A stretch of DNA of 46,165 bases from Robertmurraya massiliosenegalensis JC6 (GTDB taxonomy: Bacteria > Bacillota > Bacilli > Bacillales > Cytobacillaceae). The position numbers and the translations under genes are program-made. The notes beneath the pieces were generated by a model. The model saw nothing but the letters and a program-made list of their open reading frames with translations. It was not told the origin of the DNA and did not search any database. This document shows, in pieces, positions 1-46,165 of this stretch. The stretch spans positions 1,203,171 through 1,249,335 of the forward strand of contig NZ_HE978511.1 of assembly GCF_000311725.1 (NCBI RefSeq), in the 5' to 3' direction. How positions within the stretch are numbered: the stretch's first letter is position 1; every line of letters begins with the position of its first letter.

Positions 1-19
1 TTTTATAAGTATGAGGTGA

Positions 20-1024
20 CCAGATGAATCCTATGGTGCGGTTAGAATTGCACAAGAATTAAATAAAAATGGAATACAATCATTTGCGGTAGCTACATTA
101 GCTGAGGGTATTCAGTTAAGAAAAAATAAAATCAAAGGGGATATCCTCGTTCTAGGTTATACAAACCCAGAAAATATCCGTCTCCTCAAAAGATATCGAT
201 TAACACAAACGATCATCGCTTTATCTTACGCTCGTGAATTAGATACGTACGGAATCAAGATAGATGTTCAGGTAAAGCTAGACACAGGCATGCATCGTTT
301 AGGAGTCGAGGCAACACAGCTGACTGAACTAAAAAGAATTTATCGCTGCCACCACTTAAATATAAAAGGTATTTACTCACATTTATCCGTGTCTGATAAC
401 CTAGCTCCAGATGATATAAAAGCTACTAATGAACAGATTGCGAAATATGATCAGACTATTGATTGGCTCCAATCCCACCAATTTCGCACTGGAAGAAAAC
501 ATATTCAAGCGAGTTATGGGGTATTGAATTACCCTCATTTACAGTATGATTATGTTCGCACCGGCATCGCACTTTTCGGTGTCTTAAGCACCAATGATGA
601 AGTCCTTTCCAACGTGGAACTTAAGCCTATATTAACCATTAAAGCAAGAGTTGCAATGGTTAAAAAAGTTCAACCTGGTGAGTTTGTCAGTTATGGTAGA
701 TGCTATGCTGCAGAGCAGATGCTGAAAACAGCGGTTGTCACGATTGGCTATGCGGATGGTCTGCCAAGAAACTTTAAAAATGGGCATGTTCTAATTCAAG
801 CTCAAAAAGCGCCTATTATTGGGAGAATCTGTATGGATCAACTCATTGTCGACGTATCCAACATCGCCAATATCCAAGCAAATGATATTGCAACGATTAT
901 CGGCACAGACGGCGCAGAAGAAATTACTGCTGAAGATGTTGCTGAAAAATGTAGTACCATTACGAATGAACTATTAAGTAGACTTGGTTCACGACTAGAG
1001 CGTGTTTATAAAAAGGAAAGATAG
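20..1024 (+). CDS. alr: Alanine racemase (Alr/VanT-C type), 5' end disrupted
   Basis: PLP-dependent racemase making D-alanine for peptidoglycan. The open frame runs from just after an in-frame TGA at 17-19; the first ATG inside it is at 290, in the middle of the barrel domain. Seen: the barrel segment with LDTGMHRLG, then the C-terminal domain with VSYGRCYAAE (catalytic Tyr region), GYADGLPRN, GRICMDQ and the end ITNELLSRLGSRLERV, which resembles the VanT/Alr group. The PLP-lysine motif (normally K-A-x-A-Y-G-H-G) should fall at the very left. Here one reads D-E-S-Y-G-A-V, so the H-G and the lysine are not present in this frame. Either the gene is broken or the first bases of the sequence are unreliable. 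About 335 codons remain of a usual 370-390. Confidence 0.8.
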   Translation, partial: PDESYGAVRIAQELNKNGIQSFAVATLAEGIQLRKNKIKGDILVLGYTNPENIRLLKRYRLTQTIIALSYARELDTYGIKIDVQVKLDTGMHRLGVEATQLTELKRIYRCHHLNIKGIYSHLSVSDNLAPDDIKATNEQIAKYDQTIDWLQSHQFRTGRKHIQASYGVLNYPHLQYDYVRTGIALFGVLSTNDEVLSNVELKPILTIKARVAMVKKVQPGEFVSYGRCYAAEQMLKTAVVTIGYADGLPRNFKNGHVLIQAQKAPIIGRICMDQLIVDVSNIANIQANDIATIIGTDGAEEITAEDVAEKCSTITNELLSRLGSRLERVYKKER

Positions 1025-1088
1025 ATGTTATTGGATAGTAAACCAAGTGGAACATCATACTGTTCCCTTCGATTAGCGGATTTAAAGA

Positions 1089-1116
1089 GGCAAGGTTTCG
1101 TTAAGAATACCTTGCC
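1089..1116. terminator. Hairpin between convergent genes
   Basis: GGCAAGGT and ACCTTGCC form a perfect 8-bp stem with a 12-nt loop. It sits between the end of the racemase gene and the end of the opposing 111-aa gene, so it could end both. The flanking T-runs are short, which lowers confidence. Confidence 0.4.
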
Positions 1117-1136
1117 TTATCCAATACTGTTTTATC

Positions 1137-1472
1137 TTAGTAGTCTAATTGACGTAAATACAATAGAATTTCACCTTCATCTAATTTTTTCACAATATAT
1201 TTTCGTATTCTACTATCAATTTGCTTTTGCTGTTTACTTCCATCACTAAATTTATTGATTAACTGATAGAGAATCTCACTAAAGATCCCAGCTCCTCCAC
1301 GAAAACCCAAATTAAATCCCAACTGTTCATTTTCAGATAACGGCAATTCTGTTTGTTCTATAAAATCCTTCATGTAGTCCTTGGTTATTAAAATATATGA
1401 TTCCTTGTTGTTTAATCCGCGAAGAAGTTCTTCAGCATTATTCGCTACAAAACAGCTGTCTTCATTCTTCAT
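1137..1472 (-). CDS. Hypothetical protein, 111 aa
   Basis: I do not recognise the family. The protein is acidic at the start, has a glycine-rich centre (N-L-G-F-R-G-G-A-G-I-F) and a basic C-terminal helix (S-R-I-R-K-Y-I-V-K-K-L), with no signal peptide or membrane segment. Two ATGs lie close together. The AGGAGG at 1481-1486 is only 2 nt from the first (1478) but 8 nt from the second (1472), so I chose 1472. It follows the zinc-ribbon gene by about 20 nt on the same strand and is probably co-transcribed with it. Composition and ribosome binding site support a real gene. Confidence 0.7.
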   Translation of the reverse strand: MKNEDSCFVANNAEELLRGLNNKESYILITKDYMKDFIEQTELPLSENEQLGFNLGFRGGAGIFSEILYQLINKFSDGSKQQKQIDSRIRKYIVKKLDEGEILLYLRQLDY

Positions 1473-1495
1473 TTTCATGTCCTCCTATAAAAATT

Positions 1496-1699
1496 CTATC
1501 CAAAGAAAAGGTCAATGACATTAGAAACACCAGAAGCATTCATATTATAGAATTCAGAATACCCACAGTTTGTACAATAAACAACTGTAAACCGATTATG
1601 CTGAATATCGAACATCTTAGAAAGCCCTGTTCCAGTTGTTGCAATCTCCTTCGTCTTAGCCTCTTGACAACCACATTTCACACAGCCTTTTTCCTTCAT
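1496..1699 (-). CDS. Zinc-ribbon protein (YpzJ-like), 67 aa
   Basis: A small zinc ribbon. Cysteine pairs at residues 6/9 (C-V-K-C) and 42/45 (C-T-N-C) can bind one Zn, with an extra Cys11 by the first knuckle. The region between them is a short beta domain, as in small predicted nucleic-acid-binding zinc-ribbon proteins of Bacillus such as YpzJ; that assignment rests on recall. The start has GGGAGGAA 7 nt upstream. It is first in a two-gene minus-strand unit with the 111-aa unknown gene. No evidence in the sequence for a specific target. Confidence 0.75.
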   Translation of the reverse strand: MKEKGCVKCGCQEAKTKEIATTGTGLSKMFDIQHNRFTVVYCTNCGYSEFYNMNASGVSNVIDLFFG

Positions 1700-1840
1700 T
1701 ATCGATTCCTCCCTTATTAATATTTACGTATGAGAATAGAGAAAGTTTTATATTCTGCCAAATGATTGGAATTTTTTTAATCGTAACCTTGTTTCTAATC
1801 AGTTCTCAATAAAGAAAAAAATGTTCATTATTTTGAAATT

Positions 1841-2059
1841 TTAAGAATAATAGAGATATTTGGTGGAAATTGGAGTATTCCGTTCATTATATTGAACAAA
1901 TCGTTCTTTTTGACGTTTTTCAAAAGGAGGAATTTGTTCTAAACTACGCTTAATATGTTCGTTATAAAGAATATATTCCGATGACGAACAAAAAGGAGGG
2001 ACATTTTCACTAGAAGAGATAGATTCATCTACACCAACAAAGAAAAAATACATACTCAA
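1841..2059 (-). CDS. Doubtful small ORF, up to 72 aa
   Basis: A minus-strand frame in the 365-bp gap before the exported-protein cluster. The C-terminal half (E-K-R-Q-K-E-R-F-V-Q-Y-N-E-R) has plausible protein composition. However, the start is TTG (or ATG at 2053) with no Shine-Dalgarno, and I recognise no family. On the plus strand the gap also has two orphan AGGAGG-like runs near 1925 and 1995 without starts. It may be a remnant or nothing. Confidence 0.2.
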   Translation of the reverse strand: MSMYFFFVGVDESISSSENVPPFCSSSEYILYNEHIKRSLEQIPPFEKRQKERFVQYNERNTPISTKYLYYS

Positions 2060-2082
2060 ACTTAATGAACATGGAAGGAAAG

Positions 2083-2517
2083 GTGAACTTGAAGAAATTT
2101 CTCGCTTTTTTTATAACTTGCTTCCTGTTGTTAAGCTGTTCGCCCATCTATGCTCATACAGATTCGGGAGAAAGACTCCAAAATATATATCAAAATCTTA
2201 TCCATACGAAGCAGGAAAACGTGGAAAACATTGTATCAGATGAGACGAGTCGCTTGAAGGAGTCTTCAATCAAAACAATAGGAACATTATTCAAGGAAAC
2301 AGAAACAGCACTTACTGATTTTTTATTTATTTCATCTACTGATGCACAGAAGGACATTGAGAATTATAAAGAAAGTCATCAAACGCAATTAATGAAAACA
2401 AAGAATCAATTATTAAAACAAGACTTCCAAGAATTTTCCCAAGAAAAAAGCAAAGAGATTGATATTGAAATTTCTCAGGATATTGAAGGATTTCTAGAAG
2501 AAATTCTATCAAATTAG
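2083..2517 (+). CDS. Exported helical protein 1 of the signal-peptidase cluster
   Basis: A secreted, mostly helical, Lys/Glu/Gln-rich protein of about 144 aa. Signal peptide: L-K-K-F-L then a hydrophobic run ending S-P-I-Y-A, with cleavage likely after A-x-A-type Y-A. An internal L-L-S-C could alternatively be a weak lipobox. The mature N-terminus H-T-D-S-G-E-R-L-Q-N-I-Y matches the next gene (N-T-D-A-G-G-A-L-K-N-W-Y). The rest is predicted coiled coil with no cysteines and no known domain. Start is ambiguous: ATG 2065, ATG 2071, GTG 2083 or TTG 2089. The GGAAGGAAAGGTG run favours GTG/TTG, which also gives a normal signal peptide. It is first of four co-directional genes. Confidence 0.75.
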   Translation: MNLKKFLAFFITCFLLLSCSPIYAHTDSGERLQNIYQNLIHTKQENVENIVSDETSRLKESSIKTIGTLFKETETALTDFLFISSTDAQKDIENYKESHQTQLMKTKNQLLKQDFQEFSQEKSKEIDIEISQDIEGFLEEILSN

Positions 2518-2570
2518 GTTTTCATGAATAACAAATATAAAAATCAAATGGCGAAAGGAAGTTTTTAATC

Positions 2571-3341
2571 ATGAACGTAAAAGGAAAATTAGTAGCAGGA
2601 GTCGTAACGGTTGGATTGGTATCAGGTATAGGGATGGCATTCGCAAACACAGATGCAGGCGGCGCATTAAAAAACTGGTATGATGCACAGTTCAATAAAA
2701 CTGTGGAGTCTGTTCAAAGAGACGTCGGGGCATACACTCAAGGGAAAATTCCTGGTTTGTTAGACGAATACAACACTAAGAAAGCAGCTGGATTAACAGA
2801 AATTTCTCAAACAGGTGATTCAGAATTAGAAAGTAGTTCAAGTGCAATTGAACTTGCGAAGAATAGTCACATTGAATCATTAGAAGGTTCAAAGAAAGAA
2901 ATCTTGGGGCAAATGGGACAACAATTTTATCAAGATGTATTTTTAGAAGGTTTTTATAAAATTCAACAAGCTAGTAATGAAGCATTCAACTATGCAAATC
3001 GTGACTTAAGCACACAGACAGGAAATGCTGGAACTGAAGCAATTAATTCTGTCACAACAGGATTAACAGATGCTAAAGAAAGAGCTGTTTCAGAATTAGA
3101 AGAAGCGATTAGGCTCGCTAAAGAAGAACTTTCTGCTTCATTAGATACTGCGGAAGAATATACAACTCGCAACCTTAAAAATCAAGTAGATTGGCAGATC
3201 GGGGATTTACAGGAGCAAGTTGAGGATATTTTAGACACACTTGTAGCAGAGCAACAAGCATTGATTGTTGCAAAGGCAGACGAACTTGAAGAAGATGCAA
3301 AAGCTAGCTTAGACACATTGGTTTCTGGAATCAATAATTAA
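2571..3341 (+). CDS. Exported helical protein 2 (probable major component), 256 aa
   Basis: Secreted protein with a signal peptide M-N-V-K-G-K-L then a hydrophobic stretch ending G-M-A-F-A, cleaved before N-T-D-A-G. After cleavage it carries the shared motif T-D-A-G-x-x-L-x-x-W-Y. The body (about 230 aa) is Ala/Glu/Gln/Ser-rich, strongly helical with heptad-like spacing, and Cys-free. Several segments repeat an L-E-E-A-x-x-x-A-K pattern around residues 165-195. No catalytic motif is visible, so a structural, fibre- or surface-forming role is an inference. AAAGGAAG precedes the ATG by 9 nt. A strong hairpin follows directly, which would make this the most abundant product of the cluster. Confidence 0.8.
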   Translation: MNVKGKLVAGVVTVGLVSGIGMAFANTDAGGALKNWYDAQFNKTVESVQRDVGAYTQGKIPGLLDEYNTKKAAGLTEISQTGDSELESSSSAIELAKNSHIESLEGSKKEILGQMGQQFYQDVFLEGFYKIQQASNEAFNYANRDLSTQTGNAGTEAINSVTTGLTDAKERAVSELEEAIRLAKEELSASLDTAEEYTTRNLKNQVDWQIGDLQEQVEDILDTLVAEQQALIVAKADELEEDAKASLDTLVSGINN

Positions 3342-3350
3342 TAAATCCAA

Positions 3351-3378
3351 GTTAGGACCTAAAAACTTAGGTCCTAAC
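3351..3378 (+). terminator. Perfect 12-bp hairpin between exported proteins 2 and 3
   Basis: GTTAGGACCTAA / TTAGGTCCTAAC around an AAAC loop, then a short CTTTTAG. It lies 10 nt after the stop of protein 2 and just before the AAAGGAGG of protein 3. Its T-tract is weak, so partial termination or 3'-end protection is more likely than full arrest. Confidence 0.6.
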
Positions 3379-3401
3379 CTTTTAGCAAAGGAGGATGCCC
3401 A

Positions 3402-3863
3402 GTGTTTAATCTAAAAAGTAAAAAATTCCTAGTTGGAGCTCTTTTTTTAATATTAATAGTAGGAAGTAGTGTCAATGTTGCTTTTGCCGGACAGGATATT
3501 CATTCTCTATTATCGAGTTGGTTTCAGACTGAACGTTCGAACTCAATTGCAGAGATTGAAGAAGCAGTTGCGATAGAACAAGAAATTCAAACAGAGCGGT
3601 TAAAAGAAGAGTTGCGGTTAGGAATAGAAAATGCAGAGCGCCAATTGGAGAATTACACCGATAAGATGAAAGCAAACAGTATTTCAGAAATTCAAAAGCA
3701 TGCAGACCAACTTGTCAACTCTATTGAGATTGACCAGTCAGAAGAAAAAAATAATGTTACTAGTCAATTAGAAGCCATTATTCAAGATGCAAAAAATAAG
3801 ATAGACGCAATCGCTTCCCAACCTGTGGTCGCCCCAGATGGGGATAAGGATACTTCAAAATAA
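3402..3863 (+). CDS. Exported helical protein 3, 153 aa
   Basis: GTG start with AAAGGAGG 7 nt upstream. Signal peptide: N-L-K-S-K-K-F then a hydrophobic run ending N-V-A-F-A, cleaved before G-Q-D. The mature start G-Q-D-I-H-S-L-L-S-S-W-F fits the L-x-x-W-[YF] motif of proteins 1 and 2. The remainder is a charged amphipathic helix region (E-E-A-V-A-I-E-Q-E, then E-N-A-E-R-Q-L-E-N) ending in a disordered P-V-V-A-P-D-G-D-K tail. Cys-free, no known domain. The signal peptidase gene begins 22 nt after its stop, so the two are probably translated from one message. Confidence 0.78.
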   Translation: MFNLKSKKFLVGALFLILIVGSSVNVAFAGQDIHSLLSSWFQTERSNSIAEIEEAVAIEQEIQTERLKEELRLGIENAERQLENYTDKMKANSISEIQKHADQLVNSIEIDQSEEKNNVTSQLEAIIQDAKNKIDAIASQPVVAPDGDKDTSK

Positions 3864-3885
3864 AATGATGGAAGGTGTACGGTGT

Positions 3886-4425
3886 ATGAGATTGGAAGTG
3901 GACTTACATCCTATTAATGCAAACCAATTAGAACTGGAAAAAACAGAAAAGAAAAAAGGAAGTTTGTTAAATTGGCTAGGATTTCTCTTCATTTTGGCAA
4001 TTATCTTTTTCACCACACATTATGCGATTGGAATAACCGTTATAAGTGGTCAATCAATGGCTCCCACTCTTAATGATAAAAATATTACGTTATCCAACCA
4101 ATTACTATATACAATTGAAAGAAACGACATTGTTATTTTTCAAGATAAAAATGGCTTCGATGTCATTAAGAGAGTGATCGCTTTACCCAATGAAACGATT
4201 GAAATTAAAGACGGCTTGGTTTTCGTGAATGGACAGCCAATAGAAGAAGAATACATAGTTGGAACAGCAAATGATATGGAAAAACAATTGGTTGCTGAAG
4301 GCTCCTATTTTGTCATGGGTGATAATCGAGAACCTGGAGAAAGTCTTGACAGCAGAAGTTCCGACATCGGCACCATACCAGAGGGAAAAATCAAAGGAAA
4401 GATGTTATTTTCATTTGGGATGTAG
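3886..4425 (+). CDS. Type I signal peptidase, SipS-like, 179 aa
   Basis: Membrane-bound Ser/Lys protease removing signal peptides. Seen: basic cytosolic N-terminus, one membrane anchor at about residues 28-48, then Box B S-G-Q-S-M-A-P-T (nucleophile Ser57), Box D F-D-V-I-K-R-V-I-A-L-P (general base Lys95), and Box E G-D-N-R with S-L-D-S-R (about 145-157). The lysine marks it as the bacterial P-type, not the ER/SipW Ser-His type. I place the start at ATG 3886, 8 nt after GGAAGGTG; upstream in-frame ATGs at 3838 and 3865 lack a site. Its place behind three exported proteins suggests a dedicated peptidase, as SipW is for TasA/TapA, but general secretion use is not excluded. Confidence 0.92.
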   Translation: MRLEVDLHPINANQLELEKTEKKKGSLLNWLGFLFILAIIFFTTHYAIGITVISGQSMAPTLNDKNITLSNQLLYTIERNDIVIFQDKNGFDVIKRVIALPNETIEIKDGLVFVNGQPIEEEYIVGTANDMEKQLVAEGSYFVMGDNREPGESLDSRSSDIGTIPEGKIKGKMLFSFGM

Positions 4426-4442
4426 GTCCTTCTCGATCATGG

Positions 4443-4611
4443 TAATAAACAAACAGAAAAATTCCCCTTGTTAGCCAAAAAAATTCAACAACAGGAGATT
4501 TTCCACTGCATTAGCGGAAAATCTCCTGTTTTTGACCACGATACGAGTTCCATTGTTACTTAATAACCGAAAAAATCCGCTTAATTTATGTTTGCTGGAT
4601 ACTTCTTAATC
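4443..4611. repeat. ~168-bp dispersed element, copy A
   Basis: Nearly identical to copy B at 12492-12660 and clearly related to copy C at 15474-15640, all in the same orientation. Landmarks in order: AAATTCCCCTTGTTAGC, an inner hairpin, GACCACGATACGAGTTCC, and CCGAAAAAATCCGCTTAAT. No ORF. The conserved length and order suggest a non-autonomous mobile element or a structured RNA, not a chance repeat. Confidence 0.85.
4490..4530 (+). terminator. Inner hairpin of repeat copy A, likely end of the exported-protein operon
   Basis: AACAGGAGATTTTCC and GGAAAATCTCCTGTT pair perfectly (15 bp) around an 11-nt loop and are followed by TTTG. It is the first strong hairpin after the signal peptidase gene. 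The same hairpin, with one mismatch each, is in copies B and C. Confidence 0.6.
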
Positions 4612-4691
4612 TTATAGTCCCACCCACATCACGTACTTTTTAATTTGGATCGTGACAAACATCTAATCCAAACAGAGTCTGGTCCAACTTT

Positions 4692-5747
4692 TCAAAGTGT
4701 AAAATACGTTATTACAGAAAGTAGAGCTGATGCTATACTCATAGCTAACAGTGGTTTTAAAGCTTTCGTTCGTAGGGCTTGAAGGCTAACATTTAAACCG
4801 AGTCCAACCATCGCCATGGTTAAAATAAAAGTTGAAACAAATGAAACATTGTCTAAGAACTTTTGAGTAACCGGAATAATATCCCCCAGTACATAACTTC
4901 CAAACACACTCATTATTATAAATCCGATTAAGAACCAAGGAAATGCGATCTTTGCATCAAATTGATTAATTTTTGATTTATGCTTTATCCAATATATAAA
5001 TATAAAGCATAATGGAATGAGAAGAAATACTCTTCCTAGTTTTGCCAGTAGACCAATCGCCAATGCATCTCCTCCTGCTGGCGCCGCCGCAAGGGCAACA
5101 TGGGCAAGTTCGTGTAAGCTTATGCCAGACCAAATCCCATACTCAATATCTGTGATAGGGAGAATGGGGCGTATCATCGTATAAATTATGGAAAAGATTG
5201 TACCCACAAGAGCAATAATGCCGACACCAATAGCCGTATCTTCATCCTTTGATTTAATAATTGGTGCAACTGCGGCAATGGCAGCTGCTCCACATACACC
5301 TGTCCCCACACCAACTAGAAGGGAAATCATATTATCAGCCTTTAATAATTTGGCAATCCACATGGTTAATAAGATTGCCATTATGATAGTAGCTGAACCT
5401 CGAACTATTAATCCCAGACCGTCCTGTAAAACAATATTCATATTTAGTTTTAATCCGTATAAAACGATGGCAAGCCGCAATAGTTTTTTTGAAGAAAATT
5501 GTATTCCCTCATCTAGTAATTCGGGATATCCACGTATTTGTCGGTATATAATGGCAATAACAATTGCACTTGCTAACGGTCCTATAAGTTGAAATCCAGG
5601 TACTTTAGCTAATAAATAGCCTAAGACCGCAATTAAAAAAGTAAATCCAATTCCAGCTATCCACATATATTTTGGATTAGGATTTCCTTTTTGTTGCATG
5701 CTAGGTTTTTCTTGTAAAGGCTTTCTAAGTGCTGATTGTTTTTCCAT
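4692..5747 (-). CDS. YeiH/UPF0324 family membrane protein (putative anion exporter)
   Basis: Integral membrane protein of about 351 aa with some ten hydrophobic segments. It has the family's conserved G-V-G-T-G-V-C-G-A-A-A-I-A-A-V-A-P region and S-L-H-E-L-A-H-V. Family members are annotated as putative sulfate exporters and the substrate is not firmly known. The first ATG (5753) directly abuts GGAGG; the second (5747) has a proper 6-nt gap and is preferred. Divergent from a LysR gene with 151 bp between them, matching the common YeiE-YeiH arrangement, so that LysR is probably its regulator. Full length. Confidence 0.88.
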   Translation of the reverse strand: MEKQSALRKPLQEKPSMQQKGNPNPKYMWIAGIGFTFLIAVLGYLLAKVPGFQLIGPLASAIVIAIIYRQIRGYPELLDEGIQFSSKKLLRLAIVLYGLKLNMNIVLQDGLGLIVRGSATIIMAILLTMWIAKLLKADNMISLLVGVGTGVCGAAAIAAVAPIIKSKDEDTAIGVGIIALVGTIFSIIYTMIRPILPITDIEYGIWSGISLHELAHVALAAAPAGGDALAIGLLAKLGRVFLLIPLCFIFIYWIKHKSKINQFDAKIAFPWFLIGFIIMSVFGSYVLGDIIPVTQKFLDNVSFVSTFILTMAMVGLGLNVSLQALRTKALKPLLAMSIASALLSVITYFTL

Positions 5748-5814
5748 GTTCATCCTCCATTTTTGTCGTATCTTTCATTGTTAACGAATTCTAAATCTTG
5801 TTATAATTCAAAAA

Positions 5815-5833
5815 TATAGTAGAATAAACTATA
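5815..5833. promoter_or_regulatory. Candidate LysR-type operator
   Basis: TATAGT-N7-ACTATA, a perfect 6-bp inverted repeat that contains a T-N11-A core. It lies in the divergent space between the LysR gene and the YeiH gene, where such regulators bind. Not tested for other targets. Confidence 0.5.
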
Positions 5834-5898
5834 AGTAAAACGAATTATTTTTATTAGAACGATAACAAAAACTTTTCATTGAATTTTGGAGGTGTTTC

Positions 5899-6807
5899 GT
5901 GGATCATCATCTTGTTACCTTCGTTACAGTTGCTGAAAAGAAAAATTTCACCCGTGCGGCAGAGGCTTTACATATCACGCAATCTGCTGTTACCTTGACC
6001 ATCAAAGGACTAGAAAAAGAATATGGAGTAAAATTTTTTGACCGAACTAATAAATATGTCCGTTTAACGAAAGCGGGTGAGGTTCTATATCATCAAGCTA
6101 AAGAAATAATCAATAAATACAAACAAACCAAAAGATTGATTGACGACTTGTCCAACTCCGTAGAAGGCCAGTTATTTATAGGGTCTAGCTTTACATTTGG
6201 GGAGTATTTGCTACCCCGAATTGTTTCGGAATTTAAAGAGTCCTACCCTCTTATTACACCTGATATTTCGATTAGAAACTCCAAGCGGATCATTACTAGA
6301 CTCTTGCGACATGAATTGGACGTTGGAATAGTAGAAGGTGCTATCTCACATCCTAACCTAGTTATCCAACCTTTTGCACAGGATGAAATGCTGGTAATTA
6401 CATCTCTTAAACATCCGTTTGCCTATAAAAATGAAGTCTATTTAGAAGATTTGAATTCAGAAAAATGGATTCTACGTGAAGATGGTTCTGGTACGAGACA
6501 AACGATTGACCGTCTATTTTCTTCTAAAAATTTTTCTCCCAATGAGATCATGTCCTTTGGGAGCTCTCAGATCATCAAAGAGTCCGTAGAGGCAGGGTTA
6601 GGGATATCAATCATGTCCAAATATGCTATCCAAAAAGAAGTCACATTAGGTACCCTCCATCCCTTACGAATCAAGGACAATCCAATTGTGAGAGACTTTT
6701 CCTATGTGATTCATCAATCAAAGTTCCACACTCGAATCATGGATACCTTTCTCGAATTTCTTAATACCTACCCGTTTTCTAACTTTTCCAAAGCGTTTGA
6801 CTCATAA
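5899..6807 (+). CDS. LysR-family regulator (CysL/YeiE-like)
   Basis: DNA-binding transcription factor of 302 aa. The N-terminal winged helix-turn-helix (about 1-60) has F-T-R-A-A-E-A-L-H-I-T-Q-S-A-V. A periplasmic-binding-protein-like effector domain (about 90-295) includes G-S-S-F-T-F-G-E-Y and L-R-E-D-G-S-G-T-R. That last motif is typical of the CysL/YeiE branch that senses small anions or sulfur metabolites. GTG start with TGGAGGTG 5 nt upstream. It diverges from the YeiH gene and probably controls it. Confidence 0.88.
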   Translation: MDHHLVTFVTVAEKKNFTRAAEALHITQSAVTLTIKGLEKEYGVKFFDRTNKYVRLTKAGEVLYHQAKEIINKYKQTKRLIDDLSNSVEGQLFIGSSFTFGEYLLPRIVSEFKESYPLITPDISIRNSKRIITRLLRHELDVGIVEGAISHPNLVIQPFAQDEMLVITSLKHPFAYKNEVYLEDLNSEKWILREDGSGTRQTIDRLFSSKNFSPNEIMSFGSSQIIKESVEAGLGISIMSKYAIQKEVTLGTLHPLRIKDNPIVRDFSYVIHQSKFHTRIMDTFLEFLNTYPFSNFSKAFDS

Positions 6808-6919
6808 TCAATTGCTCCTCTTCAGTAAGCGTTAATCATATAATTCTACTATTTTCTTATAATCGAAAGCCTAGTGTCACAAAGACTTTGGCTTTAAAAG
6901 TAAATCTTTACAACGTAAG

Positions 6920-6951
6920 AGCCCTTAGATTTGATATCCTAAAGGCTTTTT
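6920..6951 (+). terminator. Terminator downstream of the LysR gene
   Basis: AGCC-C-TTAG ... CTAA-A-GGCT stem followed by TTTTT on the plus strand, 112 nt after the LysR stop. The opposite strand has no T-run, so it does not obviously serve the opposing permease gene. Confidence 0.6.
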
Positions 6952-7016
6952 GATGGGTAAAATTTCTTGATAATCTAATTTATTCTTGTTGCTTAGATTG
7001 ATAGCTCTCTTTCACT

Positions 7017-8390
7017 TTACATAGGACCCCAATTAATTAATTGTCCTATTGCTAATGCAATTGCACCTAAAACGAACCAAATCAGCATAATTCTCCAAAT
7101 AAATTTTAGCCAAGCGGAGTATGGAACACCACCAATAGCTAAGCTTGCCATTAGAATACCAGAAGTAGGAAATAGACTATTCGTGAAACCATCCCCTAAC
7201 TGAAATGCTTGAACTGCGACTTGGCGATTTATATCTAAAATATCTGCTAATGGTGTCCAAATTGGCATCGTTACAACAGCTTGACCAGAACCAGATGGAA
7301 CAAAGAAATTAAACAATCCATTTGCAAATAACATTCCTATTGCTCCTGTAATGGGCGAAAGTGGTTCCAACGTATTAGACATAGCAAGTATAACAGTATC
7401 TAATATTCTTCCATCCTCTAATATAAAGACTATAGCCCTCGCTGCTCCTACTACTAAAGCACCATAAACTAAATTTTGTGCACCTTCCATGAAATTATTT
7501 ACAATTTCTGTAGAATTCATTCTCGCAATAATCCCTGCTCCAATCGCAATTACTACAAATATCGCTGTCATGTCATTCATACCAAAATCATAAGTCAGTG
7601 AACCATATACATAAAAGGCAATTCCAGCTACGAAAAGCAATAAAATTAATGCATGTCTAGTGGTAAACTTTTGATCTTTGTTTAAACTTGTTTCCTGATC
7701 CTTATTTGAAAATTTTTGTTCTCCCATAAAACTCTTCGAAGGATCTTTCAAAATTCTATTACAGTACCAGATCACATAAATTATGGTTGCTACCGCGAAT
7801 ATAACATACAAAATGACACGATAAGTTAATCCTGAAAACATAGGAAGTTCTGCTATTTCTTGTGCAACTCCTAATGTTTTTGGGTTTAAAAAGGCAGTAT
7901 TAAAACCTGCCATACTCGTTAAAAAGACGATTGCGACCCCAGCAATTGCATCGAGCTTTAGAGCTTTAGCGATCAATATCCCGATAGGTATAAATGCAAT
8001 CGTTGCATTTGAGGAAAAACCAGTAGTACATAGAAAGGAAAATAAAATACCTAATATGGTTATTAAAACAAACTTGCGATTTTCTAATTTGTTTATTAAC
8101 GCCATAATCCCTGCATTAACCGCTCCTGAGGCTTCCATTACTCTAAAAGCTCCACCGATGAACAAAATTAATATAATAATATTCGCAGTGTCAATCATTC
8201 CAAGTGGATACGATAAAAAGACATCTGCTATACCAACTGGAGTTTTCTCTACTTGTTGATAGCTTTCAGGGTCTACTATTGTAATACCATCTTTCTCAAT
8301 TCTCTCAAATTCACCTGCAGGAATCACATATGTGGCAATCGCACATACGATCATTAATAAAAACAAAACTACATACGTATCCGGCATCAT
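7017..8390 (-). CDS. YfcC-family membrane transporter, N-terminus probably lost
   Basis: Polytopic membrane protein (457 aa, about 11-12 hydrophobic segments) of the YfcC/COG1288 group, related to the C4-dicarboxylate and NhaC/AbgT-like ion transporter superfamily. Conserved G-F-S-S-N-A-T-I-A-F-I-P and F-F-V-P-S-G-S-G-Q-A-V are present. Its neighbour is an M20 amidohydrolase, a common pairing that suggests uptake of an acylated amino acid or peptide. The reading frame continues upstream of ATG 8390 as P-K-K-K-F-K-L without a start codon, which looks like the family's native N-terminus. No Shine-Dalgarno precedes 8390. Translation may be coupled through a TAATG overlap with the CapA-like gene. 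Confidence 0.82.
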   Translation of the reverse strand: MMPDTYVVLFLLMIVCAIATYVIPAGEFERIEKDGITIVDPESYQQVEKTPVGIADVFLSYPLGMIDTANIIILILFIGGAFRVMEASGAVNAGIMALINKLENRKFVLITILGILFSFLCTTGFSSNATIAFIPIGILIAKALKLDAIAGVAIVFLTSMAGFNTAFLNPKTLGVAQEIAELPMFSGLTYRVILYVIFAVATIIYVIWYCNRILKDPSKSFMGEQKFSNKDQETSLNKDQKFTTRHALILLLFVAGIAFYVYGSLTYDFGMNDMTAIFVVIAIGAGIIARMNSTEIVNNFMEGAQNLVYGALVVGAARAIVFILEDGRILDTVILAMSNTLEPLSPITGAIGMLFANGLFNFFVPSGSGQAVVTMPIWTPLADILDINRQVAVQAFQLGDGFTNSLFPTSGILMASLAIGGVPYSAWLKFIWRIMLIWFVLGAIALAIGQLINWGPM

Positions 8391-9244
8391 TAATTTAAAT
8401 TTCTTTTTTGGCTCTGGTAAAATTCCTTTAAAAATTGAGGGGGTTCTTCAAGATTATCTCCTGTCATTTCATGCGAATGAATACTAACAAGTACAATATC
8501 GGCTTGCCTTTTTGCTTCAGAAATAGAATTTAATATCCTATTCATATCTTCCTTATTAACTGTGGTAACTTGTCGTCCTTTTTCACCAATCCTAAAATTG
8601 TATTTTCCAAATGAAAAGATATTCCCAACGGTTTGATTCTCAATTCCCAATTTTGCATGTAAATTACGCACTGCATTAATATCAGTTTCACTTGCAATGT
8701 CTTTTAATGCATCCATATGCTCCCTAGTAACCTCATAAACTATCTCGTGACGAAGAGGATTAATACCCGGTCTTCCTATAATATCCGGGCGCTGTTCCCC
8801 TGCCCTCCAAGATTCATAAAAAGTAGAGGTGGCAGAAATAATCGCTACTCTCCCCTTTTTGGTCTCTAGATACCTAGGTTTACTTGCCTCAGCTAAATTT
8901 TCACCGGCACCAGCATGAACAAATTGGTTTTCATTTAGATATTTTTCTGTTGCTACAAGACCACCAATTGAAAAATCTAGTGTATGATTGGTTGCCCAAG
9001 CAAGAAGGTTAAATCCATATTTTTTTAAATCATGTAATACACTAGGATGGGAAACAGCCCATGCCCCGCCACTTTCCGCAGATGGATACCCCTCAAAATC
9101 ATGTACAGTAACTTCTAAATTGGTAAAACGCACATCTGCTTTCATGAGAACATCGGATATCACTTTTGAGTTATAATCTTCATCTGGCAACCTACGGGTG
9201 ATAAAGCTATCACCCGTAGCCGCAATTGTAACTTCTTCTCCCAT
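8390..9244 (-). CDS. CapA-like metallophosphatase domain protein, C-terminally truncated
   Basis: PGA_cap/CapA-like fold (calcineurin-type). Seen: A-A-T-G-D-S-F near the start, F-T-N-L-E-V-T, L-A-W-A-T-N-H-T-L-D, A-I-I-S-A-T-S-T and S-I-H-S-H-E. The usual end (G-A-D-x-x-x-x-H-G-P-H and the S-L-G-N-F-x-F block) is missing. After P-P-Q-F-L-K-E-F the protein runs into Y-Q-S-Q-K-R-N-L-N and stops. About 284 aa against a usual 350-450, lacking some metal ligands, so likely inactive. Start at ATG 9244, with AAGGGGGGAGCG upstream; the longer frame from 9268 lacks a site. It slightly overlaps the permease gene. Confidence 0.78.
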   Translation of the reverse strand: MGEEVTIAATGDSFITRRLPDEDYNSKVISDVLMKADVRFTNLEVTVHDFEGYPSAESGGAWAVSHPSVLHDLKKYGFNLLAWATNHTLDFSIGGLVATEKYLNENQFVHAGAGENLAEASKPRYLETKKGRVAIISATSTFYESWRAGEQRPDIIGRPGINPLRHEIVYEVTREHMDALKDIASETDINAVRNLHAKLGIENQTVGNIFSFGKYNFRIGEKGRQVTTVNKEDMNRILNSISEAKRQADIVLVSIHSHEMTGDNLEEPPQFLKEFYQSQKRNLN

Positions 9245-9257
9245 AATCGCTCCCCCC

Positions 9258-10520
9258 TTAATCCCCATGCAGTTCTCTACGTGCTATTCTTTCCAAAAGA
9301 TTAACTGATGGCACTAGAACTTGTTCATCGATATCAAACGCTTGGTTATGATGTGGTGCAGGAATAGGAGTTCCAATCAACATATAGGTACCTTTTCCGC
9401 CATTTTCTTGAACCTTATTTATAAGGAAACTGGCATCTTCACTGCCTCCCCCCTTATGGTAATCAAGTATACTGTGAAACTCTTCTATATATTCAGCTTC
9501 TTCCTTAACAACATTAATTAGGTCCTCATCACAAGAGAATGTTATTGCACTTCCGATAACTTCTGTTTCAAAACCAAGTCCGTGCATTTCGGCACTATGC
9601 TCGACTATCCTCTTCACTCGTTCTTCCAATTCCGCATTAACGGTTGCAGACGTTGACCTTGTTTCAATTAACATTTTTGCATATTGTGGAACTATATTTA
9701 GTGCAGCTCCTCCTTCTAGTAATCCAACGTTCACTCGAGTTTGTTCAGAACTATGTCTTGGTAGGCTATGAATATTTAAAAGGGCAGTTGCAGCTCCTAT
9801 CAAAGCATTTTTCCCTTTTTCTGGAGAGGCACCAGAATGAGACGGAACCCCATAAAAATGGGCAACCATCTTTGTTGTTGCAAGCCATTGGTTGGAACCA
9901 CCACTGATTTCTCCTAATGGGACATCTAACCCTAAATGCAAACAATAGATTTTATCTATGTCATTGACGATACCTTTTTGTACCATGGAGTAGGCTCCTC
10001 TGCCTCCTTCCTCAGCAGGTTGAAAGATTAATTTTAGAGTTCCAGAAAAATCACAGTTAGCCATTTTTTTCGCAAACTCAAGCCCAATTACTGTATGACC
10101 ATCATGTGCACAGGCATGCATATTCCCTTTATATTTTGATCTAAAATCATGTATTTGAGGGAAATGTTGTTCGTCAGAACTTTCTTCTACAGGAAGGGCA
10201 TCCATATCAAACCGAAACCCAATAGTCGGACCAGGCTTCCTTCCTTTTAGTACTCCTACAACAGCGGTTAGTCCTCCCTTCATTCTCCTAATAATATTCG
10301 GATTCGCCCCATCCTTAATGGCTCTTTCATACGCATGATCTAGTTCTTCTTCGGATGGAACACCTCTGCGAGAACCCTCATCCAATGCATCTTCACCATA
10401 TAAAACTTCAAATTTAAGAGATTGCAATATTTCTACCACTTTAGTTGCTGTCCAAAATTCTGTAAATCCAACTTCAGGACGTTGATGAAACTCACGCCTT
10501 AATTTAATTACATCTTCCAT
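9258..10520 (-). CDS. M20-family amidohydrolase (AbgA / IAA-amino-acid hydrolase type)
   Basis: Zinc-dependent hydrolase cleaving an amide bond in an N-acyl amino acid or similar compound. Metal ligands: C137-A-H139 in H-A-C-A-H-D-G-H, Q-P-A-E-E-G-G-R-G with the catalytic Glu at about 170-171, the Y-C-L-H-L-G histidine, and the late G-S-E-D-A-S-F and P-H-H-N-Q blocks. A lid domain sits in the middle. 420 aa is near family length. The insertion at residues 45-75 (E-E-E-L-D-H-A-Y-E) is typical of the AbgA branch. AAGGTGGGG precedes the start. It lies in a RidA / M20 / CapA / YfcC row, so the substrate probably enters through the YfcC protein. Confidence 0.88.
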   Translation of the reverse strand: MEDVIKLRREFHQRPEVGFTEFWTATKVVEILQSLKFEVLYGEDALDEGSRRGVPSEEELDHAYERAIKDGANPNIIRRMKGGLTAVVGVLKGRKPGPTIGFRFDMDALPVEESSDEQHFPQIHDFRSKYKGNMHACAHDGHTVIGLEFAKKMANCDFSGTLKLIFQPAEEGGRGAYSMVQKGIVNDIDKIYCLHLGLDVPLGEISGGSNQWLATTKMVAHFYGVPSHSGASPEKGKNALIGAATALLNIHSLPRHSSEQTRVNVGLLEGGAALNIVPQYAKMLIETRSTSATVNAELEERVKRIVEHSAEMHGLGFETEVIGSAITFSCDEDLINVVKEEAEYIEEFHSILDYHKGGGSEDASFLINKVQENGGKGTYMLIGTPIPAPHHNQAFDIDEQVLVPSVNLLERIARRELHGD

Positions 10521-10547
10521 TTTATCCCCACCTTATCAACTTTTTAT

Positions 10548-10561
10548 TGTAAACGCTTTCT
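10548..10561. promoter_or_regulatory. Candidate cre (CcpA) site upstream of the M20 gene
   Basis: TGTAAACGCTTTCT fits the consensus TGWAARCGYTWNCW. It lies 28 nt upstream of the M20 start, between it and the RidA gene, consistent with carbon-catabolite repression of the downstream genes. Confidence 0.6.
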
Positions 10562-10604
10562 AACATTTTCTCTAAAAATCCCAGAATGAAAGTGGGATTT
10601 TGCA

Positions 10605-10985
10605 TTATATTTCGTACGTTGCGATTACTTCTATTTCTACTAAAGCGTCCTTTGGAAGACGACTAACTTCAACTGTGGCCCTTGCTGGTTGGTGTTTCGT
10701 AAAATACTTTCCATACTCTTCATTTATCAAATTAAAATGTTCCATATCATTTACAAAGATGGTTGTTTTAATTACATGTTCAAGTGTCAATTCTTCCGCC
10801 TCTAATATCGCTGATATATTTTTTAACACTTGGCTTACCTGAATAATAACATTAGGTTCAACAAGGTTTCCTGTAATTGGATCCACAGGTAATTGACCAG
10901 ATACAAATAATAGATTATTCGCTTTTATCGCCTGTGAATAAGGACCAATCGCTGATGGTGCTTGTTTGGTAAAGATAGCTCTCAT
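10605..10985 (-). CDS. ridA: RidA-family enamine/imine deaminase
   Basis: Small trimeric enzyme that hydrolyses reactive 2-aminoacrylate or 2-iminobutanoate released by PLP dehydratases. The hallmarks are present: A-I-G-P-Y-S-Q-A-I near residue 15, F-V-S-G-Q-L-P, and the carboxylate-binding Arg102 in P-A-R-A-T-V-E-V with Glu117-type A-L-V-E-I-E. 126 aa, full length. AAAGGGATG lies upstream of the ATG. It is placed just after a threonine-synthase-like PLP gene, a sensible partner because such enzymes shed enamines. Confidence 0.92.
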   Translation of the reverse strand: MRAIFTKQAPSAIGPYSQAIKANNLLFVSGQLPVDPITGNLVEPNVIIQVSQVLKNISAILEAEELTLEHVIKTTIFVNDMEHFNLINEEYGKYFTKHQPARATVEVSRLPKDALVEIEVIATYEI

Positions 10986-11017
10986 ACATTAACATCCCTT
11001 TCAATTAAACACATTTC

Positions 11018-12252
11018 TTAATGATTCATTAAATTTTTCTTTTCTCTTATTATCTTATCTGGCTTCTGCAGTATTTCCGGCTCAATATTAACTGTATTTG
11101 GATATTTGATTCCTGCCCCTGTGTTCAATACTACGACCGTATCATTTTCCGAAATCCATCCTTTTTCCCTTAATCTACGAGCTGCAACAAATGCTGCCGC
11201 ACCTTCTGGACATATAAAGCTCCCTTCTAAATGTGCAATCCTTTCTTGCTCTTGAATCATTGATTCATCGCCAATTGCAATGGCACATCCACTCGTATTA
11301 TATATAGCGTCTAGTACAAGGAAATCTCCTAGTGCTTTGGGCACGTTGATCCCGAATGCGAGTGTTTCAGAGTCATCCCAAAACTCAGATTCTTTTTTTC
11401 CTTCTTCCCAGGCTTTAACAATAGGAGCACAACCCGTGGATTGAACAGCTACTAATCTAGGCATTTTTCCTTCTACCCACCCTAGTTCCTTCAATTCTCT
11501 TAAGGCCTTATAAATACCAATCAGACCAACTCCACCACCAGTTGGATATAAAATAACATCTGGTATCTCCCAATTAAGTTGTTCTACTATTTCAAGCCCC
11601 ATAGTTTTTTTACCTTCTATTCGATAAGGTTCCTTTAATGTAGAAGCATCATAAAGTTGATAATCTTTTACTGCCTTACCCACAATTTTTCCTGCATCAC
11701 TTATTAACCCATTAACTAAATAAAGATTTGCTCCTGATAATGCCACTTCATTCCTAGTAATCTTAGGTGCATCGTTCGGCATGACAATTGTTGTTTTCAA
11801 TCCAGCTCTAGCGGCATACAGTGCCCAAGCAGCTCCGGCATTTCCATTAGTTGGCATGGCTAGTTCATGTACTCCTACCTCTTTTGCTTTTGATACACCA
11901 ACAGCAGCACCCCGAGCTTTAAATGTACCGGTAGGAATTAACCCTTCGTCTTTCATATAGAGTTTTTTTAAGGACATATCTTCCCCCAACTTCTGCAATG
12001 GCAATAAAGGAGTCATTCCCTCCCCCAGCGAAATTACATTTTTTTATCTTCGACAGGAAGCATCTCGTGATATCTCCATAATGAAGCCTCCCTATTTTTT
12101 AAAGTCTCTGGTTTGAGATTCTCCTTTATACTTTCTAAATCATAATTAACTAATAACGGAGAACCGCATGTACACAATTGGTGTTTCTTTTTTGTATCAA
12201 AAGTATTACCACATTTCGGGCAGTAAAGATGTGAGACATAACTATACTTCAT
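11018..12252 (-). pseudogene. Threonine-synthase-like PLP enzyme, frameshifted in an A7 run
   Basis: Two frames join into one family-sized protein. 12252-12034 gives a 72-aa zinc ribbon (C-P-K-C ... C-T-C) and 12016-11018 gives the PLP domain with K33 in T-G-T-F-K-A-R-G, N-G-N-A-G-A-A and a glycine loop T-G-G-G-V-G. The first frame stops at TAA inside GAT-AAAAAAA-TGTAA. With eight As it would continue K-K-N-V-I-S-L-G-E-G-M-T-P-L, the expected N-terminal motif of threonine synthases. AGGAGTG precedes the ATG at 12252. It may make threonine from O-phosphohomoserine, or be a catabolic dehydratase-like relative given RidA next door. Sequencing error, mutation or slippage on A7 are all possible. 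Confidence 0.85.
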
Positions 12253-12412
12253 TTAATTCACTCCTATAACGATTTAACTTAGACCCGTAAGATGTTGAAA
12301 CATCTTGTCTTAGTTCTTTAAATTATACAATCAGTTATTTGAATTGTTAAATGATTCATTTTTATGTGAATAATAAGAAAATTTAATAGTAAACTAGGAT
12401 AATACTTAAAAA

Positions 12413-12475
12413 GTGCCTGTCATCTCCCATACTTTGTCGATATAACTTCGACATATTTCGGGTAGTGACAGGCAC
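12413..12475. repeat. GTGCCTGTCA palindromic repeat, copy 1
   Basis: Outer arms GTGCCTGTCA / TGACAGGCAC and inner arms TGTCGA / TTCGACA form a two-level imperfect hairpin of 63 nt. A related element is at 30621-30681. Intergenic, no coding content, similar to short palindromes scattered through Bacillus genomes. Confidence 0.75.
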
Positions 12476-12491
12476 CTAAAAATATCGATCT

Positions 12492-12660
12492 AATAAACAA
12501 ACAGAAAAATTCCCCTTGTTAGCCAAAAAAAATTCAAAAACAGGAGACTTTCCACTGCATTAGCGGAAAATCTCCTGTTGTTGACCACGATACGAGTTCC
12601 ATTGTTACTTATAACCGAAAAAATCCGCTTAATTTATGTTTGCTGGATCTTCTTGATTAA
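12492..12660. repeat. ~168-bp dispersed element, copy B
   Basis: Almost base-for-base the same as copy A, with a G-A-C-T-T-T-C-C variant in the left arm of the inner hairpin that creates one mismatch. With the palindrome just before it, this fills the 445-bp gap between the frameshifted PLP gene and the ABC ATPase gene. I see no other gene there. Confidence 0.85.
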
Positions 12661-12697
12661 GGACAAGACATCTTATCCTTTCTACCTAACACCGACT

Positions 12698-13567
12698 TTA
12701 TGCACCACGAGTAATGATAAACTCAATTATTTCTTCAATCGATAACCAATTACGATGGCTGATTGAAATACCCGCATTCTCTAACTCACGTTCCAACAAC
12801 GACACATCATCAGTTACGATTTGGAGAAGAGATTCGTCCACCTTCATCACATGTGGATGATTCTTCAATGTTTCTGGAAGATGGGATACCCAAAGTCTTG
12901 CCCACTTTTCATATATTTCATCTTTTTCAAACGTAGTAATAATTTTTCCTTGATCCAAAATCGTAATATAATCACATAATTGCTTCACTTCATCATTATT
13001 ATGGGTGGCTAGAACAAGACTCCTATCCCCAGCCTCCATATACTGCATCAAATCTTCCTTCATTTTCCGCTGTGAAATGATATCTACCCCTGCAGAAGGT
13101 TCATCCAATAGCAATATTTTCGCATTATGGCAGATGGCAAAGATAAACTCTACCTTTTTCTTTGTCCCTTTTGAACACTTCTCAAACTTTTGCTCCACAT
13201 CGATACTGTATCGTTCAAACAAAAATTTACAGTACTGATGGTCCCAGTTCGGATACCAATATGAAATCAATGAAGATAATTCTTTAATCGAGTAATACCC
13301 ATATGGATCAAGTAATTCACCAGCATACCCTATTTCCCTCTTAATGTCAGTTTCTTTTTCAGTCATGGCTTGCCCAAAATAGTGAATCGACCCACCATCA
13401 GCTTGAAGGAGATTCATCATCATTTTGAAAAGAGAAGATTTTCCAGAACCATTCGCCCCAATCACGGCAACCGTTGTCCCTTCATCCACCTGTAGATCGA
13501 TTGGTCCTAACGAAAACTTCTGGTGATGCTTTGTTAACCCTTTTATCTCAATCATTGAGGTACTCAT
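12698..13567 (-). CDS. ABC transporter ATP-binding protein (YtrB/BcrA type)
   Basis: ATPase of an ABC-2 exporter, about 289 aa. Walker A G-A-N-G-S-G-K-S-S, signature C-S-K-G-T-K-K-K (the S-K-G variant common in BcrA/YtrB-like exporters), Walker B I-L-L-L-D-E-P-S-A-G-V-D and the H-loop A-T-H-N-N. The C-terminal 90 residues form an extra helical domain. Start ATG 13567 with GGGGGGAT upstream, chosen over the longer frame beginning at 13591, which overlaps the regulator gene. Last gene of a four-gene operon with its GntR regulator and membrane subunit. Confidence 0.9.
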   Translation of the reverse strand: MSTSMIEIKGLTKHHQKFSLGPIDLQVDEGTTVAVIGANGSGKSSLFKMMMNLLQADGGSIHYFGQAMTEKETDIKREIGYAGELLDPYGYYSIKELSSLISYWYPNWDHQYCKFLFERYSIDVEQKFEKCSKGTKKKVEFIFAICHNAKILLLDEPSAGVDIISQRKMKEDLMQYMEAGDRSLVLATHNNDEVKQLCDYITILDQGKIITTFEKDEIYEKWARLWVSHLPETLKNHPHVMKVDESLLQIVTDDVSLLERELENAGISISHRNWLSIEEIIEFIITRGA

Positions 13568-13583
13568 GTTTATCCCCCCATTA

Positions 13584-13973
13584 TTATCCATGAAAATGTC
13601 GACTTAACACATCAGCAAAAATCGTTGACAAATCATCCTTCGTACACCCAACTTGTCTTCCTTGTTCAATTGCCTTTTCAAATGCATCATACACAACTTT
13701 TTGCTTCGTTTCTTCCTTCTGCACCTCTTCAAGCGCTTTTACAAACGTCCCTTTTCCCTGAACGGTCTTAATATAACCACTATTCTCTAGATTTTGATAG
13801 GCTCGTCTCGTTGTAATCACGCTGCATTGTAACTCACTAGCCAAGACGCGAATGGACGGGAGCGATGTTCCCGGCGCAAGAGATCCACCTACGATAAGCG
13901 CTCTTAGTTGCATTTCGATTTGGTGATAGATCGGTTCTCTACTTTCCTCTGAAACATGAATCGGCAGTTTCAT
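13584..13973 (-). CDS. GntR-family regulator, YtrA subfamily
   Basis: Short GntR protein of 129 aa. A winged helix-turn-helix (about 10-75) contains P-I-Y-H-Q-I, P-G-T-S-L-P-S-I-R-V-L-A and the wing T-V-Q-G-K-G-T-F-V, followed by a small helical dimerisation tail without an effector domain, as in YtrA. Such proteins repress their own ABC-exporter operon, often in response to cell-wall-active compounds. GGGGGGCGGGG lies upstream. It sits between the permease and ATPase genes, and a perfect palindrome upstream of the operon is its likely target. Confidence 0.9.
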   Translation of the reverse strand: MKLPIHVSEESREPIYHQIEMQLRALIVGGSLAPGTSLPSIRVLASELQCSVITTRRAYQNLENSGYIKTVQGKGTFVKALEEVQKEETKQKVVYDAFEKAIEQGRQVGCTKDDLSTIFADVLSRHFHG

Positions 13974-13989
13974 TGCTTCCCCGCCCCCC

Positions 13990-14730
13990 TTACCAGTAAT
14001 CTTTTTTTGCTAATCTCATGATCAGTAATTTATTCCAAAACATTGAACTACCAATACCGATCAATAGGGGAATGACAGCAACTAACCAGCCATGATTCTT
14101 AATAAGGAGCAATACCCATTCAACAAACCCTTGCTCCATAAATATATAGAAAAGAAAGATGATTAAGAGATAGACCAAGACTAAAAACCAAGCAAAAATA
14201 TGTAGTATTTTCCCGTTTGTCCCGTATTCAATAACAGGATTCATTCCTCCTATTGCTAACGCATAACCGAACCAAGACAGGATAAAGATCCAATACTCCG
14301 AATGCGTCACATGATTAAAGAAACTATCAGTTAAGGTAAATGTCATGACAACATAAAAAGTCACAGACATGACGACAAAAGTAATCATCATAAATACGAT
14401 TCGACTTAACGCCAGAATAGGAATTGAAATCGGCAATGTACGAAGGAGAGCCATTCTTTTGCTAAATGGGTCCTCCTTTATCGTCTGAAAAGATAAATAA
14501 GGTCTAGACATAAAGACCACTGCAAACGATGGTGTTAGTATGATAAAAATAATATCCGATACAATATGATTATAAAACGGCGATTCTGCCACAAATAAAT
14601 TTTGGACAGACTGCTCAAGAACATTTGCAGAAACGAGTCCCATAAAGATGGTAACGATGACTGTAAAAGCCATCGCTATCCATTGTGTCTTTAGTTCATT
14701 TTTCACTAACCAAACTACTTGCTGAAACAA
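13990..14730 (-). CDS. ABC-2-type membrane subunit, 246 aa
   Basis: Six hydrophobic segments spread over 246 aa, starting with a cytosolic F-Q-Q-V-V-W-L-V-K-N-E-L-K coupling helix typical of ABC-2 permeases. No catalytic motif. It lies directly between the PF06695-type gene (14-nt gap) and the GntR gene (16-nt gap), so it is very likely the partner of the ATPase. Substrate unknown; export of a drug, lipid or peptide is inferred from the family. Confidence 0.8.
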   Translation of the reverse strand: MFQQVVWLVKNELKTQWIAMAFTVIVTIFMGLVSANVLEQSVQNLFVAESPFYNHIVSDIIFIILTPSFAVVFMSRPYLSFQTIKEDPFSKRMALLRTLPISIPILALSRIVFMMITFVVMSVTFYVVMTFTLTDSFFNHVTHSEYWIFILSWFGYALAIGGMNPVIEYGTNGKILHIFAWFLVLVYLLIIFLFYIFMEQGFVEWVLLLIKNHGWLVAVIPLLIGIGSSMFWNKLLIMRLAKKDYW

Positions 14731-14744
14731 ACCATTTCCTCCTC

Positions 14745-15227
14745 TTAGTTAAAAAGATTTGGGCGATCTGCATAGCCTAGGAAATCAATACCGAAATGAA
14801 CCAATAGAGCAAAGACGATACACCAAATCACAATACTTGCAATCATCCAATAGGCCGTTTTCTTCTTTGTTCCTCCTAATGTCAGACCCACAAACGCAGT
14901 AATGTGACTTCCAACTACTAAAGGTCCAATAAGCGCTAATCCTGGCAAACCATACTTGTTCCAAAGATTTTGTGCACGAACCATCCGTTTCCCAGGTTCC
15001 TTCTCTTCCCCACCTTTTCGCTTCCTTCTCCATTCTTTAATTTTATCCACAAAAGCAATTAATAATAATACCGTTGCAACATTACCCACAATCGCAATAA
15101 TAATAACGGCTAACGGAGACAGCCCCGCAATCATCGCTAACGCAGTCACCCCATACCCTTCAAAAAACGGCGCTGCTGCAAGTATAAAAACAAGGACATA
15201 AGCCCACAAATATTCCAATATATTCAT
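14745..15227 (-). CDS. Small membrane protein of the PF06695 'small multi-drug export' family
   Basis: 160 aa with about four to five hydrophobic segments, a basic loop (K-E-W-R-R-K-R-K) near residue 66, and family marks P-F-F-E-G-Y-G and G-L-A-L-I-G-P-L-V-V-G-S-H. The family name is historical and its role is poorly known; it is related in shape to DedA-type lipid transporters. First gene of the GntR/ABC operon, downstream of the candidate operator. Confidence 0.8.
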   Translation of the reverse strand: MNILEYLWAYVLVFILAAAPFFEGYGVTALAMIAGLSPLAVIIIAIVGNVATVLLLIAFVDKIKEWRRKRKGGEEKEPGKRMVRAQNLWNKYGLPGLALIGPLVVGSHITAFVGLTLGGTKKKTAYWMIASIVIWCIVFALLVHFGIDFLGYADRPNLFN

Positions 15228-15267
15228 TTTTAAATTCCCCCTATAGTGTTATGGTGTTTATATGAAT

Positions 15268-15290
15268 ATACACAGTGTAACACTGTGTAT
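15268..15290. promoter_or_regulatory. Perfect 23-bp palindrome, candidate GntR (YtrA-type) operator
   Basis: ATACACAGTG-TAA-CACTGTGTAT, 10-bp perfect arms, 41 nt upstream of the first gene of the exporter operon. It contains AGTGT/ACACT half-sites, like those reported for YtrA-type regulators. Likely the autoregulatory site of the GntR gene in this operon. Confidence 0.7.
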
Positions 15291-15473
15291 ATATTGTTGT
15301 AAAGGAGGAATTTAGAAATTAGAAGGTTTGAGCTATTACTAATTTCACATATTTACTAAGAAAAAGCAGGGATAGTCTCAGTGTTTTCTGGGATATAGAC
15401 CACTCTCCTCATTATCACACTAATAAATAGACGGAGAAATTTCCCTTATGTTGCAATTCTCATTAAAAATAGG

Positions 15474-15640
15474 ATAAATAGAAGGAAAAATTCCGCTTGT
15501 TAGCTAAAAAAAGCAAAAACAGGAGATTCTCCACTGCATTAGCGGAAAATCTCCTGTTATTGACCACGATATGAGTTCCATTGTTACTTATAACCGGAAA
15601 AACTCCGCTAAATTTACGTTTGCTGGCTCTTCTTGATTAA
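15474..15640. repeat. ~168-bp dispersed element, copy C
   Basis: More diverged than A and B (for example GAAGGAAAAATTCCGC and CCGGAAAAACTCCGC). It keeps the inner hairpin and the GACCACGATATGAGTTCC block. A related half-unit, GACGGAGAAATTTCCC, occurs just before it at 15430-15445. It ends 8 nt before the SDR stop codon and occupies most of the 420-bp gap. Confidence 0.8.
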
Positions 15641-15647
15641 GACTCTT

Positions 15648-16403
15648 TTAAATAGACAGTCCCCCATCAATCGTGATATTGCTCCCGTTCATGAAGGCCG
15701 CTTCCTCGCAGGCTGCAAATAAGATCGTGTGGGCAATTTCGGAACTTTTTGCGAGACGGTTCATTGGCTGTCTTGCTAAGTACATCGCAAGCATGGCTTC
15801 TGGATGTTCGGCATTATCAATCTTTGCTTGAACACCTTCAGTAATGGTCGTCCCAGGTGAAACACAATTGACTCTGATGTTATCATCGAGACAATCCATG
15901 GCAATCGATTTCGTTAATGCTAAAACGGCACCTTTAGATGCAGAATAGGCGCTTCGATTTTTGTGCCCTTTTTCAGCTGCCACAGAGCCTACATTTACAA
16001 TCACTCCGCCACCTTGTTTTTTCATTTCTTTCACCACATACTTCGATACTAAAAAGGTTCCTTGGACATTGACCAACAACGTCTCTAATAAATCCTCTTC
16101 CGTAGTCGTTTCGATCGTACCTGGTAAAACAACTGCCGCATTATTAACGAGGATATCGATCCGACCATATGCATCAATGGCTGCTTGGACCATTTTCTTT
16201 ATATCCGCTAGCTTCGATACATCTGCCTGTACAAAAATAGCATCAAAACCTTGTTCTTTTAAAATCTTTAACGTTTCTTCTCCTCGCTTACTACGAGAAT
16301 TAACGATCACCTTAGCCCCATTTTGAGCGAATTGAATAGCCGTTTCTCTACCAATTCCTGCTCCTGAACCAGTTATTAATACAACTTTATTGGTAAAGTC
16401 CAT
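15648..16403 (-). CDS. Short-chain dehydrogenase/reductase
   Basis: NAD(P)-dependent oxidoreductase, 251 aa. N-terminal T-G-S-G-A-G-I-G-R-E cofactor loop, N-N-A-A-V, catalytic Ser in N-V-G-S-V-A, and Y-S-A-S-K (Tyr/Lys). The Asn-Ser-Arg after the second strand suggests NADP preference. It ends I-T-I-D-G-G-L-S-I as in the FabG-like group. I start at ATG 16403 because AGAGGAG is 9 nt before it but touches the upstream ATG 16412. Last gene of the methionine-transporter-like operon; the substrate is presumably an intermediate of that pathway. Confidence 0.88.
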   Translation of the reverse strand: MDFTNKVVLITGSGAGIGRETAIQFAQNGAKVIVNSRSKRGEETLKILKEQGFDAIFVQADVSKLADIKKMVQAAIDAYGRIDILVNNAAVVLPGTIETTTEEDLLETLLVNVQGTFLVSKYVVKEMKKQGGGVIVNVGSVAAEKGHKNRSAYSASKGAVLALTKSIAMDCLDDNIRVNCVSPGTTITEGVQAKIDNAEHPEAMLAMYLARQPMNRLAKSSEIAHTILFAACEEAAFMNGSNITIDGGLSI

Positions 16404-16417
16404 AGACGCCATCTCCT

Positions 16418-17179
16418 CTACAAAAATTGATATTCTCCTTCCCCGATTGTGATCGTTTTTCCTTTAAGGTCAGGATTCGCTGTTTGAAAAATAAGTTTTT
16501 GCAGTCGATTCAGAGTCCCTTTTTTAAATACGAAGGTTTGGTCACCGACGATTAATTTTGCAACTTCTGTACTCTCATTTTCAAATCCAAACAATTCCTG
16601 CCAATGCTTTGCCACAGCTACTGGATCTTTTACATCAAATACGGCTTCCACAATTTGCACATCACCGACTGGATGTTTCTGAATAATCTTTGAGTCTATT
16701 AATCTTTCTCTTCGTTCTTGATCGGTTCCCATCCACTGAATGACAAATGGATATGGCAATCCTTGATAATCACCGGCAATCGTCATCATTTTCCATTCGA
16801 TTAAATTCCCTTGTGCATCCAAACGTTTTCCATCCATAATCGGAGACATATCTAATTGGAATGCCGATAACTGTTGCCTAACCGCTTCAATATCATCCGT
16901 TCTTAAAGCAACTCGACTCAATTCCTCTCGGGCCGGCAATAATTTAACCGAATCCCGCACCACATCATTTGGCTCTTTCACATTCTCTGCCAACGCACGG
17001 TCCTCAACACCTAGAAACTCAATATAACAAAGATCAAAATAACTTAACGCATTATAAGTTCCCCATTGCTTATGTGAACCACCGCTAAATGCAATTAATC
17101 CCTCTTCTTTAAACCGATCTATTGCTTTTTGTAGGTCGTTAACGTAGTGAACGGTATGATCCCATTTTATTTTAGCCAT
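16418..17179 (-). CDS. VOC-superfamily protein (Glyoxalase_3-like), 253 aa
   Basis: Two-part beta-alpha-beta fold. The N-terminal half has W-D-H-T-V-H-Y-V-N-D with the metal-type His, G-G-S-H-K-Q-W-G-T-Y-N-A and Y-I-E-F-L-G; the C-terminal half ends E-G-E-Y-Q-F. These fit PF13468-type proteins, which are often of unknown reaction. TAAGGAGGAA precedes the start. It sits between the ProC-like and SDR genes with short gaps, so it probably acts on the same imported compound. Confidence 0.8.
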   Translation of the reverse strand: MAKIKWDHTVHYVNDLQKAIDRFKEEGLIAFSGGSHKQWGTYNALSYFDLCYIEFLGVEDRALAENVKEPNDVVRDSVKLLPAREELSRVALRTDDIEAVRQQLSAFQLDMSPIMDGKRLDAQGNLIEWKMMTIAGDYQGLPYPFVIQWMGTDQERRERLIDSKIIQKHPVGDVQIVEAVFDVKDPVAVAKHWQELFGFENESTEVAKLIVGDQTFVFKKGTLNRLQKLIFQTANPDLKGKTITIGEGEYQFL

Positions 17180-17192
17180 TCAAGATTCCTCC

Positions 17193-17987
17193 TTACTCTT
17201 GTCCCAATTCTGTCGTTCGATTCACTGCCTTGAGTACACTGCGTTGCAAACCAGCTGCAAAGTCTGAACGATTCAACTCATGAAGGGCATTAATTCCAAC
17301 GCCGCCTGCAGAATTATTAATATCTAATAGCTGACGAGGGTGCTTGCCCGATAGCTTGAGCATTTCAACAGAGCCAACAACATTCTCCAACACGATATTC
17401 CATGCTTGTTCACGGGACAAACCAGCCAATACACCAGCGTCCGCAAATGATTCGATAAAATAATAGACATAATTTGGTCCAGCGACCCCGAATCCTGTAA
17501 AAATATCAATCAATCGTTCTTCAACATACATCACTTTTCCAAAGCCGTTTAAGAACTCATCCACTTGCTCTTTTGAGGCATAGCTATTTAAGGCCACTCC
17601 GCTATATCCATACCCAGTATCAGTCAACGTATTTGGAATGACACGGGCAATTGCTCGTTCCTCCCCTATAAAGTTCGCTAATTTTTCCATCGTCACACCC
17701 GCCACAATCGAAACGACAACGGCATCTTTTCGGCTATATTCACGGATTTGCACTCCTACTGATGCCAAATCATCTTGTGGGCGAACCCCAATGACAATGA
17801 TGTCTGCTTTCTTCAAAGCTTCCATTTGCTCACCACTTGCCTTTACCTGATAGGTTTCCATTAAATAGGTATTTCTTTGTTCGGAAATATCCGCAACCGT
17901 AATTTCATCCTTATTGACCGTTTCGTTTGCCAAAATAGCACGAATAATTGCTTCAACCATTTGGCCTCCACCGATAAAATGAATCAT
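17193..17987 (-). CDS. Pyrroline-5-carboxylate-reductase homologue (ProC-like)
   Basis: NAD(P)-dependent reductase fold, 264 aa: Rossmann start I-H-F-I-G-G-G-Q-M, V-R-P-Q-D-D, V-I-P-N-T-L and a C-terminal dimer domain with G-L-S-R-E-Q-A and N-N-S-A-G-G-V-G-I-N-A-L. The usual H-x-x-x-x-P-G-G-T loop near the end reads N-N-S-A-G-G-V here, so it may have a different substrate from true ProC. The start at ATG 17987 has AGGAGG; the longer frame adds a meaningless N-terminus. Its place in a transporter operon argues for a catabolic or special imine-reductase role, not housekeeping proline synthesis. Confidence 0.85.
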   Translation of the reverse strand: MIHFIGGGQMVEAIIRAILANETVNKDEITVADISEQRNTYLMETYQVKASGEQMEALKKADIIVIGVRPQDDLASVGVQIREYSRKDAVVVSIVAGVTMEKLANFIGEERAIARVIPNTLTDTGYGYSGVALNSYASKEQVDEFLNGFGKVMYVEERLIDIFTGFGVAGPNYVYYFIESFADAGVLAGLSREQAWNIVLENVVGSVEMLKLSGKHPRQLLDINNSAGGVGINALHELNRSDFAAGLQRSVLKAVNRTTELGQE

Positions 17988-18062
17988 CTCATAACCTCCT
18001 ACTTTATTTTCAAAATAGAAATAAGTAGGGACCATAACGCCCCCACTTATGACAATCAAAAA

Positions 18063-18896
18063 TTAATTATTTTCCCAAGCTTCTGGTAAAATAAATCCAT
18101 CATATTTTTCTTGAGATAAAATATATTCTTCGAATTCAGGCGATTCATAAGCCGCTTTTACATCCTTCGCCCATTGCGTATCTAAATTTTCCTCTAATAT
18201 TGATACGATAATGCGATGTTCTTCTGGTGTATTTTCAATTTTTAAAGCATCCGATATTTTCAAACCAGCATCGGCAATATAATTCCCATTCACCACACCA
18301 AAATCAACATCTTTCAATGAAACTAAAATTTGGGCTGGATCTAGTACTTGTAACTTAATATCATAGTCAGCTGGTGATACACTATTTAAATTGAAGTCTG
18401 TCGTTCCAGCATCATCAGCAATCGATACCCAACCAAGCTCCTCCATGATTCGTACCGCACGTTCTTGGTTAACAGGATCATTAGGAATCGCTACAGTTGA
18501 ACCATCCTTAACCGCATCAAGAGAATCATGATTTTCAGAACGCAAACTTTGTGGTGCACCTGGAGAGAATGCTAGTCGGGTCATCTTAATTCCTAATTCT
18601 TCATTAATGCCTTCCATATAGGCAGTACTTTGGAACACACTAGCATCAATTGCTCCTTCAGCCATCGCTGGGTTTACTTGCATATTTTGTGAAAATACTT
18701 TTACTTCGACATTGTAGCCTTTTTCCTCTAAAATCGGTAATATTCCATTGCGGAATTGCTCCTCATAAGTCCCGACCCCAAACCCAAATACAAGGTCTTT
18801 TTTCTCTTCACCACTATCACCGCTAGACTTATCACTTCCACAAGCAGCCAATAGCAAAACAGTAAATAATACAAAAATTGACAACAGTTTCTTCAT
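18063..18896 (-). CDS. MetQ/NlpA-family substrate-binding lipoprotein
   Basis: ABC importer receptor anchored outside the membrane, 277 aa. Lipoprotein signal with lipobox L-L-A-A-C at about residue 19, then the NlpA domain: F-G-F-G-V-G-T-Y, V-F-S-Q-N-M-Q-V-N-P-A, D-A-S-V-F-Q-S-T and a late G-N-Y-I-A-D-A-G. These resemble the methionine-binding MetQ, but the operon contains unrelated catabolic-looking genes, so the ligand may be another small amino-acid-like compound. AAGGGGAA precedes the ATG. Confidence 0.88.
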   Translation of the reverse strand: MKKLLSIFVLFTVLLLAACGSDKSSGDSGEEKKDLVFGFGVGTYEEQFRNGILPILEEKGYNVEVKVFSQNMQVNPAMAEGAIDASVFQSTAYMEGINEELGIKMTRLAFSPGAPQSLRSENHDSLDAVKDGSTVAIPNDPVNQERAVRIMEELGWVSIADDAGTTDFNLNSVSPADYDIKLQVLDPAQILVSLKDVDFGVVNGNYIADAGLKISDALKIENTPEEHRIIVSILEENLDTQWAKDVKAAYESPEFEEYILSQEKYDGFILPEAWENN

Positions 18897-18953
18897 TATA
18901 ATTCCCCTTCTTTTTCTACTTTTTTATTGGTAAATCATCATACCCACTAAAAA

Positions 18954-19967
18954 TTACAAAACACTGTTTCGTAACGTATTTAACGCACCTTCTGTTGCTT
19001 TCACAGAAACAGCACAGTTTGGCACTAATAAAAAGGATTGACCATCCATGATTTCTAACGCTCTTTTTGCTTGTTGCTCAATTAAAGCATCATTCATCCC
19101 ATCAAAAATTTCGTGATCAACACCGGCTACTTTCGTTTTTTCTAATGGAAGCTCTAACCCTGGATTTCCCTTTGCTTCTGTATCCCAGCTAATCCCTTCA
19201 ACCGGATAGTCATCAAAGCGGGCAGGCTGTGCATGCGCACCACATGTATGCAGAATTCGTTTTCCTTTTTTCATCGCATTTAAGACGATTAAATCATATG
19301 GACGAGAAAATTCATTAAAGGTCGCTTCATCAAATAATTGTGGATGAGCTGTACCAGTTACTGCGTAGAATACTCCATCTACTCCGACCGCTTCTAATGC
19401 CTCCACATATTTCGCCATTGTCAAAGCAATCGCATGTAATGCTTGATGTACTCCGGCACGTTCAGACAATAATAGCTTTTTAAAATCAAGAGGTTTTTCA
19501 CTGCCATACATCGTTTGATTAACATATGATGAATTTCCCGTTAAAAACATTAAGATCGTTAATGGGGAGAACATCGTTTGAATAATGGGCGTTTCTGGTA
19601 ACCCTTCTCGAATGTATTGTACAGCCTCGAGTTGTTCCTGAAGTGGCGCAGATGTTGCCACTTCAACTTCCTTCACATTCCAAATATCCGCAAAGTTTTG
19701 GATGATTGATTGACTTTGTCTCGGAAACACCCAACGATAATCATTGAAATCATATTGATTACCAAAAGCTTCTGCTAAATAGGTAGCGCGTGGATTAATC
19801 TTAATCCAGTCCCAGTCATACTTTTTCGCAAAATCAATCGTTGCTTCTGCCAAATCAATTGCTGATTGTTCTTTGTCTAGAAAATGATGCCAACCACTTA
19901 CAATCGAACGATCTGATTTTTCTCCGTTTAATATTTGTTCGAATCGTTGTTTTTTTGAGATACTCAT
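18954..19967 (-). CDS. UroD-fold protein with zinc methyltransferase motif
   Basis: 337 aa, uroporphyrinogen-decarboxylase superfamily. It has H240-x-C242 (H-T-C-G-A-H) and C318 (P-N-C-A-V), i.e. H-x-C-x75-C. That is the zinc site of the MtaA/MtbA methyltransferases that move methyl groups from corrinoid proteins, and is not a feature of haem-pathway UroD. I therefore read it as a methyltransferase-type or related zinc enzyme. No corrinoid protein gene is nearby, so the methyl donor is unknown. It lies between the permease (MetI-like) and receptor (MetQ-like) genes. AAAGGAG lies 11 nt upstream of the ATG. Confidence 0.82.
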   Translation of the reverse strand: MSISKKQRFEQILNGEKSDRSIVSGWHHFLDKEQSAIDLAEATIDFAKKYDWDWIKINPRATYLAEAFGNQYDFNDYRWVFPRQSQSIIQNFADIWNVKEVEVATSAPLQEQLEAVQYIREGLPETPIIQTMFSPLTILMFLTGNSSYVNQTMYGSEKPLDFKKLLLSERAGVHQALHAIALTMAKYVEALEAVGVDGVFYAVTGTAHPQLFDEATFNEFSRPYDLIVLNAMKKGKRILHTCGAHAQPARFDDYPVEGISWDTEAKGNPGLELPLEKTKVAGVDHEIFDGMNDALIEQQAKRALEIMDGQSFLLVPNCAVSVKATEGALNTLRNSVL

Positions 19968-19988
19968 AGACGAATGAACTCCTTTTCT

Positions 19989-20648
19989 CTATTCTTTTCT
20001 TGCTTTTCGAGCTAACGCATTACCAGATGATTGGATGAATTGTACGAAAACGACCAAAATGATTACGGTAGTGACCATCGCAAATGTATCAAAACGTTGG
20101 TAACCATAGACAATGGCTAAATCCCCAACCCCACCGCCACCAACTGTTCCAGCCATGGCAGTTGCACCAATTAATCCAATCGTTGCTGTCGTGATCGATA
20201 GAATAAGAGAGCCAAATGCTTCTGGTAATAAAAAGTACCAAATAATTTGAAACGGTGTTGCTCCCATTGATTCTGCTGCTTCGATAATTCCAGGGTTAAC
20301 TTCTAGCAACGAGTTTTCGATTAATCTCGCAATAAATGGCGATATAAAAATAATGAGTGGAACAATGGCGGCATTCGTACCTATCGATGTCCCAACAACC
20401 ATCCGCGTGAATGGAATGATCGCAACCATTAAAATGATGAATGGCAATGAACGAACAATATTAATAATCGGATTCAATATCGAGTAAAATATTTTATTTT
20501 CGATAATCCCGCCAGGTCTTGTCACAACAAGTGCAATTCCTAAAGGGATCCCAATCAATGAACCAACTAAGAGGGACATTCCTACCATATATAACGTATC
20601 AATACTTGCTTGTATGAATTGATCTAACGTAATGACGGTTTCAAACAT
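19989..20648 (-). CDS. MetI-like ABC permease
   Basis: Membrane subunit, 219 aa, five to six hydrophobic segments with a MetI-type E-S-M-G-A-T-P-F-Q-I-I EAA coupling loop around residue 145. Start and MetN stop overlap as TAATG, so the two are translationally coupled. Forms an importer with the MetN-like ATPase and MetQ-like lipoprotein. Confidence 0.9.
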   Translation of the reverse strand: MFETVITLDQFIQASIDTLYMVGMSLLVGSLIGIPLGIALVVTRPGGIIENKIFYSILNPIINIVRSLPFIILMVAIIPFTRMVVGTSIGTNAAIVPLIIFISPFIARLIENSLLEVNPGIIEAAESMGATPFQIIWYFLLPEAFGSLILSITTATIGLIGATAMAGTVGGGGVGDLAIVYGYQRFDTFAMVTTVIILVVFVQFIQSSGNALARKARKE

Positions 20649-21667
20649 TATTCAACGACCTCCTCAATACCTGCACCTTTTTCCCTTAAATATTGTAAAG
20701 CTCTCTCTATTGCAGAAGCATCCCCTTCAAATTGCATATACATAATGACAAGAGTCGTCCCTTGAATCTCGGTCATATTGGCAAATAAGATATTCACTTC
20801 GACGTCATAATTTTTCATCACTTGCTGAACAATCGGTTCGGAAGCAACTTCCCCTTTTACTTCCACTCGAAAAACTCTACTATTTTCTGTCTTCTTTAAC
20901 GAGCGCTTCACACTTTCTGGAATACTATTATGAATCACCGTTTTCACAAAATTCTTTGTTGTAGGGTGCTTTGGATGTCCAAATACATCTAACACAGAGC
21001 CTTGCTCAATGATTTCTCCCGCTTCCATCACAGCGACACGATTACACACTTCCTGGATTACGGACATCTCATGGGTGATAATCATAATCGTAATGTTATA
21101 TTCCTTATTCACTCTTTTTAGTAACTGCAAGATTGATTGCGTTGTTTGAGGATCAAGTGCCGACGTTGCCTCATCACAAAGTAATATTTTCGGATTCGAT
21201 GCCAATGCTCGTGCAATCCCAACCCGTTGTTTTTGCCCGCCGGATAGCTCTTTTGGGTAACTTTGCGCCTTTTCACTTAAGCCGACGAAATCAAGTAATT
21301 CCATCACCCGTTTCTTGATCTCTGCTTTTGGTCTTTTCGTTAACACAAGTGGGATAGCAACATTATCAAAAATTGTCTTTGACTCTAGTAAATTAAAATG
21401 CTGAAAGATCATCCCGATCTGTTTTTTCATAGTCCGTAATTGACTATCGGATAGGTTTCCCAACATTTGCCCATCAACTGTTACTTGTCCTCCAGTGGGA
21501 CGTTCTAAATAATTCACAAGTCGAACCAATGTACTTTTTCCAGCACCACTATAGCCAATCACACCGAAAATATCCCCTTCTTCGACCTTTAAATCAATCC
21601 CTTTCAAAGCTTCCGTTGTCACATTTTTTCGTTTATATGTCTTGTAAACACTCTTCATTTCAATCAT
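20648..21667 (-). CDS. MetN-like ABC ATPase with NIL domain
   Basis: 339 aa. Walker A G-Y-S-G-A-G-K-S-T, Q-loop F-Q-H-F-N-L-L, signature L-S-G-G-Q-K-Q-R-V-G, Walker B I-L-L-C-D-E-A-T-S-A-L-D, then a C-terminal NIL/ACT-like regulatory domain (about 265-339), which in MetN binds methionine and inhibits transport. Start ATG 21667 behind GAGGGGATC; a longer frame reaches back over the end of the regulator gene. No S-box riboswitch is visible upstream, unlike the usual Bacillus metNPQ; control is probably by the GntR gene. Confidence 0.9.
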   Translation of the reverse strand: MIEMKSVYKTYKRKNVTTEALKGIDLKVEEGDIFGVIGYSGAGKSTLVRLVNYLERPTGGQVTVDGQMLGNLSDSQLRTMKKQIGMIFQHFNLLESKTIFDNVAIPLVLTKRPKAEIKKRVMELLDFVGLSEKAQSYPKELSGGQKQRVGIARALASNPKILLCDEATSALDPQTTQSILQLLKRVNKEYNITIMIITHEMSVIQEVCNRVAVMEAGEIIEQGSVLDVFGHPKHPTTKNFVKTVIHNSIPESVKRSLKKTENSRVFRVEVKGEVASEPIVQQVMKNYDVEVNILFANMTEIQGTTLVIMYMQFEGDASAIERALQYLREKGAGIEEVVE

Positions 21668-21686
21668 TGTGATCCCCTCACTTTGC

Positions 21687-22349
21687 TTATCTATCTTTAT
21701 CTTCAATCCGTTTTAAAACATCATGTAAGCTACTAAGGATGTGATTTTGCATAGCTTTTTCTGCAGAGACGCCATCTTTATTTTTGATATACTGGAGAAT
21801 AAGGTTATGTTCCTCATCAGCTTGATCATTCCATTTCCCATACATCGAAACGAAATGACAATAGCGATTTGCATGATCTTTAATCATATTAAGAACTCTA
21901 ACGGACGTATTTAGTCCACTTATTTTCGCTAAATAATCATGAAATTCATTTCCATATGAGACAAATTCCTGTCCATATCCTAAGTGAAAAGATTGACGCA
22001 GCTTCTCCAAGATTTCTGTAAGAATCTCGATATCGTGCTTCATCGCATTATGAGCAGCATTTTTCGCAATGCTCCCTTCAAGCATGCTACGAATCATAAA
22101 AATTTCTTCTACTTCCTTTTTTGTAATTGAAGCAACTTTTAGTCTTCCATTCGGTTGCCTTACAAGGAACTCTTCCATTTCCAACATTTGAACTGCTTGT
22201 CGAAGTGGTGTCCTACTTATCTCCAACATATTCGCTAATTCTTCTTCTCGAACAACTTGATCTGGCTTTAATTCACCATAAATAATTTTCTGTTTAACTT
22301 GTGAATAAGCAACATCTTTCGTTAATCGGCGTTTTTGGATTAAGCTCAT
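21687..22349 (-). CDS. GntR-family regulator, FCD (FadR-like) subfamily
   Basis: 220 aa. Winged helix-turn-helix with L-K-P-D-Q-V-V-R-E-E-E-L-A and S-R-T-P-L-R-Q-A-V (about 28-65), then an all-helical FCD ligand domain with metal-type histidines in E-F-H-D-Y-L, A-N-R-Y-C-H and N-H-I-L-S-S-L-H. First gene of the operon; its stop lies 20 nt from the MetN start. The perfect palindrome at 22425-22442 is the likely operator. The effector is probably the imported compound or a product of it. Start at ATG 22349 behind GGGGGAGAGGGG. Confidence 0.88.
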   Translation of the reverse strand: MSLIQKRRLTKDVAYSQVKQKIIYGELKPDQVVREEELANMLEISRTPLRQAVQMLEMEEFLVRQPNGRLKVASITKKEVEEIFMIRSMLEGSIAKNAAHNAMKHDIEILTEILEKLRQSFHLGYGQEFVSYGNEFHDYLAKISGLNTSVRVLNMIKDHANRYCHFVSMYGKWNDQADEEHNLILQYIKNKDGVSAEKAMQNHILSSLHDVLKRIEDKDR

Positions 22350-22424
22350 CCCCTCTCCCCCTTGGAAGCACATTCTCTCGGTTAAAAAGTAAAATAGAAT
22401 TCTATTAACTTCTGAAACATTTGT

Positions 22425-22442
22425 ATAATTGTATACAATTAT
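22425..22442. promoter_or_regulatory. Perfect 18-bp palindrome, candidate GntR/FCD operator
   Basis: ATAATTGTATACAATTAT, centred on TTGTATACAA, the kind of core bound by FCD-type GntR proteins. It is 76 nt upstream of the regulator start. Confidence 0.7.
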
Positions 22443-22741
22443 TGAATTTAAAAATTATATAGCCACATTTAGAATCTTTTTTTAACGAGTTCAATTAATC
22501 TAAATCCCTAATAGGCTATGAACAGATATTACTTTAAAAATTATGAAAATTCTATTTGGTTGCAAGGTAACTTAACAGTATTTTTTTCTATGTAAACTTA
22601 AAAATCATTCGTTTATTAATAACAATTCCTATGAGTTTAATCGGTTTAAAGGATTATAAGAAATACTATACCATATAATGGGGAATATTCAATAAATAGT
22701 TCTTGAAATGGAAAAAGAAATGTGGAGAATTCGTGAAAAAA

Positions 22742-22782
22742 GACAGCTCCAGTGCTCCAAAGTGAAACACCGGAACCGTCCC
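22742..22782. repeat. GGTGTTTCA palindrome, degenerate copy
   Basis: The right arm TGAAACACCGGAACCGTCC is well preserved; the left arm (GACAGCTCCAGTGCTCCA) has decayed. It stands between the GntR operon and the end of the LysR gene and is followed by a TTTTTT-rich stretch. The rest of the 22443-22741 gap is A/T-rich and I see no gene or other element in it. Confidence 0.6.
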
Positions 22783-22803
22783 TCTGTTTTTTGTTTTTTG
22801 TTT

Positions 22804-23646
22804 TTACTGTTTTATCAAACGTAAAAAAGCAAGGTAGGCTTGGTCAAGATAAATGTCTTTTCGGTGGATGAAACTGAAATCGACTGTTTGCTCGTCAGGA
22901 GGAAGTGTATGAACCGTGAGCGTTCCTGCTTTGATTTGCTGGCTAGCAAGGGCTTTGGGGAGAATCGCCATCCCGAGACCTGCCTCGATGCAATGCAAAA
23001 TCGCTTCCAAGGTACTGAGCTCCAACTGGTTGCCTGGAGAAATTTTCTTTCTCTCAAGCCAGCGGTCAAGTCTTGTTTTATACGGACAATGAAGACGTGT
23101 CAATATATTTTTAGCACTGAACTCAATGTCTTGCTTTGCATTTGAAATAATCACGAGCTCCCCTTGAAATATTGGAATGACTTCCAGCCGGTTGTCTGCA
23201 ATCGGTCCAATGACAAAAGCTCCGTCAAGCTTATGTGCAAGCACATCCTGAACGAGCTGAGTAGTTAACGCAACGCGCAATGATAGCTCGACATTCGGAA
23301 ATTTCTCATTATAATTCACCAACAACTTTGGCAATAGGGTCGCAGCGGCTGTTTCATTTGTGCCTAGAGTAAGTGAGCCATGAGGTTGTTCTGAGTCCTG
23401 GATCGCTTTTTTTGTTTCATTGACAAGCAACAAAATTTCCTCGGCTTGTTTTAATAATAATTTTCCCTTTCCCGTCAAACTGATGCCGCGTGGGTGACGA
23501 TAAAATAGCTGGGTGTTTAGCTCCGTCTCCAGCTTTTTCATTCTTGCCGTCACATTCGATTGGACATAGTTTAGCCGTTCCGCTGTTTTTGTGATGTTTT
23601 GTTCAGCAGCGAGCGTTTTGAAAATAAGCAGATCCTTAAAATGCAT
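22804..23646 (-). CDS. LysR-family regulator
   Basis: 280 aa. Helix-turn-helix near the start with I-T-K-T-A-E-R-L-N-Y-V-Q-S-N-V-T-A-R-M-K-K-L-E; effector domain with L-T-L-G-T-N-E-T-A-A and C-I-E-A-G-L-G-M-A-I-L-P. Start at ATG 23646 behind AAGGAGAG. Divergent from the dehalogenase-like hydrolase with 128 bp between, so it probably controls that gene and itself. Its G+C is a little higher than its neighbours. Confidence 0.87.
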   Translation of the reverse strand: MHFKDLLIFKTLAAEQNITKTAERLNYVQSNVTARMKKLETELNTQLFYRHPRGISLTGKGKLLLKQAEEILLLVNETKKAIQDSEQPHGSLTLGTNETAAATLLPKLLVNYNEKFPNVELSLRVALTTQLVQDVLAHKLDGAFVIGPIADNRLEVIPIFQGELVIISNAKQDIEFSAKNILTRLHCPYKTRLDRWLERKKISPGNQLELSTLEAILHCIEAGLGMAILPKALASQQIKAGTLTVHTLPPDEQTVDFSFIHRKDIYLDQAYLAFLRLIKQ

Positions 23647-23681
23647 CTTTGACTCTCCTTCACAACAATCATCAAAATAAG

Positions 23682-23692
23682 TGATTGAATCA
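23682..23692. promoter_or_regulatory. Weak candidate LysR site
   Basis: TGATTGAATCA, a short perfect dyad with further TGATT/AATCA half-sites around it, in the divergent promoter space of the LysR and hydrolase genes. Confidence 0.35.
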
Positions 23693-23774
23693 TTCAAAAA
23701 CAATCATTTTTAATTATATATTAAAAGAGTTAAACTGTACTAAGCAAACTATTAATTTGAGAGGTGATTAGAAA

Positions 23775-24689
23775 ATGAATGATTGGCAAAATCTTCAACA
23801 AGCAGGACTTACTAAGCAATATGCAACAGTAAACGGTATTCGGATTCATTATGTGGAAGCAGGAAATGAGCATCATCAAACCGTCGTCCTTTTACATGGC
23901 TTCCCGCAAAGCTGGCTGATGTGGCGTTATCTCCTACCTGAATTAATAAAACGCTATCATGTCATTGCTGTTGACTTAAGGGGCTATGGCGATTCGGAGA
24001 AACCTGCGGGAATCAACGGCTATGATAAAGGAACGATGGCGCGTGACGTTTACGAATTGCTTGCTTCAATGGGGATTCAAAAAATCTCACTCATTGGCCA
24101 TGACCGCGGCGCACGGGTGGCAAGACGCTTTGCCCTAGATTATTCTGATACAGTCACTGCACTTAGCCTTATAGATATTCTTCCGATGGAATTGATTTAT
24201 GATCAGCTTTCTGTTGCCGATGCTGCAAAAAAATATTGGCACTGGACATTCCAACTGGTGCCTAACTTGCCTGAAGCGTTAATTGAAGGGCGCGAAGATG
24301 TTTATCTTCAGTTTTTATTTAACCGCAGCCCTGAACTGCTCGAGAAATTGAAGAGAGAAGGAGTTTGGCAGGAATACCTCCGAGTCTGGAAGGAGCCTGG
24401 CGGTTATCAATCTACGCTTCATGATTATCGCGCCACTTATGAAGTCGATTTACCAAAGTATCGGGCTGAGCGTCAAGTTCAACGAAAACTGACACAGCCT
24501 TGCCTGTTATTATGGGGAGAAAACGGAAATTTAGCTAACCTACCCGTTCTTGATTACTGGAAAGAAGTCGCAACAACCATAAGCGGAAAAGCAATTGCCA
24601 ACTGCGGTCATTACGTACCCGAGGAACAGCCCGAATCCGTACTGAAAGAGCTATTGCCATTTTTGGAGGAAATGCAGGGACGGTTCTAA
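23775..24689 (+). CDS. Alpha/beta hydrolase with fluoroacetate-dehalogenase residue set
   Basis: 304 aa, alpha/beta fold. Oxyanion loop H-G-F-P, nucleophile Asp110 in G-H-D-R-G-A-R, Asp134, and late His279 in N-C-G-H-Y. Arg111 and Arg114 (carboxylate clamp) and H156-W157 plus Tyr218 (halide pocket) stand where fluoroacetate dehalogenases have them; the numbering nearly matches the Rhodopseudomonas enzyme RPA1163. Epoxide hydrolases share the Asp nucleophile but not this pocket. Substrate (haloacetate) is inferred. AGGTGAT lies 8 nt before the ATG. The last residues (Q-G-R-F) come from a palindromic repeat that abuts the gene, so the native C-terminus was probably altered. Confidence 0.85.
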   Translation: MNDWQNLQQAGLTKQYATVNGIRIHYVEAGNEHHQTVVLLHGFPQSWLMWRYLLPELIKRYHVIAVDLRGYGDSEKPAGINGYDKGTMARDVYELLASMGIQKISLIGHDRGARVARRFALDYSDTVTALSLIDILPMELIYDQLSVADAAKKYWHWTFQLVPNLPEALIEGREDVYLQFLFNRSPELLEKLKREGVWQEYLRVWKEPGGYQSTLHDYRATYEVDLPKYRAERQVQRKLTQPCLLLWGENGNLANLPVLDYWKEVATTISGKAIANCGHYVPEEQPESVLKELLPFLEEMQGRF

Positions 24690-24698
24690 TGTTTCACC
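24677..24698. repeat. Left arm of a split GGTGTTTCA palindrome
   Basis: Begins GGGACGGTTCTAATG and ends TTTCACC; equals the left arm of the palindromes at 27146 and 31521 apart from one or two bases. Its partner arm lies about 240 bp away at 24937. It carries the stop codon of the hydrolase. Confidence 0.65.
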
Positions 24699-24708
24699 GA
24701 GATACAAG

Positions 24709-24750
24709 AAACAAGATTTGGAAACCGCTATATGTTTCCAAATCTTGTTT
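24709..24750 (+). terminator. 17-bp perfect hairpin terminator after the hydrolase gene
   Basis: The arms at 24709-24725 and 24734-24750 (AAACAAGATTTGGAAAC and its complement) are perfect over 17 bp with an 8-nt loop, and the right arm ends in TTGTTTT. It lies 20 nt after the hydrolase stop. Confidence 0.85.
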
Positions 24751-24756
24751 TAGCAG

Positions 24757-24924
24757 TTACAAATGTAAAAAAGAAACATTCTCTTTTTCGGGAAAGAACC
24801 ATGTTTTTTTGATAGTTTCTCCATCAGTCAATTCCACATGCTCTGATAAACGATTAAACTCATGGTTTGAATTAATAATTTGGTCAAGATTTACTTTGTT
24901 GAACTCAATTACCGTTTCACTCAT
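24757..24924 (-). CDS. Small ORF or gene remnant, 55 aa
   Basis: ATG at 24924 to TAA at 24757. The product begins M-S-E-T-V-I-E-F-N-K and ends F-F-P-E-K-E-N-V-S-F-L-H-L: a soluble, protein-like composition with no membrane segment. AAAAGGA touches the ATG with no spacing, which is poor for initiation. The ORF is enclosed by the two arms of a split palindrome. I do not recognise it; it may be the N-terminal piece of a lost gene or a tiny cargo gene. Confidence 0.35.
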   Translation of the reverse strand: MSETVIEFNKVNLDQIINSNHEFNRLSEHVELTDGETIKKTWFFPEKENVSFLHL

Positions 24925-24936
24925 TCCTTTTAATTT

Positions 24937-24956
24937 TGAAACAGTAGAACCGTCCC
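24937..24956. repeat. Right arm of the split GGTGTTTCA palindrome
   Basis: TGAAACAGTAGAACCGTCCC, complementary to the arm at 24677, followed by CTCTTTTTT as in the intact copies. It lies 7 nt from the DhaM stop and may help end that operon. Confidence 0.65.
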
Positions 24957-24963
24957 TCTTTTT

Positions 24964-25341
24964 TCATTCTTTCGTAAGCTTCTGTAAAGATTGTTCAATT
25001 TCTGTTAACGATTTGCCAATACTTGATTCAACTGCTGCAACATATGCCCCTTCTATTAATGGCGCATTCGCAACTTTAATATTTTCATAACCGCAAAGTT
25101 CTATCGCAAGCTCAGCGTTCATTCGCGCACTGCCCAAATCATAGAATAAGAGGACACCTTTTTCACTATAACTTTGCGTGATCGCATTGTTAATCTTTTC
25201 AACACTTGTGCCGATCTCATCATCGTCTGTTCCACCAGCGATTTCAAGTGGAACATTATGAACGACCTGTTGAATAATTTCCTTTATGCCTGCTACCACT
25301 TTTGAACTATGGGAAATTAGAACAATACCGACATTTGACAT
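24964..25341 (-). CDS. dhaM: Dihydroxyacetone kinase phosphotransfer subunit DhaM
   Basis: EIIA-mannose-like domain, 125 aa, carrying the phosphorylatable His11 in I-S-H-S, with G-G-T-D-D-D-E-I-G-T-S and Y-D-L-G-S-A-R-M-N. It passes PEP-derived phosphate to DhaL-bound ADP. Single-domain form, as in Firmicutes, without HPr/EI fusions. GGAAGGGGG upstream. It follows DhaL by 4 nt. Confidence 0.92.
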   Translation of the reverse strand: MSNVGIVLISHSSKVVAGIKEIIQQVVHNVPLEIAGGTDDDEIGTSVEKINNAITQSYSEKGVLLFYDLGSARMNAELAIELCGYENIKVANAPLIEGAYVAAVESSIGKSLTEIEQSLQKLTKE

Positions 25342-25345
25342 CTCG

Positions 25346-25966
25346 TTACTCCCCTTCCTCTAACACTTCTGCTAAAGAAGCGAATAAATAGTAAGAGGAT
25401 ACGGAACCTGGATCAAGCTGGCCGATTGAACGTTCTTTTAAATAGGCTGCACGTCCCTTTTTCGCCATGACTTCTTTAGTAGACTCCATCGCATTTTTGG
25501 CTACTTCCTCTAATTGAGGACCTTCTATACCAGTATGTTCCTTCAAAAAATTTACAACTGGGGTCCATACGTCTACAAGGGTTTTATCACCTAATTGAGC
25601 TTTTCCTCTTTGAAGAATACCGTTAAGTGCCTCTTCAAAGGCATCTTCTAAAGCTGGCTTATCAATTGGTTCCTTCCCTTTTACAGCCATAGACATTTTT
25701 AAAAAGGCTGTACCATACAGGGGTCCTGAGGCTCCGCCAACTTTAGATAAAAGCGTCATCGCCACATCTTTTAATAAATCTGATACAGAATTGTAAGATG
25801 TAGCGCTTGTTTTGCTCATTACTTCCTGAAAACCACGGGACATATTAATCCCGTGATCTCCATCGCCAATTGCTTGATCTAGTGAAGTTAAGTACTCTTT
25901 ATTCCTTTGAATCTTTTCATTTGTTTTTTCCAGCCAATTTAAGACTTGTTGAACAGCTAATTCCAT
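25346..25966 (-). CDS. dhaL: Dihydroxyacetone kinase ADP-binding subunit DhaL
   Basis: 206 aa, eight-helix barrel. The magnesium ligands Asp30, Asp35 and Asp37 are in S-L-D-Q-A-I-G-D-G-D-H-G, as in E. coli DhaL; the G-G-A-S-G-P-L-Y-G nucleotide loop and D-K-T-L-V-D-V are present. The enzyme keeps ADP bound and transfers phosphate to DhaK-bound substrate. AGGAGGAA upstream. Full length. Confidence 0.93.
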   Translation of the reverse strand: MELAVQQVLNWLEKTNEKIQRNKEYLTSLDQAIGDGDHGINMSRGFQEVMSKTSATSYNSVSDLLKDVAMTLLSKVGGASGPLYGTAFLKMSMAVKGKEPIDKPALEDAFEEALNGILQRGKAQLGDKTLVDVWTPVVNFLKEHTGIEGPQLEEVAKNAMESTKEVMAKKGRAAYLKERSIGQLDPGSVSSYYLFASLAEVLEEGE

Positions 25967-25992
25967 TGCCTATTCCTCCTGTTCATTCGTTG

Positions 25993-26985
25993 CTAAAAAG
26001 CTGGGGATTTGGACTCTGCATCAAGCAATTCTTTTAATTCCTCATCAAGTTTTAAGAGGGTTACAGAGCATCCAGCCATTTCTAAACTTGTCATATATTC
26101 ACCAACAAAGGTTTGATAAATTTGGATACCCTTTTCATTTAAGATTTCGTTTACTTTTCCGTTCACGATATATAGTTCCATTTCTGGTGTAGAACCAAGC
26201 CCATTTATCATCACCGCTACTTCATCACCACTAGATAGATTCATATCATCTAATACTTTTTGCGTTAACTCTGTAGCTATTTCATCTGCTGTTGCAATTG
26301 CTTTACGTTCTGTACCTGGTTCTCCGTGGATTCCCATTCCTACTTCCATTTCATTTTCAGCAAGTTCAAAGCTTGGTTTTCCAGCAGCAGGAACCGTACA
26401 TGGACTCAAGGCCATTCCCATTGAACGAACATTTGCTACCACTTTCTCAGCAACTGTCTTTACCTCTTGTAATGATCCGCCACTCTGCGCTTTTGCACCT
26501 GCCATTTTATGAACAAAGATAGTCCCTGCAATTCCACGACGTCCAGTAGTAAATGAGCTATCCTCTACCGCAACATCATCATTCACGATAACATGCTCCA
26601 CTTCAATTCCTTCTGCTTGTGCTAATTCTGCTGCCATCTCAAAGTTCATGACATCACCAGTGTAATTTTTAATAACTAAAAACACACCAGCACCGCCATC
26701 TACTGCTTTAATGGCTTCAAAAATTTGGTCAGGAGTTGGGGAAGTAAACACCTCTCCACAAACAGCCGCATCTAACATTCCTTCACCTACATAACCGGCA
26801 TGTGCAGGCTCATGTCCACTACCTCCACCACTAACTAATCCAACTTTTCCAGTTACTGGGGCATCTTTCCGTACAATTACGGTAGTATTTGGAACCAGTT
26901 TGAAGCTACTTGGATATGCCGCCACTAAACCTTTCAGCATATCTTGCACTACTAAATCAGGGTCGTTAATAATCTTTTTCATCAT
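25993..26985 (-). CDS. dhaK: Dihydroxyacetone kinase substrate-binding subunit DhaK
   Basis: About 330 aa. It binds dihydroxyacetone covalently through the histidine of G-M-G-I-H-G-E-P-G (about residue 219); G-G-G-S-G-H-E-P-A-H near residue 52-62 is the phosphate/substrate loop. The start is one of two adjacent ATGs (26985, 26982) behind AAAGGAGAGG; the longer frame to 27009 lacks a site. First gene of dhaKLM, preceded by its own candidate operator, so the operon is probably expressed separately from the RpiR gene upstream. Confidence 0.93.
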   Translation of the reverse strand: MMKKIINDPDLVVQDMLKGLVAAYPSSFKLVPNTTVIVRKDAPVTGKVGLVSGGGSGHEPAHAGYVGEGMLDAAVCGEVFTSPTPDQIFEAIKAVDGGAGVFLVIKNYTGDVMNFEMAAELAQAEGIEVEHVIVNDDVAVEDSSFTTGRRGIAGTIFVHKMAGAKAQSGGSLQEVKTVAEKVVANVRSMGMALSPCTVPAAGKPSFELAENEMEVGMGIHGEPGTERKAIATADEIATELTQKVLDDMNLSSGDEVAVMINGLGSTPEMELYIVNGKVNEILNEKGIQIYQTFVGEYMTSLEMAGCSVTLLKLDEELKELLDAESKSPAF

Positions 26986-27055
26986 GATCCTCTCCTTTGA
27001 TAACTTCACGAAAAAGTTACCATATTTTATGAAAAATAACCCTCCACAAGCTTCA

Positions 27056-27080
27056 TTCTATTACAAAAATAATAATAGAA
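27056..27080. promoter_or_regulatory. Inverted repeat upstream of dhaK, candidate operator
   Basis: TTCTATTA-N9-TAATAGAA, perfect 8-bp arms, about 75 nt upstream of the dhaK start. The binding protein is unknown; no DhaS/DhaR-type regulator gene is in the window. Confidence 0.45.
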
Positions 27081-27145
27081 CTACTTTAAAATTCTAACTT
27101 TTATGAAATATAGGTGAACTTTAATATTTATGATAAAAACACGCA

Positions 27146-27188
27146 GGGACGATTCTAGTGTTTCACCATGAAACACCAGAACCGTCCC
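27146..27188. repeat. GGTGTTTCA palindrome over the end of the RpiR gene
   Basis: Left arm GGGACGATTCTAGTGTTTCA, loop CCA, right arm TGAAACACCAGAACCGTCCC; two mismatches in 20 bp. It overlaps the last codons of the RpiR gene and can act as its terminator. Confidence 0.8.
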
Positions 27189-27993
27189 CCTGTTTATTTT
27201 GAGTTTCAGAAGATACTGCGGAGATGGTCTCTTGATAGATTTTTTTCCTATCAGGCTCTTCCAAGAAATGCATACTGATTAAATCGATGAGGAATAGTGC
27301 ACTCAAATCAAGACCAGTTGATAAATAAGCATTGCGAACAGGATGGATGGTCCATAGCACTTCATCCGATAATTTTGTAAGATGGGTTTGGTCATAAGCC
27401 GTGAGCGAGATTAACTTAACATCTTTTTTCTTCGCTTCGTTAACAGATGTAATTAACTCCCGAGTTTGCCCTGAACGTGAAAAAGCTAATAGCAAATCAC
27501 CTTTTTTTAATAAAGTGCTTCGAATGATCATTAAATGTGGGTCGGTCACAGCTTCACTGGCAAAACCCATCCTACTCAATCGATAGTTTAATTCTTGTGC
27601 AGCAAGCCCTGAGCTCCCTAAACCATAAATAAAGATCCGCTTTGCATTCGTTATTAATTTTAGTGCATTTGTTATCGATTCGCGATTGTTTAAACTTTGT
27701 ATATCGCGGATTACATCCATATATTGATTTCTTATTTTGGAATCCATATCTTCCGTTTCTTCACGGTGTGTTTCTCTTGCTAGTTTCATTTTTAACTCGA
27801 CGAAGTTTTGGCAAGATACTTTTCTACAGAAACGAGTGATCGTCGCAACAGATATATTCGTCTTTTCTGCTATTTCTTTAATATTGCGCTTTGAAGCTTC
27901 TGATGGCGAAGAAAGCAAATAATCTGCTATGCCTTTTTCTTTATCGGAGAAGGAAGAATATTTCGATTGAATTTCCTTCAAGAGCGTAACCAT
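27163..27993 (-). CDS. MurR/RpiR-family regulator
   Basis: 276 aa. N-terminal helix-turn-helix (about 1-77) with T-N-I-S-V-A-T-I-T-R-F-C-R-K; C-terminal SIS domain binding phosphosugars with Y-G-L-G-S-S-G-L-A-A-Q and S-R-S-G-Q-T-R-E. It follows NanE by about 30 nt, so ManNAc-6-P or GlcNAc-6-P is the likely effector. AAGGAG upstream of ATG 27993. The C-terminal residues G-D-G-S-G-V-S-W are encoded by a palindromic repeat, not by family sequence. Confidence 0.9.
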   Translation of the reverse strand: MVTLLKEIQSKYSSFSDKEKGIADYLLSSPSEASKRNIKEIAEKTNISVATITRFCRKVSCQNFVELKMKLARETHREETEDMDSKIRNQYMDVIRDIQSLNNRESITNALKLITNAKRIFIYGLGSSGLAAQELNYRLSRMGFASEAVTDPHLMIIRSTLLKKGDLLLAFSRSGQTRELITSVNEAKKKDVKLISLTAYDQTHLTKLSDEVLWTIHPVRNAYLSTGLDLSALFLIDLISMHFLEEPDRKKIYQETISAVSSETQNKQGDGSGVSW

Positions 27994-28024
27994 AGATGAC
28001 TCCTTCCACCTAAATGATGGGTCA

Positions 28025-28708
28025 TCAACCCCTCTTTATTTCTTCGACAAAGCGACTTGTGATTTGCTGTGGTCTTGTGATCGCTCCACCGACAACTACC
28101 GAATAAGCCCCCAAGTCAAGTACCATTCCCGCCATTTCAGGAGTGATAATATTTCCTTCAGCTATAACAGGGATTGAGACATTTTTTAGGATTATTTTGA
28201 TAAATTCAAAATCATTCTCGTATAGTTTACATCCTTTTGTCTCATTTGTATAACCATAAAGGGTTGTGGACACACAATCAAATCCCAATCGTACTGCTTC
28301 TAATGCATCTTCTAATGAAGAGATATCTGCCATTAATTGAATTTTAGGATGATATTCTTTTACATATGAAACTAAATCAGCTAATTTCTCTCCATTTGGA
28401 CGCTCTCTTTGTGTTGCGTCCATTGCAATCATTTCACAACCTGATTCAATTAATTCATCGACTTCCTGTTTTGTTGCCGTGATAAAGACCTCACTATTTG
28501 GATAATCTCGTTTCACAATTCCGACGACAGGTAAATCCACTTCTTTTTTTATTGCGATAATATCTGGCTTCGATTCTGCCCGAATCCCTACTGCCCCACC
28601 TTGCTTGGCAGCTAGGGCCATTTTTGACATGATGAATGAGCTATGAAGTGGCTCATTTTTCTGGGCTTGACATGAAACGACGAGGCCTTTTTTTATATAT
28701 TCTAACAT
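28025..28708 (-). CDS. nanE: N-acetylmannosamine-6-phosphate 2-epimerase NanE
   Basis: TIM-barrel enzyme, 227 aa, turning ManNAc-6-P into GlcNAc-6-P. Seen: [32 protein letters not shown] and the phosphate loop V-I-A-E-G-N-I with [10 protein letters not shown] at the end. No NanA or NanK is nearby, so the operon seems built for ManNAc taken up already phosphorylated by the PTS, not for full sialic-acid use. Confidence 0.93.
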
Positions 28709-28851
28709 TTATTTACTCACCCACTAGTTCTGTTTTCTATCTTGTTGATGTGCTCTATTGTATCCTATACAAATTCAATTTTTAAAAAATGAAATAGTGG
28801 AGGTAGCTTAGAACATGACATCGCTACGACTCCACCTATTAAGCTTTTAAA

Positions 28852-30450
28852 CTATTTTACTTTGTTTATCTCATTCTTTAAGATTTCTGCAAGGGCTCCG
28901 TATACAACTTGAACACCTGAGCCTTTCTTAAAGAGCCCCTTTGCCTTTAGTTCATCTTTCCAAACGGAATCATCGGCAACTTTATTAATATCTTTGACCG
29001 TTACTCTTAATCTCGTAATACATGCATCGACATCCACTAAGTTTTCTCTTCCGCCTAAGGCTGTAATAACATCCTCTATCGCAATGTCTTTTAATAATGC
29101 ATCTTTTTTCGTATATAACTTATTCTCAGATTCCTCACCACGACCAGGAGTTTTTAGATTCAATTTTAGAATAAGTGTTTTAAAGATAAAGTAGTAAATG
29201 AGTGCTGTTGGAATTCCAAGAATAAGAATCCAAATATAGTTCGTTTTATCATTCCCTTGCAGGAGACCGAATAGTGTAAAATCAATGATCCCTCTTGAGA
29301 AAGTTACCCCTACCGATACATCTAAAGCATATAAGACGGCATAGGAGATCCCCTCTAAGATAGCATGGATTCCGTAAAGTAATGGTGCTACAAAAAGGAA
29401 TGTAAATTCAATCGGTTCCGTAATCCCTGTTAAAAACGATGTTAAAGCTGCTGAAAATAGAATACCACCGACAATTTTCTTATTTTTGCTATCAGCTGTT
29501 CGATACATTGCGAGAGCTGCTGCTGGGAGACCAAACATCATGGGTAAGAATCCACCAGTGAAATACTTCGTTGCTTCAGCTGAGAATTTTGTAACTGTCG
29601 GATCAGCCAATTGTGCAAAGAAAATGCTTTGTCCACCTTGTACCACTTTCCCTGCCACCTCTAATTCTCCACCAAGTGGGGTGTACCAGAATAATGGATA
29701 TATTGCATGATGAAGTCCAAAAATATTGAGAAGTCGCATTAATGTTCCATAGAAGAACATTCCGATCGGGCCAGTTCGTCCAAAGAATTCTGAGAAAGTT
29801 GAAATACCAATGTGAACATACGGCCAGATAAATGGAATAATAACCCCGATTACGCTAATGGCTAACACAGAAATAATTGGAATAAATCTAACTCCTGAGA
29901 AAAATGAGAGTGCTTCTGGAAGCTTCTTGTCATAATATCTGTTGGCTAAAAAGGCTACCAATAAACCAACAATAATTCCACCAAGTACGCCGATTCTAAC
30001 GGTAAAAAGTCCAAGTTCATATCCATATACGTTTGCCTGTTTTGCCGCTTCAACTGGATCTAGACCTTGAGATAAGAAATGGTCAACAGTTGCCGTTTCT
30101 GGTGTATGACCGAGAAAACCTAAAATGGTACCAATGATCACATGCATGACCAGAAAAGCGATCGCAGCTGATAAACCTGCTGCCCCTTTTTCCTGTAATG
30201 CTAAGCCTGAGGCAATTCCGACTGCGAATATCAATGGCAAGTTAGCAAAAACAATATTCCCAATCGCAGACATCGTGCTTAAAATATAAAACAAAAATGT
30301 TCCTTCTCCTAGGATTCCAGTCAACCCATAGGTTTCTACCATAAGGGGGTTGGTAAAAGCTGCACCAACACCAAGCATGATCCCTGCTATTGGCAAAACA
30401 GCAATCGGAATCATAAAGGCTTTTCCTAAACGTTGCAGTTTCTCAAACAT
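28852..30450 (-). CDS. PTS transporter EIICB (glucose / N-acetyl-sugar superfamily)
   Basis: 532 aa. EIIC membrane domain (about 1-420) with M-I-P-I-A-V-L-P-I-A-G, G-L-H-H-A-I-Y-P-L-F-W and the G-I-T-E-P-I-E-F-T-F active loop. The EIIB domain (about 455-532) has phospho-Cys in D-A-C-I-T-R-L-R-V-T-V. No EIIA domain or gene is here, so a shared EIIA must serve it. With NanE and RpiR the substrate is probably ManNAc, though glucose or maltose-type permeases look alike. ATG 30450 has GGAGGG. First gene of the unit. Confidence 0.9.
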   Translation of the reverse strand: MFEKLQRLGKAFMIPIAVLPIAGIMLGVGAAFTNPLMVETYGLTGILGEGTFLFYILSTMSAIGNIVFANLPLIFAVGIASGLALQEKGAAGLSAAIAFLVMHVIIGTILGFLGHTPETATVDHFLSQGLDPVEAAKQANVYGYELGLFTVRIGVLGGIIVGLLVAFLANRYYDKKLPEALSFFSGVRFIPIISVLAISVIGVIIPFIWPYVHIGISTFSEFFGRTGPIGMFFYGTLMRLLNIFGLHHAIYPLFWYTPLGGELEVAGKVVQGGQSIFFAQLADPTVTKFSAEATKYFTGGFLPMMFGLPAAALAMYRTADSKNKKIVGGILFSAALTSFLTGITEPIEFTFLFVAPLLYGIHAILEGISYAVLYALDVSVGVTFSRGIIDFTLFGLLQGNDKTNYIWILILGIPTALIYYFIFKTLILKLNLKTPGRGEESENKLYTKKDALLKDIAIEDVITALGGRENLVDVDACITRLRVTVKDINKVADDSVWKDELKAKGLFKKGSGVQVVYGALAEILKNEINKVK

Positions 30451-30500
30451 TCTTATCCCTCCATTTAACAATCAAATATTGACCCCATGATAATTCTTTT

Positions 30501-30571
30501 GAATTCATGAAAATAATTATCATAATATATTTATTATGTAATTTATTTTCATATTTATTATATAAGAATTC
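30501..30571. promoter_or_regulatory. Promoter region with large nested dyad upstream of the PTS gene
   Basis: A 44-nt imperfect palindrome (30508-30551) with TGAAAATAA-type ends and a CATAATA/TATTATG core is bracketed by two GAATTC sites. It lies 58-101 nt upstream of the PTS start in an A/T-rich stretch. Fits an operator for the RpiR protein of the operon. Confidence 0.5.
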
Positions 30572-30620
30572 TAGATTAATATGCAATCAATTTTTAGAAT
30601 TGTTAAATTAAATTAAAAAC

Positions 30621-30681
30621 GCCTGCCACCACACTTACTTTGTCGCAACAATTTCGACAAAATATGCGTGGTGACAGGCAC
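30621..30681. repeat. GTGCCTGTCA palindromic repeat, copy 2
   Basis: GCCTGCCACCAC ... GTGGTGACAGGC outer stem with TTGTCG / CGACAA inside. Same architecture as 12413-12475. It lies between the PTS promoter and the end of the next minus-strand gene. Confidence 0.75.
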
Positions 30682-30731
30682 CAAGTATTATGTATAAAGG
30701 GGAATACTTTTGGGTTATACAACCAGTTTAT

Positions 30732-31385
30732 TTATCTTCTAGTCAGTAAATTGATCCATCCGATTGTGGTAGCTTCATTCGCTTTTTCATATGTTTTCTC
30801 TTGGAGTTGCTGCATCAATTTGATTTCTTGGATCTGCTCTTCATGTCTTCTTTCTTGTTCGTATAGATTAATACATTCTTTTAAGTTATCTGCACGCTGA
30901 TTAAGCAAATATCTTTCAAATGCATTTAAAGCTTTCGTATAGCAATAATCCACTGGAATGACTGAGTTGTTCTGAATTTTATCTATAAATGCTTGTTTCT
31001 CCAGTTCCAACTTTTGGGCCTCGCCTGATTTAGCGATCTCAGCATTCTTTTTCATTCGCTTCTTATTAATTTGATTAAAAACATATGGATAACTAAATGC
31101 AACACCGAATATTAGGATATAAGCGATTATTGTTGCAATACTATCGAGTATCGCTTCTGATAGTAGTGCATATAAGATGACATCTAGAAATGAAAATATC
31201 TTTAGAATAAATGATAGCAACCAAACACCAAGCGACCAGTATACAATAAAGGCAACTACATGTCCTATACATCCCAATTGAATTGATGATTTATATAATG
31301 AATTCAAATGACTATAAATACTTTGTAGCCTGTTAACGTCATTTCGTGTTTCTGCAATATTCCGTAATAGACTTTCTTTTTCCAT
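30732..31385 (-). CDS. Unknown membrane protein with flanking coiled coils, 217 aa
   Basis: Not recognised. An N-terminal helical stretch (1-35) with a possible coiled coil is followed by a hydrophobic centre (about 38-115) with two to three membrane spans. The long soluble C-terminus is rich in Lys/Glu/Gln (Q-I-Q-E-I-K-L-M-Q-Q-L-Q-E-K) and likely coiled coil. No signal peptide or catalytic motif. It stands alone between two repeat palindromes. The ATG is at 31385; AAAGATCGGAGGTTACT upstream contains GGAGG at good spacing. Confidence 0.65.
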   Translation of the reverse strand: MEKESLLRNIAETRNDVNRLQSIYSHLNSLYKSSIQLGCIGHVVAFIVYWSLGVWLLSFILKIFSFLDVILYALLSEAILDSIATIIAYILIFGVAFSYPYVFNQINKKRMKKNAEIAKSGEAQKLELEKQAFIDKIQNNSVIPVDYCYTKALNAFERYLLNQRADNLKECINLYEQERRHEEQIQEIKLMQQLQEKTYEKANEATTIGWINLLTRR

Positions 31386-31520
31386 AGTAACCTCCGATCT
31401 TTATTTTTAGATTTCCTGTTTCAGAAAAATCCCCCTTTTTCTTTCTTATTCGACATATAATGAGTTATTTCCTGCTACAAAAAAAATACGCAATTTTTTG
31501 CAAAAACACGCAAAAACACG

Positions 31521-31563
31521 GGGACGGTTCTGGTGTTTCACCATGAAACACCAGAACCGTCCC
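31521..31563 (-). repeat. GGTGTTTCA palindrome, perfect copy, terminator-like
   Basis: GGGACGGTTCTGGTGTTTCA and its exact complement around a CCA loop: 20 perfect base pairs. It begins 13 nt after the adenine deaminase stop and is followed on that strand by CGTGTTTTTGCGTGTTTTTG, so it can end that transcript. Confidence 0.85.
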
Positions 31564-31575
31564 TCTGTATTTTTT

Positions 31576-33315
31576 TTAAAGGTTCACTGATACTGGTACA
31601 AATTCGAATTTTGTCACGTCAACAAGTCCTAAATCGGTGATTTTTAACTTTGGAATCACTGCTAAGGACATGAAACCTAAAGTCATGATTGGATCGACAT
31701 TTTCTGCAATTCCCAATATTTCACGAGCCACTTTATTGACGTTGCTTTGTTGTTTAACGACTTCTTCTCCAGAGAGATTACTCATCAGTCCACCTACCGG
31801 TAAGGCCATGCTACAAATAACTTCACCGTTGTTGACTAAGACCACCCCACCGTCTTGTTTTTTCAGACTCTCTACGGCCACTGCCATGTCTTCATCATTC
31901 GTTCCCGTCACAATCAAGTTATGGGAATCATGGGCTATGGATATCCCAATGGCACCTGTTTTAATTCCATAATCCTTCAATAAACCAACGAATACATTTC
32001 CCGTGTTCTTATGTCGCTCTATAACGGCGATTTTTGAAATTCTCTTCTCCGGATTGAACACAAACTCTCCTGATTTATCGCGTTCCACATCAATGATCGC
32101 TTCGTTAGTCAATGCTTCCGTTTGAATTACTTCAATCGCCCTTGCTTTATTGGTTTCCAATTTAAGGCGAAGCTTCTCTTTTATAAAATCGCCGATATGG
32201 ACACTAGATTGAACAGCAGAAATATCTGCTCTTGTAATGGGGAAAATATACTTTCCTTCTTTTGCGACAAGCTTACCATCAATATAGGTTTGTTCTACAA
32301 CCAGCTTTTCTAGATCACTGAAAATAACCAAATCGGCTTTTAATCCAGGGGCAATAGCTCCTCGATCATCAAGTTGACAGCATTGTGCTGTATTAAGGGT
32401 AGCCATCTGAATCGCTTGGATCGGGTCCACCTCTTCTTCAACACAAATACGTATGGCATTGTCTAAATGCCCTTTTTCTAAAATCGTTTTTGCTTGAACA
32501 TCATCCCCGCATAACACGCAGCGGCGAGCGTTTTGAGGCGTAACCCCTTTTAGCAATGTGCGTAAATTCTGGGTAACAGATCCTTCTCTTAGAAAGACAT
32601 ACATCCCACGTGAAATACGGGCTTGCATCTCTTCAATAGTCGAACATTCATGGTCGTTCTCCACTCCTGCCGCAATGTATGCGTTAAGCTCTTTTCCACT
32701 TACCATCGGACTGTGTCCATCGATTCGTTTCTTTAGATTTTTTGCTACTAGAAGCTTGTCTAAGACACTATCCTCGGCCCCAATCACACCAGGGAAATCC
32801 ATAAATTCAGCTAGTCCCTCAGCCAGTCCTTCCTCTAGTGGTGCCACCATATCCGAAGCCGTTAATACCGCTCCTGCATTCTCCATATTCGTTGCCGGCA
32901 CACAGGAGGGGAGCATGTATTGAATGTCTAACGCCGTATGTTTTGCCGCTTCTATCATATATTCCAACCCTTTAAGCCCTGCAACATTGACGATTTCATG
33001 TGGGTCGGCCATGACCGTCGTCGTTCCATGAGGGACAAGCAAACGGCCAAATTCTTCCGGAGTCACATAAGAAGATTCGACATGAATATGCGGGTCAATA
33101 AAACCTGGTGCAATATACTTCCCCTTTACATCAATAACCTCTTTCCCCTCATATATCTCCCCAATCCCGGCGATTTTTCCTGCTACAATCGCCAAATCTC
33201 CAGTCAAAATCGTTCCTTGATAGACATCCACGATCTTCCCATTTTTCAAAACTAAATCTGCTGGTTTTCGCCCTGCAGCTACATCAATTAGGTGTGCCAA
33301 TTCGCTTTTTTTCAT
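31576..33315 (-). CDS. ade: Adenine deaminase
   Basis: Amidohydrolase-superfamily enzyme turning adenine into hypoxanthine plus ammonia in purine salvage. 579 aa, full length. Metal site: G-F-I-D-P-H76-I-H78-V-E-S-S, with M-A-D-P-H-E-I, R-I-D-G-H-S-P-M and C-G-D-D further on. The C-terminal domain (about 410-579) has I-S-I-A-H-D-S-H-N and L-P-V-G-G-L-M, typical of Ade. GGGGGAA precedes the ATG. A guanine-class riboswitch and terminator lie in its leader, so expression should fall when guanine or hypoxanthine, its own product, is plentiful. Confidence 0.95.
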   Translation of the reverse strand: MKKSELAHLIDVAAGRKPADLVLKNGKIVDVYQGTILTGDLAIVAGKIAGIGEIYEGKEVIDVKGKYIAPGFIDPHIHVESSYVTPEEFGRLLVPHGTTTVMADPHEIVNVAGLKGLEYMIEAAKHTALDIQYMLPSCVPATNMENAGAVLTASDMVAPLEEGLAEGLAEFMDFPGVIGAEDSVLDKLLVAKNLKKRIDGHSPMVSGKELNAYIAAGVENDHECSTIEEMQARISRGMYVFLREGSVTQNLRTLLKGVTPQNARRCVLCGDDVQAKTILEKGHLDNAIRICVEEEVDPIQAIQMATLNTAQCCQLDDRGAIAPGLKADLVIFSDLEKLVVEQTYIDGKLVAKEGKYIFPITRADISAVQSSVHIGDFIKEKLRLKLETNKARAIEVIQTEALTNEAIIDVERDKSGEFVFNPEKRISKIAVIERHKNTGNVFVGLLKDYGIKTGAIGISIAHDSHNLIVTGTNDEDMAVAVESLKKQDGGVVLVNNGEVICSMALPVGGLMSNLSGEEVVKQQSNVNKVAREILGIAENVDPIMTLGFMSLAVIPKLKITDLGLVDVTKFEFVPVSVNL

Positions 33316-33348
33316 CTTGTTTTCCCCCTATTTCCGTAAAATAAAAAA

Positions 33349-33395
33349 ATCGAAGAACGACAACTCCTTCATCTATGAGGAGCAAGTTCTTCGAT
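33349..33395 (-). terminator. Riboswitch-controlled terminator in the ade leader
   Basis: ATCGAAGAAC ... GTTCTTCGAT with an inner GCTCCT/AGGAG stem, followed on the minus strand by TTTTTTT (33349-33343). It lies between the aptamer and the ade ribosome binding site. Confidence 0.9.
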
Positions 33396-33448
33396 GTATA
33401 TGTCGAAAAAGAATAGGTTACAGACTATGAATCTATTCCTATTCATTG

Positions 33449-33523
33449 CTTCCCATAGTCAGTCCATTTACGGTGAACCGGTAGAAACTCGCAAGCCATA
33501 TCCTTGCTATTATATGAGTGAAC
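33449..33523 (-). promoter_or_regulatory. Purine riboswitch aptamer, guanine/hypoxanthine class
   Basis: Minus strand carries TTCACTCATATAAT, P2 (GCAAG/CTTGC) with loop GGATATGG, AGTTTCTACC, loop CACCGTAAAT, and GACTATGGG. P1 is CTCATA/TATGGG. The specificity base (position 74 in xpt numbering) is the C of GACTAT, so guanine or hypoxanthine is expected, not adenine. GACTATG (33460-33454) can also pair with CATAGTC (33429-33423), giving a competing fold downstream. Confidence 0.95.
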
Positions 33524-33614
33524 TTTATATAGTTTTTGAATAAGTTGTATTATAGCATGGTTTATTGAAATTCAACAGAAATGAGATACTCTAGACAAGG
33601 GTTGAGCATTTATT

Positions 33615-34196
33615 TTATTCCCCACTAGCATGAACTTTCAATCTTTTCACCATATAATCATAAGTATGACCATTAATCTGTATCTCTTTATCTTCTTGAT
33701 AACCTATACGATTGTATAATTTTTTTGCATAGCGATTATTCTTAGCGACGTTGAGAGATATTCGTTCATATCCCTTCTGTAGCGCTAATTCTTCAGCCTT
33801 CCACAGCAATTTTGTCCCAATTCCATAGCCTTGAAACTTCGGTGAGACAGAAACCGTATCAATATATAAATCGCCAACATCCGCCTCTTGGTCAAAGAAC
33901 ATGTTCTGATTCCTTGTTTTTCTTCTTAAACGTTCAAGTAGAGGTTTGTCCAATTGTGAGGCAGCTGCTCCCGAATATGTCAAGATCATTCCCGTGACCT
34001 CATCAAAAACTTCCGCAATCCATACATTTTGATAACTAACACGATTGTTTTCTTCTCGAAAAAAGTTGGAGAGGGTCTTACGAATATTTTCCACCTTTGT
34101 TTGACCTGTTAACCGCTCTGCAATATCTCCAATCGCAAGATGAATTAGCTCTACCACTTCTTTAGAATCATTTTTGATAGCTTGTCTAAACTTCAA
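33615..34196 (-). CDS. GNAT-family N-acetyltransferase, 193 aa
   Basis: Acetyl-CoA-dependent transferase. The CoA loop V-S-P-K-F-Q-G-Y-G-I-G-T-K-L-L is near residue 117-131, then I-S-L-N-V-A-K-N-N-R-Y-A-K-K-L-Y-N-R-I-G-Y. The acceptor is unknown. The start is TTG at 34196 with no clear Shine-Dalgarno of its own; it overlaps the stop of the 43-aa upstream gene, so translation is likely coupled. No partner gene suggests a pathway. Confidence 0.85.
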   Translation of the reverse strand: MKFRQAIKNDSKEVVELIHLAIGDIAERLTGQTKVENIRKTLSNFFREENNRVSYQNVWIAEVFDEVTGMILTYSGAAASQLDKPLLERLRRKTRNQNMFFDQEADVGDLYIDTVSVSPKFQGYGIGTKLLWKAEELALQKGYERISLNVAKNNRYAKKLYNRIGYQEDKEIQINGHTYDYMVKRLKVHASGE

Positions 34197-34324
34197 CTCT
34201 TTCGGGATAATTTCTTCCCATCGAAGTCCAAATGCTGCACGCCATCTGTGTAGCCAGCGATAAAATAAAATTCATCGTTCATATCATCTTCAAAATCATC
34301 GCGCTTGAATCTTTTCTTTTTCAT
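34193..34324 (-). pseudogene. Small conserved-looking gene, probably frameshifted
   Basis: ATG 34324 with GGAG 7 nt upstream encodes M-K-K-K-R-F-K-R-D-D-F-E-D-D, then D-E-F-Y-F-I-A-G-Y-T-D-G. After this the frame turns to V-Q-H-L-D-F and stops. In the neighbouring frame the same bases read A-A-F-G-L-R-W-E-E-I-I-P-K-E, a natural continuation of a G-Y-T-x-G-G-x-x-Y/F-G-x-x-W-E-E small-protein pattern I recall from Bacillus. One missing base would explain it. Function unknown. Confidence 0.6.
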
Positions 34325-34364
34325 TATTACACTCCGATTCATATATGCTTCTATTTATTATAGC

Positions 34365-34405
34365 AAAATTCAAAAGTTAGCTAGTTTTTCTAACTTTTGA
34401 ATTTT
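34365..34405 (-). terminator. 16-bp perfect hairpin after the ATPase gene
   Basis: AAAATTCAAAAGTTAG and CTAACTTTTGAATTTT, 9-nt loop. On the minus strand it ends in TTTTG, 112 nt after the ATPase stop and ahead of the next minus-strand gene. It can work in both directions. Confidence 0.7.
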
Positions 34406-34517
34406 AATTATTTCTTATGTCATTCTCTCTGACTAACCAGAAGCAATTTAAGTCCGGGCAAAGTTATGAACCCGCAAGACTGTTTTTTAAGGGGACATTA
34501 TTTGCTCATAAAAAACC

Positions 34518-35372
34518 TCAAAATTCGTTTTCATGACTTTTGAAAAAATCATAGTATGTCCGGACATTTTCTAATTCCGTCCAGCGTCTCACCTTAACAG
34601 GAGTTTCATCAAGATTATATATTTTTGCCTCCTTCATGGATAACAGAAATGGAGAATGTGTTGATATAATAAACTGACAGCCAAAAAACCGGGCAGAGTC
34701 TTCAATAAATTTCATCAATTCCATTTGGCGTTTTGGAGAAAGACTATTTTCTGGCTCATCCAAAATATACAATCCATTTTCGCCAATCTTTTCGATGAAA
34801 TACTTAAACGCACTTTCCCCATTCGAATATTCCCTCACATTATCCATCAATTCATTTCTAACAAAACGAGACTGTGTTTTGCTTCTAGCTGTGTTTACTT
34901 TAACTAACTGCTCGTAATCTGCCATTGATTTCATCTGAAAATGGGAATACTTCGCATCCAAATACTCTTCAAAAAGTTCTTCCCGTTTTTGGTCAATTCC
35001 CTCATTGAGATTCCGGATATTCAACATGTAATCAAATACATCATCACTCGTAATAATCCTGCTATTTTCAGGAATATTCGTTTTAAGCTGCATCTCGCAC
35101 ATATTGACATAATCAGGATAGAAATTAGATTTATTATAGATAGAATCTCGTTTGATTCCTGTCTTTTCTGCTATCACATTTAATGCAGTAGATTTTCCTG
35201 AACCATTTCCACCATATAAAATCGTCACTGGTTCAAATACAATCGAGTCAAAGCCATTTCTTGATAAAATCTTAAATGGATAATACGAGTCATAGCACGT
35301 TCTTTTTATATCCATGAAAAAGTCAAATTCCATATCCGCATTCGGAAATGAAAAATCATGTAAATAAACCAT
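34518..35372 (-). CDS. Stand-alone AAA/ABC-type ATPase (COG3910-like), 284 aa
   Basis: Soluble ATPase of the RecF/SMC-like ABC class. Walker A Y-G-G-N-G-S-G-K-S-T (53-62), signature-like Y-S-N-G-E-S-A-F (182-189), Walker B L-Y-I-L-D-E-P-E-N-S-L-S (201-212), and H-switch F-I-I-S-T-H-S-P near 235. A helical insert (115-180) replaces long coiled coils. No transporter or nuclease gene is adjacent. Related proteins occur in predicted housekeeping and defence settings; I cannot choose between them. AAGGAGGAAAGG precedes the ATG. Confidence 0.8.
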   Translation of the reverse strand: MVYLHDFSFPNADMEFDFFMDIKRTCYDSYYPFKILSRNGFDSIVFEPVTILYGGNGSGKSTALNVIAEKTGIKRDSIYNKSNFYPDYVNMCEMQLKTNIPENSRIITSDDVFDYMLNIRNLNEGIDQKREELFEEYLDAKYSHFQMKSMADYEQLVKVNTARSKTQSRFVRNELMDNVREYSNGESAFKYFIEKIGENGLYILDEPENSLSPKRQMELMKFIEDSARFFGCQFIISTHSPFLLSMKEAKIYNLDETPVKVRRWTELENVRTYYDFFKSHENEF

Positions 35373-35553
35373 CCTTTCCTCCTTAACAATCGAATCTCAT
35401 TTCTTCCATTATAATAAAGATTAGATTGACTTTGTGAAAAATCACTAGATTAGAGCCAATTTTATCTCATGACTTGAAATAGCTGTTCCCGTAGCTTCAA
35501 ATTAATAAAAGCTAATAATGGAAAAAGTGAACCATTTACTATGATCATGATTT

Positions 35554-35637
35554 TTATATAAAATTAAATTGATTAGGAAAAAGGATCCAAACAATCAGTC
35601 CGAGAATTAAACTTCCCAGATTAAGGAAACTATACAT
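35554..35637 (-). CDS. Tiny hydrophobic ORF, 27 aa (possible remnant)
   Basis: GGGGAG 5 nt before ATG 35637, then M-Y-S-F-L-N-L-G-S-L-I-L-G-L-I-V-W-I-L-F-P: a single membrane span. The start resembles longer Bacillus membrane proteins, so it may be the front end of a lost gene, or a true membrane peptide. Confidence 0.4.
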   Translation of the reverse strand: MYSFLNLGSLILGLIVWILFPNQFNFI

Positions 35638-35738
35638 CTTTACTCCCCATCAAATTTTTCTCCCTTCATTATTGAGTAAATAGATCAGAAGAATGATAAA
35701 TAAAAGGAATGGCACAGTCCTTTAAAGGTGTATATAAA

Positions 35739-35837
35739 CTAAAAGGCTTTTATAATTGTTTCTTGCGTAAATTCCTCAGTAAAGAGTTTATCTCCTGATA
35801 CATATAGCAAATATTTAAAATAACTGTTTAAACTCAT
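35739..35837 (-). CDS. Short ORF, 32 aa (probable gene fragment)
   Basis: ATG 35837 with CGGAGGAT 11 nt upstream. It encodes L-N-S-Y-F-K-Y-L-L-Y-V-S-G-D-K-L-F-T-E-E-F. A TTG at 35841-35839, better spaced, gives D-E-F-K-Q-L-F in the neighbouring frame, so an original D-E-F-K-Q-L-F-K-Y-L-L gene may have been frameshifted. The rest of the 677-bp gap from 35373 holds only these two short ORFs and A/T-rich sequence. Confidence 0.35.
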   Translation of the reverse strand: MSLNSYFKYLLYVSGDKLFTEEFTQETIIKAF

Positions 35838-36049
35838 CCAATGATTATCCTCCGTTCAAAAAGTTCAGTATATTAGTGTCAAAAAAAAATAGGTATTCCC
35901 TATCTCTCATGATTACTATTTTGATAGTAGTAACGAATACAATTGAGGTAAAAGCTGGAGACGAATAACAGATAACATTCATCTTAAAATGACCTCTTTT
36001 TTTGGAAAAATAGAAAGACGCCCGTGCGTGGACGTCCTTTAATTAAACT

Positions 36050-36250
36050 TTATAATTCAGATAAAATTCCGTTCATTTCGATTTCAAATTTCTTCGCAAG
36101 GTCTTCATTTTTGAATTCAGATTTCGCACCGCTACTATTGACCATTCCCCAAGCCTTTTTTTTCCATGTTTCAAACGCTTCATACATGCCCAGTTCGTTT
36201 ATTTCTTTTTCGAAATAGTTCACGTAAATATTTATATACTTTTCAGAAAT
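36050..36250 (-). pseudogene. C-terminal remnant of an unrecognised soluble protein
   Basis: A 66-codon open stretch without a good start (GTG 36223 has no ribosome site) reads S-E-K-Y-I-N-I-Y-V-N-Y-F-E-K-E-I, then Y-E-A-F-E-T-W-K-K-K-A-W-G and ends N-G-I-L-S-E-L-stop. It looks like the tail of a helical protein. Upstream is a stop, then the end of the quinone-reductase gene. Family unknown. Confidence 0.5.
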
Positions 36251-36324
36251 TTATTGCTATCGAAGTGCTTCCTGACTTTTTTCGGTGCAGTACATATCAG
36301 GTACCTTTCATTTCATCGATTACA

Positions 36325-37341
36325 TCAATTTTCTACTACTATTTTTCCAATCATACTTCCTGTTTCCACTAATTTATGTGCTTTTCGTAACTGTTCTGCA
36401 TTAATCGGTCTTAGGGTTTCTGTTAGGGTTGTTTTTACTTTCCCTTCATCTATTAGTTTACTAAGTTTTGATAAAAGTTCATGTTGTTTTATCATATCTG
36501 TCGTTTTATACATGGATCTTGTGAACATAAATTCCCAAGCAAATGTTACACTTTTATTTTTTAAAGCTGTGAGATCAATAGGATGATCCATCTCTACAAT
36601 CGAACAAATTCTTCCTTGAGGATAAATAATATCGGCCATGTTTCCCCAATGTTGCTCTGTCTCATTCAAACATAAAATATACTGAACACCTTTGATACCG
36701 TACTCTTCTAGTTGAACTCGAAAGTTTTCATGATGGTTAATGATATAATCAGCGCCTAATTTGTTCACCCACTGCTTACTCTCTTCTCTGGATGCTGTAG
36801 CAATAACTTTTAAACCTGCCAATTTAGCTAATTGAATAGCTATAGATCCAACTCCCCCAGCTCCACCGATAATCAGAATGCTGCTAGTTTGATTTTCCTT
36901 ATGATTATTTATATCAATCATTAATCGATCAAATAAACTTTCCCATGCTGTGATTGATGTTAATGGTAGAGCAGCTGATTGAGCAAAATTTAAAGATTTT
37001 GGTTTTAGTCCAACGATTCTTTCATCAACTAAATGATATTCGCTATAAGTCCCAGGTCGTGTTAGGTCCCCAGAATAAAAAACTTCATCTCCTGGTTTAA
37101 ATATTGTACAATCTGGTCCAACTTCTTCCACAACTCCACTTGCATCCCAACCTAAAATCTTCGGTTCTGTTTCTTCCTTATCCTTTGGAGCACGAACCTT
37201 TACATCGACCGGATTAATCGAAATAGCTTTAATTTTAACAAGGATATCTTTGTTTGTTGGTGTAGGTTTTTCAATTTCGACATCTAGCAAACTTTCTTCC
37301 TTTTCAATGGGTAAATATTTGTATAATCCAACTGCTTTCAT
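36325..37341 (-). CDS. Zinc-type alcohol dehydrogenase-like / quinone oxidoreductase (MDR family)
   Basis: 338 aa, medium-chain reductase. Catalytic domain start S-I-N-P-V-D-V-K-V-R and G-W-D-A-S-G-V-V-E-E-V-G; NADPH site G-G-A-G-G-V-G-S-I-A-I-Q-L-A-K near 160. It lacks the zinc-ligand cysteines of true alcohol dehydrogenases, so a zinc-free NADPH reductase of quinones or enals is likely. AAGGAGGG upstream. Divergent from an HxlR gene with conserved N-terminal cysteines, so induction by electrophiles is probable. Confidence 0.88.
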   Translation of the reverse strand: MKAVGLYKYLPIEKEESLLDVEIEKPTPTNKDILVKIKAISINPVDVKVRAPKDKEETEPKILGWDASGVVEEVGPDCTIFKPGDEVFYSGDLTRPGTYSEYHLVDERIVGLKPKSLNFAQSAALPLTSITAWESLFDRLMIDINNHKENQTSSILIIGGAGGVGSIAIQLAKLAGLKVIATASREESKQWVNKLGADYIINHHENFRVQLEEYGIKGVQYILCLNETEQHWGNMADIIYPQGRICSIVEMDHPIDLTALKNKSVTFAWEFMFTRSMYKTTDMIKQHELLSKLSKLIDEGKVKTTLTETLRPINAEQLRKAHKLVETGSMIGKIVVEN

Positions 37342-37545
37342 TTAAAGCCCTCCTTTTTGATTCATGTTTATTATAAAAAATAAATATACTAAGGGTAAGT
37401 ACGCACATTCTTGTTATCAGGTATCACCAATGTTACTAGCACGGAAAGAAATGAAAAGAAGAAGTATTCTTATTCTTGTAATCTGATATGAACTATGTTA
37501 CAAATTTAGGAAAGAATGAAGACAGTTAGAAAGGTATGAGCACGG

Positions 37546-37923
37546 ATGAGAAATCGAAAGAAAGGTTACGGATGCCCCGAAGGTTGCCCGGTTGAAGGAA
37601 CGCTTGATGTAATTGGCGGTAAATGGAAAGGGGTCATTTTGTTTTATTTGTTAGATGGGAAGAAGCGATTTAACGAATTCAGTAGATTGATGCCTGGTAT
37701 TACAAAACGTATGTTATCACTGCAATTACGAGAACTTGAGGATGATGGAATTGTTCATCGAGAAGTTTATCCTGAAATCCCGCCTAAAGTTGAATACTCA
37801 TTAACTGAATTCGGTAGGACACTAGAACCCATTATTTCTCTAATGAATGAATGGGGAGAGAATTACAAAGAATATTTAAAAGAAAACAAACAAAAAACAA
37901 AAGCGATCAACAATAAAAATTAG
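37546..37923 (+). CDS. HxlR-family regulator with Cys10/Cys14
   Basis: 125 aa winged helix-turn-helix: [34 protein letters not shown] and V-E-Y-S-L-T-E-F-G. The N-terminal G-Y-G-C-P-E-G-C-P has two close cysteines, like redox or electrophile sensors of this family (YodB, CatR, HypR). Divergent from the quinone-reductase-like gene. AAAGG lies 11 nt upstream of the ATG. Confidence 0.9.
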
Positions 37924-38013
37924 ACTCCTAGGCTCCTAGAAAAAATATAGGAAGCGAGCTTTACTTTGTTATTCTATCAACCTCCAAATTCCATAAATAT
38001 AAAAAATCAGATT

Positions 38014-38042
38014 ATAGTCGCCTAAACGGTGGCTATTTTTTT
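38014..38042 (+). terminator. Terminator after the HxlR gene
   Basis: TAGTCGCC / GGTGGCTA stem with TAAAC loop and T7 run on the plus strand. It lies in the 390-bp gap before the PadR gene; I see no ORF in that gap. Confidence 0.8.
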
Positions 38043-38195
38043 ATGCTTTTGATTTATGTTTCAGGCGAGACAAATATTAATGCTTTATGAAGTAAACTTT
38101 CAACCAATTAGTATAAATATTAAAGCCACCATAAACACGATTTGGAATAATTTTGTGTATAAAACAGCAAAAAGAAACATAAAGGCAAACAAAAA

Positions 38196-38225
38196 ACGCC
38201 TACCTACATTACTATAAATAGACGT
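38196..38225 (-). terminator. Terminator of the PadR/ABC operon
   Basis: ACGTCTA ... TAGGCGT stem read on the minus strand, followed by TTTTTTG, 88 nt after the PadR stop. Confidence 0.55.
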
Positions 38226-38313
38226 TTTGAATGTTGAATATTACTCAATTCTCTGGCTTTTCGTTTTGATTTTAGTGATTCGATATTGTAAATTAATCGA
38301 ACTATTTATTACT

Positions 38314-38817
38314 TTATTGACTTCGATTTTCAATCTGATGAATCCAATGAAGGTCTGCTTCTAGTCGTAATAGGGAACCTGTTATTAATAAATACCGATG
38401 TTCATCCCCTTGAATGAGAAATTCGGTTTTTAATTTTGTTAAATCCATAACGTCCTTCATGATTATTGCTTTTTGCTGATCAAGCATTTGCCTTTCCTTG
38501 CCGTAACCAATTTTACGAGCACAGCTCCATTTAAAATGAAAATCATCTTTCGTCGAATAATGTGGTATAGGTTCGAGTAGCCATTTTTCAAGTTCTCTTC
38601 TGCCTTCTCCGGTAATTTCATACAGTTTTCTTTCTTGGTCATCTGTTCCAACCGATGAAACGAGTTGATCACGAATAAGACGATCTACAGTAGTATAAAT
38701 TTGACCTGGATTGATCTTCCCTTTAATTCCAAGAAAGGCCTCCAGTTCAAGTTTTAATTCATATCCGTGAGTTTTTTGTTGATAAAGCAAAGCCAATATT
38801 CCGTATTTAACCGACAT
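38314..38817 (-). CDS. PadR-family transcriptional regulator, 167 aa
   Basis: Winged helix at the start with Y-G-I-L-A-L-L-Y-Q-Q-K-T-H-G-Y-E-L and P-G-Q-I-Y-T-T-V-D-R-L-I; C-terminal helical dimer domain (about 90-167), the PadR-s1/AphA-like form. GAAGGTTAG precedes the ATG. Last gene of the ABC operon. Twin ATATACTAAGTATATACT boxes upstream of the operon are the natural target, making this a self-repressing exporter system. Confidence 0.9.
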   Translation of the reverse strand: MSVKYGILALLYQQKTHGYELKLELEAFLGIKGKINPGQIYTTVDRLIRDQLVSSVGTDDQERKLYEITGEGRRELEKWLLEPIPHYSTKDDFHFKWSCARKIGYGKERQMLDQQKAIIMKDVMDLTKLKTEFLIQGDEHRYLLITGSLLRLEADLHWIHQIENRSQ

Positions 38818-38822
38818 ACATT

Positions 38823-41276
38823 CTAACCTTCTTTAAGTGCTGATATTATATCTATTTTACTTGCTGTTGTACTAGAAATCCAAGAAGCAAAGAGGCTTAA
38901 GAATATACCCGAAACGAAAGCTAATATCATGTTCCCTATTGGGATTTGAAAACTTACAAAATCTCCAAACATTTCGGAGTGGCTTGCAACGTATAGTAAC
39001 AGTATTCCTAGAAGAATTCCTCCGGTCACACCAGAAATTCCGATAAGTAAACCTTCACTGGAAACCATCTTGCGAACTTGTTTTTTCGTAAAACCAATTG
39101 CTCTCATGGTTCCAATTTCTGATCTCCGTTCAAATGTGTTCATTAATAACGTATTAGCTGTACCGATGCTGGCAAGGCCGATAACCAGAATGAGCATAAT
39201 TAATATTAATTCATTCATTCCAGTTAATGCAGATGTCGTTGATTGTATTTCATCTTCGACCGTCTCCACTTTAGATAGATGCTCACCAAAATCGAGCCAT
39301 AGTTGATCCCGTAATGAATCCCCTTCACTTCCATCCTTTAATGTTAGAAGCATCGTGAAACTATTCGACCAACCAAATTCTTGAGGGAAATGTCGCTTAT
39401 CCATAAAGGCGACATAGCTAGAATAATTCGATGTTTTTACAGAACCAAGTACCGGAAATTCTTGTGGACCATTAGGGGTCTGGATAAATATTCGCTCCCC
39501 TACATTACCTCCCCATTCATTAAAAGCCCTTTCTCCAAGGACAACAGAGGGTTCCTTTTTTAGCATATCATATATATGCTCACTTTCCTCTTCAAATAAG
39601 GAAGGTCCTGCTTCATCGATAGCATAAACGGAAAATTGCCTGCCCTCTCCATCTGTTGTTTTCCATGTTATTGGTGTTGCTTCCATTAGTGGCTCCACAT
39701 CAGCAATTGAACCATAGCCTAGAAGTGTTTCCATATCCTGCTCAGTCCAAGGTGTTTCGGATGTAATCCTTATATCTCCTCCATACGTATTTCTAATTTC
39801 GTGCTCATATCCCTCTGGAGCAGATTCAATTACAGCACTTAATAACAAGATAACTGCTACCCCAACCGCTAGAACAGCCGACGTATTCGCATTTCGATTC
39901 AACTGTTTTTTTAGACTGTGAGTGGCTAGGCTACCAGCATAGCCAAACATGATTTGTAAAACAGGTCTTGAAATCGAACTTAGAGCGAGAAGAAGCAAAG
40001 GAAATAATAGTATAATGCTAGCTATTATAGCTACATAGGAAAATGGATGATCAACAAAGATAAACACTAATAAACCAATCCCAATAATAGCTCTTATTAC
40101 GAAATATCTAGTAGTGGATGAAGCTTGATCTTCATTTTTCAAAGTCAATAATACTGAGGTTTTTCCTGCGTAATAAATCGGTACTAATGAAAAAATAACA
40201 GGAAATATAATCCCGCTCATCACAGCAATGATTGTAGGAATTTCCCAATTCAACGTGTAAACCATGTCAAATTCAAACACACTAAGCAGCGTTTTCATAA
40301 ACAAATCGCCAAGCCAGATTCCTATCGGCACTCCAATTATAGTACCTAACATGGATAATAGGAGAACTTCCACCAGAATTAGTTTGGAAACAGAACTTTG
40401 GAGATAGCCTAAACTTTTCATAATCGCAAATTCCTTTTTTCGCTCTGTAACACTCGTATATATCATGTTAAATACAATAAATCCACTTATAAATATCGAT
40501 AATGCTGCTATTAAATAGAAGAAAGTGTAGAGTCCACCGATGTCATTGCTTTGTAGGTCATCCGCAACTACCGGCTGAATATATACACTGGAATCACGAT
40601 ATTCCTCTTCTAACAAATGAAAAAGCTCTTCTCCGCCTGCATTCGTTTGAAATCGAAGATATGAAATCTCATCTTCAATCCCAATCCATTCTCTTAATAG
40701 TTGGAGAGGCGCCATCACACGAAAACTCATTTGCTCAGCTCGTTCCCACGTACTTGGGCTTGCGAGTAGTTGTGTATATTCTACAATAGCAGAAATTCTA
40801 GCCTCACCTAGATTAGTGAAGCTGATCGTATCTCCTACTTTTTTATTTAGTAGCTCAGCTAAAACATCTGGAATAACTAGGCCCTGATTATCTAAAGTCC
40901 CCTCTGTTACCGGAAGTTTTAATAATGGGCTATTTTGATCATTCACACCTGTTATCCGAACAGATCGCTGTTGGAGAGATAAATCCCCCTCCACCTCTAA
41001 AAACGCTTGTTTATCAAGGGCAATCAATGTATCGGTTACAGAGGAATGAGTTAGGATTGTTGAAACCTCAGATTCTGGATACGTATGTTCATCACTTAAC
41101 ACCCAATAATCTGCATTTGCAACATACATTTGTTCATAGTACTCGAAGACATCATTCGTAGTCCGCTCGGCAATGAGCATCGATGTAACAAATGCTACAC
41201 CTAAAGTAATTCCAAGCATGGAGATGAAAAAACGTTTCTTGTTTTGGGTAATATTACGCCATGAAATTCGCCACAT
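38823..41276 (-). CDS. ABC transporter permease with two FtsX domains
   Basis: About 817 aa. One N-terminal membrane helix, a large extracellular region (about 45-250), three membrane helices, a linker with another four, a second extracellular region and a final FtsX block ending near A-S-K-I-D-I-I-S-A-L-K-E-G. This is the MacB/LolC-like duplicated form used for export or membrane-extraction work. A-I-M-K-S-L-G and T-M-R-A-I-G-F are the coupling loops. The frame opens at 41294, but that ATG touches its ribosome site; ATG 41276 (M-W-R-I-S-W-R-N) fits the family start better. It overlaps the ATPase gene end. Confidence 0.88.
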   Translation of the reverse strand: MWRISWRNITQNKKRFFISMLGITLGVAFVTSMLIAERTTNDVFEYYEQMYVANADYWVLSDEHTYPESEVSTILTHSSVTDTLIALDKQAFLEVEGDLSLQQRSVRITGVNDQNSPLLKLPVTEGTLDNQGLVIPDVLAELLNKKVGDTISFTNLGEARISAIVEYTQLLASPSTWERAEQMSFRVMAPLQLLREWIGIEDEISYLRFQTNAGGEELFHLLEEEYRDSSVYIQPVVADDLQSNDIGGLYTFFYLIAALSIFISGFIVFNMIYTSVTERKKEFAIMKSLGYLQSSVSKLILVEVLLLSMLGTIIGVPIGIWLGDLFMKTLLSVFEFDMVYTLNWEIPTIIAVMSGIIFPVIFSLVPIYYAGKTSVLLTLKNEDQASSTTRYFVIRAIIGIGLLVFIFVDHPFSYVAIIASIILLFPLLLLALSSISRPVLQIMFGYAGSLATHSLKKQLNRNANTSAVLAVGVAVILLLSAVIESAPEGYEHEIRNTYGGDIRITSETPWTEQDMETLLGYGSIADVEPLMEATPITWKTTDGEGRQFSVYAIDEAGPSLFEEESEHIYDMLKKEPSVVLGERAFNEWGGNVGERIFIQTPNGPQEFPVLGSVKTSNYSSYVAFMDKRHFPQEFGWSNSFTMLLTLKDGSEGDSLRDQLWLDFGEHLSKVETVEDEIQSTTSALTGMNELILIMLILVIGLASIGTANTLLMNTFERRSEIGTMRAIGFTKKQVRKMVSSEGLLIGISGVTGGILLGILLLYVASHSEMFGDFVSFQIPIGNMILAFVSGIFLSLFASWISSTTASKIDIISALKEG

Positions 41277-41973
41277 AATTAGTATAGTCTCCATCCTTTC
41301 TAGAGATTATCTGATCAATAACGCCATCTTTAAAAAGAATAATACGATCGGCAAACCCCGCTGCGAAAATATCATGTGTCACCATAATAATCGTTTGCTT
41401 ATTCTCTCGGTTGAACTTAGAAATTAAAGTAAGAATTTCTTCTGCACGGCTTCTGTCTAAGTTACCGGTTGGCTCATCCGCCAATAACACAGAAGGATGA
41501 TTGACTAGAGCTCTAGCTATCGCTACCCGCTGCTGCTGACCACCACTAAGTAAATTCGCCCGTTTCTTACCAAGTCCTTCTAGCCCAACAGTATCCATCA
41601 AATTTATAATCTGTTCAGACTTTTCTTTTTTCAGACTACCATCCGCATGGAGAGGAAATGCAATATTTTCTTCGACTGTCAGGGTAGGCAGTAACTGATA
41701 GTTTTGAAAAATAAACCCTATATACTTTCTACGAAATATGGTACGTTCTTTTTCGGTCATATTACTTATCTTACTATTACGAATCAATATATCTCCTTCG
41801 GAAGGAAGATCTAGACCACCTAAAAGTTGTAACAATGTACTTTTTCCAGAACCACTTGGGCCCATAATAGCTACAAATTCTCCTTCCTCCACTTCTAAAT
41901 CTACCCCTTTTAATACTTCTGTTCGCTCCTGTCCCTGTACAAACTCCTTTTTTAAACCTTTTACTTGAATCAT
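41254..41973 (-). CDS. ABC transporter ATPase, LolD/MacB type
   Basis: 239 aa. Walker A G-P-S-G-S-G-K-S-T, Q-loop F-Q-N-Y-Q-L-L, signature L-S-G-G-Q-Q-Q-R-V-A, Walker B V-L-L-A-D-E-P-T-G-N-L-D and M-V-T-H-D. Pairs with the FtsX permease just downstream. GGGAGGAA lies upstream of the ATG. First gene of the PadR operon. Confidence 0.92.
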   Translation of the reverse strand: MIQVKGLKKEFVQGQERTEVLKGVDLEVEEGEFVAIMGPSGSGKSTLLQLLGGLDLPSEGDILIRNSKISNMTEKERTIFRRKYIGFIFQNYQLLPTLTVEENIAFPLHADGSLKKEKSEQIINLMDTVGLEGLGKKRANLLSGGQQQRVAIARALVNHPSVLLADEPTGNLDRSRAEEILTLISKFNRENKQTIIMVTHDIFAAGFADRIILFKDGVIDQIISRKDGDYTNYVANFMA

Positions 41974-42005
41974 CTGTTCATTCCTCCCATCTTCACAAAA
42001 ATATT

Positions 42006-42023
42006 ATATACTAAGTATATACT
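42006..42023. promoter_or_regulatory. Candidate PadR box 1
   Basis: ATATACTAAGTATATACT, a near-palindrome 33 nt upstream of the ATPase start, where it would cover the promoter. An exact second copy lies 87 bp away. Confidence 0.65.
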
Positions 42024-42075
42024 TTCCGAAAGTGTAAAACCAAAAACAATCATAACACATAGTTAAGTAAATAAA

Positions 42076-42124
42076 AAACACTTATAATCATCATATACTA
42101 AGTATATACTGATTATAAGTGTTT
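42076..42124 (-). terminator. Terminator of the lipoprotein/membrane-protein pair, with a PadR box in its loop
   Basis: AAACACTTATAATC / GATTATAAGTGTTT, 14 perfect base pairs, followed on the minus strand by TTTTTATTT. It lies 49 nt after the stop of the 193-aa membrane protein gene. The 21-nt loop holds the second ATATACTAAGTATATACT box. Confidence 0.8.
42093..42110. promoter_or_regulatory. Candidate PadR box 2
   Basis: Identical over 18 nt to box 1 and located inside the loop of the upstream operon's terminator. Confidence 0.6.
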
Positions 42125-42172
42125 GATTGTATTTTCCATCATTTATTACATTTACTCTTCATTTGTTGTTCC

Positions 42173-42754
42173 TCAGTTGATACTCTTCTGTCTTGGGGGC
42201 CAAATGAAATAAGAAATGGTGACGACAAAATCAATCCCTAAAGCAAGAGACCAAATCTTCCATATTTGAACTAACGCTTCCGTTCGTGAAGCATCGTTGA
42301 TAAAGTATATGATAGCCACTAATGCTCCGGCACCAATAATATATGAAAGTATATGTCTTCCGAAGCCTTTCAAATAGTGAATGGAATAATCAATACCATA
42401 GCGTTTAACTGGTTTCGGTCCCTCTTTTGTTACATAATAACGAAACCTTTCGTCTGCCCACTTGATCATACTTTTTCCAAAGACAATCGAAACACCGATG
42501 TAAATCGCAGCAATTCCATGGGCCATCGTGGCAACTGCCCCTCGATATAAATCCACGCCTGTAATGACTAATAGTAATAAATCAATAACTGGGGTTAAAG
42601 CTAAGAAAAACAAGCCTAGCCTATCTTTCTTAAGAACATATCTTACCACTAATCCTAATATTATAACCAACCAAAACGCAATTTCACAAGCTACAATCAT
42701 CCAAGCAATAAAATTCAAGCAGGGCAACTCCATTCTCATTAATATTTCCGACAT
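42173..42754 (-). CDS. Membrane protein of unknown function, 193 aa
   Basis: Five hydrophobic segments (about 13-35, 45-65, 72-92, 132-150, 163-183) with a basic cytosolic loop K-W-A-D-E-R-F-R-Y-Y-V-T-K-E-G-P-K-P-V-K-R in the middle. No catalytic motif. It follows the DUF4097 lipoprotein by 31 nt on the same strand and is probably co-transcribed. Possibly related to small Bacillus membrane proteins such as YmcC, but I am not sure. Confidence 0.7.
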   Translation of the reverse strand: MSEILMRMELPCLNFIAWMIVACEIAFWLVIILGLVVRYVLKKDRLGLFFLALTPVIDLLLLVITGVDLYRGAVATMAHGIAAIYIGVSIVFGKSMIKWADERFRYYVTKEGPKPVKRYGIDYSIHYLKGFGRHILSYIIGAGALVAIIYFINDASRTEALVQIWKIWSLALGIDFVVTISYFIWPPRQKSIN

Positions 42755-42785
42755 GCACGATTATATCTATTCCTTTTCTGTTGAG

Positions 42786-43442
42786 TTAATTATTTTTCAC
42801 GCTGATATCCCCAGATTTTGTTTCGATATCCAACGTAAACGTTCCCTCACCAGAAACCGCATCTATCTCTTTTCCATTATCTGCTTCATCCAATGAAACA
42901 GGGAAAGCAATCGTGTTATTTCCGCTTGCCGTTTTTGTTTTTAATTTCATATTCGGATTATCTTCCTGTATCACAATATCAACATTACCACTTTTCGATA
43001 CGACTTTCACATTACTTTGAAACTCAGTAAATACTAGAGATACATCACCACTTTTTGTTGTAAATTCTAAATTATAATTTGCAAGCAGTTCGGAGCTGAT
43101 ATCTCCTGAGTTCCCTTCCATCACAACGTCTCCGTTAAAATCGGTAGGAATGATAACCTTAAATTCATCACCTAGATTTACTTTTGGACCAAAGGGTAGC
43201 AAACTTTTCTTTACACCTATCGTAATTTTCTCACCACTCTGTTCCAATGTTACCCCACGTCCATAATTAGCTTCCACATCCGGCTGATCCTCGCTTTCTA
43301 TTATTATATCATGGCTTCCTTGTTCAATATATATCGTATTCACATCTTCCAAGTTAGCTATTTGTGTTTCCTCGCCATCGGATGCACAACCCATTAGAAG
43401 CAGCATAACCAGGAGCATAAAGGCAATACATAGTTTCTTCAT
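42786..43442 (-). CDS. DUF4097-type lipoprotein, 218 aa
   Basis: Lipoprotein signal M-K-K-L-C-I-A-F-M then L-L-M-G-C-A-S (lipobox Cys19). After it comes a repetitive beta-strand region with K-S-G-D-V-S, K-S-G-N-V-D-I, S-G-N-N-T-I and K-S-G-D-I-S-V motifs, i.e. the beta-solenoid of DUF4097 proteins. Surface-exposed; role unknown. The true start is ATG 43442 with GGAGGAAAT 9 nt before it. The frame runs on upstream without a stop into an MFS fragment, which gives a false 344-aa fusion. Confidence 0.85.
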   Translation of the reverse strand: MKKLCIAFMLLVMLLLMGCASDGEETQIANLEDVNTIYIEQGSHDIIIESEDQPDVEANYGRGVTLEQSGEKITIGVKKSLLPFGPKVNLGDEFKVIIPTDFNGDVVMEGNSGDISSELLANYNLEFTTKSGDVSLVFTEFQSNVKVVSKSGNVDIVIQEDNPNMKLKTKTASGNNTIAFPVSLDEADNGKEIDAVSGEGTFTLDIETKSGDISVKNN

Positions 43443-43760
43443 CTGTCTATTTCCTCCCACATAATATACCAAAAATAACAGCATAAAAAACAAATAGAAA
43501 TATCGGGACTGTAGAGAAAGAAAGCAAATATAGAACGATAGTAAAAGAAGTATCACTCTCGTCATACCCGACCAGAACATCAACTTCGTTTTATTCATCC
43601 GGTCCGCAATAACACCTCCAATAAATAACATCATAATTTGAGGTATACTGGAACCGATCATAACCATTCCAACTGCAGCCTCTAAATTTAGAACTCTTAC
43701 AATATACCAAGATTGCGTAAACAAGAACATCGATGCACCAAGGCTTGAGAAAATACTTGA
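43443..43760 (-). pseudogene. Internal fragment of an MFS efflux transporter
   Basis: Reads S-L-G-A-S-M-F-L-F-T-Q-S-W-Y-I, G-S-S-I-P-Q-I, G-G-V-I-A-D-R-M-N-K and three to four membrane spans, as in the first third of MFS_3-type drug exporters. The D-R-M-N-K/T-K loop is the MFS motif between helices 2 and 3. Both ends are missing: the front is joined to a fabG fragment and the back runs into the lipoprotein gene. Confidence 0.75.
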
Positions 43761-43979
43761 CTTAATGTTCGAGTTAATGCGATAGCTCCAGGATATATTC
43801 AAGATACTGGAATGGTGCACCGAATACCGGAGGATACGATGACCGAATATAAAAAGAAGATTGCGATGGGACGTTTAGGATCTCCAAATGATATTGCCGA
43901 AGCTGCTTCTTTTTTGGCATCTGAGAAAGCAAATTATATTACCGGTCAAACATTAGTAGTAGATGGCGGGCTTATGTAA
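43761..43979 (+). pseudogene. 3' fragment of a FabG-like 3-oxoacyl-ACP reductase
   Basis: Codes for N-V-R-V-N-A-I-A-P-G-Y-I, then M-G-R-L-G-S-P-N-D-I-A-E-A-A-S-F-L and I-T-G-Q-T-L-V-V-D-G-G-L-M, the end of an SDR/FabG protein. The Rossmann domain and active site are absent and a TGA lies right before. The acyltransferase gene follows by 23 nt, so it was once the first or an early gene of the acyl-biosynthesis operon. Confidence 0.88.
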
Positions 43980-44002
43980 TCGCAAATGAAGGAGGGATAG
44001 AC

Positions 44003-44935
44003 ATGAAAACAGCTATATTATTTCCACCATTAATGAAATTAAAAAAGAATGATTACAAAGACTTTTATAAAGAATTTCCGGAAGTCCGTAAGAAATTTAC
44101 CGAGGCCAGTGAAATTTTAGGTTTCAATCTGGAGGAAAAGTTCTATTCAGATGATGAGGATATCATCAATGAAGGAGTCGTGGCAAGATGTGGCACGGTT
44201 ACGATTTGCTCTGCTGTTCATGAAATGGTGAAGGACACCTTACCAAAGGCTGACTATTACCTAGGTCCAAGCCTAGGCCTAATTAATTCCATTCATTGTA
44301 GCGGGAGAATGTCATTTGAAGATACTTTGAGGATGGTCAAAGCAATGGTTGATATCGAAATAAGTGAATTCCCCGATAACCGGTACGGAGTTTACTTCTT
44401 CTATAATATCGATAATAATCTGCTGTTAGAGTACATGGAAGAATTTCGACAGCAAGGTGGAACATTAGAACCTATTATGTTCGGGAATTCTACACAAATG
44501 ATCGTAAATGGCGACTTTGACAGCTTAGAGAAATTGAGTACGAAAGCAGCCACTCAAGGTGGATTAGGGGTAATTGTTCCTTATGGCCCCCCCTCTCATT
44601 GTAGATTAATGGAAAATGTTGAACGCAGATATATAAATGAATATGCCCCTTCTGTAGCAATAAAGGAAGTAGAGATGCCATTGTTAAGCAATGTAACTGG
44701 TAAAGAGATTACCTCCTCTGCCGAAATTAAGGAGGAACTCATTAAACAATATACTAATCCAGTCCAGTGGTATGGATCATTAAAATATATTTATCGTCAA
44801 GGCGTAGAAAAAGTAATCGTAATAGGACCTGGTCAGTTTATTACCAAGTCACTAAATTTCACAGATATCCCCTTTCAGGCAGAGCATTTAGTAACAACAG
44901 ATGCCATAAAAAATAAACTAGCAGTTCGTACCTAA
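44003..44935 (+). CDS. Acyltransferase of the FabD/PKS-AT fold, divergent active site
   Basis: 310 aa. The nucleophile elbow is G-P-S90-L-G (usual G-H-S-L-G) and a late histidine is at His199 in P-P-S-H-C, so Ser-His are kept. The opening G-Q-G-S-Q with the oxyanion glutamine is replaced by F-P-P-L-M-K-L. The malonyl-binding arginine of the R-G-x-x-M region also seems lost (T-L-R-M-V-K-A-M). It may use another acyl group or act as a hydrolase. GAAGGAGGG upstream. Followed by KAS III and ACP genes. Confidence 0.82.
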   Translation: MKTAILFPPLMKLKKNDYKDFYKEFPEVRKKFTEASEILGFNLEEKFYSDDEDIINEGVVARCGTVTICSAVHEMVKDTLPKADYYLGPSLGLINSIHCSGRMSFEDTLRMVKAMVDIEISEFPDNRYGVYFFYNIDNNLLLEYMEEFRQQGGTLEPIMFGNSTQMIVNGDFDSLEKLSTKAATQGGLGVIVPYGPPSHCRLMENVERRYINEYAPSVAIKEVEMPLLSNVTGKEITSSAEIKEELIKQYTNPVQWYGSLKYIYRQGVEKVIVIGPGQFITKSLNFTDIPFQAEHLVTTDAIKNKLAVRT

Positions 44936-44979
44936 TTATTTCTTTAATTTTAGATTAAAACGAAAGGAGGAGTTTAAAT

Positions 44980-46014
44980 TTGAGTATAATCACTGAATTA
45001 AAAAGAGAAGTCAAGTATGCAACTGGCCTTAAAGTTCCAATTAATATTCAAGGTATTGGATTTCAAGTACCAGAAACTGTGGTCACAAATAAAGAAATCA
45101 TCAAAGGTCTTGATACAACAGAAGAGTGGATACAAACAAAGACAGGTATTCAAGAAAGGAGGTTTTTAGAAGAGCCATATGTTACCTCGGATTTATGTGT
45201 AGGTGCCTGTAATGAAGCATTAATAGATGCTGGAATAACTGCAGAAGAGGTTGACATTATTATTTTAACCACTGTAACTCCAGATCAGAGCTTGCCTTCA
45301 ACTGCAATGATACTAAAAGATAAATTAGGGGCAGTAAACGCGATTCCATATGATTTAAACCAAGCTGCCTGTGCAGGTGGAATTTATTCTATCTATTTAG
45401 CTGCTCACCTATTACAAAGCGAAAATATTAATAATGTATTAGTAGTCGGTGCCGAAGTACTATCTAGAGTCACTGATCCAACAGACCGTTCAACCAGAGT
45501 ATTTTTTGGTGATGCTGCTGGAGCAATGGTTTTACAAAAAACAAAGGATGGCTATGGTTTGCTATCATTTGATTTGCAAGATGAAGTAAATGATGCTGTT
45601 CAAATTCCTGGGGGAGGAACTGACGCTTTACGTTCTTCCGGTATAGATGCAACTGATCTATTTATTAAAATGAACGGAAGAGAAGTATGGAATGTAGCGA
45701 CTCGAGCAATTCCCTCTTCGATTCAGCATACAGTTCAATCAGCTGGACTAACGATTAAAGATATAGACCATTTTATTATTCATCAAGCTAATCTTAATAT
45801 TATTAGAGAAGCATTAGACACTTTACAAGTTCCATATGACAAAACAACCGTAACAGTGCAGGAATATGGAAATACAGGATCGGCCACTATTTTTTCAAGC
45901 ATTTATAAAGCAGTCAAAGAAGGAAACGTTTCTGATAACGACTATATTGTATTTTCTGCAATTGGAGCAGGCTTTTTATGGGGTTCACTTTGCTTTAGAT
46001 ATATTCATAATTAA
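44980..46014 (+). CDS. Beta-ketoacyl-ACP synthase III-like (FabH/KAS III)
   Basis: 344 aa thiolase fold. Catalytic triad Cys131 (N-Q-A-A-C-A-G-G), His268 (I-I-H-Q-A-N) and Asn298 (Y-G-N-T-G-S). It condenses a starter acyl-CoA or acyl-ACP with malonyl-ACP, or transfers acyl groups. It has a 20-residue N-terminal extension before the usual I-x-G-I-G-x-x-x-P start. TTG start with AAAGGAGGAG 9 nt upstream. A dedicated copy beside its own ACP, so for a special product, not bulk fatty acids. Confidence 0.9.
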   Translation: MSIITELKREVKYATGLKVPINIQGIGFQVPETVVTNKEIIKGLDTTEEWIQTKTGIQERRFLEEPYVTSDLCVGACNEALIDAGITAEEVDIIILTTVTPDQSLPSTAMILKDKLGAVNAIPYDLNQAACAGGIYSIYLAAHLLQSENINNVLVVGAEVLSRVTDPTDRSTRVFFGDAAGAMVLQKTKDGYGLLSFDLQDEVNDAVQIPGGGTDALRSSGIDATDLFIKMNGREVWNVATRAIPSSIQHTVQSAGLTIKDIDHFIIHQANLNIIREALDTLQVPYDKTTVTVQEYGNTGSATIFSSIYKAVKEGNVSDNDYIVFSAIGAGFLWGSLCFRYIHN

Positions 46015-46029
46015 AAGGAGAGGTTATAC

Positions 46030-46165
46030 ATGATTACAAGAATAAAAGAAATTTATTTGGAGTTATTTGACATTTCTATTCCTCTTGACGAATTAGATAA
46101 TAATGTAGACTTGTTTGGACCAGATTCACCATATGGATTAGATTCAATGGATGTACTTAGCTTCA
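46030..46165 (+). CDS. Acyl carrier protein, cut by the window end
   Basis: AAAAGGAGAGG before ATG 46030. The visible 45 residues include I-P-L-D-E-L-D-N-N-V-D-L-F and Y-G-L-D-S39-M-D-V-L, the phosphopantetheine attachment site. Third gene of the acyltransferase / KAS III / ACP row, 15 nt after the KAS III stop. Confidence 0.88.
   Translation, partial: MITRIKEIYLELFDISIPLDELDNNVDLFGPDSPYGLDSMDVLSF

Follow-up and report, generated by a model that had tools for sequence, protein, structure and literature searches.

The signal peptidase SipW, encoded in the tapA-sipW-tasA operon of Bacillus subtilis, has a Ser/His dyad. Its substrates TapA and TasA have a common N-terminal joining segment, are cleaved by SipW and are controlled by SinR, as described in the available text of PMC9674648. 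The SinR half-site has the consensus GTTCTYT and is best bound as an inverted repeat, according to the available part of PMC3163267. In Bacillus cereus, CapP (BC1280, DUF4047) is a SinR-regulated, exported protein with a helical N-domain and a variable wall-retaining tail (PMC13082335, available sections).

Here we analyzed a cluster of 4 consecutive genes, referred to as A, B, C, and sip, in a stretch of 46,165 nucleotides (the window) that is part of a 4.96-Mb genome. All 4 open reading frames were located at the positions given in a first-pass annotation, which described 3 related, exported, helical proteins followed by a dedicated type I signal peptidase and compared the layout with tapA-sipW-tasA. 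On balance, we favor the reading that the operon serves a second, alpha-helical extracellular matrix or cell-surface assembly, which would be controlled by SinR alongside the biofilm matrix genes in the order to which the window belongs. The features are as follows.

1802-1817, 1823-1838, and 1957-1972, no strand assigned: 3 copies of GTTC-N8-GAAC with one mismatch (motif scan)
1882..1897, no strand assigned: candidate SinR operator, an exact inverted repeat GTTC-N8-GAAC and the only exact copy within the window
1903-1909, no strand assigned: a single GTTCTTT half-site (motif scan)
2083..2517, plus strand: gene A, short exported protein of 144 amino acids from GTG 2083 (open reading frame; start codon unsure, with an in-frame ATG also at 2065)
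2571..3341, plus strand: gene B, exported protein of 256 amino acids (open reading frame and profile)
3349..3380, plus strand: strong RNA hairpin between B and C (folding compared with shuffles; position conserved)
3402..3863, plus strand: gene C, exported protein of 153 amino acids with GTG start at 3402 and a short non-helical tail (open reading frame and profile)
3886..4425, plus strand: sip, Ser/Lys signal peptidase I of a cluster-linked subfamily (ATG 3886; in-frame ATG also at 3838)
4490..4530, no strand assigned: terminator-like inverted repeat downstream of sip (from a repeat scan, which lists the minus strand)

Each of the A, B, and C proteins contains a signal peptide and a mature N-terminus with the pattern D-x(4)-L-x-x-[WI]-[YF], and the 3 mature N-termini read exactly as annotated before. 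A-x-A cleavage sites had been assigned to all 3 proteins, which is correct for B and C, but the site in A is I-Y-A. Across the loci, a script identified an A-x-A-like site upstream of the W motif for all 18 B rows, all 19 C rows, and 13 of the 17 A rows. The description of the proteins as cysteine-free applies to their mature parts (cysteine in 0 of 18 B, 0 of 19 C, and 1 of 17 A rows), but not to the signal region of A, which contains 2 cysteines. We noted that the letters LLSC in this region are readable as a lipobox, and the processing of A in this strain is therefore less certain. The C tails vary widely in length across the loci, and the tail in one of them (L199) is a Pro-rich repeat that may resemble a wall-spanning spacer. 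Some of the B2 proteins contain an additional C-terminal domain, for which a match of its own was sought and none was found.

The relatedness of the 3 proteins was confirmed with profiles built from 18 B, 19 C, and 17 A proteins. Profile-profile E values were 1.1e-12 for B-C, 8.1e-16 for B-A, and 5.2e-12 for C-A with the signal peptides included, and 4e-9 for A-B, 9.5e-7 for B-C, and 1.8e-6 for A-C with the signal peptides removed, as compared to 0.016 to 0.21 for 6 reversed-profile controls. These controls were used because profiles of this type can drift to coiled coils, as for L032_8197_8802, an iterated-profile match that is a repetitive coiled coil without a signal peptide and was treated as false. 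As judged from the profiles of the mature parts, A, B, and C are one family of paralogs. The shared core is above all the mature N-terminus, since the matches dropped to E values of 7e-4 to 2.5e-3 once the first 20 mature residues had been removed.

Searches of Pfam, NCBIfam, and PDB profiles gave no clear match of the 256-amino-acid B protein to a known family. None of the 3 proteins matched Pfam or NCBIfam at curated cut-offs, and 0 of 18 B-type rows matched Pfam families at 1e-3. The PDB profile search, which covered the B and C profiles, identified weak matches only, coiled coils and apolipoproteins among others, with best E values of 0.21 (B) and 0.03 (C). None of the Pfam and NCBIfam names obtained for A to C (GPL, LXG, MinC, AbiA, and others) reached its curated cut-off, with the best E value for AbiA (0.00085, 18.1 of 250 bits), and these names were rejected. 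A phage or plasmid origin was also rejected, as tblastn of B gave no match at 1e-5 in the phage or plasmid collection, and so was a defense system, for which there were just 3 weak padloc matches (E 0.0024 to 0.0083). It was also noted that C had one phrog match under the cut-off (E 0.0046). No description of this operon was found among the best matches of a literature search, which had most subscription papers and bioRxiv outside its range.

The long helical bodies described for A, B, and C agree with both composition and periodicity, and are predicted from the sequences. The proline content of B is 0.2%. The hydrophobicity of mature B has a single period of 3.73 over its entire length, with an amplitude of 5.04 as compared to a shuffle maximum of 3.23 (n = 2000). 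The corresponding period was 3.73 for mature C (amplitude 3.22; 3 of 2000 shuffles as high) and 3.77 for mature A (amplitude 3.79; 0 of 2000 shuffles as high), and the heptad period of 3.5 gave no signal in the hydrophobicity of any of the 3 mature proteins. We read A, B, and C as putative long helices of the right-handed coiled-coil type (15/4 = 3.75). A period of 3.73 to 3.77 by itself cannot separate a coiled coil from an amphipathic membrane helix.

B was present in 20 of 193 genomes of the family to which the window belongs (6 of 25 genera). In samples from the order and from the class, 34 of 397 and 13 of 398 genomes, respectively, contained B. One or two of the matches in these genome surveys were short and weak (G509, G829). 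The gene order A-B-C(-Sip) recurs in the Bacillales and relatives, and the named carriers include Neobacillus, Planococcus, Sporosarcina, Psychrobacillus, Peribacillus alkalitolerans, Bhargavaea, Edaphobacillus, and Brevibacillus laterosporus. Among 66 loci, the layout was A-B-C-SIP in 22, A-B-C in 26, B-C-SIP-B in 8, and other in 10. This set does not include L128, which has no cluster, L203, which fell below the threshold, or L092, which shares a contig with L200, and its 30 genus labels combine codes and names, such that one genus may count twice.

The hairpin at positions 3349-3380 has a z-score of -3.72, and 0 of 200 shuffles were equally stable. Folding was limited to gaps of 11 to 299 bases and used simple shuffles. 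For the gaps downstream of B (57 of 62 folded), z was below -2 in 40 and the energy was -15 kcal/mol or lower in 45. The corresponding counts were 6 and 0 for the A-B gaps (46 of 51 folded), and 0 and 1 for the C-Sip gaps (17 of 35 folded). The sequence of the hairpin differs among lineages, whereas its position is conserved. Furthermore, in a locus where Sip comes after B (L115), the hairpin is still after B. The hairpin behind B suggests that B may be produced in excess.

Sip was identified as a bacterial signal peptidase I (TIGR02227, 119.8 bits; cut-off 47) with a peptidase S26 family domain containing a conserved Ser and Lys, and scored only 20.2 bits on the archaeal/ER-type signal peptidase model (cut-off 51.85). 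A Ser/Lys-type enzyme is thus present after A-B-C as annotated, and all 17 aligned cluster enzymes have both Ser57 and Lys95. With a subfamily model built from cluster members and a threshold of E <= 1e-40, Sip was found in 13 of the 193 family genomes, all 13 among the 20 cluster carriers (hypergeometric 1.4e-15), and in 0 of the 173 genomes without a B match. In 7 genomes, the cluster enzymes scored 242.6 to 271.0 bits on this model versus at most 119.9 bits for other enzymes, and 112.7 to 119.6 bits on TIGR02227 versus 161.5 to 193.7 bits for the other enzymes above the cut-off, with nothing between. In a tree, a branch with 99/99 support separated 22 housekeeping enzymes, one of them on a very long branch, from 17 cluster enzymes and 2 SipW-like rows; the position of the root is not fixed and the cluster rows are not demonstrated as a single clade.

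The peptidase had been called dedicated, which holds in that the subfamily never occurred without the cluster in the 193 genomes, but not in the reverse direction. Sip was present in 36 and absent in 30 of the 66 clusters laid out, and the tie is one-way since the latter must use another enzyme. The earlier expectation that the homologs do not mostly occur without the peptidase thus held narrowly. That 30 clusters manage without Sip, with similar cleavage sites, is what would be expected if Sip were an ordinary signal peptidase located there by chance. We consider this highly improbable, since the subfamily is distinct and, in 193 genomes, never occurred outside cluster carriers. Although derived from cluster members, the model leaves a wide gap in scores (242.6 to 271.0 versus at most 119.9 bits).

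New relative to the first-pass annotation is the SinR-type inverted repeat upstream of the cluster. The exact site at 1882-1897 is not significant alone (mean of 0.5 in shuffles, with one in 40 of 100), and the weight therefore rests on the comparison over loci. Upstream regions were measured from the first start codon of the open reading frame, and the counts of half-sites, repeats versus controls, and neighboring genes include all 58 loci, among them the degenerate cluster L049. Within 400 bp upstream of the 58 clusters, we counted 53 GTTCTYT half-sites versus 10.6 expected. The repeat GTTC-N8-GAAC, defined after paired half-sites had been noticed, was present as an exact copy in 20 of 58 cluster upstream regions versus 6 of 222 controls, and with at most 1 mismatch in 39 of 58 versus 15 of 222.

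In a set of 25 loci, chosen after the half-site counts for all 58 had been seen, GTTCTYT topped by enrichment the 3906 seven-base motifs with one Y or R that occurred at least 8 times, each strand counted (43 versus 4.2). Its density was 3.5 times that of 98 other upstream regions from the same loci, and it was present in 21 of the 25 loci versus 27 of these 98 regions. When repeat spacings of 0 to 20 were scanned in the 25 loci, 8 alone stood out, with 20 sites versus 12 in 322 kb elsewhere, and 0 to 2 sites at other spacings. The p-values are overstated because the loci are kin (9 of g35, 9 of g47, and L033 with L034), and the exact half-site and repeat were not seen in most g35, g47, and g53 loci. 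Genome-wide, the repeat was neither rarer nor commoner than chance (66 versus 106 for the backward control). As positive controls, the host tasA gene has GTTCTTTATAAAGAAC from about 100 bp upstream, and the host sinR gene has a looser repeat from 71 bp upstream.

Of 58 clusters, 12 have a SinR-like gene no more than 4.5 kb away, and 9 of these 12 belong to one genus; the one SinR-like gene scanned, in L122, encodes HTH and SinI domains. In L048, the cluster adjoins SinR-like genes, a TasA/camelysin gene (PF12389), and a SipW-like gene. SinI-domain matches occur in 188 of the 193 family genomes, and SinR itself is therefore no marker of carriers. The operon is apparently switched by SinR, the biofilm-matrix regulator in Bacillus, with binding predicted from the SinR-type sites.

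The SinR-type site, with at most 1 mismatch, was absent upstream of 19 of the 58 loci and from all 9 additional loci from other families. A response-regulator gene was close by in 9 of the 19 site-less loci, and the site was present in 0 of 9 loci with such a neighbor versus 39 of 49 without, where the neighbor-gene pattern missed a regulator beside L098, a locus also without the site. According to Pfam, the neighboring regulators are of the NarL/LuxR type in 5 examples, and a HisKA_3 kinase and an HD_5 protein were identified in 2. Since 9 of the site-less loci have response-regulator neighbors and the loci from other families are without sites, control seems to have been re-wired between lineages, with the kinship of the loci as a confounder.

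The same observations bear on what A, B, and C might do other than form an assembly of their own. Long Pro-poor helices with periods of 3.73 to 3.77 would also suit secreted, amphipathic, biofilm-controlled proteins with lipids or membranes as their targets (similar to apolipoproteins, antimicrobial, or coating vesicles) that form no fibers, and C is weakly apolipoprotein-like below the thresholds (Pfam E 0.031; best PDB apolipoprotein E 0.069). We regard this explanation as unlikely, given that every apolipoprotein match falls under the cut-off and that 3 paralogs with a common N-terminal motif and a private peptidase would suit an assembly better.

If the proteins were instead helpers for TasA-type fibers, such as CapP-like chaperones or anchors, there would be no independent system. 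TasA-family genes occur in 14 of 15 carrier genomes tested, SinR-type sites are found at both the cluster and tasA, and the helical N-domain and wall-retaining repeat tail of CapP (PMC13082335, available sections) resemble those proposed for C. A helper role nevertheless appears quite improbable, with no likeness to DUF4047/CapP-type proteins (hhalign E 0.051 to 0.14), one of the 15 carriers (G321) without a TasA-family match, and the cluster situated away from the tasA locus in the genome of the window. For a spore-surface or spore-coat system, it can be said that spoIVA was found in 13 of 14 carrier genomes tested and that TasA was first seen as a spore-associated protein (PMC9674648, available text), but Planococcus sp. 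107-1 has the full A-B-C-SIP cluster and no spoIVA match, and the SinR-type sites indicate a biofilm regulon, making this very improbable. The SinR-type sites, the SinR-like neighbors, and the Planococcus cluster thus give a matrix or surface role more support than the spore-surface role that had also been suggested before, and the fibers are a conjecture.

Because the logic of tapA-sipW-tasA recurs with other parts, our proposal is an assembly of helical proteins in the matrix or at the surface, with B as its main subunit. The A, B, and C proteins would be exported via the Sec pathway and, where the operon has its own Ser/Lys signal peptidase, presumably cleaved by it after x-x-A. Cleavage would free the common mature N-terminus D-x(4)-L-x-x-[WI]-[YF], which might act as a joining or nucleating segment like the N-terminal strand of TasA/TapA. 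B, the longest, could be the major rod-forming subunit, and the hairpin after it may raise B above C and Sip by ending or protecting the transcript. A might start or cap the assembly. C, which has a variable tail that is acidic or rich in Pro, might be the wall-proximal subunit. A more specific version is speculative, and we consider it less likely than not: the cluster may represent an undescribed, widespread class of matrix filaments, an alpha-helical counterpart to TasA, made of right-handed (15/4-type) coiled-coil rods. The 3 paralogous secreted proteins in these rods would be linked through their shared processed N-terminus, which a private Ser/Lys signal peptidase would release. SinR would act as the switch, a part that an adjacent two-component system would take over in lineages lacking SinR sites.

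The likeness to tapA-sipW-tasA noted at first gained from the SinR-type sites and SinR-like neighbors, though not for the 9 loci outside the order of the window, none of which had such sites. Like that operon, the cluster combines exported subunits with related mature N-termini, an operon signal peptidase, and putative SinR-type operators (PMC9674648 and PMC3163267, available parts). Unlike TapA and TasA, A to C have no PF12389 match at E <= 1 and are 3 paralogs predicted to be helical rather than jelly-roll proteins, the peptidase is of the Ser/Lys type I and not SipW-like, and the host keeps a separate tasA locus elsewhere. With neither PF12389 nor a SipW-type enzyme, the cluster is not a TasA system by membership, and the best reading is that A-B-C-Sip would work like tapA-sipW-tasA without being a member.

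Like CapP, C is proposed to be a SinR-regulated, exported protein with a helical N-domain and a variable, wall-retaining tail. However, a Pfam search gave no DUF4047 match in A to C at E <= 1, comparison by hhalign gave E values of 0.051 for A, 0.062 for B, and 0.14 for C, and the CapP-type matches in carrier genomes sit away from the cluster, 2 of them near tasA. Sip has the S26 family and the Ser/Lys pair in common with type I signal peptidases of the SipS kind, but forms its own subfamily, with 112.7 to 119.6 bits on TIGR02227 versus 161.5 to 193.7 bits for the housekeeping enzymes in the same genomes. If the proposal is true, many Bacillales have, beside TasA, a second protein-matrix or surface system with a different fold and the same master regulator, built from a new family of helical surface proteins, and SinR control and secretion are directly testable in a culturable strain. 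The same logic of a private peptidase, a common processed N-terminus, and SinR control would then have been met twice.

Upstream of the cluster in the related loci of group g35 (L106, L108, L109, L111 and others), the SinR-type inverted repeat, GTTC-N8-GAAC, occurs as a pair of one-mismatch copies. Because the 2 repeats keep a constant distance of 66 bp, their sequence arrangement suggests that they serve as paired operators. A NarL/LuxR-type response regulator was encoded near the cluster at loci where SinR-type sites are absent, namely L200, L201, L117, and L118, as well as L040, L098, L115, L116, L086, L088, L096, and L202. Several of these loci also encoded a kinase of the HisKA_3 type together with a membrane protein of the HD_5 (HD-GYP-like) type. 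It was also noted that a GTTC-N8-GAAC repeat is located between sip and the kinase gene in L117 and L118.

Variants were identified among both the B and the C proteins.

L122, 9454-10653: B-type protein with an additional C-terminal domain
L048, 6043-7149: B-type protein with an additional C-terminal domain
L048, 8530-9612: B-type protein with an additional C-terminal domain
L199, 7878-8921: C protein with a long tandem Pro-rich repeat tail

The additional domain comprises about 100 to 135 residues and appeared β-rich by eye. It had no match in Pfam for the L122 and L048 proteins, nor in the PDB for the L122 protein, and could be a binding end. Tandem Pro-rich repeat tails are frequent in wall-spanning segments.

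The cluster was degenerate in L049 (genome G161), where a remnant of an A-type gene and a short, stop-containing match to B were left. Contig C7 of genome G029 carried a second, partial B together with a copy of sip, close to a contig end. Judged by sequence, these represent loss and duplication. L093 comes from a record whose title, Chryseobacterium sp. ISL-80, looks wrong; its cluster was the same as that of G088, a genome from the window's family.

Elsewhere in the window, one further protein was assigned by eye, as were its neighbors, an amidohydrolase and a large transporter.

Window, 8390-9268: putative CapA-like (poly-gamma-glutamate-type) protein

Genes resembling those of the tapA-sipW-tasA system were found beside the cluster in one genome.

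L048, 2776-13381: cluster in the order B, B, C, SIP, A

This cluster adjoins SinR-like, TasA/camelysin-like, and SipW-like genes. The window's own genome contained a second SipW-like gene and an exported protein of 309 amino acids (L204, 8348-9977), near which GTTCTTTACTAAGAAC is located at 9960.
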